DNA of 64,000 nt from Methanosarcina sp. MSH10X1. GTDB lineage: Archaea; Halobacteriota; Methanosarcinia; Methanosarcinales; Methanosarcinaceae. Below, piece after piece: positions 1-64,000 of this stretch. The position numbers and the translations under genes are program-made. Numbering within the stretch: the first letter of the stretch is position 1; the number at the start of each line of letters is the position of its first letter. The stretch spans positions 186,001-250,000 of the forward strand of contig NZ_SCHL01000005.1 in NCBI RefSeq assembly GCF_004099695.1. Reading direction: 5' to 3'. The notes below the pieces were generated by a model. That model saw only the letters and a program-made list of their open reading frames with translations, did not search any database and was not told the DNA's origin.

Positions 1-1
1 A

Positions 2-532
2 GTGATAAGGGTTGTGGATCATAACGTAGCTTTCGGGGTTTCCTCAGATGAAGGGGGAGAAGATGAATGGCCCTTAATCCTTACAAAGATAAAAGCCTGT
101 GATATCCTTGTTATAGCAACTCCCATCTGGTTTGGAGTCCTATCCTCTGTGGCGAAGATGGTAATTGAAAGGCTGGATGGGACTTACATGGAAGCAGATC
201 CCGAAACCGGTCAGTACCCACTTTATGGGAAGGCCGCAGGAGTTATCGTTACCGGCAATGAGGATGGGGCGCATGATGTCTGTTCAACCTTACTCTTTAA
301 CCTTACCCATCTGGGCTGCACCGTTCCTCCAAATGCAGACTGTTACTGGGTTGGTGATGCAGGACCGGGTCCAAGTTACATAGAAGCTGGAGGAGACAGG
401 CATCTCTATACAAATCGTACAGCCAGATATATGGCACACAATCTGGTATATTTTGCAAATTTACTCAGAAAAAACCCTATCCCTACAAACTTAAAGAATC
501 TTGATGAGGAGGCGAAGAAGGTAAGCGATTGA
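2..532 (+). CDS. NAD(P)H-dependent FMN reductase-like flavoprotein, 5' partial
   Basis: This is the C-terminal 176 residues of a flavodoxin-like (NADPH-dependent FMN reductase family) protein. The frame runs into the left edge, so the usual N-terminal phosphate-binding loop lies outside the window and the GTG at position 2 is probably internal. Visible family signs are the ATPIWFGVLSS stretch, the ERLDGTY segment, the VTGNEDGAH loop and a C-terminal NADCYWVGDAGPGPSY region. Such proteins bind FMN and pass electrons from NAD(P)H to quinones, metals or other acceptors. The substrate cannot be told from sequence. It stops 76 nt before the probable CDC48 start on the same strand. Confidence 0.8.
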   Translation: MIRVVDHNVAFGVSSDEGGEDEWPLILTKIKACDILVIATPIWFGVLSSVAKMVIERLDGTYMEADPETGQYPLYGKAAGVIVTGNEDGAHDVCSTLLFNLTHLGCTVPPNADCYWVGDAGPGPSYIEAGGDRHLYTNRTARYMAHNLVYFANLLRKNPIPTNLKNLDEEAKKVSD

Positions 533-608
533 TGCTGACCAGCCTGAAAGCTGCTTATTTTTTACAGAAGTCCTGAACACTTTTACTGATGAGATGGGGG
601 GTATTAGT

Positions 609-2903
609 TTGACTGATAGGGATAAAACAACAGTAAAATTGAAAGTTGCGGAAGCTGATCAACGGGATGTTGGAAAGGGCATTGTCCGGATAGACGAAAG
701 CTTCCGGGAAAAACTGGGCCTCAAGCCCTTTGATGTTGTGGAGATCAAAGGGGGGAAATCGACTTCAGCCCTGATAGGGCGTCCGTATCCGAGTGATTCG
801 GGGCTTGATATTATACGTATGGATGGGCTTATCCGCACCAATGCAAAAACCAGCATAGGAGAACATGTTGAGATTCGAAAAGCCGAGTGGAAAGAAGCAA
901 AGAGTGTAACTCTCGCACCGGTATCCAAAGGTATGCAAATCTACGCTCCTAGTGAAACCCTTAAAGCCGTATTCATGAACCGGACGGTTTCAAAGGGCGA
1001 CTTTATTTCAACTACGAGCTTAAGAAAATCGAGGGAAAGGGAGGCTTTGGGAAAAGGAGTAATGTTCGAAGATTTCTTCCAGGATTTTTTTGGCCAGGGT
1101 TTCGGGCCATCATTCGGGCTTGGAGAAATAAAACTGCAGGTAGTTTCTACCTCTCCGTCAGGAATAGTAAAGATTACAGACTTAACGCAGGTAGAGCTTC
1201 TGCCTGAAGCGACGGAAGTAACCCCTGAGCAGAATATTCCTTCTGTTATGTATGAAGACCTTGGTGGGGTTAAGGAAGCTATCGGCAAAGTCAGGGAAAT
1301 GATAGAGCTGCCTTTGAAGCATCCGGAACTCTTTGACAGGCTCGGGATCGATGCCCCTAAAGGAGTATTGCTCCACGGCCCGCCCGGAACGGGCAAGACA
1401 ATGCTTGCGAAGGCAGTTGCCAATGAATCTGATGCCTATTTCATTTCTATCAACGGCCCGGAAATTATGTCCAAATACTATGGGGAATCCGAAAGGGCTA
1501 TCAGGGAAATCTTCGAGGATGCAGAGAATAATGCTCCTGCGATTATTTTCCTCGACGAAATTGATTCAATTGCTCCCAAGAGAGCCGAGGTAACCGGAGA
1601 AGTCGAAAGAAGGGTAGTCGCTCAACTTCTCTCCCTGATGGACGGACTTAAAGCTCGCAAGAATGTAATCGTTATAGGGTCAACCAACCGTCCTGAAGCC
1701 CTGGATGTAGCACTCCGCCGCCCGGGCAGGTTTGACCGGGAAATTGAACTAAGGGTCCCGGATACAGACGGAAGGCTGGAAATTTTCCAGATCCATACAA
1801 GGGGAATGCCTCTTGCAGACGATGTAAACCTTATGGATTTTGCTCAAATCACGTACGGGTTCGTAGGAGCTGACATCGCTGCCCTGTGCAGGGAAGCCGC
1901 TATGAGCTCTCTGAGACGGGTTCTGCCGAAAATTAATCTCAACGAACCTGAGATTCCGGCTGAGATCCTGGATTCCCTTCAGGTAATAAGGGAAGATTTC
2001 GAAAATGCTCTTAAGGACGTCCAGCCCTCGGCAATAAGGGAGATCCTCATCGAAGTGCCCACGGTCAGCTGGGATGATGTCGGAGGTCTGGAAGAAGTAA
2101 AAAGGCTACTGAAAGAGGTAGTGGAATGGCCCCTTAAGAGTCCGGAATCTTACAGGGATATAGGAGTTGAAGCCCCTAAGGGTGTCCTGCTATACGGACC
2201 TCCAGGTACGGGAAAGACGCTGCTTGCAAAGGCAATAGCCCATGAATCGGATGCGAACTTTATCACAGCCAAGGGAAGCGATCTGCTCTCCAAATGGTAC
2301 GGGGAATCCGAAAAAAGGATTGCTGAGGTTTTCACACGGGCAAGGCAGGTAGCTCCCTCGATTATCTTTCTGGATGAACTTGACTCACTTGCTCCCATTC
2401 GTGGGGCTTCCACAGGGGAGCCTCAGGTTACGGCTAGAATTCTTAATCAATTGCTTTCCGAAATGGACGGACTTGAAGAACTCAGGGCTGTAGTAGTAAT
2501 TGGCGCAACCAATCGCCCTGACGTCATCGATCCTGCGCTTATCCGGCCAGGGCGTTTTGATGAGCTGATTCTTGTTCCGATCCCTGATGAAGGAGCTCGC
2601 AGGGAAATTTTTAAAGTCCACACCGGGAAAATGGCACTTGCAGAAGATGTGGACATTGAGAAACTCGTTTCCATGACAGATCAATATACAGGTGCAGACA
2701 TTGCAGCCTTGTGCAAGAAGGCTGGGAGGCTTGCCCTGCGTGAGGACCTTCACGCAAAAAGTGTCAGGCAGAGGCATTTCCTTAAAGCGATTGCAGAAAC
2801 CGGTCCTTCAGTTACTCCGGATACGATGAAATATTACGAAGCTATAAAAGGCGAACTCAGGACAAGAAAATCAAAGGAGATCGAGAACCCCTCTTACATT
2901 TGA
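609..2903 (+). CDS. CDC48/VCP-type double AAA+ ATPase
   Basis: This is a hexameric unfoldase that extracts and unfolds proteins, and in archaea it can feed the proteasome. An N domain (about residues 1-200) is followed by two AAA+ modules. D1 has GPPGTGKT near 257 and IIFLDE near 312. D2 has GPPGTGKT near 530 and IIFLDE near 585. Both carry the RPGRFD arginine-finger segment. TTG 609 is preferred over the in-frame ATG 594 because a run of six G lies 7 nt upstream of it and overlaps that ATG. Odd points are a Phe/Gly-rich insertion in the N domain (about 145-172) and a C-terminus ending Ser-Tyr-Ile, close to but not matching the hydrophobic-Tyr-X proteasome-docking motif. Confidence 0.95.
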
Positions 2904-3228
2904 TTAGAACGGGGTGAGAACGGAAGGATACGGTTTTATCTTTTCCTTCTTTTTTCCTTCTTATCTGTTAACTTATTTCTACCTGTATAACTATTAAGTT
3001 ATTTTTTTCTTACCTCTTTATCAGCTTACTTTTTCGTTTATTTATAAATTTTTTCTTTTGCAATCTTATCTATTTTTTAAATATTGTTTTTGTATTCGCT
3101 AAGCTTTAAGGTTGACCGGTTTTCAAATTCTCTACTTTTTTACCGTTCTGTACTGTAAAGTCTCTCTGAAGACGATTATGTGGATTAAATATTCTTCTAT
3201 ATTTAAACTTTAAGAATTATGTTAACCA
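2904..3228. other. AT-rich intergenic region with T-tracts
   Basis: No gene is seen. The first 150 nt after CDC48 hold several runs of five or more T on the coding strand, as expected for archaeal transcription termination. The distal part leads into the promoter of the HTH-CBS gene, with TATA-like A/T stretches near 3199-3206. Confidence 0.6.
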
Positions 3229-3245
3229 ATGATATTAAATATCAT
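3229..3245. promoter_or_regulatory. 17-bp palindrome, candidate operator of the HTH-CBS gene
   Basis: The sequence atgatattaaatatcat is an inverted repeat with 8-bp arms around one central base. It ends 20 nt before the ATG of an HTH-domain gene and about 25 nt after a TATA-like stretch, so it would sit at or near the transcription start. Autoregulation by the adjacent HTH protein is an inference from position and symmetry. Confidence 0.45.
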
Positions 3246-3265
3246 AATTACTATCGGTAATATAT

Positions 3266-3829
3266 ATGCAGCTTCCAACACCCGAAGATCTTAAAAAAAA
3301 AAGGAATGAACTCGGGCTTACCCAGAGCGACCTGGCTAAGAGGGCAGGAGTTAGCCAGCCCCTTATAGCTCGTATTGAATCGGGAGATGTAGACCCCCGG
3401 CTTTCGACTGTCCGGAAAATTCTTGATGCTTTTGAGGAAGTTGAAAAGGAACAGCAGATTATTATAAGAGATCTGATGCATTCCCCTGTGATTCATGTTT
3501 CTCCGGATGATTCCGTGGAAGAAGTAGTAAACCTTATGCATGGTCATGGTTTCTCACAGGTTCCTGTGCTTGATAGGGACATACCGGTTGGAAGTGTTTC
3601 GGAAGATATGATAGTAAAATTAATGTCTGAAAGTAAGAAAAAATCAATTTCCCAGTTGAAAGTTTCTGAGATAATGGGGGAGTCCTTCCCTGCAGTATCA
3701 CCAGGTATTTCAATTTCAGTCGTTTCACATATCCTGGAAGGAAATCCTGCTGTGCTGGTGGTAGAAAAAGGAACGGTTATTGGCGTCGTAACAAAACACG
3801 ACGTTATGAAGCTCCTCCAGGGGCAGTGA
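3266..3829 (+). CDS. HTH (XRE-type) transcriptional regulator with two CBS domains
   Basis: The protein has 187 residues. An XRE/Cro-type helix-turn-helix occupies about residues 8-65 (LTQSDLAKRAGVSQPLIARI), followed by a CBS pair at about 68-185 with typical sequences such as SPVIHVSPDDSVEEVVNLM and GVVTKHDVMKLL. This is a common archaeal architecture in which adenine-nucleotide or similar ligand binding by CBS domains is thought to control DNA binding. Target genes are unknown. The ATG has no clear SD and the message may be almost leaderless. A 17-bp palindrome lies immediately upstream. The gene stands alone between CDC48 and the aminotransferase, on the same strand. Confidence 0.92.
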   Translation: MQLPTPEDLKKKRNELGLTQSDLAKRAGVSQPLIARIESGDVDPRLSTVRKILDAFEEVEKEQQIIIRDLMHSPVIHVSPDDSVEEVVNLMHGHGFSQVPVLDRDIPVGSVSEDMIVKLMSESKKKSISQLKVSEIMGESFPAVSPGISISVVSHILEGNPAVLVVEKGTVIGVVTKHDVMKLLQGQ

Positions 3830-4148
3830 TAGGAATCCGTTCTTCTTGCAGGGCGGTATTCCGGAATACGCATGGAAAGCACATCAATTATATACTAGAA
3901 TTCAATTAAACCTGAACTCTAAATGGAATTTAAAGCTCAACCTTTCCAAAATAACTTAATTTAATTAATCCTGTTAAAACTCTTCAGGATGATACTGCAG
4001 GGCCTTTCGGGCATACTGTGTAATGCTGATATAACTTTGAGTTACTTTAAACCTGCAGGATTATTAAATTACAGAATTAACACAAACCTGCTTAAACAAA
4101 TAAAAAACAAAATCGATTAAATCTTTGAAAATGCGGAGCATAATACAT

Positions 4149-5300
4149 ATGGATCTGGAAGATACTCTTCTCATGATGCCTGGTCCCGTACCTGTTGCAC
4201 CCAGAGTCCTTAGAGCAATGTCAAAACCGATGATCAACCACCGGAGTGCGGAATTTGCCGGAATTTATACCGATTGCAGGGAAATCCTTTCCAGCGTTTT
4301 CCAGACAAAGAACGATATCTTTTTGCTCAGTGGCTCGGGAACGGCAGGAATGGAAGCTGCTGTAGGATCTGTAGCCGGAAACGGGGACAAAATTATTGCA
4401 ATAGAAAACGGTAAGTTCGGAGAGCGCTTCAAAGATATTGCAGCTCTTTACGCAGATGTCGTTCCTGCTGTATTCGAATGGGGTCTTCCGATTGACCTTG
4501 AAATTGTTAAGGAAAAACTCGAAGAAGGAGCCAAAGCCATCACACTCGTCCATAACGAGACGTCTGCAGGCATACTTAACCCGGCAGTAGAAATTGGCAA
4601 ACTTGCCAAAAAGCATGATGCCCTTTTTATTATGGACGGCGTGACCTCCGTTGGGGGAGACAATGTTAGAGTCGATGAATGGGGAGTTGACATTGCAGTT
4701 GTAGGTTCACAGAAGTGCCTTGCAGCTCCTCCCGGACTTTCAGTCGTTTCTGTAAGTGAAAGAGCTTTTGAGGCTATGAAAGACGTAACAAAAAAACCCT
4801 ACTACAACGATCTCCTGGCATATAAAAAGAGTGGGGACAAACCCAGGCCGGAAACACCTTATACTCCTGCAATTCCTCTCTTCTACGCACTTCAGGAAGC
4901 TCTGCATATCGTAAAAGAGGAAGGTATGGAGGCAAGAATCAAGAGGCACAGAATCCTTTCCGAAGCCGTAAGAGCGGCAACTGCCGCTCTTAACATTGAA
5001 ATGTTCCCTCAGCTTAATGAATACAGCCACTACTCCAATACCATCTCTGCTATGAAAGCTCCTGCAGGCATTGATAGTGAGGATATAAAGAACGATATGA
5101 AGAAGCGAGGCGTAATTATTGCAGGTGGGCAGGAACGTCTTAAAAGCAAGATTTTCAGAATAGGATGCATGGGAAATGTCACCGCAAGGGACGTACTCTC
5201 AACCATCCAGCAACTGGAGATCGTACTGAACAAACGTGGTTACGTTGACAGCCTGGGAGCAGGTACAGAAGCTGCAACCAGGGTTATTGACAGAGCCTGA
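4149..5300 (+). CDS. Class V pyridoxal-phosphate aminotransferase (alanine-glyoxylate / serine-pyruvate type)
   Basis: This is a PLP-dependent aminotransferase of fold type I, class V, about 383 residues. The N-terminal MMPGPVPVAPRVL segment and SGSGTAGMEAA phosphate loop are typical. The PLP lysine is expected in VVGSQKCLAAPPG. Members transaminate small amino acids and oxo acids (alanine/glyoxylate, serine/pyruvate, sometimes phosphoserine), so the true substrate is open. Starts at TTG 4125, ATG 4131 and ATG 4149 are in frame. ATG 4149 is chosen because GGAG lies about 10 nt upstream. Roughly 300 nt of gene-free AT-rich DNA precede it. ribC follows after 84 nt, so co-transcription with the flavin genes is possible. 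Confidence 0.9.
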   Translation: MDLEDTLLMMPGPVPVAPRVLRAMSKPMINHRSAEFAGIYTDCREILSSVFQTKNDIFLLSGSGTAGMEAAVGSVAGNGDKIIAIENGKFGERFKDIAALYADVVPAVFEWGLPIDLEIVKEKLEEGAKAITLVHNETSAGILNPAVEIGKLAKKHDALFIMDGVTSVGGDNVRVDEWGVDIAVVGSQKCLAAPPGLSVVSVSERAFEAMKDVTKKPYYNDLLAYKKSGDKPRPETPYTPAIPLFYALQEALHIVKEEGMEARIKRHRILSEAVRAATAALNIEMFPQLNEYSHYSNTISAMKAPAGIDSEDIKNDMKKRGVIIAGGQERLKSKIFRIGCMGNVTARDVLSTIQQLEIVLNKRGYVDSLGAGTEAATRVIDRA

Positions 5301-5366
5301 ATGGGATAAAAAAATCATAGATTTACCAGCCTTTTCAGGAAAACCCGGAAAAAGATTTAATCTTGA

Positions 5367-5849
<483 letters not shown>

Positions 5850-5888
5850 AGCATTTTAAGTAAAAACAAAGACTGGAGACCTTATTAG

Positions 5889-6293
5889 ATGACTATCAGC
5901 CTAGGATTTGTTGTAGCTGAATTTAACAGGGATCTGACCTATCAGATGGAACTGCTAGGAAGAGAACACGCGGAGTTCCTGGGGGCAACAGTTAAAGAGA
6001 CAATTCTTGTTCCTGGGGTCTTTGACATGCCCCTTGCAATCAAGAAGCTTTGCCAGAGGGACGACATCGATGCCGTGGTTACTGTAGGATCTGTAATTGA
6101 AGGTGAGACTGATCATGACCAGGTGGTTATGCAGCATGCTGCAAGAAAGATTATGGATCTTTCTCTTGAGTTTAATAAGCCTGTAACTCTCGGAATTCCT
6201 GGCCCGGGCATGACTCGCATGGCGGCTCATGAACGTGTGGACTATGCAAAGCGGGCAGTTGAAGCTGCGGTAAAGCTGGTGCGGCGGCTGTGA
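5889..6293 (+). CDS. ribH: 6,7-dimethyl-8-ribityllumazine synthase
   Basis: This condenses 5-amino-6-ribitylamino-uracil with dihydroxybutanone phosphate to form the lumazine used by RibC. The protein has 134 residues, short but normal for archaeal RibH. It shows the family's [16 protein letters not shown] start, the [13 protein letters not shown] segment, and the [17 protein letters not shown] loop that carries the conserved phosphate-site and histidine residues. GGAGACC lies 11 nt before the ATG. It follows ribC closely on the same strand and is followed after 55 nt by an aminotransferase gene. Confidence 0.95.
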
Positions 6294-6348
6294 ATTTCTA
6301 TACTATCCTAAATAAGCTAGCAAAATGTAAAAAACCAGGACCATCCCT

Positions 6349-7491
6349 ATGACATCCGCAAGGCTCAAGCGTGTAGAAGAATCCGCAACGATAAGGATCT
6401 CCAACATTGCAACCAGAATGATTAAAGAGGGTACAGACGTCATCAACTTCAGCCTTGGTGAACCTGATTTCAACACCCCGAAAAATATCTGCGATGCTGC
6501 GGCAAAGGCCATGTATGAGGGAAAAACCCACTATGCCCCTTCTGGAGGTATCCCGGAGCTAAGGGCAGCCATTGCCGAAAAACTGAGGACGGAAAACAAT
6601 CTCGATGTAACCGAGACAGGCGTGCTTGTCACCCCGGGCGCAAAACAGGGAATTTTTGAGATAATGATGGGTGTCCTTGATGACGGGGACCAGGCTCTTC
6701 TGTTTGACCCGGCATGGGTAACTTATGACGCATGTATACGTTTTGCAGGGGCGGAAACGGTCTGGATTCCAACAGTGCCTGAAAAAGGTTTCATTCCTGA
6801 CAATTTTCAAGATTATATAACTGACAAAACCAAGCTCATTGTTGTAAATAGTCCGGGAAACCCAACAGGTGGGGTCTTTGGAAAGAAGACTTTACAATGC
6901 ATTGCCGACCTTGCAATTGACCATGACCTTACAGTGGTCTCTGATGAAATTTATGAGAAAATCATCTATGACAGAGAGCACATCAGTATTGGCAGCTTTG
7001 ATGGGATGCAGGAGAGAACCATCACCGTAAACGGCTTTTCCAAGGCATATGCCATGACAGGCTGGAGACTTGGCTACCTGACTGCTCCTCCTGAGATTCT
7101 AAAACTTCTACTTAAAATCCAGTCTCATTCAGTGAGCAGTGCAACCACATTTGTTCAATATGGTGGGCTAGAGGCTCTTCAGGGCCCTCAGGATAGCGTT
7201 AAAGCAATGGTTGATCGTTTCAAAGTAAGGCGCGATGTCCTTATCGACGGCCTTAACAAAATGGGACTTGAATGCAAAAAGCCTGAGGGAGCTTTCTATG
7301 CTTTTGCTAATGTCAGCGAGTATGGAAATGGGACTGAGGTTGCAGAAAGACTTTTGAAAGAAGCTCAGGTGGCAGTTACGCCTGGAATCGCTTTTGGTTC
7401 ATCTGGCGAAGACTTCATCAGGGTCTCATACGCAACGTCAATTGATAGAATCAGGGAAGCCCTTGAGAGACTTGAAACGGTATTTTCATAA
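6349..7491 (+). CDS. Class I aminotransferase, probable aspartate aminotransferase
   Basis: This is a fold type I PLP aminotransferase of 380 residues. Diagnostic segments are INFSLGEPDFNTP, the VVNSPGNPTGGVF loop, DEIYEKIIYD, and the PLP-lysine motif GFSKAYAMTGWRLGY. The C-terminal arginine for substrate carboxylate binding is expected in EDFIRVSYATS. The most likely reaction is aspartate/2-oxoglutarate transamination, but archaeal members of this subfamily can be broad. It may be co-transcribed with ribH. A hairpin immediately after the stop codon probably ends the transcript, facing the convergent ribL gene. Confidence 0.9.
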   Translation: MTSARLKRVEESATIRISNIATRMIKEGTDVINFSLGEPDFNTPKNICDAAAKAMYEGKTHYAPSGGIPELRAAIAEKLRTENNLDVTETGVLVTPGAKQGIFEIMMGVLDDGDQALLFDPAWVTYDACIRFAGAETVWIPTVPEKGFIPDNFQDYITDKTKLIVVNSPGNPTGGVFGKKTLQCIADLAIDHDLTVVSDEIYEKIIYDREHISIGSFDGMQERTITVNGFSKAYAMTGWRLGYLTAPPEILKLLLKIQSHSVSSATTFVQYGGLEALQGPQDSVKAMVDRFKVRRDVLIDGLNKMGLECKKPEGAFYAFANVSEYGNGTEVAERLLKEAQVAVTPGIAFGSSGEDFIRVSYATSIDRIREALERLETVFS

Positions 7492-7509
7492 ATTGAATAC
7501 AGTAACTTT

Positions 7510-7526
7510 TCTCCTTTCAAAGGAGA
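7510..7526. terminator. Hairpin between convergent aminotransferase and ribL genes
   Basis: The sequence tctcctttcaaaggaga is a near-perfect inverted repeat, 19 nt after the aminotransferase stop and 51 nt past the ribL stop on the other strand. Position suggests a bidirectional transcript end. The loop is very small and there is no long T-run, so this is tentative. Confidence 0.4.
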
Positions 7527-7577
7527 GAGTAAAGATTAACAGGTATTGATTGAACCGGGCTTAATGGTAAGGGCAGT

Positions 7578-7997
7578 TTACCCATACCTTTTAAGCACCT
7601 CTTTTATGATTGCACCTGTACTGCAGAGTGGACATTCCTTCGAAAGTGGGATCCTTACCACATTTGCGGGAAGTCCTCTTTTAGTAAGTTCTTTTTCCAG
7701 AAGCTTGCTGTCAAAGCGCTGGTCATAACCCAGGGCGATGGTATCCGGCCTGATTTGTTTCAGGGGTTCAAACATATCTTTTTCGCTGCCAAGAAGCGCC
7801 TTATCAACCATCCCGAGTGCATTTACCATCTCCAGCCGCTGCTCCTCGGGTACGATCGGTTTTGGCTTGTGAGTTACGTTCGAATCTCTCGCAACAATAA
7901 CGAAAAGCTCATCTCCCAGAGCTCTTGCCTGGGTCAGAAAATAAACATGTCCGGGGTGAAGAAGGTCAAAAGTCCCGGTAGCAAGTATACGCGTCAA
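7578..7997 (-). CDS. ribL: FAD synthase, archaeal RibL type
   Basis: This archaeal cytidylyltransferase-like enzyme transfers AMP from ATP to FMN to make FAD. The HxGH nucleotidyl-transfer motif is in LATGTFDLLHPGHVYFL at the N-terminus, and the second family motif appears as STGAIIKEVLKR at the C-terminus. Cysteines in SKECPLCSTG match those known in RibL. The open frame extends to 8090, but TTG 7997 is preferred. It is preceded at 6 nt by AGGTGAT on the minus strand and gives a protein starting M-T-R-I-L-A-T-G, 139 residues, the normal form of the family. It converges on the riboflavin gene group, giving RibH, RibC and RibL within 3 kb. Confidence 0.92.
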   Translation of the reverse strand: MTRILATGTFDLLHPGHVYFLTQARALGDELFVIVARDSNVTHKPKPIVPEEQRLEMVNALGMVDKALLGSEKDMFEPLKQIRPDTIALGYDQRFDSKLLEKELTKRGLPANVVRIPLSKECPLCSTGAIIKEVLKRYG

Positions 7998-8160
7998 CGG
8001 ATCACCTGGCCTCGGGTATATCCTGTAAGCATAAGAAACTAACTGAAAATAATCCTGCCTGGAACCAGGAATGAAGTTCAGATTATTCAAACTGTATACT
8101 GTTGAACTATTATGATCTATTTATAGCCGGCTTATTTAATGAGAGAATTTCAAATTCTCG

Positions 8161-8173
8161 CAAGTAATATATA
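8161..8173 (+). promoter_or_regulatory. Upstream copy of a 13-bp TATA-like element
   Basis: The 13-mer caagtaatatata occurs here and again, identically, at 8296-8308. Both look like a purine-rich BRE followed by a TATA box. Two promoters for the homocysteine operon, 135 bp apart, are one reading. A small frame of 63 codons begins just after this copy but is not convincing as a gene. Confidence 0.4.
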
Positions 8174-8295
8174 TGGCTCGTAAATATGATTATTGTTTAT
8201 CAAACTCAGAACATAAAATTGGAAATCTGAAGAAAATCAAATTCAGATACAGCTTTTTGCTTTTTCTGGCAGAGCTGTTACCCTCTGGATTATCA

Positions 8296-8308
8296 CAAGT
8301 AATATATA
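8296..8308 (+). promoter_or_regulatory. BRE/TATA promoter of the homocysteine biosynthesis operon
   Basis: The second copy of caagtaatatata is placed so that transcription would start about 25 nt downstream, near 8330. That gives a leader of about 30 nt before the ATG at 8361, which contains the SD AGGAGA. The spacing is standard for an archaeal promoter. Confidence 0.55.
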
Positions 8309-8360
8309 ATTCTAATAAATATTACTATCTAGATAAATTTATAAGAAGAGGAGACCCCCA

Positions 8361-9863
8361 ATGATTAAAAAATCGATTCATGAGATTAATAGAAAAATTG
8401 AAGATGGAAGCGTCAATGTTGTGACAGCCGAGGAAATGGTCACAATTGTTGAGGAACTTGGCGCGGAAGGGGCTGCAAGGGAAGTGGATGTAGTTACCAC
8501 AGGCACATTCGGAGCTATGTGTTCATCCGGTTTAATGCTCAACCTCGGGCATTCCGAGCCCCCTATTAAAATTCAGAAACTCTGGTTTAACAATGTAGAA
8601 GCATATAGCGGATTAGCAGCCGTAGATGCTTACCTGGGTGCCGCCCAGATATCTGAAACACGGGGAATCCAGTATGGAGGAGCTCAAGTTATTGAAGATC
8701 TCCTCAGGGGCAAAGAGATCAATGTCCATGCGACTTCTTATGGAACAGACTGTTATCCAAGGAAAGTGCTTGATACGACAATTAACATTGAAGACCTTAA
8801 CGAAGCTGTTCTTATAAACCCCAGGAATGCCTACCAGAAATATGGAGCAGCAACTAACAGTTCCAAAAGGATTCTGAACACTTACATGGGCGAGCTCCTG
8901 CCAAATTTCGGAAATGTAACCTATTCCGGGGCAGGCGTACTTTCTCCTCTTTCAAACGATCCGAACTATGAGACTATAGGCATGGGAACAAGAATTTTCA
9001 TAGGGGGAGCCCAGGGTTATGTTATAGGCAGCGGGACTCAACATTCTCCCTCTTCAGGTTTCGGGACTCTCATGCTTAAAGGTAACCTGAAGGAGATGAG
9101 CCCTGATTATTTGAGGGCTGCCTCCTTTGCAGGATACGGAACTACCCTCTATATGGGTATCGGAATCCCTATTCCTATCCTCAATGAAAAACTTGCTGCC
9201 GCAACTGCAGTACGTGATGAAGATATCACAACCAGCATTCAGGATTATGCTGTGGGAAGCCGGGACAAGCCGGTTATCAAAGAGGTAAATTATGCCGAAC
9301 TCAGGTCAGGCTCGGTGCATATTAATGATAAAGATGTGCCTACTTCTTCCCTTTCCAGTTTCAAGAATGCGAGAAAAATTGCAAATGAGCTAAAAGAGTG
9401 GGTTAAGCACGGAAAATTCTTTGTCAGCATGCCTGTGGAAAGCTTGTCCGCTAAAGGGTTTGCCAGACCTATGAAGCAGACTCATGCCGTACCTCTCGTA
9501 AAAGATGTGATGTCCAGCTTTTTTGTGACAATCAAAAAAGATCAAACGGTTCAGGACGCGGCTAAGAAGATCTGGGAAAATTCTTTTAACCACCTGGCTG
9601 TGATTTCTGATACTGGCGAACTGGTCGGGATCCTGACTGCCTGGGATATTTCCAAGGCTGTTGCAGAGAATTGTTTTGATTCGGTGGAAAGCGTTATGAC
9701 GAGAAAGGTCCTTACCTGCGCTCCGAACGAACCTGTGGATCTTGCGGCCAGGCGGTTGGACCGGTATGGGGTGTCTGCAATGCCGGTGATCGATACCCAG
9801 AGGCGGGTCCTCGGAATAATAACAAGCGATAACATAAGCAAGCTCCTTGCAAGGAGGTACTGA
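8361..9863 (+). CDS. L-aspartate semialdehyde sulfurtransferase (homocysteine biosynthesis, DUF39) with CBS pair
   Basis: This is the homologue of M. acetivorans MA1821, which together with its ferredoxin partner makes homocysteine from aspartate semialdehyde and sulfide. The 500-residue protein has the DUF39 domain at about 1-370. Cys54 (GAMCSSG) and Cys131 (TDCYPRK) sit where the reactive cysteines of this family are expected. A CBS-domain pair fills about 385-500. GAGGAGA lies about 8 nt before the ATG. The ferredoxin gene begins 2 nt after the stop, so the two are translated from one message. The CBS domains suggest nucleotide or S-adenosylmethionine control, which is inference. Confidence 0.95.
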   Translation: MIKKSIHEINRKIEDGSVNVVTAEEMVTIVEELGAEGAAREVDVVTTGTFGAMCSSGLMLNLGHSEPPIKIQKLWFNNVEAYSGLAAVDAYLGAAQISETRGIQYGGAQVIEDLLRGKEINVHATSYGTDCYPRKVLDTTINIEDLNEAVLINPRNAYQKYGAATNSSKRILNTYMGELLPNFGNVTYSGAGVLSPLSNDPNYETIGMGTRIFIGGAQGYVIGSGTQHSPSSGFGTLMLKGNLKEMSPDYLRAASFAGYGTTLYMGIGIPIPILNEKLAAATAVRDEDITTSIQDYAVGSRDKPVIKEVNYAELRSGSVHINDKDVPTSSLSSFKNARKIANELKEWVKHGKFFVSMPVESLSAKGFARPMKQTHAVPLVKDVMSSFFVTIKKDQTVQDAAKKIWENSFNHLAVISDTGELVGILTAWDISKAVAENCFDSVESVMTRKVLTCAPNEPVDLAARRLDRYGVSAMPVIDTQRRVLGIITSDNISKLLARRY

Positions 9864-9865
9864 GC

Positions 9866-10252
9866 ATGAAAATCAAGATCACTATTCCCACCGAAAGAAT
9901 CCATAACCCTATAATTTCCGAATCCATAGTCGAAACCGGAATCCTGATCAATATAATGGTTGCAAATATCGACTCAACCTACGGGGAATTAATTGCGGAC
10001 GTGAGTGATTTCAGATTCGATAAAATTAAAAGAGCCCTGGAATCCAGAGGGGCGATAGTTTCCATTCTGGACCGGCCCATTCACAGGGATGAAGAAGAAT
10101 GTATCGAGTGCGGAGCCTGTATCTCAGTCTGCCCAATGAATGTATATTCCTTTGACGGTTCCTGGAGTATTCTGGTAGATGAAAAGAAATGTATCCAGTG
10201 CGGCGTATGTATCAAAATGTGCCCGCATGGCGCTTTGAAACTGGGAGAATAA
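9866..10252 (+). CDS. NIL-domain 2[4Fe-4S] ferredoxin, partner of the sulfurtransferase
   Basis: This is the homologue of MA1822. The 128-residue protein has an N-terminal NIL domain (about 1-75, an ACT-like fold) and two CxxCxxCxxxCP clusters, CIECGACISVCP and CIQCGVCIKMCP, for two [4Fe-4S] centres. It is thought to supply electrons or sulfur to the adjacent DUF39 enzyme during homocysteine formation in the cytoplasm. The start lies 2 nt after the upstream stop, with AAGGAGG in the end of that gene serving as SD. Confidence 0.94.
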   Translation: MKIKITIPTERIHNPIISESIVETGILINIMVANIDSTYGELIADVSDFRFDKIKRALESRGAIVSILDRPIHRDEEECIECGACISVCPMNVYSFDGSWSILVDEKKCIQCGVCIKMCPHGALKLGE

Positions 10253-10590
10253 AGAGAGATGAGATAAGCTACAACGTTTATTTTATATGTATAGATTATC
10301 AAATCCCTTTTCTATTTTTCAGAAAGAGAAAAAAGATTCATTTGACAGGAATTTTATGTTCAAGTCAGTTAAAGGCAAAATCAATAATGTAAACAATTTT
10401 TAATTCTTCTTCTAAATTTTCAGTTTTATTTCGTGTTTATGCCAGTTTTTAGTAATTCTGCTCCAAAATCCAGTAATTTACATGGCTTGTACGAAATCTA
10501 GAAGTTACTGAATTTCAGAGCGGAGTTTTTTTCAGTTAAACTGCGTAAGTCCTTTTAACAACAGGCATAGATAAGAAATGAATTTTCTCG
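10253..10590. other. Intergenic region between convergent genes
   Basis: AT-rich, with no gene or convincing structure seen. It separates the homocysteine operon from the convergent repeat-protein gene. Confidence 0.5.
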
Positions 10591-12171
10591 TTATTCTCCC
10601 AGCTTACTATTATCTACGTCCTCTGAATTCGACTCACTATCACCAGTGTCCCCTGAATTATCCACATTATTTATTGTACTGCTCGAATTATCCACATTAT
10701 TTATTGTACTGCCCGAATTGTCTCCATTATTTACTGTATTATCTGAATTATCTCCATTATTTATTGTACTACCCGAACTATCTCCATTATTTATTGTACT
10801 ACCCGAACTATCCCCATTATTTATTGTACTACCCGAACTATCCCCATTATTTATTGTATTATCTGAATTATCTCCATTGTTTATCGTATTACCTGAGTTT
10901 TGCCCTATATTAACTGTATTGCCTGAAACATCTCCGTTATTCACCGTATTGTCCGAGTTATCTCCAATGTTAATGGTACTACCTGAATTATCTCCATTAT
11001 TTACCGTATTTCCGGAGTTCTGACCGGTATTAGCCGTATTACCTGACTCTCCGATGTTAATTGTGTTACCGGAATTTTGCCCATTATTCACGGTGTTTCC
11101 CGACTCTCCGGCGTTAATGGTATTTCCTGAATTCTGTCCGGCATTAATATTATTGCCCGAGTTCTGTCCCACATTAACAGTATTCCCCGACCCTCCGGTA
11201 TTAACTGTATTTCCCGAATTCTGTCCCGCATTAACAGTATTCCCCGACCCTCCGGTATTAACTGTATTTCCCGAATTCTGCCCTGTATTAACTGTGTTGC
11301 CTGAGTTCTGTCCACTATTTACTGTATTGCCTGAACTTTGCCCTGTGTTAATCGTGCTACCCGAGTTATGCCCGTTATTAACTGTATTGCCTGAGTTATA
11401 CCCGGTATTATCTGTATTTCCAGAATTCTGTCCGGTATTAACCGTGCTGCCAGCGTTCTGTCCTAGGTTAATAGTGGCTCCTGCATACTGCCCTATGTTA
11501 AATGTACTCCCCGCATACTGCCCTATATTAAATGTGCTCCCTGGATTCGTTCCGTTATTGAATGTACTTCCAGGGTTTGACCCATTGTTGAACGTATATT
11601 CTGTACTTGACCCATTATTGAACGTGCTTCCTGGATTCGTCCCGTTGTTGAATGTGCTTCCCGCGTTCGTTCCGTTATTGAATGTGTACTCTCCATTTGA
11701 CCCATTGTTTGAGTTGCTCTCTGAGTTTGATTCATTACCGGGCGTGTTGCCTGAGTTCTGCCCGCTACTTGCAGTATTCCTGGTACTCTTCCTAATGTTC
11801 ACAGAGTTTCTCGGGTTCAAGCTATTTTTAGAAACGTTTTCTGAGTTTAAGCCGTTGTTGACATTATTATCGAGATTTAGCGCATTATTGAAGGTTACAT
11901 TATTAAAAGTTACATTGTTAAAGATGTTCTCTGAACTAGGACCATTGTTAAAGGTTACATTGTTAAATATGACATTGTTAAAGGTGTTCGCCTGGTCTTC
12001 ACCTGCATTGGGTATAGTTTCGGTTTCCTGTTCCGAATAACTGTCATTCCATATGTTACTGCTGTTTCCCGTATCGCTATCGGCTGCTGCAACGGTCACC
12101 AGTGCTACAAAAAAGATTGAAATTAGAAGGTATCGTATCCTCTTTATTATATCAAATGTCTGTTTCCCCAT
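10591..12171 (-). CDS. Secreted decapeptide-repeat protein, Asn/Gly/Ser/Thr-rich
   Basis: The protein has 526 residues. A charged start followed by a hydrophobic stretch (about residues 10-30, RYLLISIFFVALVTVAAA) is a signal peptide. From about residue 60 to the end the sequence is built of 10-residue units of the type x-N-S-G-N-T-V-N-x-G, with early units using S-T-F-N-N and some 9-residue units. I count more than 30 copies. The strict period with alternating T/V/F and N suggests a beta-solenoid surface protein or adhesin. GGAGAG lies about 8 nt before the ATG. No C-terminal anchor is present, so it may be released or bound to the S-layer. I do not recognise a named family. Confidence 0.75.
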   Translation of the reverse strand: MGKQTFDIIKRIRYLLISIFFVALVTVAAADSDTGNSSNIWNDSYSEQETETIPNAGEDQANTFNNVIFNNVTFNNGPSSENIFNNVTFNNVTFNNALNLDNNVNNGLNSENVSKNSLNPRNSVNIRKSTRNTASSGQNSGNTPGNESNSESNSNNGSNGEYTFNNGTNAGSTFNNGTNPGSTFNNGSSTEYTFNNGSNPGSTFNNGTNPGSTFNIGQYAGSTFNIGQYAGATINLGQNAGSTVNTGQNSGNTDNTGYNSGNTVNNGHNSGSTINTGQSSGNTVNSGQNSGNTVNTGQNSGNTVNTGGSGNTVNAGQNSGNTVNTGGSGNTVNVGQNSGNNINAGQNSGNTINAGESGNTVNNGQNSGNTINIGESGNTANTGQNSGNTVNNGDNSGSTINIGDNSDNTVNNGDVSGNTVNIGQNSGNTINNGDNSDNTINNGDSSGSTINNGDSSGSTINNGDSSGSTINNGDNSDNTVNNGDNSGSTINNVDNSSSTINNVDNSGDTGDSESNSEDVDNSKLGE

Positions 12172-13069
12172 TTATCCATACTCTCCAAATTTTACTTAAT
12201 TCAATATACCCTTAAATAGTCGTATTTCAGATTATGCCCTGTAAGTAGCGCAAGATCCTTTATTATTCCATACAAATAGATAATCAAACAAATCTATAAA
12301 AAGAAACGTTATAATATATTTAAAAAATTCTGTAAATAAAAAGTTATCTAGGGCTTAAATTAATATTACTATAGTTTTAATATTCATAATAGGGTAACAC
12401 AAATTGATTCTTTCTGTTTAATCCTCATTTATTAAGGATTAAAGATTAATTTTTATATCAAAATCCGGCTGGGATTTAAATTCCAGGATTATTTATTTAT
12501 GTAACAAGTTGTGAAAAAAGAATCAGATATGTTTATATTCCTGAACCTTTTGGACCAGAATATAAGGATACAGAACCAATACAGAATCCACATAAACTGT
12601 AAGAAGTTACAATATTAGTAATTAAGATCACCAGAAGCTTATAAAACAGGAAGATTATAGCTTTCCAACCTGAGATATAAATCTTTTTACGATATCTCTA
12701 TTCAAATTTTTGATACTTTTTTTTGCTCAATTTTCTAGCTTATTCTTTGAATCTTTAGCATCTAGTTTTAACAGCTTAGTGAGCTTGAAGAATAGTCAAG
12801 GTTTCGTTATGGATACTGATTTCTATCTTGAAACTCTAATTATTTATACATAGAAACAAATAATTATAAAGTATAATTAAAAAAACATTCAGTAAAAGAG
12901 GTACTATACTAACTAAATTAAACAGTTTTCAGATAAATTCTAAAAATCCTGTGCGGGTCGATGTCCCTATTTTTTCTATTTTGGGGGCGAAGTAATCCGA
13001 ATTTCACTTTCTCAAAAAGGCACTGAAATTATAAAATAACCCTTACAGTTTTAAAAATAGGAGTAATTT
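12172..13069. other. Long AT-rich intergenic region
   Basis: About 900 nt separate two divergent genes. It must hold the promoter of the repeat-protein gene (minus strand) and of the DUF166 gene (plus strand). Many TATA-like stretches occur. I see no coding frame with a supported start and no clear RNA gene. Confidence 0.5.
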
Positions 13070-13876
13070 ATGAAGATCCTTGTACTCTATTCAGGCGAAC
13101 TTGGAAGAAAAGTTATCCAGAACCTGATCAACCCTGGGAATTTCTGCGTGTCCTGCGGAGAACTCTGCAACCACTGCAGGCAGGTCAGAAAGTCATATGC
13201 GAACCTGATCGTAGGCATTCATGAATTTCCAGAAGACCTGCCCACATTTATAGAAGAGCCCGATCAGTACATGCCTCAAAAGCTTCCGGAATGTGATCTT
13301 ATACTTGCCATTGGCATCCATCCCGACCTGCTTATGGCCCTTCCGGGCGTTGTGAAGAAGACAAAGGCAAAAGCTGTAATTGCGCCTGCTGAAGATTCAA
13401 AGAAAACTCCTGCAGGTGTCCTTGAGCAGCTCAGAAAAGAGCTTGAAGCCATTGGAGTTGAGTTTGAGGGACCAAGACCTTTCTGTGCGCTTGAGAAAAC
13501 CGGAAAACCCGTTATAGATGCATTCGTTGACCTTGGTTTCGGAAGACCTGTGCTCAGGATCGAGATGAGTCCAGACGGGAAGATGTTCATAGGCGCAGGC
13601 GTTCTCAGGGATGCTCCCTGTGGTTCCACCTGGTTTGTGGCAAAGAAACTCGGCTGGACTGACATTTCAGACTATAAAGAAACCATCTCAGGAGCCCACC
13701 ACTCCTATCCCTGCATTGCGAGTATGGACAAAGACCCCCAGTTGGGGGACACTATTCTTCACAAGGCGGGATATACTATAAGGGAAGCCGCAGAAGATGC
13801 AATGGAATGTGAAAAAAGAGAAAAATCAAGAATCTCGGTATCAAGCGGTAACGAGGCTTCAAGCTCCGGCCTCTAA
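13070..13876 (+). CDS. DUF166 family protein
   Basis: The 268-residue protein belongs to the archaeal DUF166 family, sometimes labelled as a methanogen thymidylate-synthase candidate. That role is not shown by the sequence. A Rossmann-like start (MKILVLYSGELGRKVIQNL) is followed by a cysteine cluster at 26, 29, 33 and 36 (C-x2-C-x3-C-x2-C), which could bind a metal or iron-sulfur centre. Later conserved parts are VIAPAEDSKKTPAG and a GAGVLRDAPCGSTWFVA segment. GGAGTAA precedes the ATG. The last 25 residues are low in complexity and probably disordered. Confidence 0.85.
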   Translation: MKILVLYSGELGRKVIQNLINPGNFCVSCGELCNHCRQVRKSYANLIVGIHEFPEDLPTFIEEPDQYMPQKLPECDLILAIGIHPDLLMALPGVVKKTKAKAVIAPAEDSKKTPAGVLEQLRKELEAIGVEFEGPRPFCALEKTGKPVIDAFVDLGFGRPVLRIEMSPDGKMFIGAGVLRDAPCGSTWFVAKKLGWTDISDYKETISGAHHSYPCIASMDKDPQLGDTILHKAGYTIREAAEDAMECEKREKSRISVSSGNEASSSGL

Positions 13877-13922
13877 ACTCCTGATTTCGTTTTCAAAGAA
13901 AAATTCCACAAAGGTGTTATTT

Positions 13923-14615
13923 TCAGGCTTGTGCCTGGAAATAAACCTCCTCATAAGGCTGCACTACTACAAATCCCTCTCCTTTGAAAGCCATCTGGAC
14001 TGACTCTCCGCTGCTTCTTCCAACCAGGGTTTTCAGGGAAATATCAGTTTTTATCTCAGGTTCCAGATTTCCTGACCAGGCAACTGTAGCATTGGGATCG
14101 GTAAAGACCGGGTGACCTGCGCTTACTCTGAGAGTTAGCGGGTCCTGATGGGTTGTAATGGCAACCATGCCGGTTCCTTCCAGTTTTATGTTGAAAAGCC
14201 CTCCTGTCATCATTCCTGCAACTCTTTTCAACAGTTTTATATCCCATTTTAGCGAGGTCTCAAAGGCAAGGAGATCGTTGCCATTTATGAAAATTGAGTC
14301 GTTTTCAAGTTTCAGGACTGAGACTTTTTTTCCTTTGTCGGCTAGGTAAAGTTTTCCTTTACCTTCGGCTTTTGTTAGGCTGGCGCCCTCTCCGGTAAGT
14401 GATTTTTTCACAAGTGTACCTATCCCATGTTCGAAAAGTCCTTCCCGTGTAAACACTATATCCCCTGTGTACGCAACCATCGAACCTCTTTTTGTCCAGA
14501 CCATTCCTTCAAGGTTAACTTCAAGCAAGCGTTCACGCTCTAACTCAAAAATTCCCTGGTTCAGATCCTTTTCTCCTGTGCTTTGAATAAAATCCTCTAT
14601 CGAATATCGTCCCAA
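13923..14615 (-). CDS. AIM24 family protein
   Basis: The 230-residue protein resembles the AIM24/TIGR00266 family, beta-rich proteins of unknown biochemical role found in bacteria, archaea and mitochondria. Typical features are alternating beta strands with GSMVAYTGDI, the repeated Gly-rich turns (GTGMVAITTH) and a C-terminal SGESVQMAFKGEGFVVVQP. Translation appears to start at TTG 14615, with GAGGAGAG 5 nt upstream. It converges on the DUF166 gene with 46 nt between stops. No signal peptide or membrane segment is present. Confidence 0.85.
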   Translation of the reverse strand: MGRYSIEDFIQSTGEKDLNQGIFELERERLLEVNLEGMVWTKRGSMVAYTGDIVFTREGLFEHGIGTLVKKSLTGEGASLTKAEGKGKLYLADKGKKVSVLKLENDSIFINGNDLLAFETSLKWDIKLLKRVAGMMTGGLFNIKLEGTGMVAITTHQDPLTLRVSAGHPVFTDPNATVAWSGNLEPEIKTDISLKTLVGRSSGESVQMAFKGEGFVVVQPYEEVYFQAQA

Positions 14616-14960
14616 TTTCTCTCCTCTTTTTATCTTTTAATTCCTTATCTCTTTTTACGCTATAATTCATTTATATTTTTTAAGAGTCCAATTGTTTATA
14701 CAGGAATATAAACTATTTGTAAATTTCAAAGGTCTTATCGAATTGAAAACCGGGGTTCTCAGAGTTTCTATGGCTTGAAAACAGGATAGATGACAGCTTT
14801 AATATCCGGTTTTTGTGCTCATTTTTCCAGCAGGTTCATATCTATTGGGTCAAATATATAATACCAATTATATGTTAATTGGTAACCGGTACCATTTTTA
14901 CGTTATCTGTTAGCGCCGGCGACTATGTAAGGGTTAAAAGCAAGCCAGGAGGGTTTCGGT
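14616..14960. other. Divergent promoter region
   Basis: AT-rich spacer between the AIM24 gene and the esterase gene on opposite strands. TATA-like sequence near 14860-14880 could serve the esterase. No gene is seen. Confidence 0.45.
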
Positions 14961-15935
14961 ATGAATCGGACCGACCAGACCATTAACTTACTCGAACCAG
15001 CAACCAGAGCATTTGTAGAAAATGTAAACAAGCAGGGTGGAACACCAATCTATGAGCTTTCCCCGAAAGACGCCCGTAAAGTCCTTTCAAATTTGCAGAA
15101 GGGTGAGGTAGCAAAATTACCCGCAGACATTGAAGACCTTGACATTCCAGCCGGTCCTAACGGACAGGTTTCGATCAGAATAGTCAGGCCAGAAGGAAAT
15201 AGAGAGATCCTGCCTGCTGTGATGTATTTTCATGGCGGCGGCTGGGTGCTCGGGGACAAAAATACACATGACCGATTAATCCGGGAAATTGCCGTCGGAG
15301 CCAGTGTTGCGGTTGTATTCGTCAATTTCACGCCATCTCCGGAAGCGCAGTATCCTGTACCGATTGAAGAGGCATATGCAGCGACAAAATACTTTGCAGA
15401 GAATGGGAAAGATCATAACCTGGACAGCTCAAAGTTAATTCTGGCTGGAGACAGCGTAGGCGCAAACATGGCAGCTGCTGTCCTCCTGCTGGCAAAGGAG
15501 AGAGGAGGCCCGAAAATTGCCTATCAGGTAATGTTCTATCCTGTTACGGATGCGAACTTCGATACCCCTTCATATCAGCAGTTTGCAACCGGGATCTGGC
15601 TAACCCGTGAAGCCATGAAGTGGTTCTGGGATAACTATTTGCCTGACGAGGAAACACGTAAGCAGCCGACAGCATCCCCGTTGCAGGCTTCGGTGGAGCA
15701 ACTCAAGGGACAGCCACCGGCTCTTATAATTACTGACGAGAATGATGTTCTTCGCGATGAGGGTGAAGCTTATGCCCATAAACTGATGCAGGCAGGCGTC
15801 AATGTTACAGCCGTTCGATACCTGGGAACTATACACGATTTCGTGATGCTGAACCCACTCGCGGGTACACCTGCTACTTGCAGTGCAGTCGGCATGGTCA
15901 ATGAAACCCTTAAGAGCATTTTTGGCAGATCGTGA
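14961..15935 (+). CDS. Alpha/beta hydrolase, hormone-sensitive-lipase type esterase
   Basis: The 324-residue cytoplasmic carboxylesterase belongs to the HSL/acetyl-esterase group. The oxyanion-hole motif HGGGW is in VMYFHGGGWVLGD. The nucleophile serine is in GDSVGANMAAA. The acid is expected in IITDENDVLRDEG and the histidine in GTIHDFVML. The family hydrolyses short-chain acyl esters, but the natural substrate is unknown. AGGAGGG lies about 8 nt before the ATG. It is a single gene with its own promoter region and a T-rich downstream region, and looks like the bacterial versions, so acquisition by transfer is possible. Confidence 0.92.
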   Translation: MNRTDQTINLLEPATRAFVENVNKQGGTPIYELSPKDARKVLSNLQKGEVAKLPADIEDLDIPAGPNGQVSIRIVRPEGNREILPAVMYFHGGGWVLGDKNTHDRLIREIAVGASVAVVFVNFTPSPEAQYPVPIEEAYAATKYFAENGKDHNLDSSKLILAGDSVGANMAAAVLLLAKERGGPKIAYQVMFYPVTDANFDTPSYQQFATGIWLTREAMKWFWDNYLPDEETRKQPTASPLQASVEQLKGQPPALIITDENDVLRDEGEAYAHKLMQAGVNVTAVRYLGTIHDFVMLNPLAGTPATCSAVGMVNETLKSIFGRS

Positions 15936-16474
15936 TAAAGCAGCGGTTTGGTTAATTTATTCTTAATTTATTTTTATTTATTCTTAATTTATTTTTAATT
16001 CATTTTTATTTACTTTTAATTATTTTTTACCCCAGAGAGTATTTATGATTTCTCTGCCGATATTATCGGTTACCCACAGTTATTCCTCGGATTTAAAAAT
16101 TATTAACTGCTGCATTTTTGTCATTTGCCGCGTCTTTAAAGATCTATTGTTTTGTCATGCAATTCTATATACCATGAGATTAATCGCGCCTTTATGTCCA
16201 AATATTTGTGAATATTACTACTTCTGGTTGATCCTTTATCAGGTTAGATTGTGCCAGAGAGCCTGAGCATGAGAGTCTGAGCATCAAAGTTTAGCATCAA
16301 TAGTTTGAGCATCAATAGTTTGAGCATATCACAGTCCAGTCATATGCAATCCAGACACATGATACATGCGGTAAATGCTTGAGTCAGTTATACAGGGCAT
16401 ACGTATATATCAGGTATGTGGGACAATTGTACAATATGCAATCTCATTCTCAGTTTTAATTTAAGAGGTAAAGC
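15936..16474. other. Intergenic region with T-rich terminator and short repeats
   Basis: The first 90 nt are T-rich with repeated cttaatttattttta-like words, fitting termination of the esterase transcript. Around 16260-16330 a short word gagcatcaatagttt occurs twice in tandem. No gene is supported. Confidence 0.5.
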
Positions 16475-16837
16475 ATGAAACCGAAAATTGATTCTACCAG
16501 TTTTGGTTCGATTACCGTAGATGGAAATACCTATGAATATGATATACTCATTCGCCTCAATGGGATGGTTGAAAAAAGAGAGAAAAAACTGTCAAAGGAA
16601 TTGTACGGAACCTCTCACAAGATCTCGCTTGAGGAAGCAAAGTACATCTATGAGGAAGGAACAGAAAAAATCATTATAGGGACCGGACAGACAGGTTTTG
16701 TGAAGCTTTCGGAGGAAGCTGAAGATTTTTTCAGGAGAAAGAAATGCGGCGTGGAACTTTTTCCAACTCCCTGGGCAATTGAGCGCTGGAACGGACTTGA
16801 AGGCAGAGTTACTGCAATGTTCCATATAACTTGCTAA
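16475..16837 (+). CDS. Mth938-like domain (DUF498) protein
   Basis: The 120-residue protein matches the Mth938/DUF498 fold (related to NDUFAF3 and AAMDC proteins in eukaryotes). Signs are the SITVDGNTYEYDILI start, HKISLEEAKYI, and IIIGTGQTGFVKLS, followed by a short C-terminal part. The molecular function is unknown. AGAGGT lies 6 nt before the ATG. It converges on the MscS gene. Confidence 0.85.
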   Translation: MKPKIDSTSFGSITVDGNTYEYDILIRLNGMVEKREKKLSKELYGTSHKISLEEAKYIYEEGTEKIIIGTGQTGFVKLSEEAEDFFRRKKCGVELFPTPWAIERWNGLEGRVTAMFHITC

Positions 16838-16895
16838 TTACTGGATGAATGGGTAGTCAGGTAGAGTCAGGTTAGCACCTGGTAGGTCAGCCCTG

Positions 16896-17804
16896 TCAAT
16901 ATAGCTCCTCCATGTCGTGCCTTTCTACCTGTGCCGTTATATCTTTTTCTATTGCACATTTACCGCTTTCTCCCCGTTTAATTTCTTTCGGTTTAGTTTC
17001 TTTTATATTTATATCCATCTGGGGGAACGGAATTTCAATTCCCTCTCTGTTATATGCCTCAAATATGCCGGCGGTAAGACTATTCTTTACAGCTAGAAAG
17101 TCCCCGGTCTTTGACCACGCTCTTAGCTGCAAATTTATCGAGGAATTAGCAAGTTCGGTAGTTACTACTGCAGGCTCGGGGTCCTGGAGAACAAGAGGGT
17201 GTTTTTTCATAAGATTGAGTGCTATTTCTATGGCCTTTTCAATGGCTGAGGAGTAACTTATTCCTACATCTACAGAAACTCTTCTCGTGGGCATCCGAGT
17301 CATATTAACAATGGAATTTCCCCAGACAAGCTTGTTAGGGATTGTTATGAGCTGATTGTCAGGGGTCAGGAGCTCGGTCGACATAATCCCTACGGCCCTT
17401 ACTTTTCCAGTCTGTCCGTTTACGGTCACAGTCTCTCCCATGTCGATAGGCCTGATTGCTGCAACACATACTCCAGCAGTCAGGTTCGTGAAGGTGTCCT
17501 GCATGCCCAGGCCGAGAACCAGGCCTATTACTGCAGAAATTCCTACTATATAACTATCAACGTCGAAATTCAGGCTCTTCAAGAAAGCAAGAATAACAAT
17601 CGCATAAAGGAGGACAGTTAATAAATGGGTGAGAAACTGGACGGTAAGGTCCGGAATCTTTGTTTTCCGTATTCCATTTCTGAAAATACGAATAAGATAT
17701 TTTGATAAAAAGAATCCCACGATAAGCACTATAATTGCGAAAATCAGCCTTGATACCGTTATCCCGGTATACGGAATTATCTGTTCCATTATCACATAGC
17801 TCAT
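16896..17804 (-). CDS. MscS family mechanosensitive ion channel
   Basis: The 302-residue membrane protein gates under membrane tension and releases solutes on hypo-osmotic shock. The first about 110 residues hold three hydrophobic segments (VSRLIFAIIVLIVGFFL; FLTHLLTVLLYAIVILAFL; and the pore-lining GISAVIGLVLGLGMQDTFTNL with Gly/Ala packing). The beta and alpha/beta cytoplasmic domain follows, with GQTGKVRAVGIMSTEL and IPNKLVWGNSIVNMTR. Length is typical of the compact MscS type. The final 35 residues are charged and probably disordered. Confidence 0.94.
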   Translation of the reverse strand: MSYVIMEQIIPYTGITVSRLIFAIIVLIVGFFLSKYLIRIFRNGIRKTKIPDLTVQFLTHLLTVLLYAIVILAFLKSLNFDVDSYIVGISAVIGLVLGLGMQDTFTNLTAGVCVAAIRPIDMGETVTVNGQTGKVRAVGIMSTELLTPDNQLITIPNKLVWGNSIVNMTRMPTRRVSVDVGISYSSAIEKAIEIALNLMKKHPLVLQDPEPAVVTTELANSSINLQLRAWSKTGDFLAVKNSLTAGIFEAYNREGIEIPFPQMDINIKETKPKEIKRGESGKCAIEKDITAQVERHDMEELY

Positions 17805-18147
17805 TTTTATCCTCTTCGCTTCTTATCTCTGTGCGGAAAAGTTCAAAAACGATTCTTATGCCGCTGTCCAGTCGATCCTGTAAAGAGTAGGACTTATAAA
17901 GAGTAAACTTATAAAGTAAGGTTCAGGATTATACTGATAGGATTTACTGTCTGTATAAAATACATTTAGTTTCTTTTATAAGTATCTTTAGAACTAACTC
18001 TCTTTCATCTGCCTTTGTAATCCGGAAAGTCTTTTACGGAGTAAATCTTTTCATAGAAGGAGTTTTAAAAATATACATGATTACAGAAATAATTCCAGAT
18101 GATTTAAATAATGCAATTAATTTTATCAAATTCAGGAAAGGTCAAGA
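17805..18147. other. Divergent promoter region
   Basis: Spacer between the MscS gene (minus) and a coiled-coil gene (plus). It contains a near-repeat of the word aaagagtaggacttata at about 17881-17905. No gene is seen. Confidence 0.45.
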
Positions 18148-19422
18148 TTGAAGTGGATTAAGAAACTCTTCGGAAAAAGAGAAGATTCCAGTGAGGAGAC
18201 CGGTCTCAAGGAAATCAATTTTGAAGATCTGCCTGCATGGCTGGATGCCAGGTCTCAAAAGATATCTTCCCGAGTAGAAAAGGACATGTCCGGCCTTTTG
18301 AGTGAATTTGAGGCCTCGCTTTCGGAACTCGAGGAAAGTAACTCAAAGCTTGCGGAAGCCAGAGTTGAGGGAGACTTTGATATCAGGGCTGTGAAGCGAG
18401 CGAAAAGTAACAGGGAAAATGTGACAAAACAGGTCACACTGTTGATAGATAAAATCAGGGTACAGGAAAACAGGGATTTCAGGGCTCTCGAAAACTTCTA
18501 TGGAGCAGCTACGCAGAGTCTTGAGTCCTGCCTGGAGCATATGAACCGAAGTTTCAGGTATACCAGAGTCGTTTTTCCTGAAGAATCAAAAGAAGTTAGT
18601 GAAAGTCTTGCCAGTCTGGGTGGAGTTTTTAAAGCGCTAAGGGAGGTAATTCTGGTAAATAAAAAGGAAATGGACTACCTGGAAACAGCTAGGTCGGATA
18701 TTAAAGAAATAAACGAGCTCTCAGCTTCAATAGCAGACGAAGAGCTGGAAATGGAATCCAGAATCCGAAGAGTCCAGACTTTGAGAACTGAAGCTTCCGA
18801 AGCCGGCAAGGCTCTCGAGGATTTCAGAAAAGGAGCTGCCTGGCAGAGTCTACAGAACCTGCAGGCAGAATTTTCTGCGGCAAGGGAGAAACTCAGGAAA
18901 GCCGAGGCAGGCTTGAGTTCTCTTATCCTTCCACTATCTGGCCATCTCTCAAGGATTAAAAAACTTCATGAAAGCAGCAGGTATACCCTGAAGCCGGAAG
19001 TAAAGAATCAGCTTGATATTTGCCTTGAAAACCCCGTAAAAGTCGATCCCTCTTTTTTCCCGGAGCTTCAAAAGATACTTGAGGATAACGCTCTGGATAT
19101 GCAGGCTCAGAAAAAAGAAAAAGCCCTCTTGCAGGTAAAAACTGCAATTTCAGCTTTTCCCGAACGAAAAAAGGAGTATCTTGAAGCTTTACAGGAATTT
19201 GAGGCGAAAAAAGCGGAAATCGAAAGTTCAGACACTGGAAAACTGGCCGAACTCGAACATAAGGAAGCAGAACTTCTGAGCAGAGCCCACTTGCTTGAAG
19301 AAGACGTTGAAGATTCCGAAAAGAAGCTTGCCGCTTTAAAGGAAGAATTTGAACACAGAAAGGAAAAGCTTCTTACCGATATCAATTTAATCGACAGCAA
19401 TGTAAAAATAAACTTCCAGTAA
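18148..19422 (+). CDS. Coiled-coil protein of unknown function
   Basis: The protein has 424 residues, rich in Glu, Lys, Leu, Ser and Ala, with heptad-like patterns over most of its length (about 40-110, 180-260 and 330-415). There is no signal peptide or membrane segment, so it is cytoplasmic. Translation starts at TTG 18148 behind GGAAAGG. I do not recognise a family beyond generic SMC-like or kinetochore-like coiled coils of methanogens. Its 3' end is followed directly by a repeat array with strong hairpins, which could end the transcript. Confidence 0.75.
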   Translation: MKWIKKLFGKREDSSEETGLKEINFEDLPAWLDARSQKISSRVEKDMSGLLSEFEASLSELEESNSKLAEARVEGDFDIRAVKRAKSNRENVTKQVTLLIDKIRVQENRDFRALENFYGAATQSLESCLEHMNRSFRYTRVVFPEESKEVSESLASLGGVFKALREVILVNKKEMDYLETARSDIKEINELSASIADEELEMESRIRRVQTLRTEASEAGKALEDFRKGAAWQSLQNLQAEFSAAREKLRKAEAGLSSLILPLSGHLSRIKKLHESSRYTLKPEVKNQLDICLENPVKVDPSFFPELQKILEDNALDMQAQKKEKALLQVKTAISAFPERKKEYLEALQEFEAKKAEIESSDTGKLAELEHKEAELLSRAHLLEEDVEDSEKKLAALKEEFEHRKEKLLTDINLIDSNVKINFQ

Positions 19423-19440
19423 GCCTTTTACAAAAATGGC

Positions 19441-20044
19441 TTGACCGCAAGCCTTTTCAAAAAATCCTTGACCGCAAGCCTTTTCAAAAAATCCTTGACC
19501 GCAAGCCTTTTACAAAAAGGCTTGAGCGAAAACTTTTTCAAAAAAAGTTTTATCAAAAACTCATGCTTCATCTAGACCGGTGTAACCGGAGCGTGATCGA
19601 CCGGCGAAACGCAAGCCTTTTACAAAAAGGCTTGAGCGAAAACTTTTTCAAAAAAAGTTTTATCAAAAACTCATGCTTTATCTAGACCGGTGTAACCGGA
19701 GCGTGATCGACCAGCGAAACGCAAGCCTTTTACAAAAAGGCTTGAGCGAAAACTTTTTCAAAAAAAGTTTTATCAAAAACTCATGCTTTATCTAGACCGG
19801 TGTAACCGGAGCGTGATCGACCAGCGAAACGCAAGCCTTTTACAAAAAGGCTTGAGCGAAAACTTTTTCAAAAAAAGTTTTATCAAAAACTCATGCTTTA
19901 TCTAGACCGGTGTAACCGGAGCGTGATCGACCAGCGAAACGCAAGCCTTTTACAAAAAGGCTTGAGCGAAAACTCATGCTTATCTAAAACGGTGTAACCG
20001 GAGCGTGATCGACCGGCGCAACGGTCGCGGCACAACGGTCGCGG
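19441..20044. repeat. Tandem array: 27-bp units followed by four 110-bp units and a tail
   Basis: Two 27-bp units (caagccttttcaaaaaat plus ccttgaccg) at 19448-19501 lead into a 110-bp unit repeated with starts at 19501, 19611, 19721 and 19831 and a shortened copy at 19941. Each 110-bp unit carries an inverted repeat aagccttttacaaaaaggctt, a second one aactttttcaaaaaaagtt, and a ccggtgtaaccgg hairpin. Copies are nearly identical. The array ends in a GC-rich tail with gcaacggtcgcggcacaacg. A related array with the same tail lies at 41104-41490. It is not a CRISPR because no unique spacers separate the units. Confidence 0.9.
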
Positions 20045-20104
20045 TTAGTTTATTATTCTGACATTTTTATCTACTGTTGATGAGGTTAAAAAAGAGGTTT
20101 GACA

Positions 20105-20836
20105 ATGACAGAGGCGCTTTACTTCCTTGATTGTTACCTGAAAGAGTTCGAAGCAACTGTCGAAAGGGTGACGGATGATAAATTTGTTGTCCTTGACCGT
20201 ACTGCTTTTTATCCTGAGAGCGGGGGTCAGCCAGGTGATACCGGAAAGTTAGTCCGTGAGTCCGACGGGGCTGAATTTAATGTTCTGTATGTGGGTAAGT
20301 TTAATGGAGATATCAGTCATGAGGTAGCCGGTGAAAATGTCTCGAACGGGTTAAAACCGGGAGACAAGGTAAAAGGATTCATAGACTGGGATCGCCGCTA
20401 CAGGCATATGCGCATGCATACGGCGACTCACGTAATCGCAAATGTGATTGAGAAAGAGGCGGGAGCCCAGATAACCGGAAACCAGCTTGGTCTTGACCAG
20501 AGCAGGGTGGATTTCAGCCTTGAGGCTTTTGACAGGGACAAATTTGCTGAATACGAGAAAATTGCCAACGACTTTATAGCCCGCAGGAATCCTGTTAACT
20601 TCTTTATTGTAAGTCGTGAAGAAGCCGAAGAGAAACTCTCACGGTTAACTACACTGGCGAAAGGCTTCTCTGATGAAATAAAAGAGGTCCGAATGGTCGA
20701 AATCGAAGGAATTACAATCGAAGCCTGCGGGGGAACCCACGTAAAAAACACCGGGGAAATAAATGGCATAAAGATAACAAAACTTCAAAATAAAGGGAAA
20801 AGCAATAGAAGAATGTACTTTACACTTGTAGATTAA
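20105..20836 (+). CDS. alaX: Alanyl-tRNA editing protein AlaX
   Basis: This free-standing editing domain hydrolyses Ser- or Gly-tRNA(Ala) made in error by alanyl-tRNA synthetase. The protein has 243 residues. Zinc and catalytic ligands are visible as H-T-A-T-H (RMHTATHVIANV) and C-x3-H (EACGGTHVKNTGEI). The N-terminal glycine-rich motif FYPESGGQPGDTG is typical of the AlaX-M class. ATG 20105 is chosen over TTG 20099 because AGAGGT is then 6 nt away. It lies just after the repeat array and is followed by a long polypyrimidine tract. Confidence 0.93.
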   Translation: MTEALYFLDCYLKEFEATVERVTDDKFVVLDRTAFYPESGGQPGDTGKLVRESDGAEFNVLYVGKFNGDISHEVAGENVSNGLKPGDKVKGFIDWDRRYRHMRMHTATHVIANVIEKEAGAQITGNQLGLDQSRVDFSLEAFDRDKFAEYEKIANDFIARRNPVNFFIVSREEAEEKLSRLTTLAKGFSDEIKEVRMVEIEGITIEACGGTHVKNTGEINGIKITKLQNKGKSNRRMYFTLVD

Positions 20837-21330
20837 ATCCCGGACCAGGCTGCATTCTTAAGCTTTTTTTCCTTACTTTTTCTCTCCTTTTTTCTCCTTT
20901 TCTTCTCCATTTTTTCTCCCTTTTTCTCCCTTTCCTTCTCCCTTTTTCTCCTTTTTCTCTCCTTTTTTCTCCCTTTCTCTTCTCCCTTTCTCTTCTCCCT
21001 TTCCTTCTCCCTTTTTCTCTCCTTTTTTCTCCCTTTCTCTTCTCCCTTTTTCTCCTTTTTCTCTCCTTTTTCTCTCCTTTTTTCTCCCTTTTTTCTCCCT
21101 TTCTCTTCTTTCTCATTCTTTTCTCTTTATCACCTTTTTTAATGTTCTCCTTTCTTTATTTTCTTACTTCGTTTCCCTATTTTCTTTCTTCTTCAAGGGT
21201 TCAGCTCTCAAGATAATCGGATCCCATGAGGAAGGGCATTGGACTGAAAAGAGGATTTTTTGAGTCTGAATACGATTATCTAATATAATTTATAATTCTT
21301 GAATTATAACCAAATAAGTGGGGGGTAAAA
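20837..21330. repeat. Polypyrimidine tract of about 260 bp in a gene-free region
   Basis: From about 20862 to 21120 the plus strand is almost purely C and T, made of irregular repeats of ctccctttctctt- and ctccctttttctcc-like words, with purines nearly absent. The opposite strand is therefore a polypurine run. It follows the alaX stop and would act at least as a terminator. Beyond it, 21121-21330 is AT-rich and leads to the F420-enzyme promoter. Confidence 0.85.
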
Positions 21331-22329
21331 TTGCTTAAATTGGGATATAAAATCGCACCTGAACAGTTCACTCCTTCGGAGATGCTGCAGCAGGTCATAA
21401 CTGCTGAAAAGGCAGGCTTTGAAAGTATCGATGCCAGTGATCATTTCCACCCCTGGAGTGAGGACGGACAGGCCTGCTTTATCTGGAGCTGGCTTGGTGC
21501 GGCAGCTGCGAGTACTCAGAGCATAGAACTGGGAACAGGCCTGACCTGCCCTATTCTGCGCTATAACCCTGCTATTATTGCTCAGGCTGCTGCAACCGTG
21601 TCTTCGCTCGCAGGGGGACGGACATATCTTGCAGTTGGAACAGGAGAAGCTTTAAACGAGTATTCAGTAACCCTCGAATGGCCGGAATATGATGAGCGTC
21701 AGATACGGATGATAGAGGCAATCGGACTTATCCGTGAGCTCTGGACAGGGCAGAAGGTCAGTTTTGATGGATGTTACTACAGAACAAAGAGCGCAAAGCT
21801 ATATACGCTGCCTGAAAATGACATTCCGATCTATATTTCCTCTCTCGTACCCGAGAGTGCTTACGTTGCAGGTTACTACGGGGACGGCCTTCTAACAGTC
21901 GGAGGGAAACCGGAAACCCAGATGTATGAGCAGATCCTTTCCGAGTTTGAAAAAGGAGCTAGAGATTCAGGTAAAAGCCCGGAAAACTTGCCAAAAGCAG
22001 TAGAGCTTTTTGTTGAGTATGGCGTAGATCTTGAGGCATCCATTGAAAATTTCATGAAGTACTGGGCTGGAGCGCTTATACCTGCTCTTTTCGTGAATAA
22101 AATCTACACTCCGGAGATGTCTGCTCAGAATGGGGAAGTTGTGGGTCCGGATACGATACGAAAGCAAACCTGCATTTCGGAAAATCCTGAAGACCATATT
22201 AATTTTGTAAAAAAATATATTGATCTGGGCTTTACACACATTTACCTTCACTCGGCAGCCTCAGACCAGATAGCTTTCCTCAAAGCATACGGAAAAGATG
22301 TTTTACCGGCCATAAGAGGGACGGAATAA
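21331..22329 (+). CDS. F420-dependent oxidoreductase, luciferase-like (LLM) family
   Basis: The 332-residue (beta/alpha)8 oxidoreductase resembles F420-dependent glucose-6-phosphate and secondary-alcohol dehydrogenases (TIGR03557-like group). Signs are LGYKIAPEQFTPSEML at the start, the ASDHFHPWSEDGQ substrate/F420 segment, IELGTGLTCPI, and GGRTYLAVGTGEALNEY. Hydride transfer to F420 is expected, and the alcohol or sugar substrate is not evident. Start TTG 21331 is supported by GGGGGG 6 nt upstream. It converges on the 1116-residue gene of the neighbouring island. Confidence 0.9.
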   Translation: MLKLGYKIAPEQFTPSEMLQQVITAEKAGFESIDASDHFHPWSEDGQACFIWSWLGAAAASTQSIELGTGLTCPILRYNPAIIAQAAATVSSLAGGRTYLAVGTGEALNEYSVTLEWPEYDERQIRMIEAIGLIRELWTGQKVSFDGCYYRTKSAKLYTLPENDIPIYISSLVPESAYVAGYYGDGLLTVGGKPETQMYEQILSEFEKGARDSGKSPENLPKAVELFVEYGVDLEASIENFMKYWAGALIPALFVNKIYTPEMSAQNGEVVGPDTIRKQTCISENPEDHINFVKKYIDLGFTHIYLHSAASDQIAFLKAYGKDVLPAIRGTE

Positions 22330-22433
22330 ACCTCTTCTCCGTCTTTTCATTATTTATGAGAAAAACGGCATCGTATCCCTTTCTTAAAGTTTCCGGGTAT
22401 AATAAAATCCATCTGCCTTTCGGGAGGAAGTGT

Positions 22434-22478
22434 ATGGAACAGCACTCACATCTGGGTAGCGCTAACTCTCTCAGATAA
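22434..22478 (+). other. 14-codon open frame behind a strong SD at the island edge
   Basis: An ATG with GGGAGGAAG 3-8 nt upstream opens a 14-codon frame (MEQHSHLGSANSLR). It may be the truncated 5' end of a gene lost when the neighbouring island inserted, or chance. Nothing supports a functional peptide. Confidence 0.2.
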
Positions 22479-22522
22479 TTCACGTATCTGCGAGTTATTA
22501 CGGATCACAGTATGAAGGCGCA

Positions 22523-25500
22523 TTAGAGCGATTGAAATCGGTTCCTATAGGCTAGAATTTTCTCAGCGTATTTCGGACTGTTGCGATGCTTGAAATCAAT
22601 GGCACATACAACGAATGACGGCAGACTCGCTGAAATTTTCGACCAGATTGGGGGGTCGTCCAGTTTCCGCCAGTTCATCTTCTTTGTTCCCAGGCGCCAT
22701 TGATTCCAAACACGCACAGCCTCGCGTATACGTGAGTCTTTTTCCGGAGGGCTCACATTCCTGAGGCATGACGCTTCGGCCTGCTTAAGGCTGTATGCCC
22801 CTGTGAACAGTAACGCTCGCTTGTAATGCTCAGCGTCGAGCCAGCGTTCGGGGTTTCCTGCCTCTGCGGCATACTGAAGCGCCTTAGCCACGGTTACCGG
22901 TCCTGCATTATAAGCCAGGGCAAGCAGGCGAAGCTGTTCAGTCTCCGGGAGCTGGTTATATCGCTTCCCGCGCTCTCTCAGTACGCTCTCCATTATAGCG
23001 CGGAAGTCACGGAGCTTCTTCGTACCTGAGTCAATGGACACCGCAGGCTGCTTGTATATTTCACCCTTATCCGACTGCATCAGGCCAGTATATCCGCTCT
23101 TCGCAACGAGATTTTTATTGCCTCCCGATTCGGCTGCAATAACGCCCCGGATAAGCGCCGAATCCACACCGTATTTAGCTGCCGCCGCCTCCACAATCGG
23201 GCGATACCGCTCAACTGCAGCGATTACATTGGCATTCACCGGAGTTCCACTCACGGCTGCACTCCTGGGGTGACCGGATATCGGTGACGCCGGAGCTAAG
23301 CGCCGCACAATTGCCTCGGCTAGAGCCGACCGTGTAGCCGCGTCAAGCGTTGCATTCCAGCCCAACCCTCTGCTTGACTTAAAAGATTTCAGCGCCTGCT
23401 CGGTTTTCGCATCGAATTCACCTGGCTGTGCAAAGACCGACTGTTGTGCAATTTCCTCAAGCGCCCGTTGTGCAAGGGCGAGCTGGGTTTTGTCATCGAG
23501 CACGCCTCCCGCACCGAGGTCGTAACGTTTGCGGAAACGCTCGATTCCACCCCGGGTGAGAGGTCCCAGTTTCCCATCTACATCAAGCCGCTCTCCCTCT
23601 GTGGCATTGAGCACTCTTTGCGCGAACCTGACCAGCTCAGCTGCTGGCTTAATGGTTGCTGAAGGTGCAGAAATGCCTGGCAGTTGACCAACATGGCCTG
23701 GTGGTTTAACTATAGCAAAGTATCTGCACTTGCCCTGGTCTGGAATCACATATCCTTGCTCGTTTAATTTGAGTTTTCTCTGACCGACGGTATCTCCGGT
23801 TTTTCCCCGGTTTGGGTATGTCTGAGCCGTATTCCCACCCAGGATGACGGCGTATTTCTGGTGTACTTCGACAACAATATCACTGTGAGAAATTCCGCCC
23901 TTATCCACATTGGCAAAAGTCGTGCCAGCACAGGAGGCCCCGATTCTGGAGGCTCGATCACGACATACCAGGTCTCCTATCTCAGGTCTGACCGCTGAAA
24001 TTTCATACGCCCTGAACTTGAAAGGCTCCTGCGCCAGAGCGGCTTTTTTCGCGGCGGCTATATAACTGGTATGCAATGCAGCATAAGCAAATGCGTCCCC
24101 AGCACCAGCCTCACGCATGACATAAGAAATGAATGCTGCACTCCACGGGCTCCTGCTGGCTATTTTCCCGTCTGCATTAGTCTGGCTAAGCCCTCTGGGA
24201 TGATAATTCATCCAGTACTTACGTAAAAATACTTTCATATCCTGTTCGGTTTCACTACGAGTGCCTCTTTTCCAGTTTTCCCATTCTCTCTTCGCGACTT
24301 CAACAATGCGTTGTCGCAAAGCCGAGGAAGAAGATATCTCCTGATCCGGAGTCCGGTACAGATTTTCTTCATCCGGGTAAGTTACTTCGCGGGCTGACCT
24401 GGAAGGTGTGGAAGTATTTGGAAGTTCTGCGCTTGCGTCGGCAAGGAGCCGCCAGCCATACGCCCTCGGAATGCGAAGATGAGAAAGAGAAGTCTGCTCG
24501 ACCCGGTACCAGCGAGAAAGCTCGGATTTCGGGGGGATAGCTGCAACAAGAGCGCTGTGGAGCATCAGGCTATATCGCTGTGTCGCGGTTCCATGCCGAA
24601 ACTGCACGCGCAGCGCACCTCCGCGGTCGGGCATATAATGCTCCGGTGATTCCGTTCCAGTAGCAAGTGCTTTCTGATCACGGTCAATACGGGCTTTTGC
24701 CCATCGGATCAAGTCGGCTGGGTTCTGATAGAGCCCGTCAAATACGTGGACTTCGTCAGGATTGCTGTGACGCAGAATTTTCAACATGGCTGCACCACCA
24801 CCCGAATGGGCTGTGATAATGAGACGCCGGAGCTTAATGCTCGCAACACCTGTATGCCGGGCAAATTGATCGAGTCCGAAATTGATTAACTGTTGCAGTC
24901 CTTTTCCACTGATTAACACTGGAAAATTGTAACCTCTACCGCTTTTCCCCCCGAAGAAATGCCCCCTGGGCAAAAGTGCCAGAGTTGGTCTTGACCGTCC
25001 GGGAGTAAGGTCACGTCCTTCAGGGTCAGACCAGTTAAGGCCGCTGCGCGGCATAATATCACGGGATAGATGCAGCAGCTTACCAGCCTGGAGTGAATAT
25101 CCATGCAAATGGATAACCACATCTACACTTTCAGGCTGCACTAACATATTGTTCCATGTAAGAATCAGATCTGGACCAGAACCACGATGATGCTTCAGAA
25201 GAGATACTCTGGTCAGTTCCAGTCTGCCAGCAGGTATTTCAGGACCCTTTTCAGCCTCGAAGCCCGGCCAATTAATCTCTTCTCTATCGGGCTCAATAAA
25301 GATTTCCTCGTCGAAAAACGGCTCTTCTTCGGGAAGAAGCCCTTCCTCTTCATATAAGGCTTCTCCTCCTTCGGGAAAGAGCCCTTCTTCTTTATATACG
25401 GCTTCTTCCAGAGAATAATCGGGTTTTTCCTCTTCCGGTTCCATCCAGGCCCTCTCCGGGATAACCGTCTCTTCTTCCAGATATGTCATTTCTTCGGGAA

Positions 25501-25873
25501 TGATTTCGTTGCCTGTTTCAGCATATGAGCCCACGTCTGAGTTATAGAATTCTTCGATACCATATTCCAGATCCGGCAGTTCTTCCTCTCTGTAAATTTC
25601 ACTTTCGTCCGCCGGGAAATTGACTTCATCAGCCCATTCTTCTTCAGCGTATTCCTCTTCGAATTCCTCTTCCGATTCCTCCGGTTCAATTACAGTTGAT
25701 CTATCCTGCTCGAAGGCGTGCCTGAAAGGGTTCTCGGTTTCCAATGCTGCTAAATGAAATTCCCACCCTGTACCTGTCTCCCTTAAGAAGAGACCTTCCT
25801 CAGTGAAAGGAGAAACGAGATTCCCGGATCGATAGGGACGCAAACTGCGGCCGTTTTCTTCTTGCGAGGCCAT
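22523..25873 (-). CDS. Multidomain protein: lipase-like fold, DUF2272, peptidoglycan-binding repeats, lytic transglycosylase
   Basis: The protein has 1116 residues. Order: acidic low-complexity region (about 55-205, very rich in Glu); alpha/beta-hydrolase-like domain (about 218-480) with HLHGYS and Ser357 in TAHSGGG, where the usual first Gly of GxSxG is Ala; DUF2272 (about 515-725, SPWSAAFISYVMREAG); two peptidoglycan-binding repeats (about 745-805 and 810-855); SLT-type lytic transglycosylase (about 890-1035) with Glu915 in AAESGGN and the LALAYNAGP motif; then an 80-residue tail. It should cleave or bind bacterial murein. No signal peptide is present, so release needs another route. It is the last gene of the operon, 16 nt after the 362-residue gene, with SD GGGATGA. 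Confidence 0.9.
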   Translation of the reverse strand: MASQEENGRSLRPYRSGNLVSPFTEEGLFLRETGTGWEFHLAALETENPFRHAFEQDRSTVIEPEESEEEFEEEYAEEEWADEVNFPADESEIYREEELPDLEYGIEEFYNSDVGSYAETGNEIIPEEMTYLEEETVIPERAWMEPEEEKPDYSLEEAVYKEEGLFPEGGEALYEEEGLLPEEEPFFDEEIFIEPDREEINWPGFEAEKGPEIPAGRLELTRVSLLKHHRGSGPDLILTWNNMLVQPESVDVVIHLHGYSLQAGKLLHLSRDIMPRSGLNWSDPEGRDLTPGRSRPTLALLPRGHFFGGKSGRGYNFPVLISGKGLQQLINFGLDQFARHTGVASIKLRRLIITAHSGGGAAMLKILRHSNPDEVHVFDGLYQNPADLIRWAKARIDRDQKALATGTESPEHYMPDRGGALRVQFRHGTATQRYSLMLHSALVAAIPPKSELSRWYRVEQTSLSHLRIPRAYGWRLLADASAELPNTSTPSRSAREVTYPDEENLYRTPDQEISSSSALRQRIVEVAKREWENWKRGTRSETEQDMKVFLRKYWMNYHPRGLSQTNADGKIASRSPWSAAFISYVMREAGAGDAFAYAALHTSYIAAAKKAALAQEPFKFRAYEISAVRPEIGDLVCRDRASRIGASCAGTTFANVDKGGISHSDIVVEVHQKYAVILGGNTAQTYPNRGKTGDTVGQRKLKLNEQGYVIPDQGKCRYFAIVKPPGHVGQLPGISAPSATIKPAAELVRFAQRVLNATEGERLDVDGKLGPLTRGGIERFRKRYDLGAGGVLDDKTQLALAQRALEEIAQQSVFAQPGEFDAKTEQALKSFKSSRGLGWNATLDAATRSALAEAIVRRLAPASPISGHPRSAAVSGTPVNANVIAAVERYRPIVEAAAAKYGVDSALIRGVIAAESGGNKNLVAKSGYTGLMQSDKGEIYKQPAVSIDSGTKKLRDFRAIMESVLRERGKRYNQLPETEQLRLLALAYNAGPVTVAKALQYAAEAGNPERWLDAEHYKRALLFTGAYSLKQAEASCLRNVSPPEKDSRIREAVRVWNQWRLGTKKMNWRKLDDPPIWSKISASLPSFVVCAIDFKHRNSPKYAEKILAYRNRFQSL

Positions 25874-25889
25874 GTCTGATCATCCCGTC

Positions 25890-26978
25890 TCATGTTGTTG
25901 CAACTTTCCTTGCCTTTATATCGCGTCCTGTGATAGTGGACCAGTGGGTAATTATTGTATTCACGGTGTTCTGGAGCGGGCCGGCAACCAGAAGACCGGG
26001 TACAATTCCGGTACCACTTATTTCAATCTGGATGAGAATCCGAGAGATAGGGTCCGCGATATCAAAATAACTCTTCGATAGGCCATGAGCCGGCAAGCCA
26101 ACGCGTTGAGCAACTTTAAAGAGCCGCTGTTCCGGACTGGATGCTTCCGCTCTGAGAGACTCAATTATTGGAGAATTAAATTCCACTGTAAGATGGAACC
26201 AGGACATCATTGATACGAATGCAAATTCTTCACGCGAAAGATTGCCATTCACCCTGCGCGTCATAAGCATACTTTGCAAGCTCTCTACGAGAGTTTCGAC
26301 CTTACCTCTGTCAGTCGGGTTAACCCCGGTTTCGTTCTTGACATTTACTATTGCGACCCAGACCTCACGAAGAAACTCTTCAAATACGGGAACGAATTCA
26401 TTATTGTAAGCTTCGGCTTTGACATAGGGATAGGGCTGGTTATCGTCGGTACCATGGTTAAGATCCATGCCGAACATTCGCTGGTAAGCGTTCCGCCTTG
26501 AAGCGCGCATGTCCGAGCGGATATTGCTGGTAACCGAGATAATGGAAAATGGTAGTGGATCACGGTAAAAGAGTTCTTCTGTATTACGCAGCCAGTGTTG
26601 AGCTGCAGGTGTCGGGACGCCGAGCTTTTCACCATGCAGGTATTCATATAGAACACGCCTGAAGATTTCGTATATGCGGGTGTTCTCTATCATGTACGCA
26701 TAAATTAAATGGTCCCAGAGAACCGGTCTCCGACCTCCTGAAGGTGGGTCGATAACGGGCTTGCGAGTTTCGTTCTCGACAATGGATCGCAATTGATTAA
26801 GCCAGAAATCAGGCAACTGAGGGATATTACTTCTATGAAACGGATCTCCCAATGATTGCTTGGGAAAGTGAATTCTGTATTGCCAGGTCACTTCTAACAA
26901 TGCTGCTAGCACAGATGGGTGCTCCAGAAATAGCTTATTTGCACCCTCAGGGATACCGCCTGCATATCGTCTGAACAT
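25890..26978 (-). CDS. Island protein of unknown function, 362 residues
   Basis: I do not recognise a family. The protein is soluble-looking, mostly helical, with no signal peptide or membrane segment. Aromatic-rich stretches (VTWQYRIHFPKQ; DHLIYAYMIENTRIYEIF) and a conserved-looking NIRSDMRASRRNAYQRMFGMD segment are notable. Translation is coupled to the upstream 97-residue gene: the stop is 3 nt before this ATG and AGGAGGGG lies inside the last codons of that gene. Its place between the zincin and the murein hydrolase suggests a shared role, for example chaperone, immunity or structural part, but nothing in the sequence decides this. Confidence 0.8.
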   Translation of the reverse strand: MFRRYAGGIPEGANKLFLEHPSVLAALLEVTWQYRIHFPKQSLGDPFHRSNIPQLPDFWLNQLRSIVENETRKPVIDPPSGGRRPVLWDHLIYAYMIENTRIYEIFRRVLYEYLHGEKLGVPTPAAQHWLRNTEELFYRDPLPFSIISVTSNIRSDMRASRRNAYQRMFGMDLNHGTDDNQPYPYVKAEAYNNEFVPVFEEFLREVWVAIVNVKNETGVNPTDRGKVETLVESLQSMLMTRRVNGNLSREEFAFVSMMSWFHLTVEFNSPIIESLRAEASSPEQRLFKVAQRVGLPAHGLSKSYFDIADPISRILIQIEISGTGIVPGLLVAGPLQNTVNTIITHWSTITGRDIKARKVATT

Positions 26979-26981
26979 ATT

Positions 26982-27275
26982 TCACTCCCCTCCTGTCTCT
27001 TTTGATGAAGAGTCTTCTGAAGTCTCTTTGGTTGAAGTCTCATTAACCTGATTTTCCTGAAATTGAAACCTGGCTAAACCAGGAGGAGTCACATTACAGG
27101 GTCCCGGTAGATCCTCAAGAGCTTTTTTATCTGGTTCCGGCAGTTTCCATTGATTATCACCGGGAAATTGACCATCCGTATCCTGCAAATCTTTCCTGAA
27201 CGGTACTCGCAGTATATTCCGTATCGACCTGAACAGTTCAATAGCCTGAGTTTCTTCTGGTGTCGGTTCTGGCAT
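26982..27275 (-). CDS. Small island protein of unknown function, 97 residues
   Basis: This is a small acidic protein beginning MPEPTPEETQAIELF, with a helical N-terminal half (IELFRSIRNILRVPF), a proline-rich middle and a disordered Ser/Thr/Glu-rich tail (TKETSEDSSSKETGGE). ATG 27275 is chosen over the upstream in-frame start 27323 because AAGGGGG lies 8 nt before it and the extension would overlap the preceding gene. It could be an adaptor or chaperone for a neighbour. No family is recognised. Confidence 0.7.
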   Translation of the reverse strand: MPEPTPEETQAIELFRSIRNILRVPFRKDLQDTDGQFPGDNQWKLPEPDKKALEDLPGPCNVTPPGLARFQFQENQVNETSTKETSEDSSSKETGGE

Positions 27276-27297
27276 TACTATATCCCCCTTAAAAAGT

Positions 27298-28560
27298 TTA
27301 AGCGGCCTGCAAAGCGCCGCCAAGTCTTAGCATCCATTCTTCCTGTAACTTTATCGTTTCTGTTGTACGGTTAGCCAATGTTGCTTTTCGTAAGCCGGTA
27401 AGAGCTAACAGGCGCAATGCCTCAGTCCAGATCCAGTGCATTGAAGTATACAGGGCAGCACCAAGCTGTTGCTCCAATGCCAGAAGAGTTTCCGGTTTGA
27501 CACGCTCGGGATTAATAAGTGCAATAAGAGACCGTCCACCGAAAGATCGCATAGGCTTGCGTAGCGTAATATTGACAACATTCGTGAGCAGAGGCACTGA
27601 TTCCCTCAGTAAATATCCAGATGCCTGTGGTGCCCTCTGCAGGGAATATTGTTGCGTCCAGGAAAGGGCAAGGTCATCCCAGGGACCTGCACCATAGAAC
27701 TGCCGGCACATTTCCGCGCCGAGCAGCACTCGAAGGTAGCTTATGGGGTGCGGGTCTCCTGGAAGATATCGAAAAACAACGGACTCTCCGCCGTCCACTA
27801 CATCGTACAAAGAGGCTACACTTGCATAGCCGGTGTGTACAAAACCGAAAGCATCTGCAGCTATTTCCGGCGCCCAGCTCGCCCATGCGTCTGCAACTCC
27901 TGCTGGCGCATAAGCCAGATCGGCTTCAAGAGCAGAGGAAAGCTCTTCGCTCCAGCCTGTAATATGCGCTACTTGATGACCTGCCTCATGAATCAGTGCT
28001 GTGGGTCGATGCAGATTGTGCCGGGTTATTTTTATGGCTGCTACAGGATTTACACTGGTCTCGTCCCAGAGTCGCAGGCCGGCTTTTAAAATTGAAGCTC
28101 CTAATCCTTTGTCAAGATAGGTAAGTGTTATCGGAGCCGGCTTCCCCAGCTGGTCGAGAATTTGGGTCATACTCCGGTGCGACAGGGTATCACAGGCTCT
28201 CATGAGTCCCATCATTATCGTACTTGTGCGGGTATTAATCGCATCGGCGTAAAAGTCCAGTGTCGTCTCAACGCGCAGATACCGTTTGCGAAAAGTCAGT
28301 AATTGCTGCCTTACAATCGACAGATCGGCTATAGAGGAAGCTGAGTTAAGAGCAGTCTGCAAAAAGGTGGCTTCGCGTTTCAATCTCTCTACTGCCATGG
28401 TAAGGTGCTGTCGAATTGACAAACCGAGATAGTGTTCGAGACTGTTCCAGGCAGAAGGTGATGCCAGATCGTCCAGATCATGAAGCCGCATTGCAGCGGC
28501 AGTCCAGTGAGCCACCTGACGGGTGAGTTGAGTTCTTGTCGCAGTACCCGGATCACTCAT
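27298..28560 (-). CDS. HEAGH zincin-like metallopeptidase domain protein
   Basis: The protein has 420 residues. An N-terminal helical region (about 1-135) precedes a domain with H191-E-A-G-H195 (TALIHEAGHQVAHITGW), the zinc-binding motif of gluzincin/zincin peptidases. A downstream APEIAADAFGF (Glu232) is a likely third zinc ligand. The active-site glutamate is Glu192, so it should be catalytically competent. No signal peptide is present. The ATG overlaps the stop of the 791-residue gene by 8 nt (ATGAGTGA), implying translational coupling. It could mature operon products or be a toxin that attacks target proteins. Both are inference. Confidence 0.8.
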   Translation of the reverse strand: MSDPGTATRTQLTRQVAHWTAAAMRLHDLDDLASPSAWNSLEHYLGLSIRQHLTMAVERLKREATFLQTALNSASSIADLSIVRQQLLTFRKRYLRVETTLDFYADAINTRTSTIMMGLMRACDTLSHRSMTQILDQLGKPAPITLTYLDKGLGASILKAGLRLWDETSVNPVAAIKITRHNLHRPTALIHEAGHQVAHITGWSEELSSALEADLAYAPAGVADAWASWAPEIAADAFGFVHTGYASVASLYDVVDGGESVVFRYLPGDPHPISYLRVLLGAEMCRQFYGAGPWDDLALSWTQQYSLQRAPQASGYLLRESVPLLTNVVNITLRKPMRSFGGRSLIALINPERVKPETLLALEQQLGAALYTSMHWIWTEALRLLALTGLRKATLANRTTETIKLQEEWMLRLGGALQAA

Positions 28561-30928
28561 GCGCGTACCCCGGTGTTACCTTTATCTTCACATCAGGTGT
28601 ACTACCTGACATTTTCAGGCTTGGAAGAGAGATGCCTCTGCCTTTCAGGACCTGGCGAAGCTGTGGGAGCCCTGGTGGATTTTCAACGGTAATTAAGAGT
28701 GTTACACCATCGGCGGTATCTGCGGCAGCCTGAATGAACTCCCCTGAATGTTGCTTCAAATAATCTGAAAGCCCTTTAAGAATCCATTCATTCAGCCGCC
28801 CCAGGAGGACTTGAGGGACCAGGGATGGTAATCTTTGCAGGGCATTTACCCATTGATCCGGTGTTACGGCTTCATGAATTATCTTCAATTTTCCGGAAGA
28901 ATCCGTGAGTGCCCTGCGCAGCCCACGTTCAATAGGTTTCTGCAAATTGGCCATAACTACGCCAACGTGCGTATGCTGCCGGAGTTTCACGGCAATTTCT
29001 TGAGCGCGGATCTCACTCAGGAAAAGGAGGAACTTTATTTCGTTCTTAGGAAAATCGAATATGACTCTGCTCTTTGTTGCACTGCGTACTTTAGCCCGGC
29101 CAGGCATCGCTGAAGCCATTAGAGGGCGTTTTCCAGGAATTTCTAAATAGTAAAACCGCTGTCCAACCTCAGTAGTATAAGGGTCAACGAGGTATCTGGA
29201 ATCAGTATCTCTGCCCAGTTGAGGTTCTCCCAGCAAAATCCCTGAGGCATTCGTTGTTAGTGGGTGAAGTTGTTCATATCCATCCTGAGTACTCAAGCCT
29301 GGATTATTTTCTTCCAATCTGGAGATATCTGTCAGGCGTGTACCTGGAATGCTCTCATAAAGATGAACAATTGCTTCTACTTCTTCTCCTGGCTCTATTC
29401 CGAGTTTCTCTTCCAGAAACTCTTCCAGAGGAATACCTTCAAAGGTTTCGACAGCCGAAACTTTATGTGGTGTAATCCTTGTCGGAATTTTACGACTGAA
29501 TTTCTTGTATCTTTTTTGTCGCCCGCGAGGCATCATAATCCAGGCTCCCCGGAGATTCCTGGCTTCTCCGAGATCAGGACGTTTACGATAAATTTCCTCA
29601 GAGAGGACCTGTGGGAGGTTTGCAGTTGCAGCCTGTTCAAAGGCTTCGAGTGCAAAGCCTTCGAGAAGTTCCTGGTTCTCAAGAATGTAATCCGGGAGTG
29701 TGGCTACGCGACGCACTGTTTCTTCAACGGTAGCAGCCACAGCCGAAGAAGCGGCATGCGATTCGTCTTCAAATGTCGCTTCCAGCTGGATGAGACGCAG
29801 ACCGGCGTCTACAATTGCCTGTGAAAGTGCCTGGGTATGCTGCGGACCGACGAATTTCTGGATAAGCCTGCCCAGGAATTTTGCAAGGAAATTGACGACC
29901 TTTTTGCGGCCCATTAGTCTTATTCCAATCCTTAAAGCCGGAAGAATGGCCGGAATAAAATTTTCAATATGCGGAGTGGGATCTTCCCCCTCCTTCATTT
30001 GTTGTAGACTCTCAATAAAATGGTCTCTGGCGTTATCCAGTTCAGCCAGGGGATAAATCTCAGGAGCCTGCTGTTCAGTCAGTACCTGGGAGACTTCCAG
30101 ATCCTGCTCAATCTCAGTATGTGCGAACAGGACATCTGCAATGTGCCGGTCGAACTCGTACTGAATCTGTGAAATCTCGGAGAGCCCTGCGCTTTCTGAC
30201 AGGGGAGAATTGCCTGTGGAATAATTGTCTTCTTCAAATTCCTTCAAAAAGGGCAGACGCTCGGCCAGTTTCTTAGCTATGGGCTGGAGTTGAGAGGGCA
30301 ACTTTCCAATAGCACTTTCAATGACTCTCTTAAGTAGCGGTTTAACAAGCGGAATAAGTTTGTTAAGACCTGCCATGGCTACAGCGCTGATTCCTTTTTT
30401 TGCAAGATTAACAGCTTTGCCGGCTACTTTCCTGAACGTCTTTTTAAGTTTTCTCAGGAAATCTTCAAAATTGGGAATGGGTTCAATGGAAGGCTTATAC
30501 CGATCAACAATCTCACCAATCTCGTATTCTGAGAGGCTTTTAGGATCCCTCTGGCTTAATTCCGTAGCCAGACTCCCAAGCATAGCCTCAGCTTCCGCAA
30601 CGAGTGGGGCAAAGTGCTGATTGAGAAACCTTTCGGCTTCATAACCGACGATCCCGGGATCTCTATATTCATGTGTGAAGCGGACTTCATAAAGGGCAGC
30701 AGCCTCGCTTGCCAGACCGTACAGAGTTTCATTGAATTCCTCGTCATAAAGCTCATTGAGAAATTGAACATATTCTTCAGTTTCCGGATCGATTAAACCA
30801 CCGGCTTCCTCGGATTCGTAAATCGATAGGAATGGACTTCCTGGAGGGGTTGAAGTCTCAAGAATTTCTCGGCTTACCTCCTCCATAGCAAAACTACTTA
30901 CGTTCAGGAATGGTGCTTGATTCTTCAT
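28553..30928 (-). CDS. Large island protein with cationic amphipathic segments, first gene of the operon
   Basis: The protein has 791 residues from ATG 30928, which has GGAGGTAA 5 nt upstream; the frame continues to 30964 without SD support. The N-terminal part (about 30-140) is acidic and helical (IDPETEEYVQFLNELYDEEF). Two regions, about 158-228 and 322-362, are Lys/Arg-rich amphipathic helices alternating with Leu/Ile/Val/Ala, like membrane-active or pore-forming segments. The second half (about 500-791) looks globular with LEEFLEEKLGIEPGEEV and an alpha/beta end. There is no signal peptide. I cannot assign a family. A toxin or carrier role is inference from composition and operon context. 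Confidence 0.8.
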   Translation of the reverse strand: MKNQAPFLNVSSFAMEEVSREILETSTPPGSPFLSIYESEEAGGLIDPETEEYVQFLNELYDEEFNETLYGLASEAAALYEVRFTHEYRDPGIVGYEAERFLNQHFAPLVAEAEAMLGSLATELSQRDPKSLSEYEIGEIVDRYKPSIEPIPNFEDFLRKLKKTFRKVAGKAVNLAKKGISAVAMAGLNKLIPLVKPLLKRVIESAIGKLPSQLQPIAKKLAERLPFLKEFEEDNYSTGNSPLSESAGLSEISQIQYEFDRHIADVLFAHTEIEQDLEVSQVLTEQQAPEIYPLAELDNARDHFIESLQQMKEGEDPTPHIENFIPAILPALRIGIRLMGRKKVVNFLAKFLGRLIQKFVGPQHTQALSQAIVDAGLRLIQLEATFEDESHAASSAVAATVEETVRRVATLPDYILENQELLEGFALEAFEQAATANLPQVLSEEIYRKRPDLGEARNLRGAWIMMPRGRQKRYKKFSRKIPTRITPHKVSAVETFEGIPLEEFLEEKLGIEPGEEVEAIVHLYESIPGTRLTDISRLEENNPGLSTQDGYEQLHPLTTNASGILLGEPQLGRDTDSRYLVDPYTTEVGQRFYYLEIPGKRPLMASAMPGRAKVRSATKSRVIFDFPKNEIKFLLFLSEIRAQEIAVKLRQHTHVGVVMANLQKPIERGLRRALTDSSGKLKIIHEAVTPDQWVNALQRLPSLVPQVLLGRLNEWILKGLSDYLKQHSGEFIQAAADTADGVTLLITVENPPGLPQLRQVLKGRGISLPSLKMSGSTPDVKIKVTPGYAHE

Positions 30929-30964
30929 ACTATTACCTCCATCCACAAACTCTCTCAGGCTCAT

Positions 30965-31984
30965 GCCGGTAAACTCTTTAAACGTTAGAGTAAAATGCCC
31001 GTAAGTCTTATGACTGCCGATTCACTATTTCTCAGTTGGCTAGCTTGATATTGATCTGCAGTTGAGCAACGCCGTTAGCCAGTAAACTTAAATAATGCCG
31101 GAGGATCATTCTCCAGTGCTCGCTACTTCTGCGCGAATCTCACTGGTCGCATTTTTCTCCCGCAAAAAACAGCAACTCACAGAGTATAGAGGTTTCTGGT
31201 ATCGAGTCGTCAGAGCCTTACATATCACCAATAAATTCCACTCGACCATACCATCCGCGATCACAAAATTAGGTAAAGCGATTTGCGAGATTATCTAATG
31301 CGCCTATGTTCGCACTAAGCACTGCTTTAAATATTAGCCCCTGCAGCGATTCAGTGAATTGACCCATATCCCCGATTGTTCACCAGTCTAAGATAAAATA
31401 CTCAATTAAATGCAATAATACTATAAAATTGCTACAGAATATATATTTAGAACCTGGGTTTCCAATTTTTAAGCGCGTTATCACTCCCACCGTTTTAAAT
31501 TTACCTCATTATGGAATTGCATGTGAGCTTTTTACTTTTTATGCAAACCTATAATTCCAGTGAATCTCGAAAAACTGAGTTTAGCCGCGAATAGCGCTTT
31601 TACTATACGAAAAAAGCCTAAAGAAAAATACCTTTTACTGCCATCTTCAGGTTCTGAAGGGAAATTTGACTATACAGTCTATTCAAAATAAGTTTAACGA
31701 TATCGTTTCTGGTTAATTATGAGTCTGATCATTAACTGACGGAAGAAGAATATATGATTAATTGACAGTGATATTAATGGAAAGCAGTTAAAGAAAATCT
31801 GTTCTCTAAAGAAAATCTGTTCTCTAAAGAAAATCTGTTCTCTAAAGAAAATCTGTTCTCTAAAGAAAATCTGTTCTCATTGAAACATTCCATCGCGATT
31901 TAATAAAGTAGATGTTTATATTTTTCCCGGTCAAATAGTTACAAAAGTCGGTTTTGGTCTTAAAAAGGAGGAAGCCAGGTTAAA
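30965..31984. other. Gene-free region at the right side of the island
   Basis: About 1 kb without a supported gene. It should contain the promoter of the five-gene operon (minus strand). A 67-codon plus-strand frame at 31095-31298 has no SD or recognisable product and ends in the 12-mer shared with the left island end. A separate five-copy 18-bp repeat lies at 31789-31878. Confidence 0.5.
31789..31878. repeat. Five perfect 18-bp tandem repeats
   Basis: The unit taaagaaaatctgttctc is repeated five times without change. It contains the near-palindromic word gttctctaaagaaaatc. It sits 106 nt from the VOC gene end, in gene-free DNA. Perfect identity suggests recent expansion by slippage, or binding sites for a regulator. 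Confidence 0.9.
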
Positions 31985-32356
31985 TTACTGAGCTCCCTCG
32001 TTCTCTTCCCAGATTCCAAAGGTATTATTTTCAGTATCCAGACAGATTGCAAGATATCCCATTCCTGGAACAGCAGTTTTTGACATGAGCACCTTTCCTC
32101 CGAGTTTCTCAATCTTCGGCAGGTACTCATCCACTGAGCTAACACCTATATAATTCATCGTTCTCTGATCTGGAGTTCCTCTCTCTCCAAGACCTCCTCC
32201 CAGCCCGGGTTTACCTTCAAGGTCTTCAGTGCTTACCAGGTAGTATTCCATGGTTTCGAAGGGCTTTTCATACTTCCAGCCAAACAGACTGGAATAAAAG
32301 TTCTTTGCTCTCTCAGTATTATCTGCCGGAATATCAAAGTGAACTATTGTTGGCAT
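31985..32356 (-). CDS. VOC (glyoxalase/bleomycin-resistance fold) family protein
   Basis: The 123-residue protein has two beta-alpha-beta-beta-beta repeats. It starts MPTIVHFDIPADNTERAKNFY, a common form for the lactoylglutathione-lyase-like group, and ends ICLDTENNTFGIWEEN with the metal-ligand glutamate. A Gly-rich turn GKPGLGGGLGERG lies in the middle. The substrate is unknown. AGGGGAT precedes the ATG. It is a single gene in an otherwise sparse region. Confidence 0.9.
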   Translation of the reverse strand: MPTIVHFDIPADNTERAKNFYSSLFGWKYEKPFETMEYYLVSTEDLEGKPGLGGGLGERGTPDQRTMNYIGVSSVDEYLPKIEKLGGKVLMSKTAVPGMGYLAICLDTENNTFGIWEENEGAQ

Positions 32357-32693
32357 TCATATCCCCTATCATTACTGGATTTTGAAGGATATAGTCTTTG
32401 GGTGGTCAAATACCTTAACAGGTTGTCCCGAATGAAATCCGGGAGAAGATATGTTTCATCATAGAGGCTCAATATCTTCTTCCCGATAAGCTCAGGTAAA
32501 ATGCCCTGATCCCGTGCCTGATAAAATCCTGTAAATTTATCCTGTATATATTTATATATTTCATGACATGTTTATTTTATTAAGCGAAATTCCAGAGAAT
32601 AAAGCTTACGCTTCAGCCTTAGTTTCAGATTTTTCAACACCGGTTAACCGATTGGGTTCAGACACGTGCGTAGGGTCAATAAACAGTGGTTTC

Positions 32694-33371
32694 ATGGCAA
32701 ATAATTACACTCAGGACTTAAAGTGCGATTACCTTGATAAAAAAGCCATTCTTAAAGGCGAGGTTGAGCGCCAGTTAATACACCTGTCCACCGGTATAAT
32801 TCTAATTCTTTTAATCCGGGCAGCCGGGGATATGGCCCTGACTCTCCTGCTGTTTCTGCTTGCCTTCCATGTAATAATCTCAATAGCCATTATCTTCGAT
32901 AAGCTTCCGCTTCAATTATCCACATTCCTGTGTAAGTGGGGAAGGGCTTCGAAGCAGACTATACCGCTTAAAGGGACTATTTTACTTCTTTGCGGAGCAA
33001 TTCTTTCCTTTATACTATTCCCTGAGGAAATTGTTTATGCTTCGATTGCGATAGTTGCCTTCGGGGACTCGATAGCAACCATTGCAGGCGTACTGGTAGG
33101 CAGGCATAGGCTTCCATATTCGGGGAAAAAAACCGTAGAAGGAACTGGCTCAGGTATAATAGCAGCCTTTTTGGCAGCCTTATTTTTTGTAACTCCTGTT
33201 CAGGCTTTTATCGGGGCTGCAGGTGGAATGCTATTGGAAAGCGTTATAGGTTTGCAGACAATCCGGGAATTGAACTCGCAAATAATATCAAGGTTCTTCT
33301 TTAATGACAATTTTTTAATTCCTGTATTTTCAGGTTTACTCATGTTTATTGTCGGTTTATTCTACACCTGA
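32694..33371 (+). CDS. Integral membrane CTP-dependent lipid kinase-like protein (dolichol/phytol kinase family)
   Basis: The 225-residue membrane protein has about six or seven hydrophobic segments. Family signs are EVERQLIHLSTGIILIL near the start, and AFGDSIATIAGVLVGRHRLPYSGKKTVEGTGSG, which matches the conserved nucleotide/substrate motif of the CTP-dependent dolichol, phytol and diacylglycerol kinases. The frame opens at 32568, but a TATA box at about 32541-32556 would place the transcript start near or after that ATG, so ATG 32694 is preferred. It probably phosphorylates an isoprenoid alcohol or archaeal lipid. The substrate is inference. Confidence 0.75.
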   Translation: MANNYTQDLKCDYLDKKAILKGEVERQLIHLSTGIILILLIRAAGDMALTLLLFLLAFHVIISIAIIFDKLPLQLSTFLCKWGRASKQTIPLKGTILLLCGAILSFILFPEEIVYASIAIVAFGDSIATIAGVLVGRHRLPYSGKKTVEGTGSGIIAAFLAALFFVTPVQAFIGAAGGMLLESVIGLQTIRELNSQIISRFFFNDNFLIPVFSGLLMFIVGLFYT

Positions 33372-33450
33372 GGGATTTTCCCAGGCATACTGTAAATTTA
33401 AATTATATGAAAATTATATTCTATTTATCTATAAAGGAGGGGTCTACAAA

Positions 33451-33531
33451 GTGGCAGCGGGGATTCTAAGATTAATTATAGGAATAATCATCCTGCTAAT
33501 CCTTATACAGTTATTGTTGAGTTTACTTTAA
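33451..33531 (+). CDS. 26-residue hydrophobic membrane peptide
   Basis: A GTG preceded by AAAGGAGGGG (5 nt spacing) opens a 26-codon frame: a short start M-A-A-G, one Arg, then an almost continuous Ile/Leu segment (LIIGIIILLILIQLLLSLL) to the stop. It is a single-pass membrane peptide in the size range of known small regulatory membrane proteins. It lies 79 nt after the lipid-kinase-like gene on the same strand. The strong SD is the main support. Confidence 0.6.
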   Translation: MAAGILRLIIGIIILLILIQLLLSLL

Positions 33532-33748
33532 TTGGCAGGAGAGCAGTAGCGGCTTTGCTGGATTTTCAGAATTGCTTTTTCCCACGGTACTTCTAACGTG
33601 GGTTTATTTGTAGCCTTGAACACCTTCGGAAAACGGGAAGGTTCAGGTGCCTTATCAGAGAAAACAGCAAAAAAGGTTAAATTTTCTGTAAAACAGGCAG
33701 AGGTTTTAACTCTTGCCTGCTTTCCGGAACTTTTCGTTTTGTCTTTCT

Positions 33749-34780
33749 TCAACCTATTCTGAGCAGCACCAGGAGAAAAGCTGCGTAAAAGGCTATCAAA
33801 GCTGCTCCTTCCCACCTTTTTATTTCCCAGCCTGTGCTTATAAACACGAGCAGTATTACGCTTATCAAAATCATGGCCGGAGTCGTGAAGAATAGACTTA
33901 TCTGCTCGATAGCTACAGGATAGATCAACCCCGAAAGTCCGAGAATCAAGAATACGTTTGCGATGTTCGAGCCTATAATATTGCCAAGGGCTATACTCCC
34001 GAAACCCTGCTTTGCTGCAGAAAGTGTGACAACAAGCTCAGGAAGGGAAGTGCCGACCGCTACTAGAGTTGTACCTATTATGGTTTCAGGGACACCTAGC
34101 AGTTCTGCAAAGAAGATTGACCTGCCCACAAAAAAATTTGCCCCGATTATAATTGCCGCACAACTTATTATCAGGATAAGGATATCTTTCGCGAAACCCT
34201 CCCTTGGCTCGCAGTTCTCAGTTTCGGTTTTTCCATTCCTTATGCAGTTGAGCTTTTGCCTTGCGCTGACTATGTATTCGAACTTAAAGAAGTATATTAC
34301 AAATTCCTTAAAATGAAGCTTTCCTTCGTATTTCTCGGCTTCCTCAAACAGGAAGAATACATAGGCTATAAAGATAAGTATGAAAAAAGCTGATTCCAGT
34401 ATCGAGAGTTCTCTGTTCAGGGCAAAGGCAAAGAAGAGCACAGCTGCAAAAAGCATGATGTAACCGTCTCTCCTGAGCATCTCAATCTCGGTTTTCATTG
34501 GAGAGATAACTGCAGCCAGCCCTACAATGAACCCTATGTTTACGATATTTGACCCAACGACATTCCCTACTACTATACCGCTTGCCTGCTGGAGAGAAGC
34601 AGCAATTGACGAAGCAAGTTCCGGGATCGATGTTCCGACTGCCACGAGGGTCAGACCTATTACGAATTCGGAAACCCCCAGCTTCTCTGCAATCGTTGAA
34701 GCTGATTTTACAAAGTAATCCGAACCCTTGACAAGGAGAACGAGGCCAAGTATTAAGATTAGAAGATTTTCTGCAATCAT
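33749..34780 (-). CDS. Na+/Ca2+ exchanger family (CaCA) antiporter
   Basis: The 343-residue membrane protein has about ten membrane segments in two inverted halves. The alpha repeats carry GTSIPELASS (first half) and GTSLPELVVT (second half) together with GNVVGSNIVNIG and GNIIGSNIANVF, the ion-binding sequences of the family, as in M. jannaschii NCX. A cytoplasmic charged loop (about 165-205) separates the halves. It should exchange Na+ or H+ for Ca2+. The ATG has no strong SD. Confidence 0.94.
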   Translation of the reverse strand: MIAENLLILILGLVLLVKGSDYFVKSASTIAEKLGVSEFVIGLTLVAVGTSIPELASSIAASLQQASGIVVGNVVGSNIVNIGFIVGLAAVISPMKTEIEMLRRDGYIMLFAAVLFFAFALNRELSILESAFFILIFIAYVFFLFEEAEKYEGKLHFKEFVIYFFKFEYIVSARQKLNCIRNGKTETENCEPREGFAKDILILIISCAAIIIGANFFVGRSIFFAELLGVPETIIGTTLVAVGTSLPELVVTLSAAKQGFGSIALGNIIGSNIANVFLILGLSGLIYPVAIEQISLFFTTPAMILISVILLVFISTGWEIKRWEGAALIAFYAAFLLVLLRIG

Positions 34781-35442
34781 AAAATTACATCTGGTTTATT
34801 TTTTCTGAGTTTATTTTTAGTGATCGGACTCTTATCTAGGGAATCTCGTATTAAAGGTTTTCAGTTAAAAGAAGGAAAAATATTTTCAATTCTCCCGGCT
34901 TTTGAAGCCCTTTCAGTAGCAGATGAATACTTTGCCCAATTATCGTATAAGAAGCAAATAACCTCGATATCTGGCAGATACTAAAATCTGATATGCATGC
35001 TTTCTGAAAGGCTTAGCGTTAGTTTTATATTATATACTGCAAATCGGAATACACACTAATTCATTTTTAACTGTTGGTAATGAGTCTCGGTAGCTTTCAA
35101 GAAAGTTTTTCTAGATATGTTGCTAATTTATTTCCTGATGAAGTAAAATTTCGATAGCTTTAGCCTGCGTGGTCGGGGCTTTTCTCTTTGATTCTCCTGA
35201 TTTAAACCGGGCTATCTCCAAGGGTACACTTTCCAATAAACGCTAACCAAATACCCTGGTTTACAGGTATGTTCAGTCTTTAATTTCAAAAAAAAACGAA
35301 ATGCTGCCGGACCTAAATAATCATCTTCTACCAAACGTTTGAGTTGAATTCTTTTTTATATTATATTTTACATATTACTCAATGGTGGGTGGGCAACTAA
35401 TTTGGGAAAGGCAATACTACCTGAATTCACGGAGGTGAACTT
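34781..35442. other. Gene-free AT-rich region
   Basis: About 660 nt with no supported gene. The promoter of the exchanger gene lies at its left end and that of the DUF2795-like gene at its right end. No repeat or RNA structure stood out. Confidence 0.45.
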
Positions 35443-35676
35443 ATAAAGAGGAATCCACGTCAGGTTGAAGAATTTATAACCGGCAGGGGAATAGGTTATC
35501 CTGTAAGCAGAGACGACCTTGTAAAGTTTGCCGAAGGTAAGCAGGCAAGCAGTGATTTTCTGGACCTTCTCAGGGGAATACCTGAACTCGAGTATAATAC
35601 CCCTGATGACGTTACCAGGGAAATTGAACGTCTGGAAAGTGAACGTGCCAGACCGCCAAAACCAAAAGAGCACTGA
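35443..35676 (+). CDS. DUF2795-like small protein with apparent ATA start codon
   Basis: The 77-residue frame resembles the DUF2795 proteins encoded just downstream: GYPVSRDDLVKFAEGKQAS, then DLLRGIPELEYNTPDDVTRE matches their DYPASKEQLIQHAKK and LEDLPDKEYTNAADVSKE. An ideal SD, GGAGGTGA at 35431-35438, is followed after 4 nt by ATA AAG AGG, and no ATG, GTG or TTG is available in frame before the conserved part. Either ATA is used as start, or an ATG was recently mutated and the gene is dying. The C-terminal tail is Arg/Lys/Pro-rich. Confidence 0.65.
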   Translation: MKRNPRQVEEFITGRGIGYPVSRDDLVKFAEGKQASSDFLDLLRGIPELEYNTPDDVTREIERLESERARPPKPKEH

Positions 35677-36092
35677 ATTTTCTAACCAGCATTTGAATTA
35701 ATTGCGCAGTCTCCAGGTGGTTATCTGAGTAAAAGGATGATCTGCCGATGAGACTTTTATTGAATATGCCAGAAGGTACGGTGCGGAATGGAGAATAAAA
35801 CATCACAACATCCCTTCGGACAGGAAGCATGTAGTAATTCCTGCCATTAAGCAAACGAGAAGATTGCCTTATAAGGGGATGGATTATACAAACGAGTCTG
35901 GTTTCTATTCAGAAGGTTTTGAAAGAAACAGAATATCCAGAAGAGAACAGATCTTGTTTAGCATGCCAGGCAGCATGGTGCAAGCGATTATGTACTGGAT
36001 GACATTAAAGCCTTCCAGATAATGTGTACACCAGCGCCTCCGATGTAAACAGGAAATCAGAAAATAAATAAGCAAAAAATGGGGGGAAACTT
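35677..36092. other. Intergenic region with an open frame lacking a start
   Basis: A 93-codon open stretch at 35741-36022 begins right after a stop and has no start codon near its beginning. Its translation is not recognised. It may be a gene remnant or chance. The final 60 nt carry the promoter and SD of the first DUF2795 gene. Confidence 0.35.
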
Positions 36093-36281
36093 ATGCAAAC
36101 AAGCCCGATTGAAGTTCAGAAGGCTTTAAAAGATATAGATTATCCCGTAAGTAAAAAGCAGCTCATTGAGCACGCTAAAAAACATTCCGCCAGCAGTGAG
36201 GTAATCGAGGTTCTCGAAGATCTTCCGGACAAGGAGTATACCAATGCTGCAGACGTCAGTAAGGAATTCCAGGGAAGATAA
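36093..36281 (+). CDS. DUF2795 domain protein, copy 1
   Basis: The 62-residue single-domain protein starts MQTSPIEVQKALKDIDYPVS and ends LPDKEYTNAADVSKEFQGR. The DUF2795 fold is a small helical domain of unknown role, widespread in bacteria. GGGGGG lies 6 nt before the ATG. It is the first of three adjacent, same-strand paralogues, separated from the next by 17 nt. Copies are close to identical at both ends and vary in the middle, which suggests tandem duplication. Confidence 0.85.
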   Translation: MQTSPIEVQKALKDIDYPVSKKQLIEHAKKHSASSEVIEVLEDLPDKEYTNAADVSKEFQGR

Positions 36282-36298
36282 CACAAGGGGGAAAATTT

Positions 36299-36487
36299 AT
36301 GGAAACAAGTCCTATTGAAGTCCAGAAAGCTTTAAAGGATATGGATTATCCTGCAAGCAAGGAACAGCTTATTCAGCATGCTAAGAAGCATGAAGCCAAC
36401 AAGAAAGTAATGCAAGTGCTTGAGGAGCTTCCGGATAAGCAATACGAGAACGCTGCAGATGTCAGCAAAGAATTCAAAGGAATGTAA
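36299..36487 (+). CDS. DUF2795 domain protein, copy 2
   Basis: This 62-residue paralogue of the preceding gene has the same layout (METSPIEVQKALKDMDYPAS to NAADVSKEFKGM). AGGGGG lies about 7 nt before the ATG. The middle segment (KKHEANKKVMQVLEELPDKQ) differs from copies 1 and 3 at several charged positions. Function is unknown. It is probably co-transcribed with copies 1 and 3. Confidence 0.85.
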   Translation: METSPIEVQKALKDMDYPASKEQLIQHAKKHEANKKVMQVLEELPDKQYENAADVSKEFKGM

Positions 36488-36518
36488 TTGAAGAATATAA
36501 CAGAAACGGGGGGAAATT

Positions 36519-36962
36519 ATGCACACAAGTCCTATTGAAGTTCAAAAAGCTTTAAAAGATATGGATTATCCTGCAAACAAGGAACAGCTTATTCAACATG
36601 CTAAAAAGCATAAAGCCAGCAACGAAGTATTGGAGGATCTTCAGGATATCCCGGAAAAAGAGTACACGAACGCTGCAGATGTCAGCAAGGAGTTCAAAGG
36701 AGATAAAGGAAGAAGTGGCCGGGAAGAAGGAGAGGGGATAAGCCACAGAGGTGCTGGAAGCCCTCCTATTGAAACTCAGAAAGCTTTAAAGGGTATGGAT
36801 TATCCTGCAGGGAAGAAGGAAATTATTAAGAAAGCCAGAGATAACAAAGCCCCTAAAGAAGTAATAGAGATTCTCGAGGATATCCCTGACAGGGAATATG
36901 AGAATGCTGCAGACGTCAGCAAAGAGTTCAGAGGGGAGACAGGACACATCGAGGAGAGATAA
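36519..36962 (+). CDS. Tandem DUF2795 protein with two domains
   Basis: The protein has 147 residues: one DUF2795 domain at about 1-62, a Gly/Arg/Glu-rich linker (GDKGRSGREEGEGIS) and a second domain at about 80-141 starting SPPIETQKALKGMDYPAG. GGGGGG precedes the ATG by 6 nt. The architecture looks like a fusion of two single-domain copies, giving five DUF2795 domains within 1.5 kb when the ATA-start gene is included. Confidence 0.85.
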   Translation: MHTSPIEVQKALKDMDYPANKEQLIQHAKKHKASNEVLEDLQDIPEKEYTNAADVSKEFKGDKGRSGREEGEGISHRGAGSPPIETQKALKGMDYPAGKKEIIKKARDNKAPKEVIEILEDIPDREYENAADVSKEFRGETGHIEER

Positions 36963-37726
36963 GGCAGAGAAGGTAAAGGAAGGTAGGAAAGCAGAGAAAG
37001 AATGGAGAGCTAATAAAAATAAACTCTAAGTGAAAACAGTGTACATCAAATGGGGAACATAGATAGAAAATGAAAATCCTTTATAATCTCTCAGGATATC
37101 CAGGTTCTATCAAATGATGGATAAAGGACATTGATAAATATCTAAAGAGATGTTGGGGAGATACTTATAATTTTCTTAAATTCCTTTAATTTTGTTAGGG
37201 AAAGTGAGTCCATTAAAGTAAGCTAATTAGAGAGAAGCAGTTGTTCCCCATTTGAAATGAAAATCGGGAGATTCACAAACTCCTTTCTTTTTCCAGAAGC
37301 CGATATCCGGATGGAATTCCGGACTATTTCTATACATTTGAATTCTGAATTCCCAGGATAAAAAGATTTATTACAAAGATTACGAAGTTAATCTCATCCT
37401 AAGTTTTTGTAAATGTTTCTTAACATTGTTTTCTGGAAGCCCGATTATTATCTGGGATTCAATGCAACAAATATTATGTTGATGTGAAGACATTCGCAGA
37501 ACCAGCTGGAATAAATTGCAAAGCACTCGAGTCCAAAGGCAAGGAATTGCTAAAGCTTGACAGGGCTTAATGCAGTAAAAATAAATACCATCATACCAGA
37601 TATTATTAATTCAAGTAGTTCATCGAGATCCCCAGGCAATAAGTCTCCATAAACGAGGCTCTTTTTGAATTATTTGATAATTTTCTTGTAGGAACTTTAA
37701 CAGAAACTAATATAGGGGAAATCATA
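36963..37726. other. Gene-free region
   Basis: About 760 nt after the DUF2795 genes. A 48-codon frame ending near 37570 lacks a start codon and SD and is not recognised. No other structure is seen. The last part carries the promoter of the zinc-ribbon gene. Confidence 0.4.
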
Positions 37727-37921
37727 ATGGAAAGGAGAGGTTCCCAGAACAGGGATCGGGGTTCCAGCGGAGAACGAGGTTATGGTAGAGGGCCGCAAAC
37801 AATGCATAAGGCAAAATGCTCAGATTGTGGCGAAGAAACAGAGGTGCCTTTCAAACCGGACCCTGACAGGCCGGTCTATTGCAGGGAGTGTTATGCGAAA
37901 CGCAAACCTAAAAGGTACTAA
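37727..37921 (+). CDS. CxxC-x17-CxxC zinc-binding protein
   Basis: The 64-residue protein has an Arg/Gly/Ser-rich flexible start (about 1-25) followed by C-S-D-C and C-R-E-C separated by 17 residues, with the typical HKAKCSDCGEETEVPFKP sequence between. This small zinc-binding domain is common in Methanosarcina, often in several copies per genome, and its function is unknown. The basic Gly/Arg-rich start suggests nucleic-acid binding, which is inference. AGGGGAAA precedes the ATG. Confidence 0.9.
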   Translation: MERRGSQNRDRGSSGERGYGRGPQTMHKAKCSDCGEETEVPFKPDPDRPVYCRECYAKRKPKRY

Positions 37922-38271
37922 TATTTTCGACATTCAGTGGCTGGTTTCATTCTGATTGATAATTTTATTAATTCCTGAGGTTACAGGTTCTATTTTTTCC
38001 TCAGTTTTTTCTTCAGTTTTTTCTTCAGTTTTTTCTTCAGTTTTTTCCTCAGTTTTTCCTTCCTCTTTTTGCCTTATTATTTTTCTTTTTCTTATGCCAC
38101 CGCTTTTCTTATACCACTCTGAAAATATGGCAGGATTCAGGATGGTAGAAATCCGATATAGTAGGATTCAGAACAGTGGAAATCCAGATAGTAGAAATCC
38201 GGCATAACTAAAAATAATTTAAAAAATAGGCAGCCTTAAACTTAGCTGTTAGGTTAGAAAGTTAAGAAGTA
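37922..38271. repeat. Intergenic region with five 12-bp T-rich repeats
   Basis: Five copies of ttttttcttcag (first and last as ttttttcctcag) run in tandem at 37993-38052, downstream of the zinc-ribbon gene, where they would act as a termination region. Farther on, three near-copies of a tagaaatccg-type word occur at about 38143-38200. No gene is seen. Confidence 0.7.
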
Positions 38272-38625
38272 TTATTCCTGTTCCTGTGTCTCGAGTTGTC
38301 TTTCTAATTGCGTTATATCCAGCAATACTCTGAAGAGTGTGTCTTTTCCTGTATCTCTTAACTCGATTTCTACGGGTTGGGCTAACGTATCCTTAACGGC
38401 TCTCCATTCCTCTCTGAATATATCAATGATTTCCCACGGACCTGCAGAACTATCCCTGACCCTGTCGCGGGCGAGTTGCAGAAGCAGATGCTTCTTTTCC
38501 GTGGGCGTCAGACTCTCTATTCCTTTGACTTCCAGCTCACTTACCACCGCGTCACCCATTTTTGATCGGGCTACCATTGGCTCTCCTGGCTCATCTTTTA
38601 TTTCGTTTGTTACTTTCCTTTCCAT
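38272..38625 (-). CDS. Unknown protein in the TIR operon
   Basis: The 117-residue soluble protein is charged and mostly helical, with ESLTPTEKKHLLLQLARDRV and a C-terminal helix DITQLERQLETQ. ATG 38625 is preferred to TTG 38628, with GAGAAGAGG 6 nt upstream. It begins 32 nt after the TIR gene stop on the same strand, so it is the last gene of a three-gene unit. No family is recognised. A regulator or partner of the TIR protein is possible. Confidence 0.7.
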   Translation of the reverse strand: MERKVTNEIKDEPGEPMVARSKMGDAVVSELEVKGIESLTPTEKKHLLLQLARDRVRDSSAGPWEIIDIFREEWRAVKDTLAQPVEIELRDTGKDTLFRVLLDITQLERQLETQEQE

Positions 38626-38657
38626 CAATTCAACCTCTTCTCCGTTTCAATCCGTGG

Positions 38658-39218
38658 TCAGAGCACAGGCCTGAAAGTTCTCGGGTCCAGTTGAATATTT
38701 CTCTGACAGTAACTGCATCTTGTCACGAGGTGTGTTCCTGCTAGAAGCGCTCTCTCTACTTCTTCCTCGGGTGAGATGTACTGAGTCAATTCTTCCCCGC
38801 AATAGGGACACTTTATCTTCAGCCAGTCAAGCCTGGTAAGCTGCCTCAGATTCTGTATCAATTTCCCCAGGGCATCTTCGTAAGCCTCGGGCGAGAAAAC
38901 AATGGGCTGGAGGTGATGTATCAGGACAGGCAATTCCACTCCTGCCTCTATAAGCGGAATTACTAGCTGGTCAGCTCCGACTGCAAGGCCGATTTCCTGA
39001 TTCACTTCCGGCGACCTCATACCTTCCTGTGTGAGGATCGGAATAAAACAATCTGACTGACGAATACCAAAACGTATCCTATCGCCAAGGGAAAGAATTC
39101 GAGCCTTCCTGTACAGCGCCGAAAAGCTCTCCAACTCCACAGCCCAGAGAGCCCTGACAAGTTCCTGAGCAAGTAACTCGTCCTGCTCGCAATGAGCTAT
39201 GTAAACTTTTGTAATCAT
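38658..39218 (-). CDS. TIR-like domain protein with C-terminal zinc ribbon
   Basis: The protein has 186 residues. The first about 125 match a TIR-type fold: KVYIAHCEQDELLAQELVRAL as the first strand and helix, then SDCFIPILTQEGMRSPEVNQEIG, in which Glu75 is the candidate catalytic glutamate of NAD-cleaving TIR domains. A zinc ribbon follows with C137-x2-C140 (CPYCGEE) and C168-x2-C171 (CSYCQRN). TIR proteins in prokaryotes often act in anti-phage defence as NADases or in signalling. That is family knowledge, not shown here. It lies between a proline-rich small gene and a 117-residue gene on the same strand. Confidence 0.8.
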   Translation of the reverse strand: MITKVYIAHCEQDELLAQELVRALWAVELESFSALYRKARILSLGDRIRFGIRQSDCFIPILTQEGMRSPEVNQEIGLAVGADQLVIPLIEAGVELPVLIHHLQPIVFSPEAYEDALGKLIQNLRQLTRLDWLKIKCPYCGEELTQYISPEEEVERALLAGTHLVTRCSYCQRNIQLDPRTFRPVL

Positions 39219-39239
39219 ATTTACTATACTCTATTGCGG

Positions 39240-39380
39240 TTACTTCGTTCTCTTTGATTTTGGGTGATGCTCCGGTTCTGGTTCCGGTTCGGGTATAGGC
39301 TCAGGCGGAACAACAGGTTGAGGCTCAGGTTCAGGTATAGGTTCAGGCTGGAAAGATGTTTCTTTGTTTTCTTCTGGCAA
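39240..39380 (-). CDS. 46-residue Pro/Glu-rich small protein upstream of the TIR gene
   Basis: A TTG with AAAGGGGG 7 nt upstream opens a 46-codon frame: P-E-E-N-K-E-T-S-F-Q, then alternating PEPIPEPEPQP and PEPIPEPEPEPEHH, then a basic end K-S-K-R-T-K. The Pro-Glu alternation resembles rigid extended linkers such as those in TonB. The stop is 21 nt before the TIR start, so it leads the TIR operon. Function is unknown. Confidence 0.6.
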   Translation of the reverse strand: MPEENKETSFQPEPIPEPEPQPVVPPEPIPEPEPEPEHHPKSKRTK

Positions 39381-39640
39381 AACGATTCCCCCTTTGTTAA
39401 TTAATTAAATTTTAAGGTAATTCTCAGGTTGATCTGAATTTCAAGACATTATCCGGCTTCTCAAAGTTAATCCGGCTCTCTAAATTGCTCTGTTAAGAAT
39501 TTCTACTGTTAATTCTTTTTATCAGGAAAAACCCAGGAACCTGACCTAAGGTAGTAACAATCCATTATCTGAGATAGTATAACCTGCTTTTATTGTAAGA
39601 GCCCGAAGGTTTGCGATTCTGCATATTGAAACCCTATAGG

Positions 39641-39850
39641 TCAGTCTGAAGCCAGCATTACGCTCGTGGCTTTAATTACCGCGTATACTTCAAACCCTTC
39701 TTTCAAATCCAGATTTTCGGCCGAGCTTTTTGTGATAATGGAAGTAATTTCCATACCACCCGGAAGCTCAATTATTACTTCGGAGTTTACCGAGCCGTGT
39801 GTTATTTTTTTTACTTTGCCTTTCAGCACGTTGCGTGCGCTTATTTTCAT
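39641..39850 (-). CDS. Mop/TOBE-domain molybdate- or tungstate-binding protein
   Basis: The 69-residue protein is a single Mop (molybdopterin-binding-like, TOBE) domain, as in small molbindins: MKISARNVLKGKVKKITHGSV, VIIELPGGMEITSIITKSS, and VYAVIKATSVMLASD. It probably binds molybdate or tungstate oxyanions in the cytoplasm. ATG 39850 is chosen over 39880 because GGGGGAC is 5 nt upstream and the domain begins there. It is a single gene with a divergent lipoprotein gene on its other side. Confidence 0.88.
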   Translation of the reverse strand: MKISARNVLKGKVKKITHGSVNSEVIIELPGGMEITSIITKSSAENLDLKEGFEVYAVIKATSVMLASD

Positions 39851-40103
39851 TCTGTCCCCCGTGTACTTGTTTGTTATCAATAAGGTTAGCCTTGTCGGCT
39901 ATAGAAACATAGGAATCAGGCTTTCTGAACTTAGATAAGGCATTATAAATTCCAGATTTTATTCCGCATTCATTAATTTCACTTACTGCGGTTCAAACTG
40001 AAGTTTAAATAATGGATATATCAAAAAACGCATTGGATTGAAAAATTATATCAGAAACATCGATCAAAAACATCAGATAAAGAGCCAGTATGGGAGGGAT
40101 ATA

Positions 40104-40643
40104 ATGAAAACTAAAATAGAAGTCATAATAAGGGATAAGCCCATCAAGCTGATCTTTTTATTTTATATTGCCATAGTCATAAGCGTAATTTTATTTTCGT
40201 CAGGTTGTACCGAGCAGGGAGAAAGTTCTTCAGAGCCCGCCGAGCAGCCAGTAGATTCCGGCGGGGTTTCTGCAGGTAATCTAACAAATATCGAATGGCA
40301 ATGGATAGGTTTCCAGCATTCCGGCAGCCCTGAAAACAAAACTGCAGTGCCTGATCCTGAGAATTATACGCTTGCCTTCTTCCCTGATAACACATATTAT
40401 ATCAAAGCCGACTGCAACGGCGGCAGCGGGAATTATGCCCTGGATGGAAACAATCTCACTTTCGATCCACCTGTAATGACACTCGTTGCGTGCGGGCCTG
40501 AATCTATGGACAGCGAATACCTGTCGCTTTTAAGCGATGTAAATTCAGCAACTCTTGAGAATGAACAGCTTATACTCTATTCCGAAAACGCAGGTCAGAG
40601 GATGTTCTTTATTAGCGGGGGGCAGACTGAGCAGAAAATTTAA
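40104..40643 (+). CDS. META-domain lipoprotein
   Basis: The 179-residue protein has a charged start, a hydrophobic segment and a lipobox-like LFSSGC (about residues 30-36), so it is exported and probably lipid-anchored. A Ser/Glu-rich linker follows. The rest resembles a META/HslJ domain: NIEWQWIGFQ at the start, YTLAFFPDNTYYIKADCNGGSGNY, then a beta-rich end. ATG 40104 is chosen because GGGAGGG is 6 nt upstream. The longer frame from 40038 lacks an SD. Function of the family is unclear, sometimes linked to heat-shock or motility. Confidence 0.85.
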   Translation: MKTKIEVIIRDKPIKLIFLFYIAIVISVILFSSGCTEQGESSSEPAEQPVDSGGVSAGNLTNIEWQWIGFQHSGSPENKTAVPDPENYTLAFFPDNTYYIKADCNGGSGNYALDGNNLTFDPPVMTLVACGPESMDSEYLSLLSDVNSATLENEQLILYSENAGQRMFFISGGQTEQKI

Positions 40644-40806
40644 CCTGAAACTGGCCTTGCCTTTCCTGCATATGAAGAACTATGAGCTTACTTCTACTGT
40701 TAAAAACGTTTCCCGTTAATTTTCAGGGATTAATTTTTAATCTAAATTAATAAAATTATTTGTATAAAAACAAAAGATTATACGATATAGAAGGTCATTT
40801 AAATTA

Positions 40807-41067
40807 ATGTCCCTGGACGATGATATAAAATTATCTGTAGTAGCTGTAGCCTGCACGCTAATACTTGCAACCGTACCAGAGAACCTGATTCATGTCCAGC
40901 TCGATTTTGCATCGAGATATTCGCCTTTACTGGTTCTTGCGTTTTACATGTTCCTTAAAGATGATGAGAAAAATAATATTCTACCCTGGTATCTTTTGAT
41001 GATTTATGCAACTGCCGGAGTTTTGATTCTTAAAGTGATTAACTCACTTACCAGTGGTACGATGTAA
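40807..41067 (+). CDS. Small membrane protein with two to three segments
   Basis: The 86-residue protein has hydrophobic stretches at about 9-22 (LSVVAVACTLILATV), 40-50 (LLVLAFYMFL) and 60-78 (WYLLMIYATAGVLILKVI). It resembles other Methanosarcina small membrane proteins, with no assigned function. The ATG has a weak AAGGTC upstream. The next 400 nt are a repeat array. Confidence 0.65.
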   Translation: MSLDDDIKLSVVAVACTLILATVPENLIHVQLDFASRYSPLLVLAFYMFLKDDEKNNILPWYLLMIYATAGVLILKVINSLTSGTM

Positions 41068-41889
41068 TCCATTATTGAATACTAAATTCTCTCTTTTTCA
41101 CCACAAGCCTTTTCAAAAAATCCTTGACCGCAAGCCTTTTCAAAAAATCCTTGACCGCAAGCCTTTTCAAAAAATCCTTGACCGCAAGCCTTTTCAAAAA
41201 AGGCTTGAGCGAAAACTTTTTCAAAAAATCCTTGACCGCAAGCCTTTTCAAAAAAGGCTTGAGCGAAAACCCCCTCTTGCGGGTGACAACCGGTGCAACG
41301 CAAACTTTTTCAAAAAAAGTTTGATCAAAAACGCATGATTTATCTAAACCGGTGTAATCGGAGCGTGATAAACCGGTGCAACGCAAACTTTTTCAAAAAA
41401 AGTTTGATCAAAAACTCATGCTTTATCTAGACCAGTGTAACCAGAGCGTGATCGACCGGCGCAACGGTCGCGGCACAACGATCGCAGGACAACGATTTTG
41501 ATCAAGCAATGCCACGCTTGCGCTCAAGAGGATTTAGGTTCACAGGTTCATTTCCTTAATATGGGAGGGAGATACCATTTTTAATATTGCTTTTTTTGGA
41601 AGCCTCAGGGAATAAAATAGTCGTCGTCAGTAGATCTGCCACCAGTAAATCTGTTACTAATGGGTTTATTATTGAGTAGCTCTTCTCAGAACCCTGAATT
41701 CGAAGATTTCAGAGTTATTTCTTATTTCTCGATCCTTCCCCCACTTATTCCAACAACTTTAAAAGCAATGCCCATAATGAAAATGTGATTCTTCCCGGCA
41801 GATCAGGCTTTACAATTCCCTGATTATTCCTTAAGAAACCGGGCTGATTTTCCGGACTTTTAACCCTATAAGCTTTATGAGAGATTAAA
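41068..41889. other. Gene-free region carrying a repeat array and the thi4 leader
   Basis: The repeat array is annotated separately (41104-41490). After it, about 400 nt of AT-rich DNA lead to thi4. I looked for a thiamine-pyrophosphate riboswitch there and did not see the conserved CUGAGA and pairing elements. Short frames coding repetitive Phe-Lys-Lys-Ser peptides across the array are artefacts of the repeat. Confidence 0.5.
41104..41490. repeat. Second array of the hairpin repeat family
   Basis: Three 27-bp units (starting caagccttttcaaaaaat) at 41104-41184 are followed by the aagccttttcaaaaaaggctt hairpin twice, then two copies of a degenerate 110-bp-type unit with aactttttcaaaaaaagttt. 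The array ends in the same GC-rich tail, gcaacggtcgcggcacaacg, as the array at 19441-20044. Copies here are less uniform, so this is an older or recombined version. Confidence 0.9.
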
Positions 41890-42672
41890 ATGGAACTTGA
41901 CGAAGTTATAATCACACGGGCAATTTTTGATGAGTATTCCAGAACTTTCCTTGATTATACGGATATAGATGTAGCACTCGTAGGAGGAGGGCCTGCGAAC
42001 CTTGTAGCTGCGAAGTATCTTGCCGAGGCAGGGGCAAAAGTTGCTATTTACGAACAGAAATTGTCGCTAGGAGGCGGCATGTGGGCTGGCGGAATGATGT
42101 TTCCGCGAATAGTTGTGCAGGAGGAAGCCTGCCGCATCCTTGACGACTTCGGGATCAGGTACAGGGAGTACCAGCCCGGGTACTATGTGGCAAACTCCGT
42201 AGAGTCCGTCGGGAAGCTGATTTCAGGTGCTACTTCAGCCGGGGCTGAGGTCTTCAACCTTGTAAGTTTTGAGGATGTAATGATCCGGGAAAACGACAGG
42301 GTTACCGGAATCGTTATTAATTGGGGACCTGTTACGGCGCAGCGCCTGCATGTAGACCCTCTCATGATCCGCACAAAACTCGTAATTGACGGCACAGGGC
42401 ATGATGCGGTTGTCTGCAATACCATTCTCAGGAAGATTCCCAATGCAAAGATCGGAGAACTTGGCTCGCTTGGAGAAAAGCCCATGTGGTCCGAGGTTGG
42501 CGAGCGCCTTGCTGTCGATGCAACCAAGGAGATCTATCCGGGCCTGATTGTTGCGGGCATGGCTGCAAATGCTGCAACATGCGCCCCAAGAATGGGACCG
42601 GTCTTTGGAGGCATGCTCCTCTCGGGAGAAAAGGCTGCAAAAATTGCCCTTGAAAAGCTTAATAAACTCTGA
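41890..42672 (+). CDS. thi4: Thi4-type thiamine thiazole synthase, sulfide-dependent form
   Basis: The 260-residue flavo/NAD-binding enzyme makes the thiazole precursor of thiamine from NAD, glycine and a sulfur donor. The dinucleotide-binding GGGPANLVAA (about 32-41) and the GGGMWAGGMM segment are typical. At the position of the suicidal cysteine of yeast Thi4 there is His154 (QRLHVDP), the form seen in methanogens. This predicts a catalytic, free-sulfide and Fe(II)-using enzyme. The C-terminal GMAANAATCAPRMGP is conserved. A 23-bp tandem duplication covers the stop codon region. Confidence 0.94.
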   Translation: MELDEVIITRAIFDEYSRTFLDYTDIDVALVGGGPANLVAAKYLAEAGAKVAIYEQKLSLGGGMWAGGMMFPRIVVQEEACRILDDFGIRYREYQPGYYVANSVESVGKLISGATSAGAEVFNLVSFEDVMIRENDRVTGIVINWGPVTAQRLHVDPLMIRTKLVIDGTGHDAVVCNTILRKIPNAKIGELGSLGEKPMWSEVGERLAVDATKEIYPGLIVAGMAANAATCAPRMGPVFGGMLLSGEKAAKIALEKLNKL

Positions 42673-42704
42673 TACTGACCCTTAATAAACTCTGATACTG
42701 ACCC
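42659..42704. repeat. 23-bp tandem duplication over the thi4 stop codon
   Basis: The unit ttaataaactctgatactg plus accc occurs twice without change at 42659-42681 and 42682-42704. The first copy contains the last thi4 codons and the stop, so the second is a fossil of a recent duplication and does not change the protein. Confidence 0.9.
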
Positions 42705-42802
42705 GGTTAGTTCTCTTAGCCGGCCCGGTATCTGCGCCTGGGCAGGGAAAATAGGAACCTTCCTTTCCTCTAGAAGGGTTTCCTGCCCTTTCCGGCAAAA
42801 AC

Positions 42803-42810
42803 TTTATATA
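42803..42810 (+). promoter_or_regulatory. TATA box of tRNA-His
   Basis: TTTATATA lies about 50 nt before the tRNA, which would place the transcript start near 42835 and give a short 5' leader to be removed by RNase P. Confidence 0.6.
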
Positions 42811-42858
42811 AAAAAACTCCTTCTATAGGTTGCTTCAACTGAAGCTCCAGACCCCTGT

Positions 42859-42932
42859 GGCCGGGGTAGGGTAGAGGTCCATCCTGTGGCCCTGTGGAGG
42901 CTACGACCCGAGTTCGATTCTCGGTCCCGGCC
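42859..42932 (+). tRNA. tRNA-His (anticodon GTG)
   Basis: A complete cloverleaf folds by hand. Acceptor gccgggg (42860-42866) pairs with tcccggc (42925-42931), and the discriminator is C73 with an encoded extra G-1 (42859), both diagnostic of tRNA-His. The anticodon stem tggcc/ggcta encloses ctGTGga with the anticodon at 42894-42896. The T arm is ccgag-ttcgatt-ctcgg. The 3' CCA is not encoded. There is no intron. Confidence 0.95.
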
Positions 42933-43119
42933 CTATATATTTTTTTTAAATTTTAAATCTCTTAACCTTTAAACAGCTCATTTATTCCTGTGGCAATTTC
43001 GATTTCTACTTTCTTTACTTCTCCTATATCTTCGGATACCCCTTATACTGTTTCTAAAACCCGTTTGTCTACCTGTAATTTATATCTGGCTATACTCTAT
43101 ACTTTCGTTTATCAAGCAA

Positions 43120-44847
43120 ATGGAAACAAGAATTGACATGAAAACACTCATTATCGACGGCTATGTGGACGAACCTGCCTGCCTTGGGGTTCCTCCTTAC
43201 CTTTCTCCTTACCCGCGTTATATAGCAGGTGCTCTCAGGGAACGCGGGCTTTCCGAAAAAGATATTCACTACCTGACCATTGACACCCTGCGAGAAAACC
43301 CGCCCGGAGCAGGGGAGCTTGCAGGAAAAGCGGACCTTGTTATCATTATAGCAGGTATGACCGTGCCAGGTAAATATCTTCGGGCTTCCCCAATCACGCC
43401 AGGGGAAATCGAGACAATTTTCCGGATTGCACAGGGGGTAAAAGTAATAGGCGGTCCTATCAGGCTTGGTTTCAGCAATGAAGGCGGAAGGGCTGCAAAA
43501 GGTACTGAAGGCGGGATAAGTCTCGCAGGTGCATCACTTGCCAGAATGGATCTCGAAGCGTTTGTTTATGATCTTTTTAAGGACAGTATCAGCGGAATCT
43601 CTTGTGCGAAACTCAGAGATCCCGAGACTGTAGAGCACCGCTTCAGGACAACAGCCGAAATAGGACGCTGGGGGCCCGGAGGAGCTTTTCTGGTCCGACA
43701 GCATCCTGATTTTCCTTACTGTATGTGCGAGCTTGAGACCTACAGGGGCTGCGGCAGAAAAGTTCATTGCTCCTTCTGTACAGAACCTTTTTATGGGGCT
43801 TCTGACTACCGGCCCATTGAGGATGTGATCTCCGAGGTATCCTCCCTTTACTCCCACGGAGCCCGTTATTTCAGGATAGGTAGACAGCCTGACCTTTTTT
43901 CATATCATGGCATGGATACCGGAGGGCCTGTCCCGAAGCCTGATCCGGTTGCTATCGAAAAGCTCTACAGGGGAATCCGGAACGCAGCTCCGGAACTGTC
44001 GGTGCTCCACATGGACAACGCAAATCCGATAACACTCGCAGCCTATCCTGAAGAGTCCGAGCAGATCCTGAAAACGATAATTAAATATCATACGGCAGGA
44101 GACGTGGCAGCTTTCGGGATGGAAAGTGCCGACAGGGCAGTTATCAAGGCAAATTTCCTTAAGGCGAATTCTGAGGAGGTTTTTGAGGCGATAAAACTTG
44201 TTAACAGGCTTGGAGCTGTTCGAGGAGCAAACGGACTTCCGGAAATTCTTCCGGGTATTAATTTCGTGCATGGGCTCATGGGCGAATCCAGGAAAACTTT
44301 CCAGCTTAATTATGATTTTCTGGAGCAGGTGCTCGATTCGGGCTTGCTCCTGCGCAGGATCAATATCCGCCAGGTCATGGCTTTTCCCGGAACCCCAATG
44401 TACGGAAAAGACGATGCTGCAAGAAAGCACAAAAAGCTCTTTCTGGACTACAAGGAACGGGTACGGAAAAATATCGACCTTCCGATGCTGCGGCGTGTCG
44501 TACCCGAAGGTACCGTACTCAGGGACGTAATGTGCGAGGTACATGAAAAAGGGCTTACTTTTGGAAGGCAGCTTGGCTCATACCCTCTGTTGATAGGTAT
44601 TCCTGCTCCTTTGCCTTTGCGGAAATTTACCGACGTAACGGTTACAGGGCACGGGATGCGCTCAATTACAGGCATACCTTACCCTCTGCCTATTAACACC
44701 GCTTTTCCAAACCTCATCAGGGAACTTCCCGGATTGGGCAGGAAAGCCGCGGATTCGGTAATTGCCGGAGCCCCCTATACTGACAGAACAGATTTTCTTA
44801 AGCGGGTAAGCGAAGGAGAGAAATTGATCCGTTTTATTGAAATTTAA
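43120..44847 (+). CDS. Radical SAM enzyme with C-terminal helix-hairpin-helix
   Basis: The 575-residue protein belongs to the archaeal group described as radical SAM with C-terminal HhH (COG1031-like). The N-terminal part (about 8-150) looks like a B12-binding-type Rossmann domain (LIIDGYVDEPACLGVPPYL). The cluster cysteines are C211, C217 and C220 in RGCGRKVHCSFCTEP, spaced CX5CX2C rather than CX3CX2C. A HhH motif (LPGLGRKAADSVIAG) near 530-560 suggests nucleic-acid binding. The reaction is unknown, with RNA modification one option. The ATG at 43120 or 43138 may be used. Neither has a strong SD. Confidence 0.88.
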   Translation: METRIDMKTLIIDGYVDEPACLGVPPYLSPYPRYIAGALRERGLSEKDIHYLTIDTLRENPPGAGELAGKADLVIIIAGMTVPGKYLRASPITPGEIETIFRIAQGVKVIGGPIRLGFSNEGGRAAKGTEGGISLAGASLARMDLEAFVYDLFKDSISGISCAKLRDPETVEHRFRTTAEIGRWGPGGAFLVRQHPDFPYCMCELETYRGCGRKVHCSFCTEPFYGASDYRPIEDVISEVSSLYSHGARYFRIGRQPDLFSYHGMDTGGPVPKPDPVAIEKLYRGIRNAAPELSVLHMDNANPITLAAYPEESEQILKTIIKYHTAGDVAAFGMESADRAVIKANFLKANSEEVFEAIKLVNRLGAVRGANGLPEILPGINFVHGLMGESRKTFQLNYDFLEQVLDSGLLLRRINIRQVMAFPGTPMYGKDDAARKHKKLFLDYKERVRKNIDLPMLRRVVPEGTVLRDVMCEVHEKGLTFGRQLGSYPLLIGIPAPLPLRKFTDVTVTGHGMRSITGIPYPLPINTAFPNLIRELPGLGRKAADSVIAGAPYTDRTDFLKRVSEGEKLIRFIEI

Positions 44848-45151
44848 TATTTTGTTAGAATTTGAATTCTCAGCAGGACTTATGAAACTGACAACTTTAA
44901 AAATTATATTAAAAATAGTTATTTTATTTACAGGAAGATTACATTAAAAAAATCTGTGGGTTGAATAAAATAAACCCACTCTACTTTACTATCCTTCCAA
45001 CTTACTACCTTCTAACTTACTGTCCTGATCACATAACCTTTCTTGTTATTTCTTCAGATCTCTGTGCGGGCGAGGTCAGGGAAATTTATATTCCTGGCCA
45101 TTGCCTCTTCTCTGCTGCTTGCAAACTTCACATTCTGCGAAAGCAGAGAAA
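44848..45151. other. Intergenic region between convergent genes
   Basis: About 300 nt, AT-rich in the first half. No gene or RNA is supported. Transcripts of the radical SAM gene and of the superoxide dismutase gene end here. Confidence 0.4.
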
Positions 45152-45688
45152 TCATTTTTTCTCGATGACCCCACAGACAATCCGCGAGCCACTGTCACCG
45201 GCAGGGTCGGTTATCTGGTCGTCAGGCCCGGCATGGATAATCAGCGCAGTACCGTTAGCTGGAAATAGCGTGGTCGGTCCGGGTGACAGGGTGACAAGGT
45301 CGGTGGTAACATTCATACATCCCCTTCCATCCTCGCCAACTTTGAGATTCGGCAGGTCACCTGCATGAGGCCCTTCAGGGTTTTTGAGGCCGTGCTCTTT
45401 GCCCAGAGGGTTGTAATGCCCGCCAGCAGAAGTAAAAGTTGGCCCGGCGCAATCCCCTTTCTCATGGATATGAATGCCATGCAGGCCCGGTGTCAGGCCT
45501 TTAACGTTGACGTTTATGCGGACCAGCCCATTACATTCCTCGGTAAAGGTGGCCAGGCCCACAGTATTGCCTTTTGCGTCCTTCATAACAGCGTTGGCGC
45601 TGCTTTTGGTATTTTCGCCTGCATAAACCGTAGTTGCAGATATCAGCATCGCCGAGATGCTGATTATTAATATCAATCCGGCTTTCAT
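45152..45688 (-). CDS. Cu/Zn superoxide dismutase, secreted
   Basis: The 178-residue protein disproportionates superoxide outside the cytoplasmic membrane. Residues 1-24 form a signal peptide (LILIISISAMLISATTVYA). Copper and zinc ligands are visible in HGIHIHEKGDC, GGHYNP, the HAGDLPN segment and LIIHAGPDD. The disulfide cysteines are in GDCAGP and RIVCGV. ATG 45688 has GGGGGAA 6 nt upstream and is preferred to the adjacent TTG. Cu/Zn enzymes are rare in methanogens. This one looks bacterial and would protect the cell surface during oxygen exposure. Confidence 0.93.
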   Translation of the reverse strand: MKAGLILIISISAMLISATTVYAGENTKSSANAVMKDAKGNTVGLATFTEECNGLVRINVNVKGLTPGLHGIHIHEKGDCAGPTFTSAGGHYNPLGKEHGLKNPEGPHAGDLPNLKVGEDGRGCMNVTTDLVTLSPGPTTLFPANGTALIIHAGPDDQITDPAGDSGSRIVCGVIEKK

Positions 45689-46432
45689 CAATTTGTTCCC
45701 CCAAAGTCACAATCCTTATGTAAAAGAAGCTTGCCTGTCAAATTCACGGATGGAATGGCTCTCTGTCTCCTGTAGCAGGTCTGTGGAATGCCCCATTTCC
45801 TTTCCAGCTACTCGCATATGCGCCTGCTTTTATCCCGATACCAGTCTAATGCCTGTAGTCGTGATAATATACCGTCTGCATGCCGGAAGGCGGCAATTCG
45901 AGAATTTCGGTTAAGCACACGCCTAAGTGAAATAAACTCCGATATACTATAAAATGATTATTATAAAACTATGATTATATTCAGCTTATTTACACATGTA
46001 ACGGTAATGTATTAAAACCATATCTCTGCCTATTTTCATGAACCTGATGACTCAATTTGGTATAATTATTCAGAAACCGAGCACCGGTTACCGTAGGAAA
46101 GGGTATGCTTTACGCTACCATAGCCGGGCTTGCAAGTCGCATGAAGGACGAAACGGATAATAAAACAAGGGGCGAAGAAGGCGTTAAAACTTTTATAAAA
46201 TCCTTTCTTTCGACCATCTGGAGTATGACTACGGGTTTCATGGCTTTAGAGTAACCGCCAGACCTCCGAATTCAATCCACATCCTCTACCATCAGACCCC
46301 TATAAGTGACCCGACGAGGTCAGGAGGGGTTCTATACTCACGTTTTTCCTGAATCTTCAGATCTTCATTCCGATAAACACTTATTTATCCAATCGAGAAT
46401 CATTTTTACTCGGGGTTTTCGGAGGGGATTCT
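45689..46432. other. Intergenic region with one weak small frame
   Basis: About 740 nt. It must hold the promoter of the superoxide dismutase gene at its left end. A 49-codon plus-strand frame at 46105-46254 with GGAAAGGG touching its ATG is possible as a small protein but unrecognised. No other feature is seen. Confidence 0.4.
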
Positions 46433-46657
46433 TTGAGGGGAATTTTGTTGAGCAAAAGCACGGAAAATTTATACAGAGTTAAAATTGCTCTTCAGCTCAG
46501 TTTCATTGTCTGGGTCATGCTCATAATCTTCATGTTCTATGCTACGTTTGAGGCAACAATCCGAATGTACGGCACTTTTTTGTTACTATTCATGGTAGTT
46601 ATTTTCACTCCCTTCCTGCCGGACGGGGCAGGTTACGAGGAAGGAAAACCTGAGTAG
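46433..46657 (+). CDS. Small membrane protein with two segments
   Basis: The 74-residue protein has hydrophobic segments at about 18-40 (ALQLSFIVWVMLIIFMFY) and 47-63 (YGTFLLLFMVVIFTPFL), and a charged C-terminal tail. TTG 46433 is favoured because GGAGGGG lies 5 nt upstream. TTG 46448 is an alternative. The function is unknown, and it resembles small membrane proteins common in Methanosarcina. Confidence 0.65.
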   Translation: MRGILLSKSTENLYRVKIALQLSFIVWVMLIIFMFYATFEATIRMYGTFLLLFMVVIFTPFLPDGAGYEEGKPE

Positions 46658-46727
46658 TTGCAGGATAGAAAGTAAATCGGAATTTTTTCCTTTGATGCAG
46701 TAGCCATTAAAGATAGTTCTCAGAGTT

Positions 46728-47165
46728 TTACTTTTTTATAGAAATTCTCTCTATTATCTCAGCCGCAAAGAGGTACAGTCCTGCTGTGGCTGAGAGAACT
46801 AAAATTACCTGTACTGGCAAGGCTTGAAACCAGCAGGTGCTGCAAAAAGACTAGCGGTAAAACGAGAGCCAGGGCTACGATCAGCACGGTGCCGGTAGAA
46901 AATATCGATGGGCTGCTCCTGAAGAAGGGCTTTCTGCTTCGGATTACCAGGACTATAGAAGATGCCGAAATAAATGCCTGCATAAACCAGCCTGACCTGA
47001 ATTCTTTCGTGCTTTCCGGCAGAAAAAAGCGAAACCTGAAAGTCAAATAATCGGGTACCTGACTGATGAGGCAAAAGAATATTGTGAACTTGCGGATGAA
47101 ACTTTCATTATAGCTTTCGGGCCCTTCAACCATCTTCGGTCCACGTTAACCGTAGCTACGATCAT
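46728..47165 (-). pseudogene. Remnant of a cation-transporting P-type ATPase (C-terminal membrane region)
   Basis: The translation resembles the last membrane segments of Mg2+/Ca2+-type P-ATPases: a VATVNVD piece, then SFIRKFTIFFCLIS with DYLTF, then FRSGWFMQAFISASSIVLVIRSRKPFF, then LFAAPAGFKP and LPVQVILVLSATAGLYLF ending IERISIKK. These pieces lie in different frames, needing at least three frameshifts. All the catalytic domains are missing. It is therefore a decayed fragment, and its hydrophobic 124-codon frame should not be taken as an intact gene. Confidence 0.8.
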
Positions 47166-47235
47166 TTACGGTTTTCTTGATATTCTTTGTTCTCTCCTTT
47201 TCGTCTTCTAACGATCACTTTATTGCCTGCCTTTC

Positions 47236-48396
47236 TTACGCCCCCGCAACCCTGAGGATCGCAGCAAGTTCTTTTCCCTCACTTCCAATGGTTGAGAGTT
47301 CACTGGAGATTTCCGACTTCTCAAGGTATTTCTCAGTCCTGAACCCTCCGGGCTCTTCAATTTTTATTGTAATTTCTCCTTCGGTATATCCTCTTTGAAG
47401 GCATTCCGTTACCAGTTCTCCATATATTGAAGCGATGAGCTTCAGGCAGTCAAAGATTTTATTCTCCTCGATTGCATTTTTCCCGTCAATTGTTATACGC
47501 CTGAGCCTTTCCGACCCCACGGACTCCGTGAAGAACTCTTTTAGCTTTACTATGAATGCATCGACCGAGTCTTTATTTAAGGCAGCGGCCAGCTCCGGAT
47601 CTCCTGTAAGCTCGTAGTCCCTGTGGATAATGAGAAAAGCCTTATCATCCGATGAGATAATGAACCTGTTTTCCGGATCCCTGTCTTCGAGTACAGCTCG
47701 CAGGTTATCTCCCTCATACTCAATATTCGTTATATGGAAATCGGATACATCGACGCTCTTTACCTTTTTCTCCCTGGACAGGATTCCGCTCTTTGACCAG
47801 ACCGGCAAAGACAGGTTTTGCAGATCTTTTACCTTCCGGGTGTCCTGTGTAAAAAGAAGTTCGAACTCATACTGCATGGTGTCAATGAAACCGACATGTT
47901 TTCCCCTCAGTATCCTGTCCTCTATGTAAGCATAATATGTATTTTGAGCTCCGTAGACACTGCCTTCATAAAACGGACCGAGCGTTGAGAGTATTCTTGT
48001 ATAAAGCTGCTGCGTTTCCATAAGGTCCAGTTTATTCTCCCTGTCGAGCTCTGCGAGTTTTTCGTTTTTCTTTGCCAGCGCCACATTTGAGGAGGTCTCA
48101 AGGGTTCTTTCCCTGACCTCAAGAATCTCAACTGCATTTACTCCGACTGTGCGGCTTTCAATGTAATCCCTGATATCTTTCTCAAACCTTTCGACTTCCT
48201 GAATCTGTTTTTCGAAAATTGAAAGCTTTTGTCGGTTCTCGTTTTTTATTGCAATAGCAGATTTTTCCAGAGGTATTACTTCCTTTGAAATCCTTATAAA
48301 ATCCTGCAAGTCCTGAATAAAATCTCTCTGGACAGGAAAATCCGTAGAATCCTGAAAAGTGTACCGAATCTTAAGCCCCCCATGCCTTCCGTGCAA
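47236..48396 (-). CDS. Unknown protein with coiled-coil N-terminal half
   Basis: The protein has up to 386 residues. About residues 40-135 are heptad-rich (KQIQEVERFEKDIRDYIES; KKNEKLAELDRENKLDLME). The second half is globular and may be beta/alpha. No signal peptide is present. I do not recognise a family. The start is uncertain. TTG 48396 has no SD, while GGGGGG at about 48375-48380 is followed after about 6 nt by ATT CGG TAC (48369), which would be a non-standard start nine codons later. It converges with no neighbour. The P-ATPase remnant lies downstream. Confidence 0.7.
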   Translation of the reverse strand: MHGRHGGLKIRYTFQDSTDFPVQRDFIQDLQDFIRISKEVIPLEKSAIAIKNENRQKLSIFEKQIQEVERFEKDIRDYIESRTVGVNAVEILEVRERTLETSSNVALAKKNEKLAELDRENKLDLMETQQLYTRILSTLGPFYEGSVYGAQNTYYAYIEDRILRGKHVGFIDTMQYEFELLFTQDTRKVKDLQNLSLPVWSKSGILSREKKVKSVDVSDFHITNIEYEGDNLRAVLEDRDPENRFIISSDDKAFLIIHRDYELTGDPELAAALNKDSVDAFIVKLKEFFTESVGSERLRRITIDGKNAIEENKIFDCLKLIASIYGELVTECLQRGYTEGEITIKIEEPGGFRTEKYLEKSEISSELSTIGSEGKELAAILRVAGA

Positions 48397-49400
48397 AAAT
48401 CGTTTTTATTTATATTATGCTTTTTCCGGACTTTAAGCTTGTGAGTTTAAATTTTGAAAGGTTTAGTGCAGCTTCTCTAGTTCACAAGTTTAAAGGCCAC
48501 AGAAACAAAGGCCATAGAAACCACTATCATAGTGAGACCCATGTTTCGTAGATCCTTTATCTATAACTCAGACTCATATTTTGTAGATCCTTAACTCTAA
48601 CTGTACACTCTCTGGAAACCACACGAACTATAGAATTTTGCATCCTCAACCTGATTTTTTAAAACCCTTGCCTTCTTATCCCTTTATAAAGCTGGCGAAA
48701 ATATCGGCTTTTCGAACTTTAACAGTATAAATAATTTCTATGAAAAACTTTCGAATACTCTTTTAATAATGTCCAAAAACTGTATAAATTTAATTATTCT
48801 ATTCTGTCAGAAAGATTTATATCAGTTACTGTGCAATCTTAGCTATATTATCGCCATATGATAATATACGGAGATATGTGCCCTGAATTAAGATCAAATG
48901 CTTACAGCAGGTGAAATTTTGGCTTAAAATAAATTTACGCCTTGCGATGACAGGTACATACCTCATGTTCAGGGCTGATGCCCAGCACTGACGACAAAAC
49001 GGGATTAATTAATTGTCTCCCTGATCACAAGCAAAAGCCTGTAAGGCTGCCACTTGCCGCATCAGGATTAATGTTACCCCACTTCTACCAAAAACGATTA
49101 CGGAGAAGCGTTGGGTGTCTTGTCAACCGAACAGGTAGAAACGAACAATACTAATTTATCATACAGAGGGGGTTGGGTTGAGAAAATAGGGGTAAACTAT
49201 AAGCTGCAATTGCCAAACAGCCTTAATTTATTTTGTACTTGAGTCTCCCACTAACTCAATTTTAATATACTGTTTGGTGAAGATGTTTTAATAGCTAAGA
49301 TCTGCTATATCTTTCAACTTAAAAATTTTATTTAAAAATAAATAATATTCAATGTTTAATCTGGAACAACATGGATATTTGCGGAATCTAGGTGTAAAAT
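48397..49400. other. Gene-free region, divergent promoter and long surface-gene leader
   Basis: About 1 kb between divergent genes. Several TATA-like words occur, for example near 48808-48815. A long 5' untranslated region for the surface-protein gene is likely, as is usual for S-layer-type genes. An open stretch around 49023-49130 has no start. No RNA gene is recognised. Confidence 0.4.
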
Positions 49401-52400
49401 ATGAAACAAAAATTGATACTATTTAGTGCACTGCTAATTATATCTCTTTTAATAGGGGCAGCAAGTGCAGCTGAAAGTGACACAGAGGTTAATGTCACAT
49501 ACAGTGAAACCGATGTATTACCGGGAGATATTGTAAATATCGCCGTCGATTTTAATACATCTGTTAATCACACCACTATATCGATCGCTAACAGCACCAG
49601 TCTTTTAGTGAATAATGATACAATGAACCCACTGGATGGTGAGGATAACTCCTTTGATTATAACTATACCATTCCAATGGACATAATAAGTGGTCCTCTG
49701 GCTGTAGACATCGATGCATTCGATGAAAATAATAGTCTGCTGCTGAACGGTGAACCTGCACAGGACAGTAGTGCATTTGAGTTTGGTATTGGTGACTACT
49801 TAAGCATTGAAATCACAAAAAATGTAACCGGTCCTTTTATTCCGGGAAAAACTGTGAATATCACCGCCAATTTCAGTAAGCCTGTTGATCACGCCAATAT
49901 ATCGATTGCTGACAGTGGTTTACCCAAAGCCAGTAATGCAAACATGGTAGGCACTAGTCCGGTGACTGATGCTGAGATGGATCCAATAAGTGACGATGGT
50001 AAACTCTTTGGTTATGACTATCCGATTCCTCAGGATGTAAGTGGTCCTTTGGACATAGGCGTCTCTGGCTTTGACGATCTCGGAAATTTGCTGGGTGACG
50101 AATCCTTCCCTGGCGAAATTGATTTTGATCCGAGCTTTGACTACCAGAGTCCACAATTTACACTGGTTAAACCAGAGTCAAATTTCGCCAATAAGAGCTG
50201 TGTGAAGTTCAATTTCAGCGCTTCCGATGACAGTTCTAAGAATATTGCCTACGCTTTGGAGCTCAATGGTGTCCAGAAAGCTAACGGGGTTATGACATCC
50301 GGCTCATATAAACAACTTGAGCTTGATCTGGCTGACGGCCAATATACATGGGAAGTCAAACTGAGGGACGAACAAGGAAACACAGGTGGGAGTGGTCTCA
50401 CAACTCTGTATGTGGACACAAAATGCCCAAGTGTAAAACTTGTTTCTCCTGCAGACTGCTACAAAGAGGTAATCGGTCCTGAAACTAAATTCAACTTCAT
50501 CTGTGAAGATGCTTTAGCTACTCAATATAAAGATGATCTTAGCCTCAAATACACACTGTTCATAGATGGAAAACCTGCCGGAGAATATGATCAAATTCCT
50601 GGCTATATTCCTGGATATGACTATGAGGATGGTTCTGGAGAAATTCCCTGGAATGAAGTATTCCCAGATGGTATTTCCTGGGAGGAATTATTCCCTGGTA
50701 TGCCCTGGGAGGAAATAATATTCCCTGGTATTCCTGAGAGTGGTATTCCTGAGAGTGGTATTCCTGAGAGCGGTATTCCTGAAGACTTTTTGGATGATCT
50801 GTTCCCAGAAGATGTAATTTCCGGGGATGCTGGGTCTGGAGAGTCAGTAATCAAGGAGATTGAGCTTGCAGATGGCGCTCACAACTGGTCGGTTGAAGTT
50901 GAGGACGGAGCCGGAAACAAAGCTAAAAGCGAAGTCAGGAAATTCTATGTAAGCCTTGATGGACTTGCAGTTACTCTCTTGACTCCTGATGGAGGATTCG
51001 TTACTTCAAATCCGACCTTTAAATTCGAGGTTGATGGGAAGAATGGAGAAGGGACAGGACTGCCTTTCCACTACAAGCTTCTTATTAACAACACACAGGT
51101 AGATGCAAACTGCGACGGTAAACCAGATAATACGGTTTGTTGTGAAGGAGGAGCTTGCGACGAGTGCGATTTCCTTGTTGGTGAAGACAACTATTCAGTA
51201 AAAGCGTCTGTGAAAGACGGGCAGCAGGTATCCTGGACGGTACTTATTACTGACTGTACAAGCGGCAGAACTTACCAGCCTGATGTGAAGTATTTCTCTG
51301 TTGACAGCAAGTGCCCGGCTGCTGTGGCAAACCTGAAGGTTGAAGATGCATTTGGTCTTACTGATTGGATCTCTGTGAGAGATAATCCTGGCCTGATGGT
51401 TAGCTGGAATGCAAGTACAGAAACAGATCTTGACTCCGACGAGCCATATGAAGTCTATATCAGCACATCTAAGCCAAACTGCATTGAGGATATGAAAAAG
51501 GTAATCATAGACGGGTCAGAGACTCACACAGATGGTACAGACACTCCAAATCAGAAATTAGAGAGTTCAGCAGATAAGAGTGTGTGGGATCTATGTATTG
51601 AAGCAGTCGAAGGAAAGGACCTGGTCTACGGAAAGGACTACTGGGTAGTTGTTGTTTCTCGCGATGAGGCTGGCAACTATAACCCTGCCTTTGCCATGTG
51701 CGGTCCTGTACAGACATATGAAGATATGAGTATCACGCTCGAACAGGGCTGGAACCTCAAGTCCGTGTCTAAGAAACTTGTTGATTCGAAGTCATGTCCT
51801 GAAGATGTCTTTGGCAATGGCAGCACAGTCCTCTACTGGGATGGTTCATGCTGGCAGTTCCCCAAGACCATTGAACCGTGCAAAGGTTACTGGGTCTACG
51901 CTAAAGAGCCTCTCATGACCAATGTCAAGTTCAAGGGAATGTCTTCTGAAGGCGCTAACCCTGATGTGCCAGCTTCTCTGACTCTGACTCGTGGATGGCA
52001 CATGATAGGGCACACCTCTTCATACTTCGCACCCTGGTCAACAGCTCTGGCTTCGCTTAACGAATTCAATACCGATGATGCTAAAAACTACAAGTTTTCC
52101 AACCTCATCACTTATCAAAATAATGAGGGTTGGGGCGGCATAATCCCCGGTATAGTCGTTGAAAACGGAGTTGCCAAGTACATTGGTGAATCTGACCCCA
52201 GGGCAGTTGGAGCACTTGAAACCGATAACTGTATGGTTCCCGGACAGGGCTACTGGATCTTCATGAAAAATGAAGGTACCTACGCATCTATCGAAAACTC
52301 ATACAAACCGAATGTAGGCCAGGATCCTGGAGAGGGCGGCTTTAATCCGTTTGATCCATCTACCTGGCCAGAAGGCTTTGACCTGAATGATTCGTCTACG

Positions 52401-52451
52401 TGGCCAGAAGGCTTTAATATGACGGACCCATCCACATGGGGATTCCTCTAA
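49401..52451 (+). CDS. Large secreted surface protein
   Basis: The protein has 1016 residues. Signal peptide about 1-23 (LILFSALLIISLLIGAASA). Two related beta domains follow (about 28-130 and 131-245), each with a DIVNI- or TVNI-type strand and H-x-x-I-S-I-A. Ig/cadherin-like beta domains come next, one interrupted by a GIPESGIPES repeat near 455-480. Near 775-1000 are two GWNL/GWHM...GYWV domains typical of Methanosarcina surface proteins. The C-terminus repeats W-P-E-G-F and lacks a membrane segment, so it is not anchored by a C-terminal helix. N-glycosylation sequons are common. It leads a run of three surface genes. Confidence 0.85.
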   Translation: MKQKLILFSALLIISLLIGAASAAESDTEVNVTYSETDVLPGDIVNIAVDFNTSVNHTTISIANSTSLLVNNDTMNPLDGEDNSFDYNYTIPMDIISGPLAVDIDAFDENNSLLLNGEPAQDSSAFEFGIGDYLSIEITKNVTGPFIPGKTVNITANFSKPVDHANISIADSGLPKASNANMVGTSPVTDAEMDPISDDGKLFGYDYPIPQDVSGPLDIGVSGFDDLGNLLGDESFPGEIDFDPSFDYQSPQFTLVKPESNFANKSCVKFNFSASDDSSKNIAYALELNGVQKANGVMTSGSYKQLELDLADGQYTWEVKLRDEQGNTGGSGLTTLYVDTKCPSVKLVSPADCYKEVIGPETKFNFICEDALATQYKDDLSLKYTLFIDGKPAGEYDQIPGYIPGYDYEDGSGEIPWNEVFPDGISWEELFPGMPWEEIIFPGIPESGIPESGIPESGIPEDFLDDLFPEDVISGDAGSGESVIKEIELADGAHNWSVEVEDGAGNKAKSEVRKFYVSLDGLAVTLLTPDGGFVTSNPTFKFEVDGKNGEGTGLPFHYKLLINNTQVDANCDGKPDNTVCCEGGACDECDFLVGEDNYSVKASVKDGQQVSWTVLITDCTSGRTYQPDVKYFSVDSKCPAAVANLKVEDAFGLTDWISVRDNPGLMVSWNASTETDLDSDEPYEVYISTSKPNCIEDMKKVIIDGSETHTDGTDTPNQKLESSADKSVWDLCIEAVEGKDLVYGKDYWVVVVSRDEAGNYNPAFAMCGPVQTYEDMSITLEQGWNLKSVSKKLVDSKSCPEDVFGNGSTVLYWDGSCWQFPKTIEPCKGYWVYAKEPLMTNVKFKGMSSEGANPDVPASLTLTRGWHMIGHTSSYFAPWSTALASLNEFNTDDAKNYKFSNLITYQNNEGWGGIIPGIVVENGVAKYIGESDPRAVGALETDNCMVPGQGYWIFMKNEGTYASIENSYKPNVGQDPGEGGFNPFDPSTWPEGFDLNDSSTWPEGFNMTDPSTWGFL

Positions 52452-52479
52452 GTGGGTGTAATTTCAGAACAACTGACTG

Positions 52480-52509
52480 TTCAGCCTTTTCAGGCTGAAT
52501 GGTTTTTTT
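52480..52509 (+). terminator. Intrinsic-type terminator after the large surface-protein gene
   Basis: Stem TTCAGCC / GGCTGAA with a 6-nt loop is followed by seven T within 4 nt. It lies 28 nt after the stop codon and 35 nt before the next start, so it can reduce read-through to the next surface gene. Confidence 0.75.
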
Positions 52510-52544
52510 CTTTTTGTTGTCCGCGTAATAATTGGAGGTCTATA

Positions 52545-53321
52545 ATGGTTAAAAAATTAAAAAATGGCCTGTCAGGAGTATCCATAATGCTACTGTTTTT
52601 CCTGGTTTTTTCCCAGGGGTGTATGGCAGCAGCGGATGTTCCTCCCTCCCCCCCGATGCTTCCGATGACAGTAACAGGGGTAGCTCTCATTAACGGCACG
52701 CCTGCTCCCGACGGGACTGTCGTTGCAGCTTATCTTAATGAAAAGGAATATCTTGCAGATACTTCCTCTGGAAATTACTCCCTCTTTATTCCTGGTACTG
52801 CTGACGATGTAGGAAAACCGGTTACTTTTAAGGTGGACGGAAAAGCTGCTTCAAGCAGTGTTGCCTGGGAATCCGGCGGTATGGTTACCCTCGAACTGCC
52901 TGATGGTAAGGTGATTTATCCCGAGATTGTTAAAAGTAATTTAAATACCGATTCAAATACCAATTCAAACGGTAATTCAGATACCAATTCAAATACCAAT
53001 TCGAATACCAATTCAAACGGTAATTCAAATACCAATTCAAACTTAAAAACAGGTTCAGAACCTTTGACAGAAAATAAAGAACAGGGAGTCTCAGCAGAAG
53101 GTTCCAATGCTGACGTCATTGAAAGTTCAGTCCTTGAGCCAAATATGACAGCTTTGAAAAATACGAGCGCAAACTCCGAAGATAAACAGGCAGCAGAATC
53201 TTCCGAAAGTTCCCTTACACCAGAAAGTGCTCCAGGTTTCCTTATTGTCTATGCGGTTGCAGGCATACTTCTGCTCGCTTTTGGATCCGATTTCGGGAGG
53301 GGATCCAGAAAGAATCCCTGA
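52545..53321 (+). CDS. Secreted surface protein with NSNT linker and C-terminal sorting tail
   Basis: The 258-residue protein starts at ATG 52545, 5 nt after GGAGGTC. The longer frame from 52452 crosses the terminator. A signal peptide (about 1-28) ends near FSQGCMAAA and may carry a lipobox. One carboxypeptidase-regulatory-like beta domain (about 40-125, GTPAPDGTVVAAYLN) is followed by a Asn/Ser/Thr-rich linker with N-T-N-S-N units (about 130-165). The C-terminus has APGF, a hydrophobic helix and RGSRK, like PGF-CTERM signals processed by archaeosortase A. It is expected to be displayed at the cell surface. Confidence 0.82.
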   Translation: MVKKLKNGLSGVSIMLLFFLVFSQGCMAAADVPPSPPMLPMTVTGVALINGTPAPDGTVVAAYLNEKEYLADTSSGNYSLFIPGTADDVGKPVTFKVDGKAASSSVAWESGGMVTLELPDGKVIYPEIVKSNLNTDSNTNSNGNSDTNSNTNSNTNSNGNSNTNSNLKTGSEPLTENKEQGVSAEGSNADVIESSVLEPNMTALKNTSANSEDKQAAESSESSLTPESAPGFLIVYAVAGILLLAFGSDFGRGSRKNP

Positions 53322-53324
53322 AGG

Positions 53325-53341
53325 ACTTTTTCAAAAAAAGT
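53325..53341. repeat. Solo copy of the array hairpin actttttcaaaaaaagt
   Basis: This 17-nt inverted repeat is the same as the second hairpin of the arrays at 19.4-20.0 kb and 41.1-41.5 kb. It follows a stop codon by 3 nt and precedes the next gene by about 35 nt, which supports a role at transcript ends. Confidence 0.6.
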
Positions 53342-53376
53342 TTGCATAATTTATAACAAAATTTCAAGGTGACATG

Positions 53377-55239
53377 ATGACGATCAAGGACAAAAAGTTA
53401 AAAGTTTTATCATGCCTGGTTATTCTGCTACTGGGCATGTCCCTTGTTCCGGCTGCATCTGCCAATAGCGCTTCCTCTACTATTCCTTCTATCCCCAACG
53501 CGTTTGGAGGAAATCTGAAAGGAGATGCTGCAAATGCAGGTTCCGGACTTATAATCTCTGCGTATATGGATTCAAAGCTCGTTGGCTCGAACACTCTTGA
53601 CGGAGATGGAAAGTACCAGGTAGCAGTTGACGGTACGGAGCAAGATAACGGAAAAGCGATAACCTTTAAGCTGGCAGGTGTTCCATCACAACCGGTTTCA
53701 GTGACCTACAAGCATGGAGCTGCGCCAGTGGAAGTTGACCTGACTTTCTATGGAGACTTTGTACCCCCGATTATAGAAAGTTTATCTACATCCCCCAAAT
53801 TCATCCTGAATGACGGAAAGGATTTTTCAGCCGTCAGGGCGAAGGTTGTAGGTCAGCCCTCCGGAGCACCATCAGTGACTATCGACCTTACCCCCATAGG
53901 ACAGGGCGTTACCTCACTGAAATTAGGGGATGGAGGTCTCTATTCCTGTGATATAAAGAGTACTGTACCAGGAAAGTTCAAATTCGTATTTACGGCTGCG
54001 AACCCCTCGGGAAGCAGTGTTATGGATGCTGAAAGCATTTCTATCACCATACTGAGTGATAGTCAACTCGCATCAGAGCTGGGAGGCGCTGATGGTGTCT
54101 TCTCTCCTGAGGAAATTAAGAATCTCGTAAGTAATAACGATGTGTCCAGCGGGATTAAGTATAAAGTTCTGAGTGCATATTTTGCCGATGCTTTATATAA
54201 TGCCCCGGCTTCTGCATACAGTGCGGGAAGGACCCTCCCTTCGCCGGTCATTCCCGGTCAGGAGTTCCAGGTAAAAGTCAATGCTAAGTACGATGCTGCA
54301 GGTCAGATCCTTGAGAAGCTTCCTGCCGGCTTTACATTTGTTAGATCTACCCTGCCGGAAAAAGCTGTAAATGTAAACGGCGATGAGGTTTCTTTCCTGC
54401 TCATGGGTGAAACAAGCTTTAGTTACACCCTGAAAGCTCCGACATCAGCCGGTGATTATAAAATTACGGGGCTTTTAAGAGATATCAACAAAGCTGAGTC
54501 CTCTGTCACTCCTGCCGATTGCTCCATTAGTGTTAAGCAACCTCCCAATGGAGGAGGCGGTTCAGGCGGTTCAGGCGGTTCAGGTGGCGGTGGAGCAGGT
54601 GCTTCCCAGGAGCCCCAGAGCAATGTTGAGGCTAAAGAGCTGTCCCAGAAATCCGTTACCGCGGGCAAGCACATAAAGTTCGATTTCCCAAAAGGTGCAA
54701 CATGCATAAGATACGTGGAATTCGATTCCAAGAAGACCCTTGGAAAAGTTACTACTATTGCCGAAATGCTGAAGGGTCAGTCCAAGCTGGTTTCCAGCCT
54801 GCCTGAAGGTAAGGTCTATAAGAATGTTAACATCTGGGTAGGTTCAGGAGGAATCGCAAACTCCAATAATCTCGAAAATGCTGTTATCGGCTTCAGAGTC
54901 GAGAAGGCATGGCTCGAGGAATGCGGAGCTGATGAATCCTCTCTGGCTCTCTGGAACTACAATAAGACCTGGAGCAGGCTTGAAACCAAAAAGGTTGGCG
55001 AAGACAGCACTTATGTCTTCTTCGATGCCAAGACTCCTGGCTTCGGCTGCTTCACAATTGTAGTGCCCGGTGAGAAGATAGAAATAGAACCTATCGAAGA
55101 TACCAACTCTCCCACCTCTGAGAATGACACAAATACTGCTGAGGATCAAGAGAAGCCCTCTAAGTCGAGAATTCCAGGCTTTGAGTCTACAATAGCCGTC
55201 GGAGTCCTTGGAGCTGTGTATCTTCTGAGAAGGAAGTAA
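53377..55239 (+). CDS. PGF-pre-PGF domain surface protein with PGF-CTERM tail
   Basis: The 620-residue protein starts at the second of two ATGs, 4 nt after AAGGTGA. Signal peptide about 1-30. A carboxypeptidase-regulatory-like beta domain follows (GDAANAGSGLIISAYMDSK), then Ig-like parts, then a Gly/Ser linker near 390-410. A PGF-pre-PGF domain (about 420-570, KTPGFGCFTIVV) precedes a Pro/Asn/Thr-rich linker. The end is IPGFESTIAVGVLGAVYLL-RRK, a clear PGF-CTERM signal for archaeosortase A cleavage and lipid attachment. It probably belongs to the same surface assembly as the two preceding genes. Confidence 0.9.
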   Translation: MTIKDKKLKVLSCLVILLLGMSLVPAASANSASSTIPSIPNAFGGNLKGDAANAGSGLIISAYMDSKLVGSNTLDGDGKYQVAVDGTEQDNGKAITFKLAGVPSQPVSVTYKHGAAPVEVDLTFYGDFVPPIIESLSTSPKFILNDGKDFSAVRAKVVGQPSGAPSVTIDLTPIGQGVTSLKLGDGGLYSCDIKSTVPGKFKFVFTAANPSGSSVMDAESISITILSDSQLASELGGADGVFSPEEIKNLVSNNDVSSGIKYKVLSAYFADALYNAPASAYSAGRTLPSPVIPGQEFQVKVNAKYDAAGQILEKLPAGFTFVRSTLPEKAVNVNGDEVSFLLMGETSFSYTLKAPTSAGDYKITGLLRDINKAESSVTPADCSISVKQPPNGGGGSGGSGGSGGGGAGASQEPQSNVEAKELSQKSVTAGKHIKFDFPKGATCIRYVEFDSKKTLGKVTTIAEMLKGQSKLVSSLPEGKVYKNVNIWVGSGGIANSNNLENAVIGFRVEKAWLEECGADESSLALWNYNKTWSRLETKKVGEDSTYVFFDAKTPGFGCFTIVVPGEKIEIEPIEDTNSPTSENDTNTAEDQEKPSKSRIPGFESTIAVGVLGAVYLLRRK

Positions 55240-55536
55240 AAAGTATCGAACTAGAACCAAATTTCAATTAAAGCAGCCTTAAAGCTGCTTTTCTTCCTTT
55301 TCTACCTGCTTTTTTATCCTGCTCTTCAGCAATCTCCAGTTTTTTCAAATACATCTCCTCTGGAATATTCATAATTGAAGTGACAATCGAAAATAAGAAA
55401 AACTTAGAATAGATATATTCATCCAAAATTTTAAAATTAGTTTATTCAGGTATAGAAAATAGTTTCTTCTACCTAAAAATCGCCCTCTTGAGCAAAGCGA
55501 AAAGGGCCCCGTGCTCCCGACGCGGAATTCGGGTTA
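55240..55536. other. Intergenic region before tRNA-Gly
   Basis: AT-rich, no gene. An aaagcagccttaaagctgctttt inverted repeat right after the surface gene (about 55270-55292), followed by short T runs, may end its transcript. Confidence 0.55.
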
Positions 55537-55608
55537 TACATCAGCCGGGATTCGAACCCGGGTTCGAGCGTTGGCAACGCCCGGTGATGACCGCTACACT
55601 ACTGATGT
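55537..55608 (-). tRNA. tRNA-Gly (anticodon GCC)
   Basis: The cloverleaf folds by hand: acceptor ACATCAG/CTGATGT, discriminator A, anticodon stem GGGCG/CGCTC around TTGCCAA, with the anticodon read from 55573-55575, and T arm CCGGG/CCCGG with TTCGAAT. The first acceptor pair is A-U instead of the usual G-C of tRNA-Gly. No intron, and CCA is not encoded. Confidence 0.92.
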
Positions 55609-55814
55609 TCGAAGTTTACAGGACGTCCTGCCGCTTTTTTAGAGTATATATTTTTTCGTTAATTAAGTTGACCCCTGATAGAATTTCGGGGCATGTGTTT
55701 TATATTATCAAGCCGGTATAGTCTGACATCCCTTATGTTCCTGGCGGCATGTATTAATTTAATGTTTTAATTCGGGCTTTTTACTTTATTATTGAATTTT
55801 TTGAGTGATGGATT

Positions 55815-57152
55815 TTGAGCGAGCTTGAGAAACTGATAAATCTTGCAAAGAATGCAGCCGAAAAAATCCGGAAATACCGATTTGCACGTGTAGTCTCACA
55901 CAATGATGCCGATGGGCTGACTTCAGCCGGAATAATGGCACAGGCCCTGCTCCGGGCAGGCATCTGTTTCCAGGTTTCTATAGCTGGAAGGCTGGATGAA
56001 GCTGTGATTGAGGAAGTGAACCGAAGCGTTTCAGGAGAAGAACTTGTTATTTTCTGTGATATGGGCAGCGGGCAGCCTGAACTTATAGGTAAGGTGGCAG
56101 CCGACGTTATAGTGCTTGACCACCACAAACCTGTAGGAGAATCTCCGGCAAAGGCAGTTGTAAACGCCCATATGGCAGGAATCGATGGAGCCACTGACAT
56201 CTCGGCTTCCGGGACCTGCTATCTTGTAGCCAGAGAACTGGCAGCAGATAACATTGACCTGGCAGGGCTGGCAATTGCAGGTGCAATCGGGGACAAACAG
56301 CTTTTTCATACCGCCAATGCCTTCATTCTGGAAGAGGCTTTAAAAGCAGGAGTCGTATCTATCCGGAAAGGGCTCAAAGTAGGTGACGGAGATCTTATAG
56401 ATATGCTTGCGTACACTACCGAACCTTTCCTGGACATAACCGGATACCCTGAAAAAACTAAAGAATTTCTGGACCAGTTAGGGCTTGCAGGAAAGATAGA
56501 GGACCTTTCCGAGGAAGATGTCTCGAAGCTTGCCAATGCTGTCACCCTGAAGCTTGTCAGGCAGGCAAGCCCGGAAGCTATTGAAGCAGTAATAGGAGAA
56601 GTTTTACTCCTGAACCGGGAACTTGTAAGAAATGTTTACGATTTCATCTCAATTCTTAACACATGCGGAAAGCAGAAAATCTATGGGCTCGCTATTTCTC
56701 TCTGCCTGAAAGACCGGGAGATTGTCAATGAGGCTCTCTCTTTTAAAAATGAACATAAGAAAAAACTCGCACTGGATATCAGGGAAAATGTGGAAAAAAT
56801 CCGCAAAGGGGAGAATGTCTGGTACGTTGCTACAGTTGACGCCCTTTCTACCGGCAGCCTTGCAAGCACGGTTGTACGCTACCTTCACCCTGAACTTCCC
56901 TTTATATGCATAAACGAATCCGAAGGTATTCTCAAAGTCTCTGCAAGAGGCACCCGCGAACTTGTCTCAAAGGGTCTTGACCTTGCTTTCGCCCTGAGGG
57001 AAGCCGCAGGCGCAGTCGGCGGAAGCGGAGGCGGACACAATGTAGCTTCCGGGGCTGCAATCCCGCTCGGAAGTGCAGAGGAATTCCTGAGCATTGCAGA
57101 CCGAATAATAGGTGACCAGCTCCAAAAGCCCGGAAAAGGAAAATCAAGATAA
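55815..57152 (+). CDS. DHH-family phosphoesterase, archaeal RecJ-like
   Basis: The 445-residue protein carries the DHH domain with SHNDADGLTS and LDHHKP (motifs I-III), and a DHHA1 domain with GGSGGGHNVASGA near 405. This is the archaeal RecJ/GAN group of Mn2+-dependent exonucleases linked to replication (GINS/CMG) and repair. Some members act on RNA or single-stranded DNA. Start TTG 55815. Pcc1 follows after 90 nt. The tRNA-Gly gene lies upstream on the other strand, so the promoter region is shared. Confidence 0.9.
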   Translation: MSELEKLINLAKNAAEKIRKYRFARVVSHNDADGLTSAGIMAQALLRAGICFQVSIAGRLDEAVIEEVNRSVSGEELVIFCDMGSGQPELIGKVAADVIVLDHHKPVGESPAKAVVNAHMAGIDGATDISASGTCYLVARELAADNIDLAGLAIAGAIGDKQLFHTANAFILEEALKAGVVSIRKGLKVGDGDLIDMLAYTTEPFLDITGYPEKTKEFLDQLGLAGKIEDLSEEDVSKLANAVTLKLVRQASPEAIEAVIGEVLLLNRELVRNVYDFISILNTCGKQKIYGLAISLCLKDREIVNEALSFKNEHKKKLALDIRENVEKIRKGENVWYVATVDALSTGSLASTVVRYLHPELPFICINESEGILKVSARGTRELVSKGLDLAFALREAAGAVGGSGGGHNVASGAAIPLGSAEEFLSIADRIIGDQLQKPGKGKSR

Positions 57153-57242
57153 ATTGTAGCAAGATAAAATCATAAGAACGCCACGGAATAAAAAGCCGGA
57201 AGCGGTGAAGATAAACAGTTGACAAAATGATGAGGAACGCTT

Positions 57243-57497
57243 ATGAAAATTACAGGTACGATAGAATTTCCGGATCCCGAATCAAGGCGGTGTGCTGCGA
57301 AAATTCTGCAAGCTCTTTCACCGGATAATCTCAGGAGCATGGAAAGTGAGATTAGTGATGAGAGGGTAGCTGTCCGGTTTCATGCCGAGAAAATAGGTTC
57401 CCTGCTGGCGACAGTTGACGATTTTCTTATGAACGTTAAAATCGGGGAAGGAGTCGAGCAGGTGCTGGAAAAGGGAGAACACGTACGGAAGAGCTAA
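57243..57497 (+). CDS. pcc1: KEOPS complex subunit Pcc1
   Basis: The 84-residue small alpha/beta protein matches Pcc1 of the KEOPS complex, which makes the t6A modification of ANN-decoding tRNAs. Family features are IEFPDPESRRCAAKILQALSPDN and ISDERVAVRFHAEKIGSLLATVDDFLMNV. It dimerises in the complex and binds Kae1. It stands in the order RecJ-like gene then pcc1, an arrangement seen in other archaea. Confidence 0.9.
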   Translation: MKITGTIEFPDPESRRCAAKILQALSPDNLRSMESEISDERVAVRFHAEKIGSLLATVDDFLMNVKIGEGVEQVLEKGEHVRKS

Positions 57498-57635
57498 GTT
57501 TATCTCCCAGCTCATCTTTTTCCCTTTTGTTCTCCCTTTATTTCTTCCTTATTCTTTCGTTTTTTCCATTTCTTGCTTTATTCTCTTTTCTTCATTTCTT
57601 GCTTTATTCTCTCTTTGATTTGCTTGCGAGAACCG

Positions 57636-59933
57636 TCACCTGCCTGAACCTTCTCTCCAGAGTATAATAAGTTCTCTGAGCCTCTCTTTCGTAAGTTCCG
57701 CTCCGGTCTCAGGGATTTGCAGCCCACTGCGGTAAATATGAATAGCTTCCTGTAGTTCTCCCGTACTTATCTTTTCCCCTTCCTGAGAAGCCGGGCGATT
57801 CCACGGATTCCAGGAGCAAACTGTCCAGCTCCAGTTCCGTATAACTTCGCCGTCTCCAGTTCTGGCAACGACTGTGACGTTATAAAGTCCCTGAGAGCTG
57901 ATAGTCTCCAGGTAGGAACTATTCTTTACACTGGATTCGTTTTTCCTGTTTTCTCCGTTAAGATACCAGCTTATATCGCAGGCATAGTTTGTACTGACGT
58001 TGAATGCATGCCCCTCTCCGCTGTAAGTCGTGATATTCCCTCCGGGGCTGGCTGAACTAATTGAAAGTGGAATCACTGTTATATAACCGGGTTTTGCCAG
58101 GGTGTCCGATCCTTCACTGTTGCTGACAGTAAGAGAAACAGCATAATTCCCTTGAGAGCCGTAGGTGTAAGCTGGGTTCCGGGCTGTTGAATCCGTTCTT
58201 CCATCACCGTCCATATCCCATTCCCAGGAAAAGGCGTTGCTGGAAAGATCTCTGAACTGGACCTTAAGGGGGTAAAGCCCGGCTGTAAGGTCTGAAGAAA
58301 AGCCAGCCTCAGGAAGTACATTGTTAGTTGTGAGAGCCTTAATGCAGAGATTTGCTTCCGAGCTGCCGGCGGATATATCCTCCCACCTGATCCCGTTAGG
58401 GCTAACATAGCTTTCTCCGGGATTTGCCCGCGCCTTGCTGCTGTAAAAGACTACAGGCTGTTCAACTGCAAGAGGACCTGAAGCTGAAGGGTTAGCGAAT
58501 CTTATAACTATCGAAAATTTCTCTCCGGCAAGTAATGGCACTTCTGATTTAAGCACATGTGTGTGATATCCAGGGAAGGAGTATCGGCCGTTTTCCTGTG
58601 CAATGAACCCCTGTTCCCGATTAACGGGGCCTGAGACAGGGTTTTTGTATACGTATATCTCGTAAGCCGTATTAAGGTCCGTAGTATAGAATCCTATGGC
58701 TCTGAGGGTTTCGTTTCTTTCCGACGAGAAAACATTGCCGCCCCAGGCAACCAGACTTCCTGTATATTCTTTCGATATTATCCACCCAAGAGGGTCATAT
58801 TGATAGATATGATCGTAATTATTTCGGCTTTCAGCTGAAAACACGGCATTTTCATTATATCCCAGTCTTGTATCGTAATAGGAAATATAGAAGTACCCGC
58901 TCTCACCCCAGGTATTGCCCCAGCTATTCTTCACTATAAATGCCCCGTCTCCAGGGGGAACCTGTGCAAACGAATATCTGTCAAAAGAATCGTTCCAGCC
59001 CACAATGGTTACAGCATGATTAACACGCTGGCTTCCCGTATATCGATAAGCATGATTTTTTCCCTGATAATAACCCGGATTCCAGTACATTGTGGAGTAC
59101 ACAGCCCCTTGTTCCTTAACTATGGTTTTGAGAACCTCGTTATCCAGAGGACCTGTCTTTCCCGGCAGAAGAAGCGCTTCCTGCACATGCTTCTTTTCGG
59201 GAAACCCTGCAGGCGAATAGGTAGAGGAATCGTTATAAGGGTCTTCGGATTCATTTACAGGTCCGCTCCAGCGGGAAAGGTATGCTGTTGATATCAGTGC
59301 ATTACCGCCTTCACTGGGAGTAAGATCAAAACCCTGCGGATAGCCGTCTGACATAAGGTTTTTCATGTTATTTTCGGAAAAATCATATATTTCTCCTTCT
59401 TTTCCCACGATGTAAGATTCAAGAGAAGCAATAGTTGAAAAAGCCCAGCAGCTTCCATCCTTCCCCTGGTTCTTTGCAGCCGTTACTTTCCCTTCCTTGC
59501 GCAGATCATAAACGGGCGGAAGGTCCGAGCCTGAAGCCTTCAATAAAAGCCTTCCTCCGGGGCTTTCAAGTTCCGGAAGATTCACAGGTGCGGGCTTATA
59601 CCCTGTGCCTGAAATCTGTTCATCTCCGTCGCCCGGAGAAAGCGGTTCAATGGGGTAAGGCTGCACGCCCTCCAGAAAGTCGGGATTCATCGGTGCCGTT
59701 TCAATCGCAGGCTCAACAGCGGGTTCAGCAGGAGGTGTGCAGTTCTGCGGCATTTCAGGAGCTTCGGCACTTCCTGCAGCAAGACCCGGGCTGCCCGGCA
59801 GGCACAAAATCAAGACCATAATCACAGGCAGAAGAAACCTCGTTTTTTTTAGCAGAGAGAATATTATTATTTTCAAGATTTTTAGCCTCAGTGAAATTGT
59901 CTCCCGATCAGCTTTCAGAAGATCTCTGAGCAC
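57636..59933 (-). CDS. Secreted papain-family (C1A) cysteine protease with PKD domain
   Basis: The 765-residue protein is exported: a hydrophobic segment (about 33-52, LPVIMVLILCLPGSPGLAAG) follows a charged start. The peptidase domain (about 138-370) has Gln156 and catalytic Cys162 in NQGKDGSCWAFS, His in NHAVTIVGW and Asn in KNSWGNTWG, so all active-site residues are intact. A lectin-like beta domain (about 390-520), a PKD domain (about 535-610), a second Ig-like domain and a C-terminal helical domain (TGELQEAIHIYRSG) follow. GTG 59933 is assumed as the start. There is no SD. It should cleave extracellular proteins or surface proteins. Confidence 0.87.
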   Translation of the reverse strand: MLRDLLKADRETISLRLKILKIIIFSLLKKTRFLLPVIMVLILCLPGSPGLAAGSAEAPEMPQNCTPPAEPAVEPAIETAPMNPDFLEGVQPYPIEPLSPGDGDEQISGTGYKPAPVNLPELESPGGRLLLKASGSDLPPVYDLRKEGKVTAAKNQGKDGSCWAFSTIASLESYIVGKEGEIYDFSENNMKNLMSDGYPQGFDLTPSEGGNALISTAYLSRWSGPVNESEDPYNDSSTYSPAGFPEKKHVQEALLLPGKTGPLDNEVLKTIVKEQGAVYSTMYWNPGYYQGKNHAYRYTGSQRVNHAVTIVGWNDSFDRYSFAQVPPGDGAFIVKNSWGNTWGESGYFYISYYDTRLGYNENAVFSAESRNNYDHIYQYDPLGWIISKEYTGSLVAWGGNVFSSERNETLRAIGFYTTDLNTAYEIYVYKNPVSGPVNREQGFIAQENGRYSFPGYHTHVLKSEVPLLAGEKFSIVIRFANPSASGPLAVEQPVVFYSSKARANPGESYVSPNGIRWEDISAGSSEANLCIKALTTNNVLPEAGFSSDLTAGLYPLKVQFRDLSSNAFSWEWDMDGDGRTDSTARNPAYTYGSQGNYAVSLTVSNSEGSDTLAKPGYITVIPLSISSASPGGNITTYSGEGHAFNVSTNYACDISWYLNGENRKNESSVKNSSYLETISSQGLYNVTVVARTGDGEVIRNWSWTVCSWNPWNRPASQEGEKISTGELQEAIHIYRSGLQIPETGAELTKERLRELIILWREGSGR

Positions 59934-60379
59934 TGGCAGGGATTTTAATCTTTGTCTTTATTTTAAGACTGACTTATAGAACTATTTACGGGATTTGTCT
60001 ATAAGTCTTTTTCCAACTGAGCATATTTTTTTATTATATAATTAAACTATTTCATTGATGTAAATCCCTGCAAAAACCTGTATAGGGGTTATGTGTCAGT
60101 GAAAAAGTCATAATCTTTCTTGAAAATGGGGCAAACTCAATACGTAAAAAATTAGGTCATGTGAGGGTTTCTTAGGAGTACTCAAATCTCCTGTTTTTAC
60201 TTATCTGAATTTAATCTCAGTTGATTTATTTTGATAAACTTCCCAGTTTCGGTTAATCGGTTTATGGTTAATCGGTTTATTAATTTATATATCCCAGGCT
60301 GAGGTGATGTTTCCAATGGAAAGAAACATTACTCTTGCCTTTCCATATTCTATAGGGTATATTATAAGGGGGTGAAAAC
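59934..60379. other. Gene-free divergent promoter region
   Basis: About 450 nt between the protease gene (minus) and the ferritin-like gene (plus). A short duplicated word ggttaatcggttta occurs at about 60250-60280. No gene is seen. Confidence 0.45.
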
Positions 60380-60655
60380 CTGCTCTCGGAAACACTTGCT
60401 GACCTTGACAAAACCAGACCTGAAGACCTTGACAAGGAAATCCTCAGAGCTGCCATGATTGCTGAACTCGATGCTATCAATATTTATGAGCAGATGGCGA
60501 ACCTGGCGAAAAGCGAGAAAATCCGCAAAATTCTGCTTGACATTGCCAGAAAAGAAAAAATTCACGTAGCTATGTTTGAAACCGTACTTCTGCAAACCGA
60601 CAAAGAATTTTTAAGAATCTATTCAGACTACGCTCTGGCTAGAAGTAGAAAATAA
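60380..60655 (+). CDS. Ferritin-like diiron protein with apparent CTG start
   Basis: The 91-residue helical protein resembles small ferritin-like proteins of the encapsulated-ferritin/rubrerythrin group: AMIAELDAINIYEQMANLA and LDIARKEKIHVAMFETVLL supply Glu29, Glu37, Glu59, His62 and Glu67 as probable iron ligands. It may oxidise or store iron or remove peroxide. The reading frame begins after a TAA, and GGGGGTGA at 60368-60375 is followed by CTG CTC TCG GAA. No ATG/GTG/TTG occurs in frame before the conserved helix, so CTG 60380 is the probable start (M-L-S-E-T-L). A frame from ATG 60455 would lose the first helix. Confidence 0.75.
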   Translation: MLSETLADLDKTRPEDLDKEILRAAMIAELDAINIYEQMANLAKSEKIRKILLDIARKEKIHVAMFETVLLQTDKEFLRIYSDYALARSRK

Positions 60656-60661
60656 ATTTTA

Positions 60662-60756
60662 TTTTTTCTTCATTTTTCTTCATTTTTTCTTCATTTTTTC
60701 TTCATTTTTTCTTCATTTTTTCTTCATTTTTTCTTCATTTTTTCTTCATTTTTTCT
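60662..60756. repeat. 11-bp T-rich tandem repeat after the ferritin-like gene
   Basis: The unit cttcatttttt is repeated about eight to nine times, starting a few nt after the stop codon. T-runs of six in each unit make an efficient archaeal termination zone. Confidence 0.85.
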
Positions 60757-60834
60757 TTTTTTTCTTACTTCTCCGCTCTTAACCCTCAATATTAACCTTT
60801 ATCTTGCCATAGCCATAATTTCTATTGATCTCTC

Positions 60835-61290
60835 ATGCTTGAAGAATACGAGAAAAAGCGACATTTTAAAAAGACTCCTGAACCATTAGCCAGCAATTTT
60901 ACAAAAAATTCTGACAAGCCGATTTTTGTGGTTCAGCGGCATGCCGCGCGCAACCTTCATTATGATTTCCGCCTGGAAGTGGACGGGGTTCTGAAAAGCT
61001 GGGCTGTACCAAAGGAGCCTCCAAAAGAGGCAGGAACTCGAAGGCTTGCTGTCGAGACTGAAGATCATCCTCTGGCATATGCCGATTTCGAGGGAGAAAT
61101 CCCGGCTGGAGAGTACGGAGCCGGCACGGTTGAGATCTGGGATAGGGGAACTTTTAAGCTTTTGAAGCGTGAAGAAAGGGAAATTGTGGTGACACTTGAG
61201 GGAGAAAAACTGAATGGGGATTACGTTTTAATCAGGACAAAATACGGAAAAGGGGAAAAAGGCTGGCTCTTATTTAAAAAGGCCCAGTGA
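60835..61290 (+). CDS. LigD-type DNA repair 3'-phosphoesterase
   Basis: The 151-residue protein is the phosphoesterase (PE) module of bacterial LigD as a stand-alone protein. It trims 3'-phosphates and 3'-ribonucleotides from DNA ends before joining. Active-site sequences are VVQRHAARNLHYDFRLEVDG (His and Asp/Arg ligands), KSWAVPKEP, TEDHPLAYADFEGEIPAGEYGAG and the final GWLLFKK. No Ku or polymerase gene is adjacent. The ATG has no strong SD. Confidence 0.93.
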   Translation: MLEEYEKKRHFKKTPEPLASNFTKNSDKPIFVVQRHAARNLHYDFRLEVDGVLKSWAVPKEPPKEAGTRRLAVETEDHPLAYADFEGEIPAGEYGAGTVEIWDRGTFKLLKREEREIVVTLEGEKLNGDYVLIRTKYGKGEKGWLLFKKAQ

Positions 61291-61398
61291 GGGCTGACTG
61301 TGCCTTGAGATTCAGGAATACTTAAACCGTGTGGCATCCGGATGCCCGGATTTCGGGCTTGGACCCTGAGCTTTTTAAAGCATTATGAGTATAAGCAT

Positions 61399-61773
61399 AT
61401 GGGGATACTTACGGAAGAAAGGGTAAAAATCAATGTTTTTGAAACTGCCGGGGAAAACTGCTGTGTTGCCGCCTGCGACGGACAGAAAGTTTATGACAGA
61501 ATTACAGCCGCGCTCTGCGAAAATAAAGCAATCGAGCTCTCTTTTGCAGAGACGAGTGAGCTGACGCCTGCCTTCCTGAATTCGGCAATAGGGCAGCTTT
61601 ACGGCTGTTTTCCCGCAGAACAGATTGAGAGCAACCTCTTATTCACGGATATCTCCGAGGAAGATGAGATTATTCTTAAGAGGGTCATCGAGCGGGCGAA
61701 AACCTATTTTGAGCACGCGTATACCTGTAGAAAGGCACTGAAAGACGTGCTTGGAGGAGAAGAGGATGCGTAA
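61399..61773 (+). CDS. STAS-like domain (DUF4325) protein
   Basis: The 124-residue protein resembles the STAS-like DUF4325 family: VKINVFETAGENCCVAACDG at the start, then IELSFAETSELTPAFLNSAIG, the typical strand-helix part with a Ser/Thr-rich turn. In bacteria it can accompany histidine-kinase-like proteins and defence genes. The frame extends to ATG 61342, but the domain begins at 61399. Neither start has an SD. Its last 8 nt overlap the PIN-domain gene, implying joint translation. Confidence 0.7.
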   Translation: MGILTEERVKINVFETAGENCCVAACDGQKVYDRITAALCENKAIELSFAETSELTPAFLNSAIGQLYGCFPAEQIESNLLFTDISEEDEIILKRVIERAKTYFEHAYTCRKALKDVLGGEEDA

Positions 61774-62398
61774 GAGCATTCACCGCGCAACCGTTTATCC
61801 TGTAAAGCGCCGCCCGAGGCTTCGCGCTGTGGCATCCAGGTCCGCAAAACCTCTCCCTGTAAAGGTCCATCCCATAGACAAATATGATTTTCCCGAAGGC
61901 AAAGACTACTTCTTTGACACCAACATCTGGCTGTACATTTACGGCCCGATCGGCTGGCCTGACCAGCGGTCGGACGCCTATTCCAGAGCCCTGAGGGAAA
62001 TCCGGAACTCCGAAGGCGCGATCTACATAAACTGCATGATAATTTCGGAGTTTATCAACGCCTTCTCCAGGATCGAGTTCAAGCAGCAGACCGACTTTAC
62101 GCGGTTCAAGGAATTCCGAAACTCCCTTGCCTTCCGGGCGATTGCGCAGGATATAGCCTACAATGTGAGAAAAATCCTTAAAAGCACCCTTGCCTGCGAC
62201 CCCGAACTGCAGGCGATAGACCTCCCCGAAGTCATGGACCTCTTCGAGCAGGGAAAATACGATTTCAACGACCTCCTCTTTGCCCAGGTCTGCCGTGCAA
62301 AAAATCTGGTTTTCGTAACCCATGACAAGGATTTCAGCGAACTCGGAGTCGAGATCCTGACCGCAAACGAGAAGTTGATGAATACCGGGAGAGGATGA
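61766..62398 (+). CDS. PIN-domain nuclease, VapC-like toxin candidate
   Basis: The protein has 210 residues. A basic N-terminus (about 1-40) precedes a PIN domain with Asp51 in FFDTNIWLYIYG, Glu in MIISEFINAF, Asp in YDFNDLLFAQV and Asp in THDKDFSEL, the four acidic metal ligands of Mg2+-dependent RNases. ATG 61766 has GGAGGAGAAGAGG upstream and overlaps the stop of the DUF4325 gene. A HicB-like gene overlaps its end. It therefore probably acts as a toxin with one of these two neighbours as antitoxin, which is inference. Confidence 0.85.
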   Translation: MRKSIHRATVYPVKRRPRLRAVASRSAKPLPVKVHPIDKYDFPEGKDYFFDTNIWLYIYGPIGWPDQRSDAYSRALREIRNSEGAIYINCMIISEFINAFSRIEFKQQTDFTRFKEFRNSLAFRAIAQDIAYNVRKILKSTLACDPELQAIDLPEVMDLFEQGKYDFNDLLFAQVCRAKNLVFVTHDKDFSELGVEILTANEKLMNTGRG

Positions 62399-62607
62399 CC
62401 GTGAAGTTTAAAGTCTGGCTTCAAAAGTCTGATGAAGGAGGCTATACTGCCCAATGCCTTGAAATTCCTGCTGCCATAAGTGAAGGAAAGACTAAAGAAG
62501 AAGCTCTCGACAATATTAAGGAAGCTATTGAGCTTGTTCTGGAATTCACGGGTGGAGAGGTTCAGGTACATGGTGAAGTTGTGACGGTGGATGTTTCTTT
62601 TCTGTGA
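62395..62607 (+). CDS. HicB-like antitoxin
   Basis: The 70-residue protein of the HicB fold has FKVWLQKSDEGGYTAQCLEIP, ISEGKTKEEALDNIKEAIELVLE, followed by a short beta end. HicB proteins neutralise HicA mRNA interferases, but no HicA is visible near it. The ATG overlaps the PIN gene stop by 4 nt (ATGA). GTG 62401, two codons in, is better spaced from GGGAGAGG and may be the true start. The overlap suggests it works with the PIN protein instead. Confidence 0.85.
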   Translation: MTVKFKVWLQKSDEGGYTAQCLEIPAAISEGKTKEEALDNIKEAIELVLEFTGGEVQVHGEVVTVDVSFL

Positions 62608-62630
62608 TTTTGTCAATCTAAGGTTAATTC

Positions 62631-62798
62631 TCACCCATTGTCAGGTTTAACCTCAAGGTAGAGTTCAATTGCTTCTTTTATTCTTCTATTTAATTCGTCA
62701 AGCGTTTTTGCCTGTGTATGACATCCCGGAAGTTCGGGAACAGAAGCTACGTAGATTCCATCTTCGTCCTGTTCAATAACGACGGTGAATTCTCTCAC
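62631..62798 (-). CDS. Second HicB-like antitoxin, 55 residues
   Basis: A GTG at 62798, with GAGG about 8 nt upstream, opens a frame reading VREFTVVIEQDEDGIYVASV, then PELPGCHTQAKTLDELNRRIKEAIELYLE and a stop. This is a typical HicB fold protein, near the minimum size. It converges on the plus-strand HicB-like gene with 23 nt between stops. No HicA partner is seen directly upstream or downstream. Confidence 0.8.
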   Translation of the reverse strand: MREFTVVIEQDEDGIYVASVPELPGCHTQAKTLDELNRRIKEAIELYLEVKPDNG

Positions 62799-62857
62799 TT
62801 AAGTGTGCCTCTTCTTATTTAGACTTGTTTAAAAAAAGAAAATTGGTTGGACAGCTA

Positions 62858-63016
62858 TTAGCCTTTTAAGAAATCCATTAATTCCTTTTCGGACTTTCTG
62901 TATCGTGATATGGGAGGTTTGGATTTTTCATTCATTTCAAATAAGGAATGTAGCTTGCTAATGGCAACAGGGTCTAATATGTGTAGAGAGTTCTGCTCCA
63001 GATATTTTAATGGCAT
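62858..63016 (-). CDS. Small unknown protein after DUF2283
   Basis: The 52-residue protein starts MPLKYLEQNSLHILDPVAIS, with a basic, Lys/Ser/Arg-rich end ending KELMDFLKG. AAAGGAT is about 5 nt before ATG 63016. The frame can be extended to 63064, overlapping the DUF2283 stop by 17 nt. It is probably co-transcribed with DUF2283. No family is recognised. Confidence 0.55.
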   Translation of the reverse strand: MPLKYLEQNSLHILDPVAISKLHSLFEMNEKSKPPISRYRKSEKELMDFLKG

Positions 63017-63047
63017 ATTGATCCTTTCGAGATTTTTAGAAAATAAA

Positions 63048-63419
63048 TTAACAGTTAAGCGCAATTTCCTGACTGCTTATAGGGAGATTAATACTGTTCA
63101 ATCCCAGAGCATTAAGGCCTTTGTCAACCAGTTTATTTCTTTTGCTAACGCTCATTTTCATGGTTATCCTGATATTTTCCTGACTAATATCTATGGCGGC
63201 TTCAAAATATCTGACATTGCGCAGATCTTCTTTTGCAAGGTTAAATCTTTTTGAAGCATCAAGAATCTCGATAGCCATGATCTGATGGTCTTCGCTAATA
63301 TCAAGGATTATACCATCCAGATCAGCGGAAGTTTTGTACTTTTTATCGCTTCCGTAAAAGAAAATGCTGTCATTCTCAAAGTCGTAATCGTATTTAGTTA
63401 CCAGAGATTCCTGCCTCAT
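63048..63419 (-). CDS. DUF2283 domain protein, probable antitoxin
   Basis: The 123-residue protein has a DUF2283-like domain: YDYDFENDSIFFYGSDKKY, then SADLDGIILDISEDHQIMAIEILDASKRF, followed by a helical C-terminal half. In many genomes DUF2283 genes lie beside DUF4258 genes and behave as antitoxin partners. ATG 63419 has GGAGGAG 6 nt upstream. The frameshifted DUF4258-like gene overlaps its start by 26 nt, which fits a toxin-antitoxin pair. Confidence 0.82.
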   Translation of the reverse strand: MRQESLVTKYDYDFENDSIFFYGSDKKYKTSADLDGIILDISEDHQIMAIEILDASKRFNLAKEDLRNVRYFEAAIDISQENIRITMKMSVSKRNKLVDKGLNALGLNSINLPISSQEIALNC

Positions 63420-63731
63420 CCGGTCTCCTCCTCTTTTTTGCCTCTTCAAGGAAACAGGTCACCAGGTTGAGTATTAGCGGACTGGTGCTTTTAATACTTA
63501 TTATAACGATCAGGTCGTATTTTTCTGTTCTCTCGTAGTAGAGCTTAAACTTATCCTCTTCTTGTTTAAGTATTCCAACAGGCTGTTCCTTAAGTATTAT
63601 GTTGTATATTCCATTAAATCTGGATGTACTTCACTTTTACGTTGATTAATTCTTTCTTGAAAATGATAAGTGGCACGTATATTATCTTTATTAATTTTCG
63701 ATAAACAATTTAATAAAATGCCTACATCCAT
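63394..63731 (-). pseudogene. DUF4258-like toxin-type gene with a single frameshift
   Basis: ATG 63731 opens a frame with M-D-V-G-I-L-L-N-C-L and NIRATYHFQERINQRKSE, which then stops. The adjacent frame carries FNGIYNIILKEQPVG, LKQEEDKFKLYYERTEKYDL and LVTCFLEEAKKRRR to a stop at 63394. Adding one T in the run around 63616-63619 joins both into one protein of about 112 residues. It is therefore a recently broken gene, a programmed frameshift, or a sequencing error. It precedes and overlaps its DUF2283 partner. Confidence 0.65.
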
Positions 63732-64000
63732 CCAAGAGCCCCGTTATTATATCTAAAATTTGAAACATTATTTGTAATTCAGTTCACAATCTTACAATTT
63801 TTTTGCTTAAAAGAAGTATACACTAGTATATAATTACATATCTAGTCCAAACTAAAGGCGGCCATGGGAAGTTCTTGAAAAGTGAGCTTCTTGAGAAATA
63901 TATTTTTTAAGCGATGGGTCATTTCCCTTTTTCAGCCTGGCAGATTTTAGATTTGCCTAAAATGCCTAATGGCGAAAAAATAATCTATATCAGAAATTTT
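63732..64000. other. Right-edge region with a possible truncated gene
   Basis: TATA-like words occur near 63820-63840. From ATG 63914 an open plus-strand frame (MGHFPFSAWQILDLPKMPNG) continues to the window end without a stop. There is no SD. It may be the start of a gene cut by the edge. The product is not recognised. Confidence 0.3.

Follow-up and report, generated by a model that had tools for sequence, protein, structure and literature searches.

Background

To our knowledge, prokaryotic TIR domains have been discussed almost solely as defence or virulence NADases. Two archaeal TIR proteins, TcpA and TcpO, are enzymatically active: TcpA removes nicotinamide from NAD and from NAD-RNA in a Glu-dependent manner, whereas TcpO acts on NAD but not on NAD-RNA (PMC10937652). 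For Sulfolobus, it has been proposed that uncharacterised NADases convert NAD-RNA into ADPR-RNA (PMC10663502). Our literature search found no paper on a Methanosarcina TIR-zinc-ribbon protein. Here we analyse such a protein, encoded in a window of 64,000 nucleotides from Methanosarcina sp. MSH10X1 (the whole stretch of DNA studied, contig NZ_SCHL01000005.1, positions 186,001 to 250,000), which a preliminary description had placed in a three-gene operon and tentatively linked to anti-phage defence.

Organization of the three-gene locus

The three open reading frames of that description were all recovered on the minus strand of the window, within 1.1 kb and in the order Pro-Glu (PE) peptide, TIR-ribbon protein and orphan protein, with intergenic gaps of about 20 bp between the first two genes and about 30 bp between the last two. 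The features of the locus are the following:

39240..39380, minus strand: PE peptide gene; 46 aa; TTG start, Shine-Dalgarno AAAGGGGG; kept in relatives; dN/dS about 0.21
38658..39218, minus strand: TIR-zinc-ribbon protein gene; 186 aa; ATG start; TIR_2 match at E 1.1e-9; AlphaFold pLDDT 83.5; dN/dS 0.086
38835..39218, minus strand: TIR domain, residues 1-128, from Pfam, the AlphaFold model and structural alignment
38994..38996, minus strand: codon of Glu75, at the position of the catalytic Glu of TIR enzymes; identical in 74/74 aligned sequences
38661..38825, minus strand: linker Trp132 and zinc ribbon CxxC-(27)-CxxC, residues 132-186; conserved from Methanosarcina to haloarchaea
38272..38625, minus strand: orphan protein gene; 117 aa from ATG; no family match; model pLDDT 84.6

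Since the median dN/dS is 0.21 for the PE peptide, 0.09 (0.086) for the TIR-ribbon protein and 0.16 for the orphan, we regard all three genes as real. The PE peptide consists of PEPIPEPEP repeats followed by a basic tail. It is found ahead of the TIR gene not only in Methanosarcina but also in several related genera, among them two that have no orphan gene, and its homologues span 43 to 49 codons, with the TTG start and a GGGGG/GGAGG element kept in nearly all of them. In M. mazei, TTG makes up roughly one fifth of the starts among unannotated small ORFs (PMC11456600). The conservation of the peptide, its TTG start with a strong Shine-Dalgarno and its dN/dS of about 0.2 establish it as a coding gene and rule out a chance ORF. 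As to a conserved promoter 5' of this gene, the alignment clearly shows the Shine-Dalgarno alone. The peptide is probably a stiff adaptor of the polyproline type.

For the orphan protein, a TTG one codon before the ATG would give 118 aa. Its predicted structure comprises a helix, a beta-meander and a C-terminal helix, and no match was found in Pfam, PADLOC or NCBIfam. A comparison with the COMM-domain fold gave a best Foldseek E-value of 0.025 and a VIA-align Z of 3.4, which is below noise.

The TIR domain and the zinc ribbon

The TIR-ribbon protein matches Pfam TIR_2 (PF13676) with 39.2 bits against a curated cut-off of 28. All 31 of the homologues aligned have a TIR_2 match, and some members also match PF08937. 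Its AlphaFold model has a mean pLDDT of 83.5, lower at residues 31-50, and in Foldseek and VIA-align comparisons residues 1-138 of the model match SPARTA, SARM1 and plant TIRs with Z 12-15 over about 125 residues. The first domain is thus a TIR domain, as had been proposed, rather than another fold. The closest TIR folds found, SPARTA, Cat1 and SpbK, all belong to defence NADases.

The residue put forward earlier as catalytic, Glu75, does occupy the catalytic position: in the model it sits in the helix of residues 70-81, after the strand of residues 57-62, which matches the place of the catalytic Glu of TIR enzymes, and it is invariant in the 31-sequence alignment. In a broader alignment it is identical in all 71 proteins that bear the ribbon, drawn from three archaeal lineages (Methanosarcinaceae, haloarchaea and a family of the same class as Methanosarcina, here called f7, which we take to be Methanotrichaceae) and in the three solo TIRs that complete this set of 74. 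Glu75 also aligns with the Glu of the WxxxE motif of the haloarchaeal forms. The Trp of this motif is present in 12 of 12 haloarchaeal homologues and is missing in the methanogen forms, where position 71 is E, K, R, T or another residue. According to one report, conservation of the WxxxE Trp is weaker among TIRs that are non-catalytic or that make no cyclic product (PMC11374754). Its loss may therefore lower the likelihood that the methanogen TIR is active, with catalysis altered or lost; if the methanogen form is active, the missing Trp makes a linear product more likely than a cyclic one, by analogy with the TIRs of that report.

The four-cysteine ribbon was likewise borne out, since Cys137, Cys140, Cys168 and Cys171 are invariant across the 31 homologues. 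Among the 71 ribbon-bearing proteins, Trp132 and three of the cysteines are identical in every member, and the fourth cysteine in 70, the sole exception being one Cys171-to-Tyr change. From this pattern we infer that the ribbon binds zinc. A known ribosomal or RNA-polymerase ribbon was also considered and rejected, as the matches to eS27, RNA polymerase P, Hsp33 and PyrI were all non-significant.

Distribution and inheritance

Our profile searches, which at the phylum level covered Halobacteriota, identified the full-length TIR-ribbon protein in 27 of the 31 genomes of Methanosarcina and in 46 of about 50 genomes of f7, a denominator that includes four genomes without a match assigned to this family by numbering. 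In both groups the gene is single-copy. Its presence is uneven in Methanosarcinaceae outside Methanosarcina. In Halobacteria it was found in 56 of 242 genomes, always as a single copy, and 52 of these belong to one family (f23), in which it is widespread. It is important to note that these counts rest on draft assemblies. A scan of public genome contigs, with patterns derived from the Methanosarcina protein that detect close relatives only, gave Methanosarcina as the nearest.

The orphan has a narrower range: it was identified in 32 of 238 genomes of the class, in three genera only, and within Methanosarcina in exactly those 27 genomes that carry the TIR gene, both being absent from the other 4 of 31. 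This joint presence and absence, together with the preservation of the order peptide-TIR-orphan in Methanosarcina, upholds the three genes as a conserved unit. Judging from these sequence searches, all three genes together are confined to Methanosarcina and two genera close to it, and the TIR-ribbon gene alone is old.

In the gene tree, the Methanosarcinaceae and the haloarchaeal group each form a clade, and f7 is paraphyletic to Methanosarcinaceae; on this phylogenetic evidence the TIR-ribbon gene is vertically inherited. The remaining TIR_2 genes found in the class have a patchy distribution, vary in number and lie in ORFs of widely differing size. A mobile or viral origin was rejected, as viral contigs, plasmids and phages gave no match, the viral scan having used two short patterns that miss distant relatives. 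Several near-complete Methanosarcinaceae genomes are without the gene, which is therefore dispensable in some members. For one Methanosarcina genome (G005) an assembly gap was considered and rejected, because its TOBE gene is found in another setting, on an 83-kb contig without the operon; the absence looks real, an unassembled piece being the less likely reading. Two other Methanosarcina genomes carry a frameshifted TIR-ribbon gene (L049:1849-2407 and L065:8001-8550), owing to either assembly error or recent loss.

Gene neighbourhoods

In f7, the TIR gene lies directly upstream, and on the same strand, of a PF02598 RNA methyltransferase-uL3-uL4-uL23-uL2 array in 18 of 42 informative loci (those with enough downstream sequence; the ribosomal proteins were named from their sequences), with gaps of -6 to about 330 bp. 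One further locus has a single gene between the TIR gene and the ribosomal-protein superoperon. Because the 18 loci span 8 of 11 genera while the genes upstream of the TIR gene vary between loci, this arrangement looks like an ancestral one that has been retained, rather than an inert one. This linkage was found in f7 only, and neither in Methanosarcina nor in haloarchaea. The haloarchaeal neighbours, named by eye from sequence, include triosephosphate isomerase and an MBF1-like protein; the homologues encoded near triosephosphate isomerase (L109-L120) have a full WxxxE and a ribbon that differs in its first spacing, with C-x4-C followed by CxxC.

In the window, the ORFs around the operon include a TOBE protein and a zinc-finger protein, and a PADLOC scan of ten neighbour genes gave no defence-type match; its one hit was weak and concerned a model of metabolic type. 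Other features were observed in the same stretch. Tandem DUF2795 genes, two single and one fused pair, occupy 36093-36962 (plus strand) and also lie near the operon in relatives. A tandem DNA repeat at 41054-41386 can be read as KPFQKILDR-like units in one strand direction and as FFEKACGQG-like units in the opposite direction. Four large ORFs follow one another at 22523-30964 (minus strand): one, of 1116 aa, has DUF2272, PG-binding and SLT transglycosylase domains, which is odd for a murein-less archaeon, and the other three (362, 420 and 803 aa) have no Pfam match. Finally, a 526-aa protein of Asn/Gly-rich repeats of the NTGQNSGNTVNNG type is encoded at 10591-12171 (minus strand).

Possible function

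We tentatively favour a housekeeping role, in which the methanogen TIR-ribbon protein would be an enzyme that cleaves NAD or NAD-capped RNA and is targeted by its ribbon. This preference, possible rather than probable, is held because the gene is near-core, vertically inherited, under strong purifying selection, non-mobile and, in f7, linked to ribosomal-protein genes, and because TcpA and Sulfolobus offer precedents. The TIR domain would release nicotinamide, either from NAD(P) or from RNA capped with NAD, and the ribbon would attach to RNA, to the ribosome or to some other partner and so confine the TIR activity there; the outcome would be to tune RNA turnover or translation to the NAD state of the cell. 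In Methanosarcina and its close genera, the PE peptide and the orphan would have been added as accessory genes, possibly as partners or restrainers of the enzyme. A more specific version, in which a ribbon-targeted, nicotinamide-cleaving TIR acts at NAD-capped RNA or the ribosome, is co-expressed with the ribosomal-protein genes and couples RNA turnover or translation to the NAD state, is improbable.

The main rival, by reason of the missing WxxxE Trp, is a non-catalytic scaffold or regulator, whose TIR domain would bind partners or a nucleotide ligand and whose ribbon would bind RNA or protein, Glu75 being structural or ligand-binding. The methanogen forms have lost a Trp that is less conserved in non-catalytic TIRs, yet have kept the fold and the ribbon, and the PE peptide and the orphan resemble binding partners. 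Nevertheless, Glu75 is identical in all the proteins across two classes and is kept more strongly than the rest of the motif, and we consider a scaffold unlikely, if a serious contender.

The second rival is a form of the anti-phage role suggested in the preliminary description: an antiviral abortive-infection NADase, in which the ribbon or the partner proteins would sense infection and trigger TIR-driven NAD depletion. The closest folds are those of defence NADases, Glu75 is conserved, and the small partner genes could act as regulator or sensor. However, a near-core, vertical, purified, non-mobile and ribosome-linked pattern argues, on genomic grounds, against a typical defence gene. The TIR-ribbon gene is single-copy and near-universal in Methanosarcina and f7, unlike the patchy TIR_2 genes of the same class, its dN/dS is 0.09, and the scans of viral contigs, plasmids and phages gave no match to it. 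Furthermore, its neighbours in other lineages are a ribosomal operon and housekeeping genes, the ten window neighbours include no defence-type match, and the best PADLOC match of the protein itself has an E-value of just 0.06. The suggestion of defence thus fits this gene poorly, and we rate it as slightly less likely than a scaffold.

The most doubtful reading is an N-glycosidase of the Nuc_deoxyrib_tr/MilB type, acting on a nucleoside or nucleotide other than NAD: the Foldseek matches include MilB (a CMP N-glycosidase) and 5 of 31 members weakly match Nuc_deoxyrib_tr, but the TIR matches are more consistent in both sequence and structure.

If the favoured housekeeping reading is true, a vertically inherited, near-core and ribbon-fused methanogen TIR, often encoded at the start of the ribosomal-protein superoperon, would represent a non-defence use of the domain, and the question of which archaeal enzyme converts NAD-RNA into ADPR-RNA could be tested directly in haloarchaea and in Methanosarcina, which is genetically tractable.

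Comparison with known TIR systems

In structure, the TIR domain comes closest to the TIR-APAZ protein of SPARTA (Z about 14-15, rmsd about 2.7 Å). The 186-aa protein differs from it in having a four-cysteine ribbon in place of APAZ, and no Argonaute-like gene adjoins it, the neighbours being the PE peptide, the orphan, the TOBE protein and the zinc-finger protein; membership in SPARTA was therefore rejected. With Thoeris ThsB it shares a TIR-like domain, and PF08937 in some members. The PADLOC match to ThsB is weak (E 0.06), the adjacent genes encode the 46-aa peptide and the 117-aa orphan rather than a ThsA-type partner, and the TIR protein is here ribbon-fused and near-core, in agreement with the earlier remark that the locus does not correspond to Thoeris. 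The archaeal TcpA and TcpO and the bacterial AbTir have, like the TIR-ribbon protein, a Glu at the catalytic position of the TIR domain. No zinc ribbon has been reported in these three proteins, whereas in the TIR-ribbon family the C-terminal ribbon is conserved, the gene is near-core and, in the methanogen forms, the WxxxE Trp is missing.
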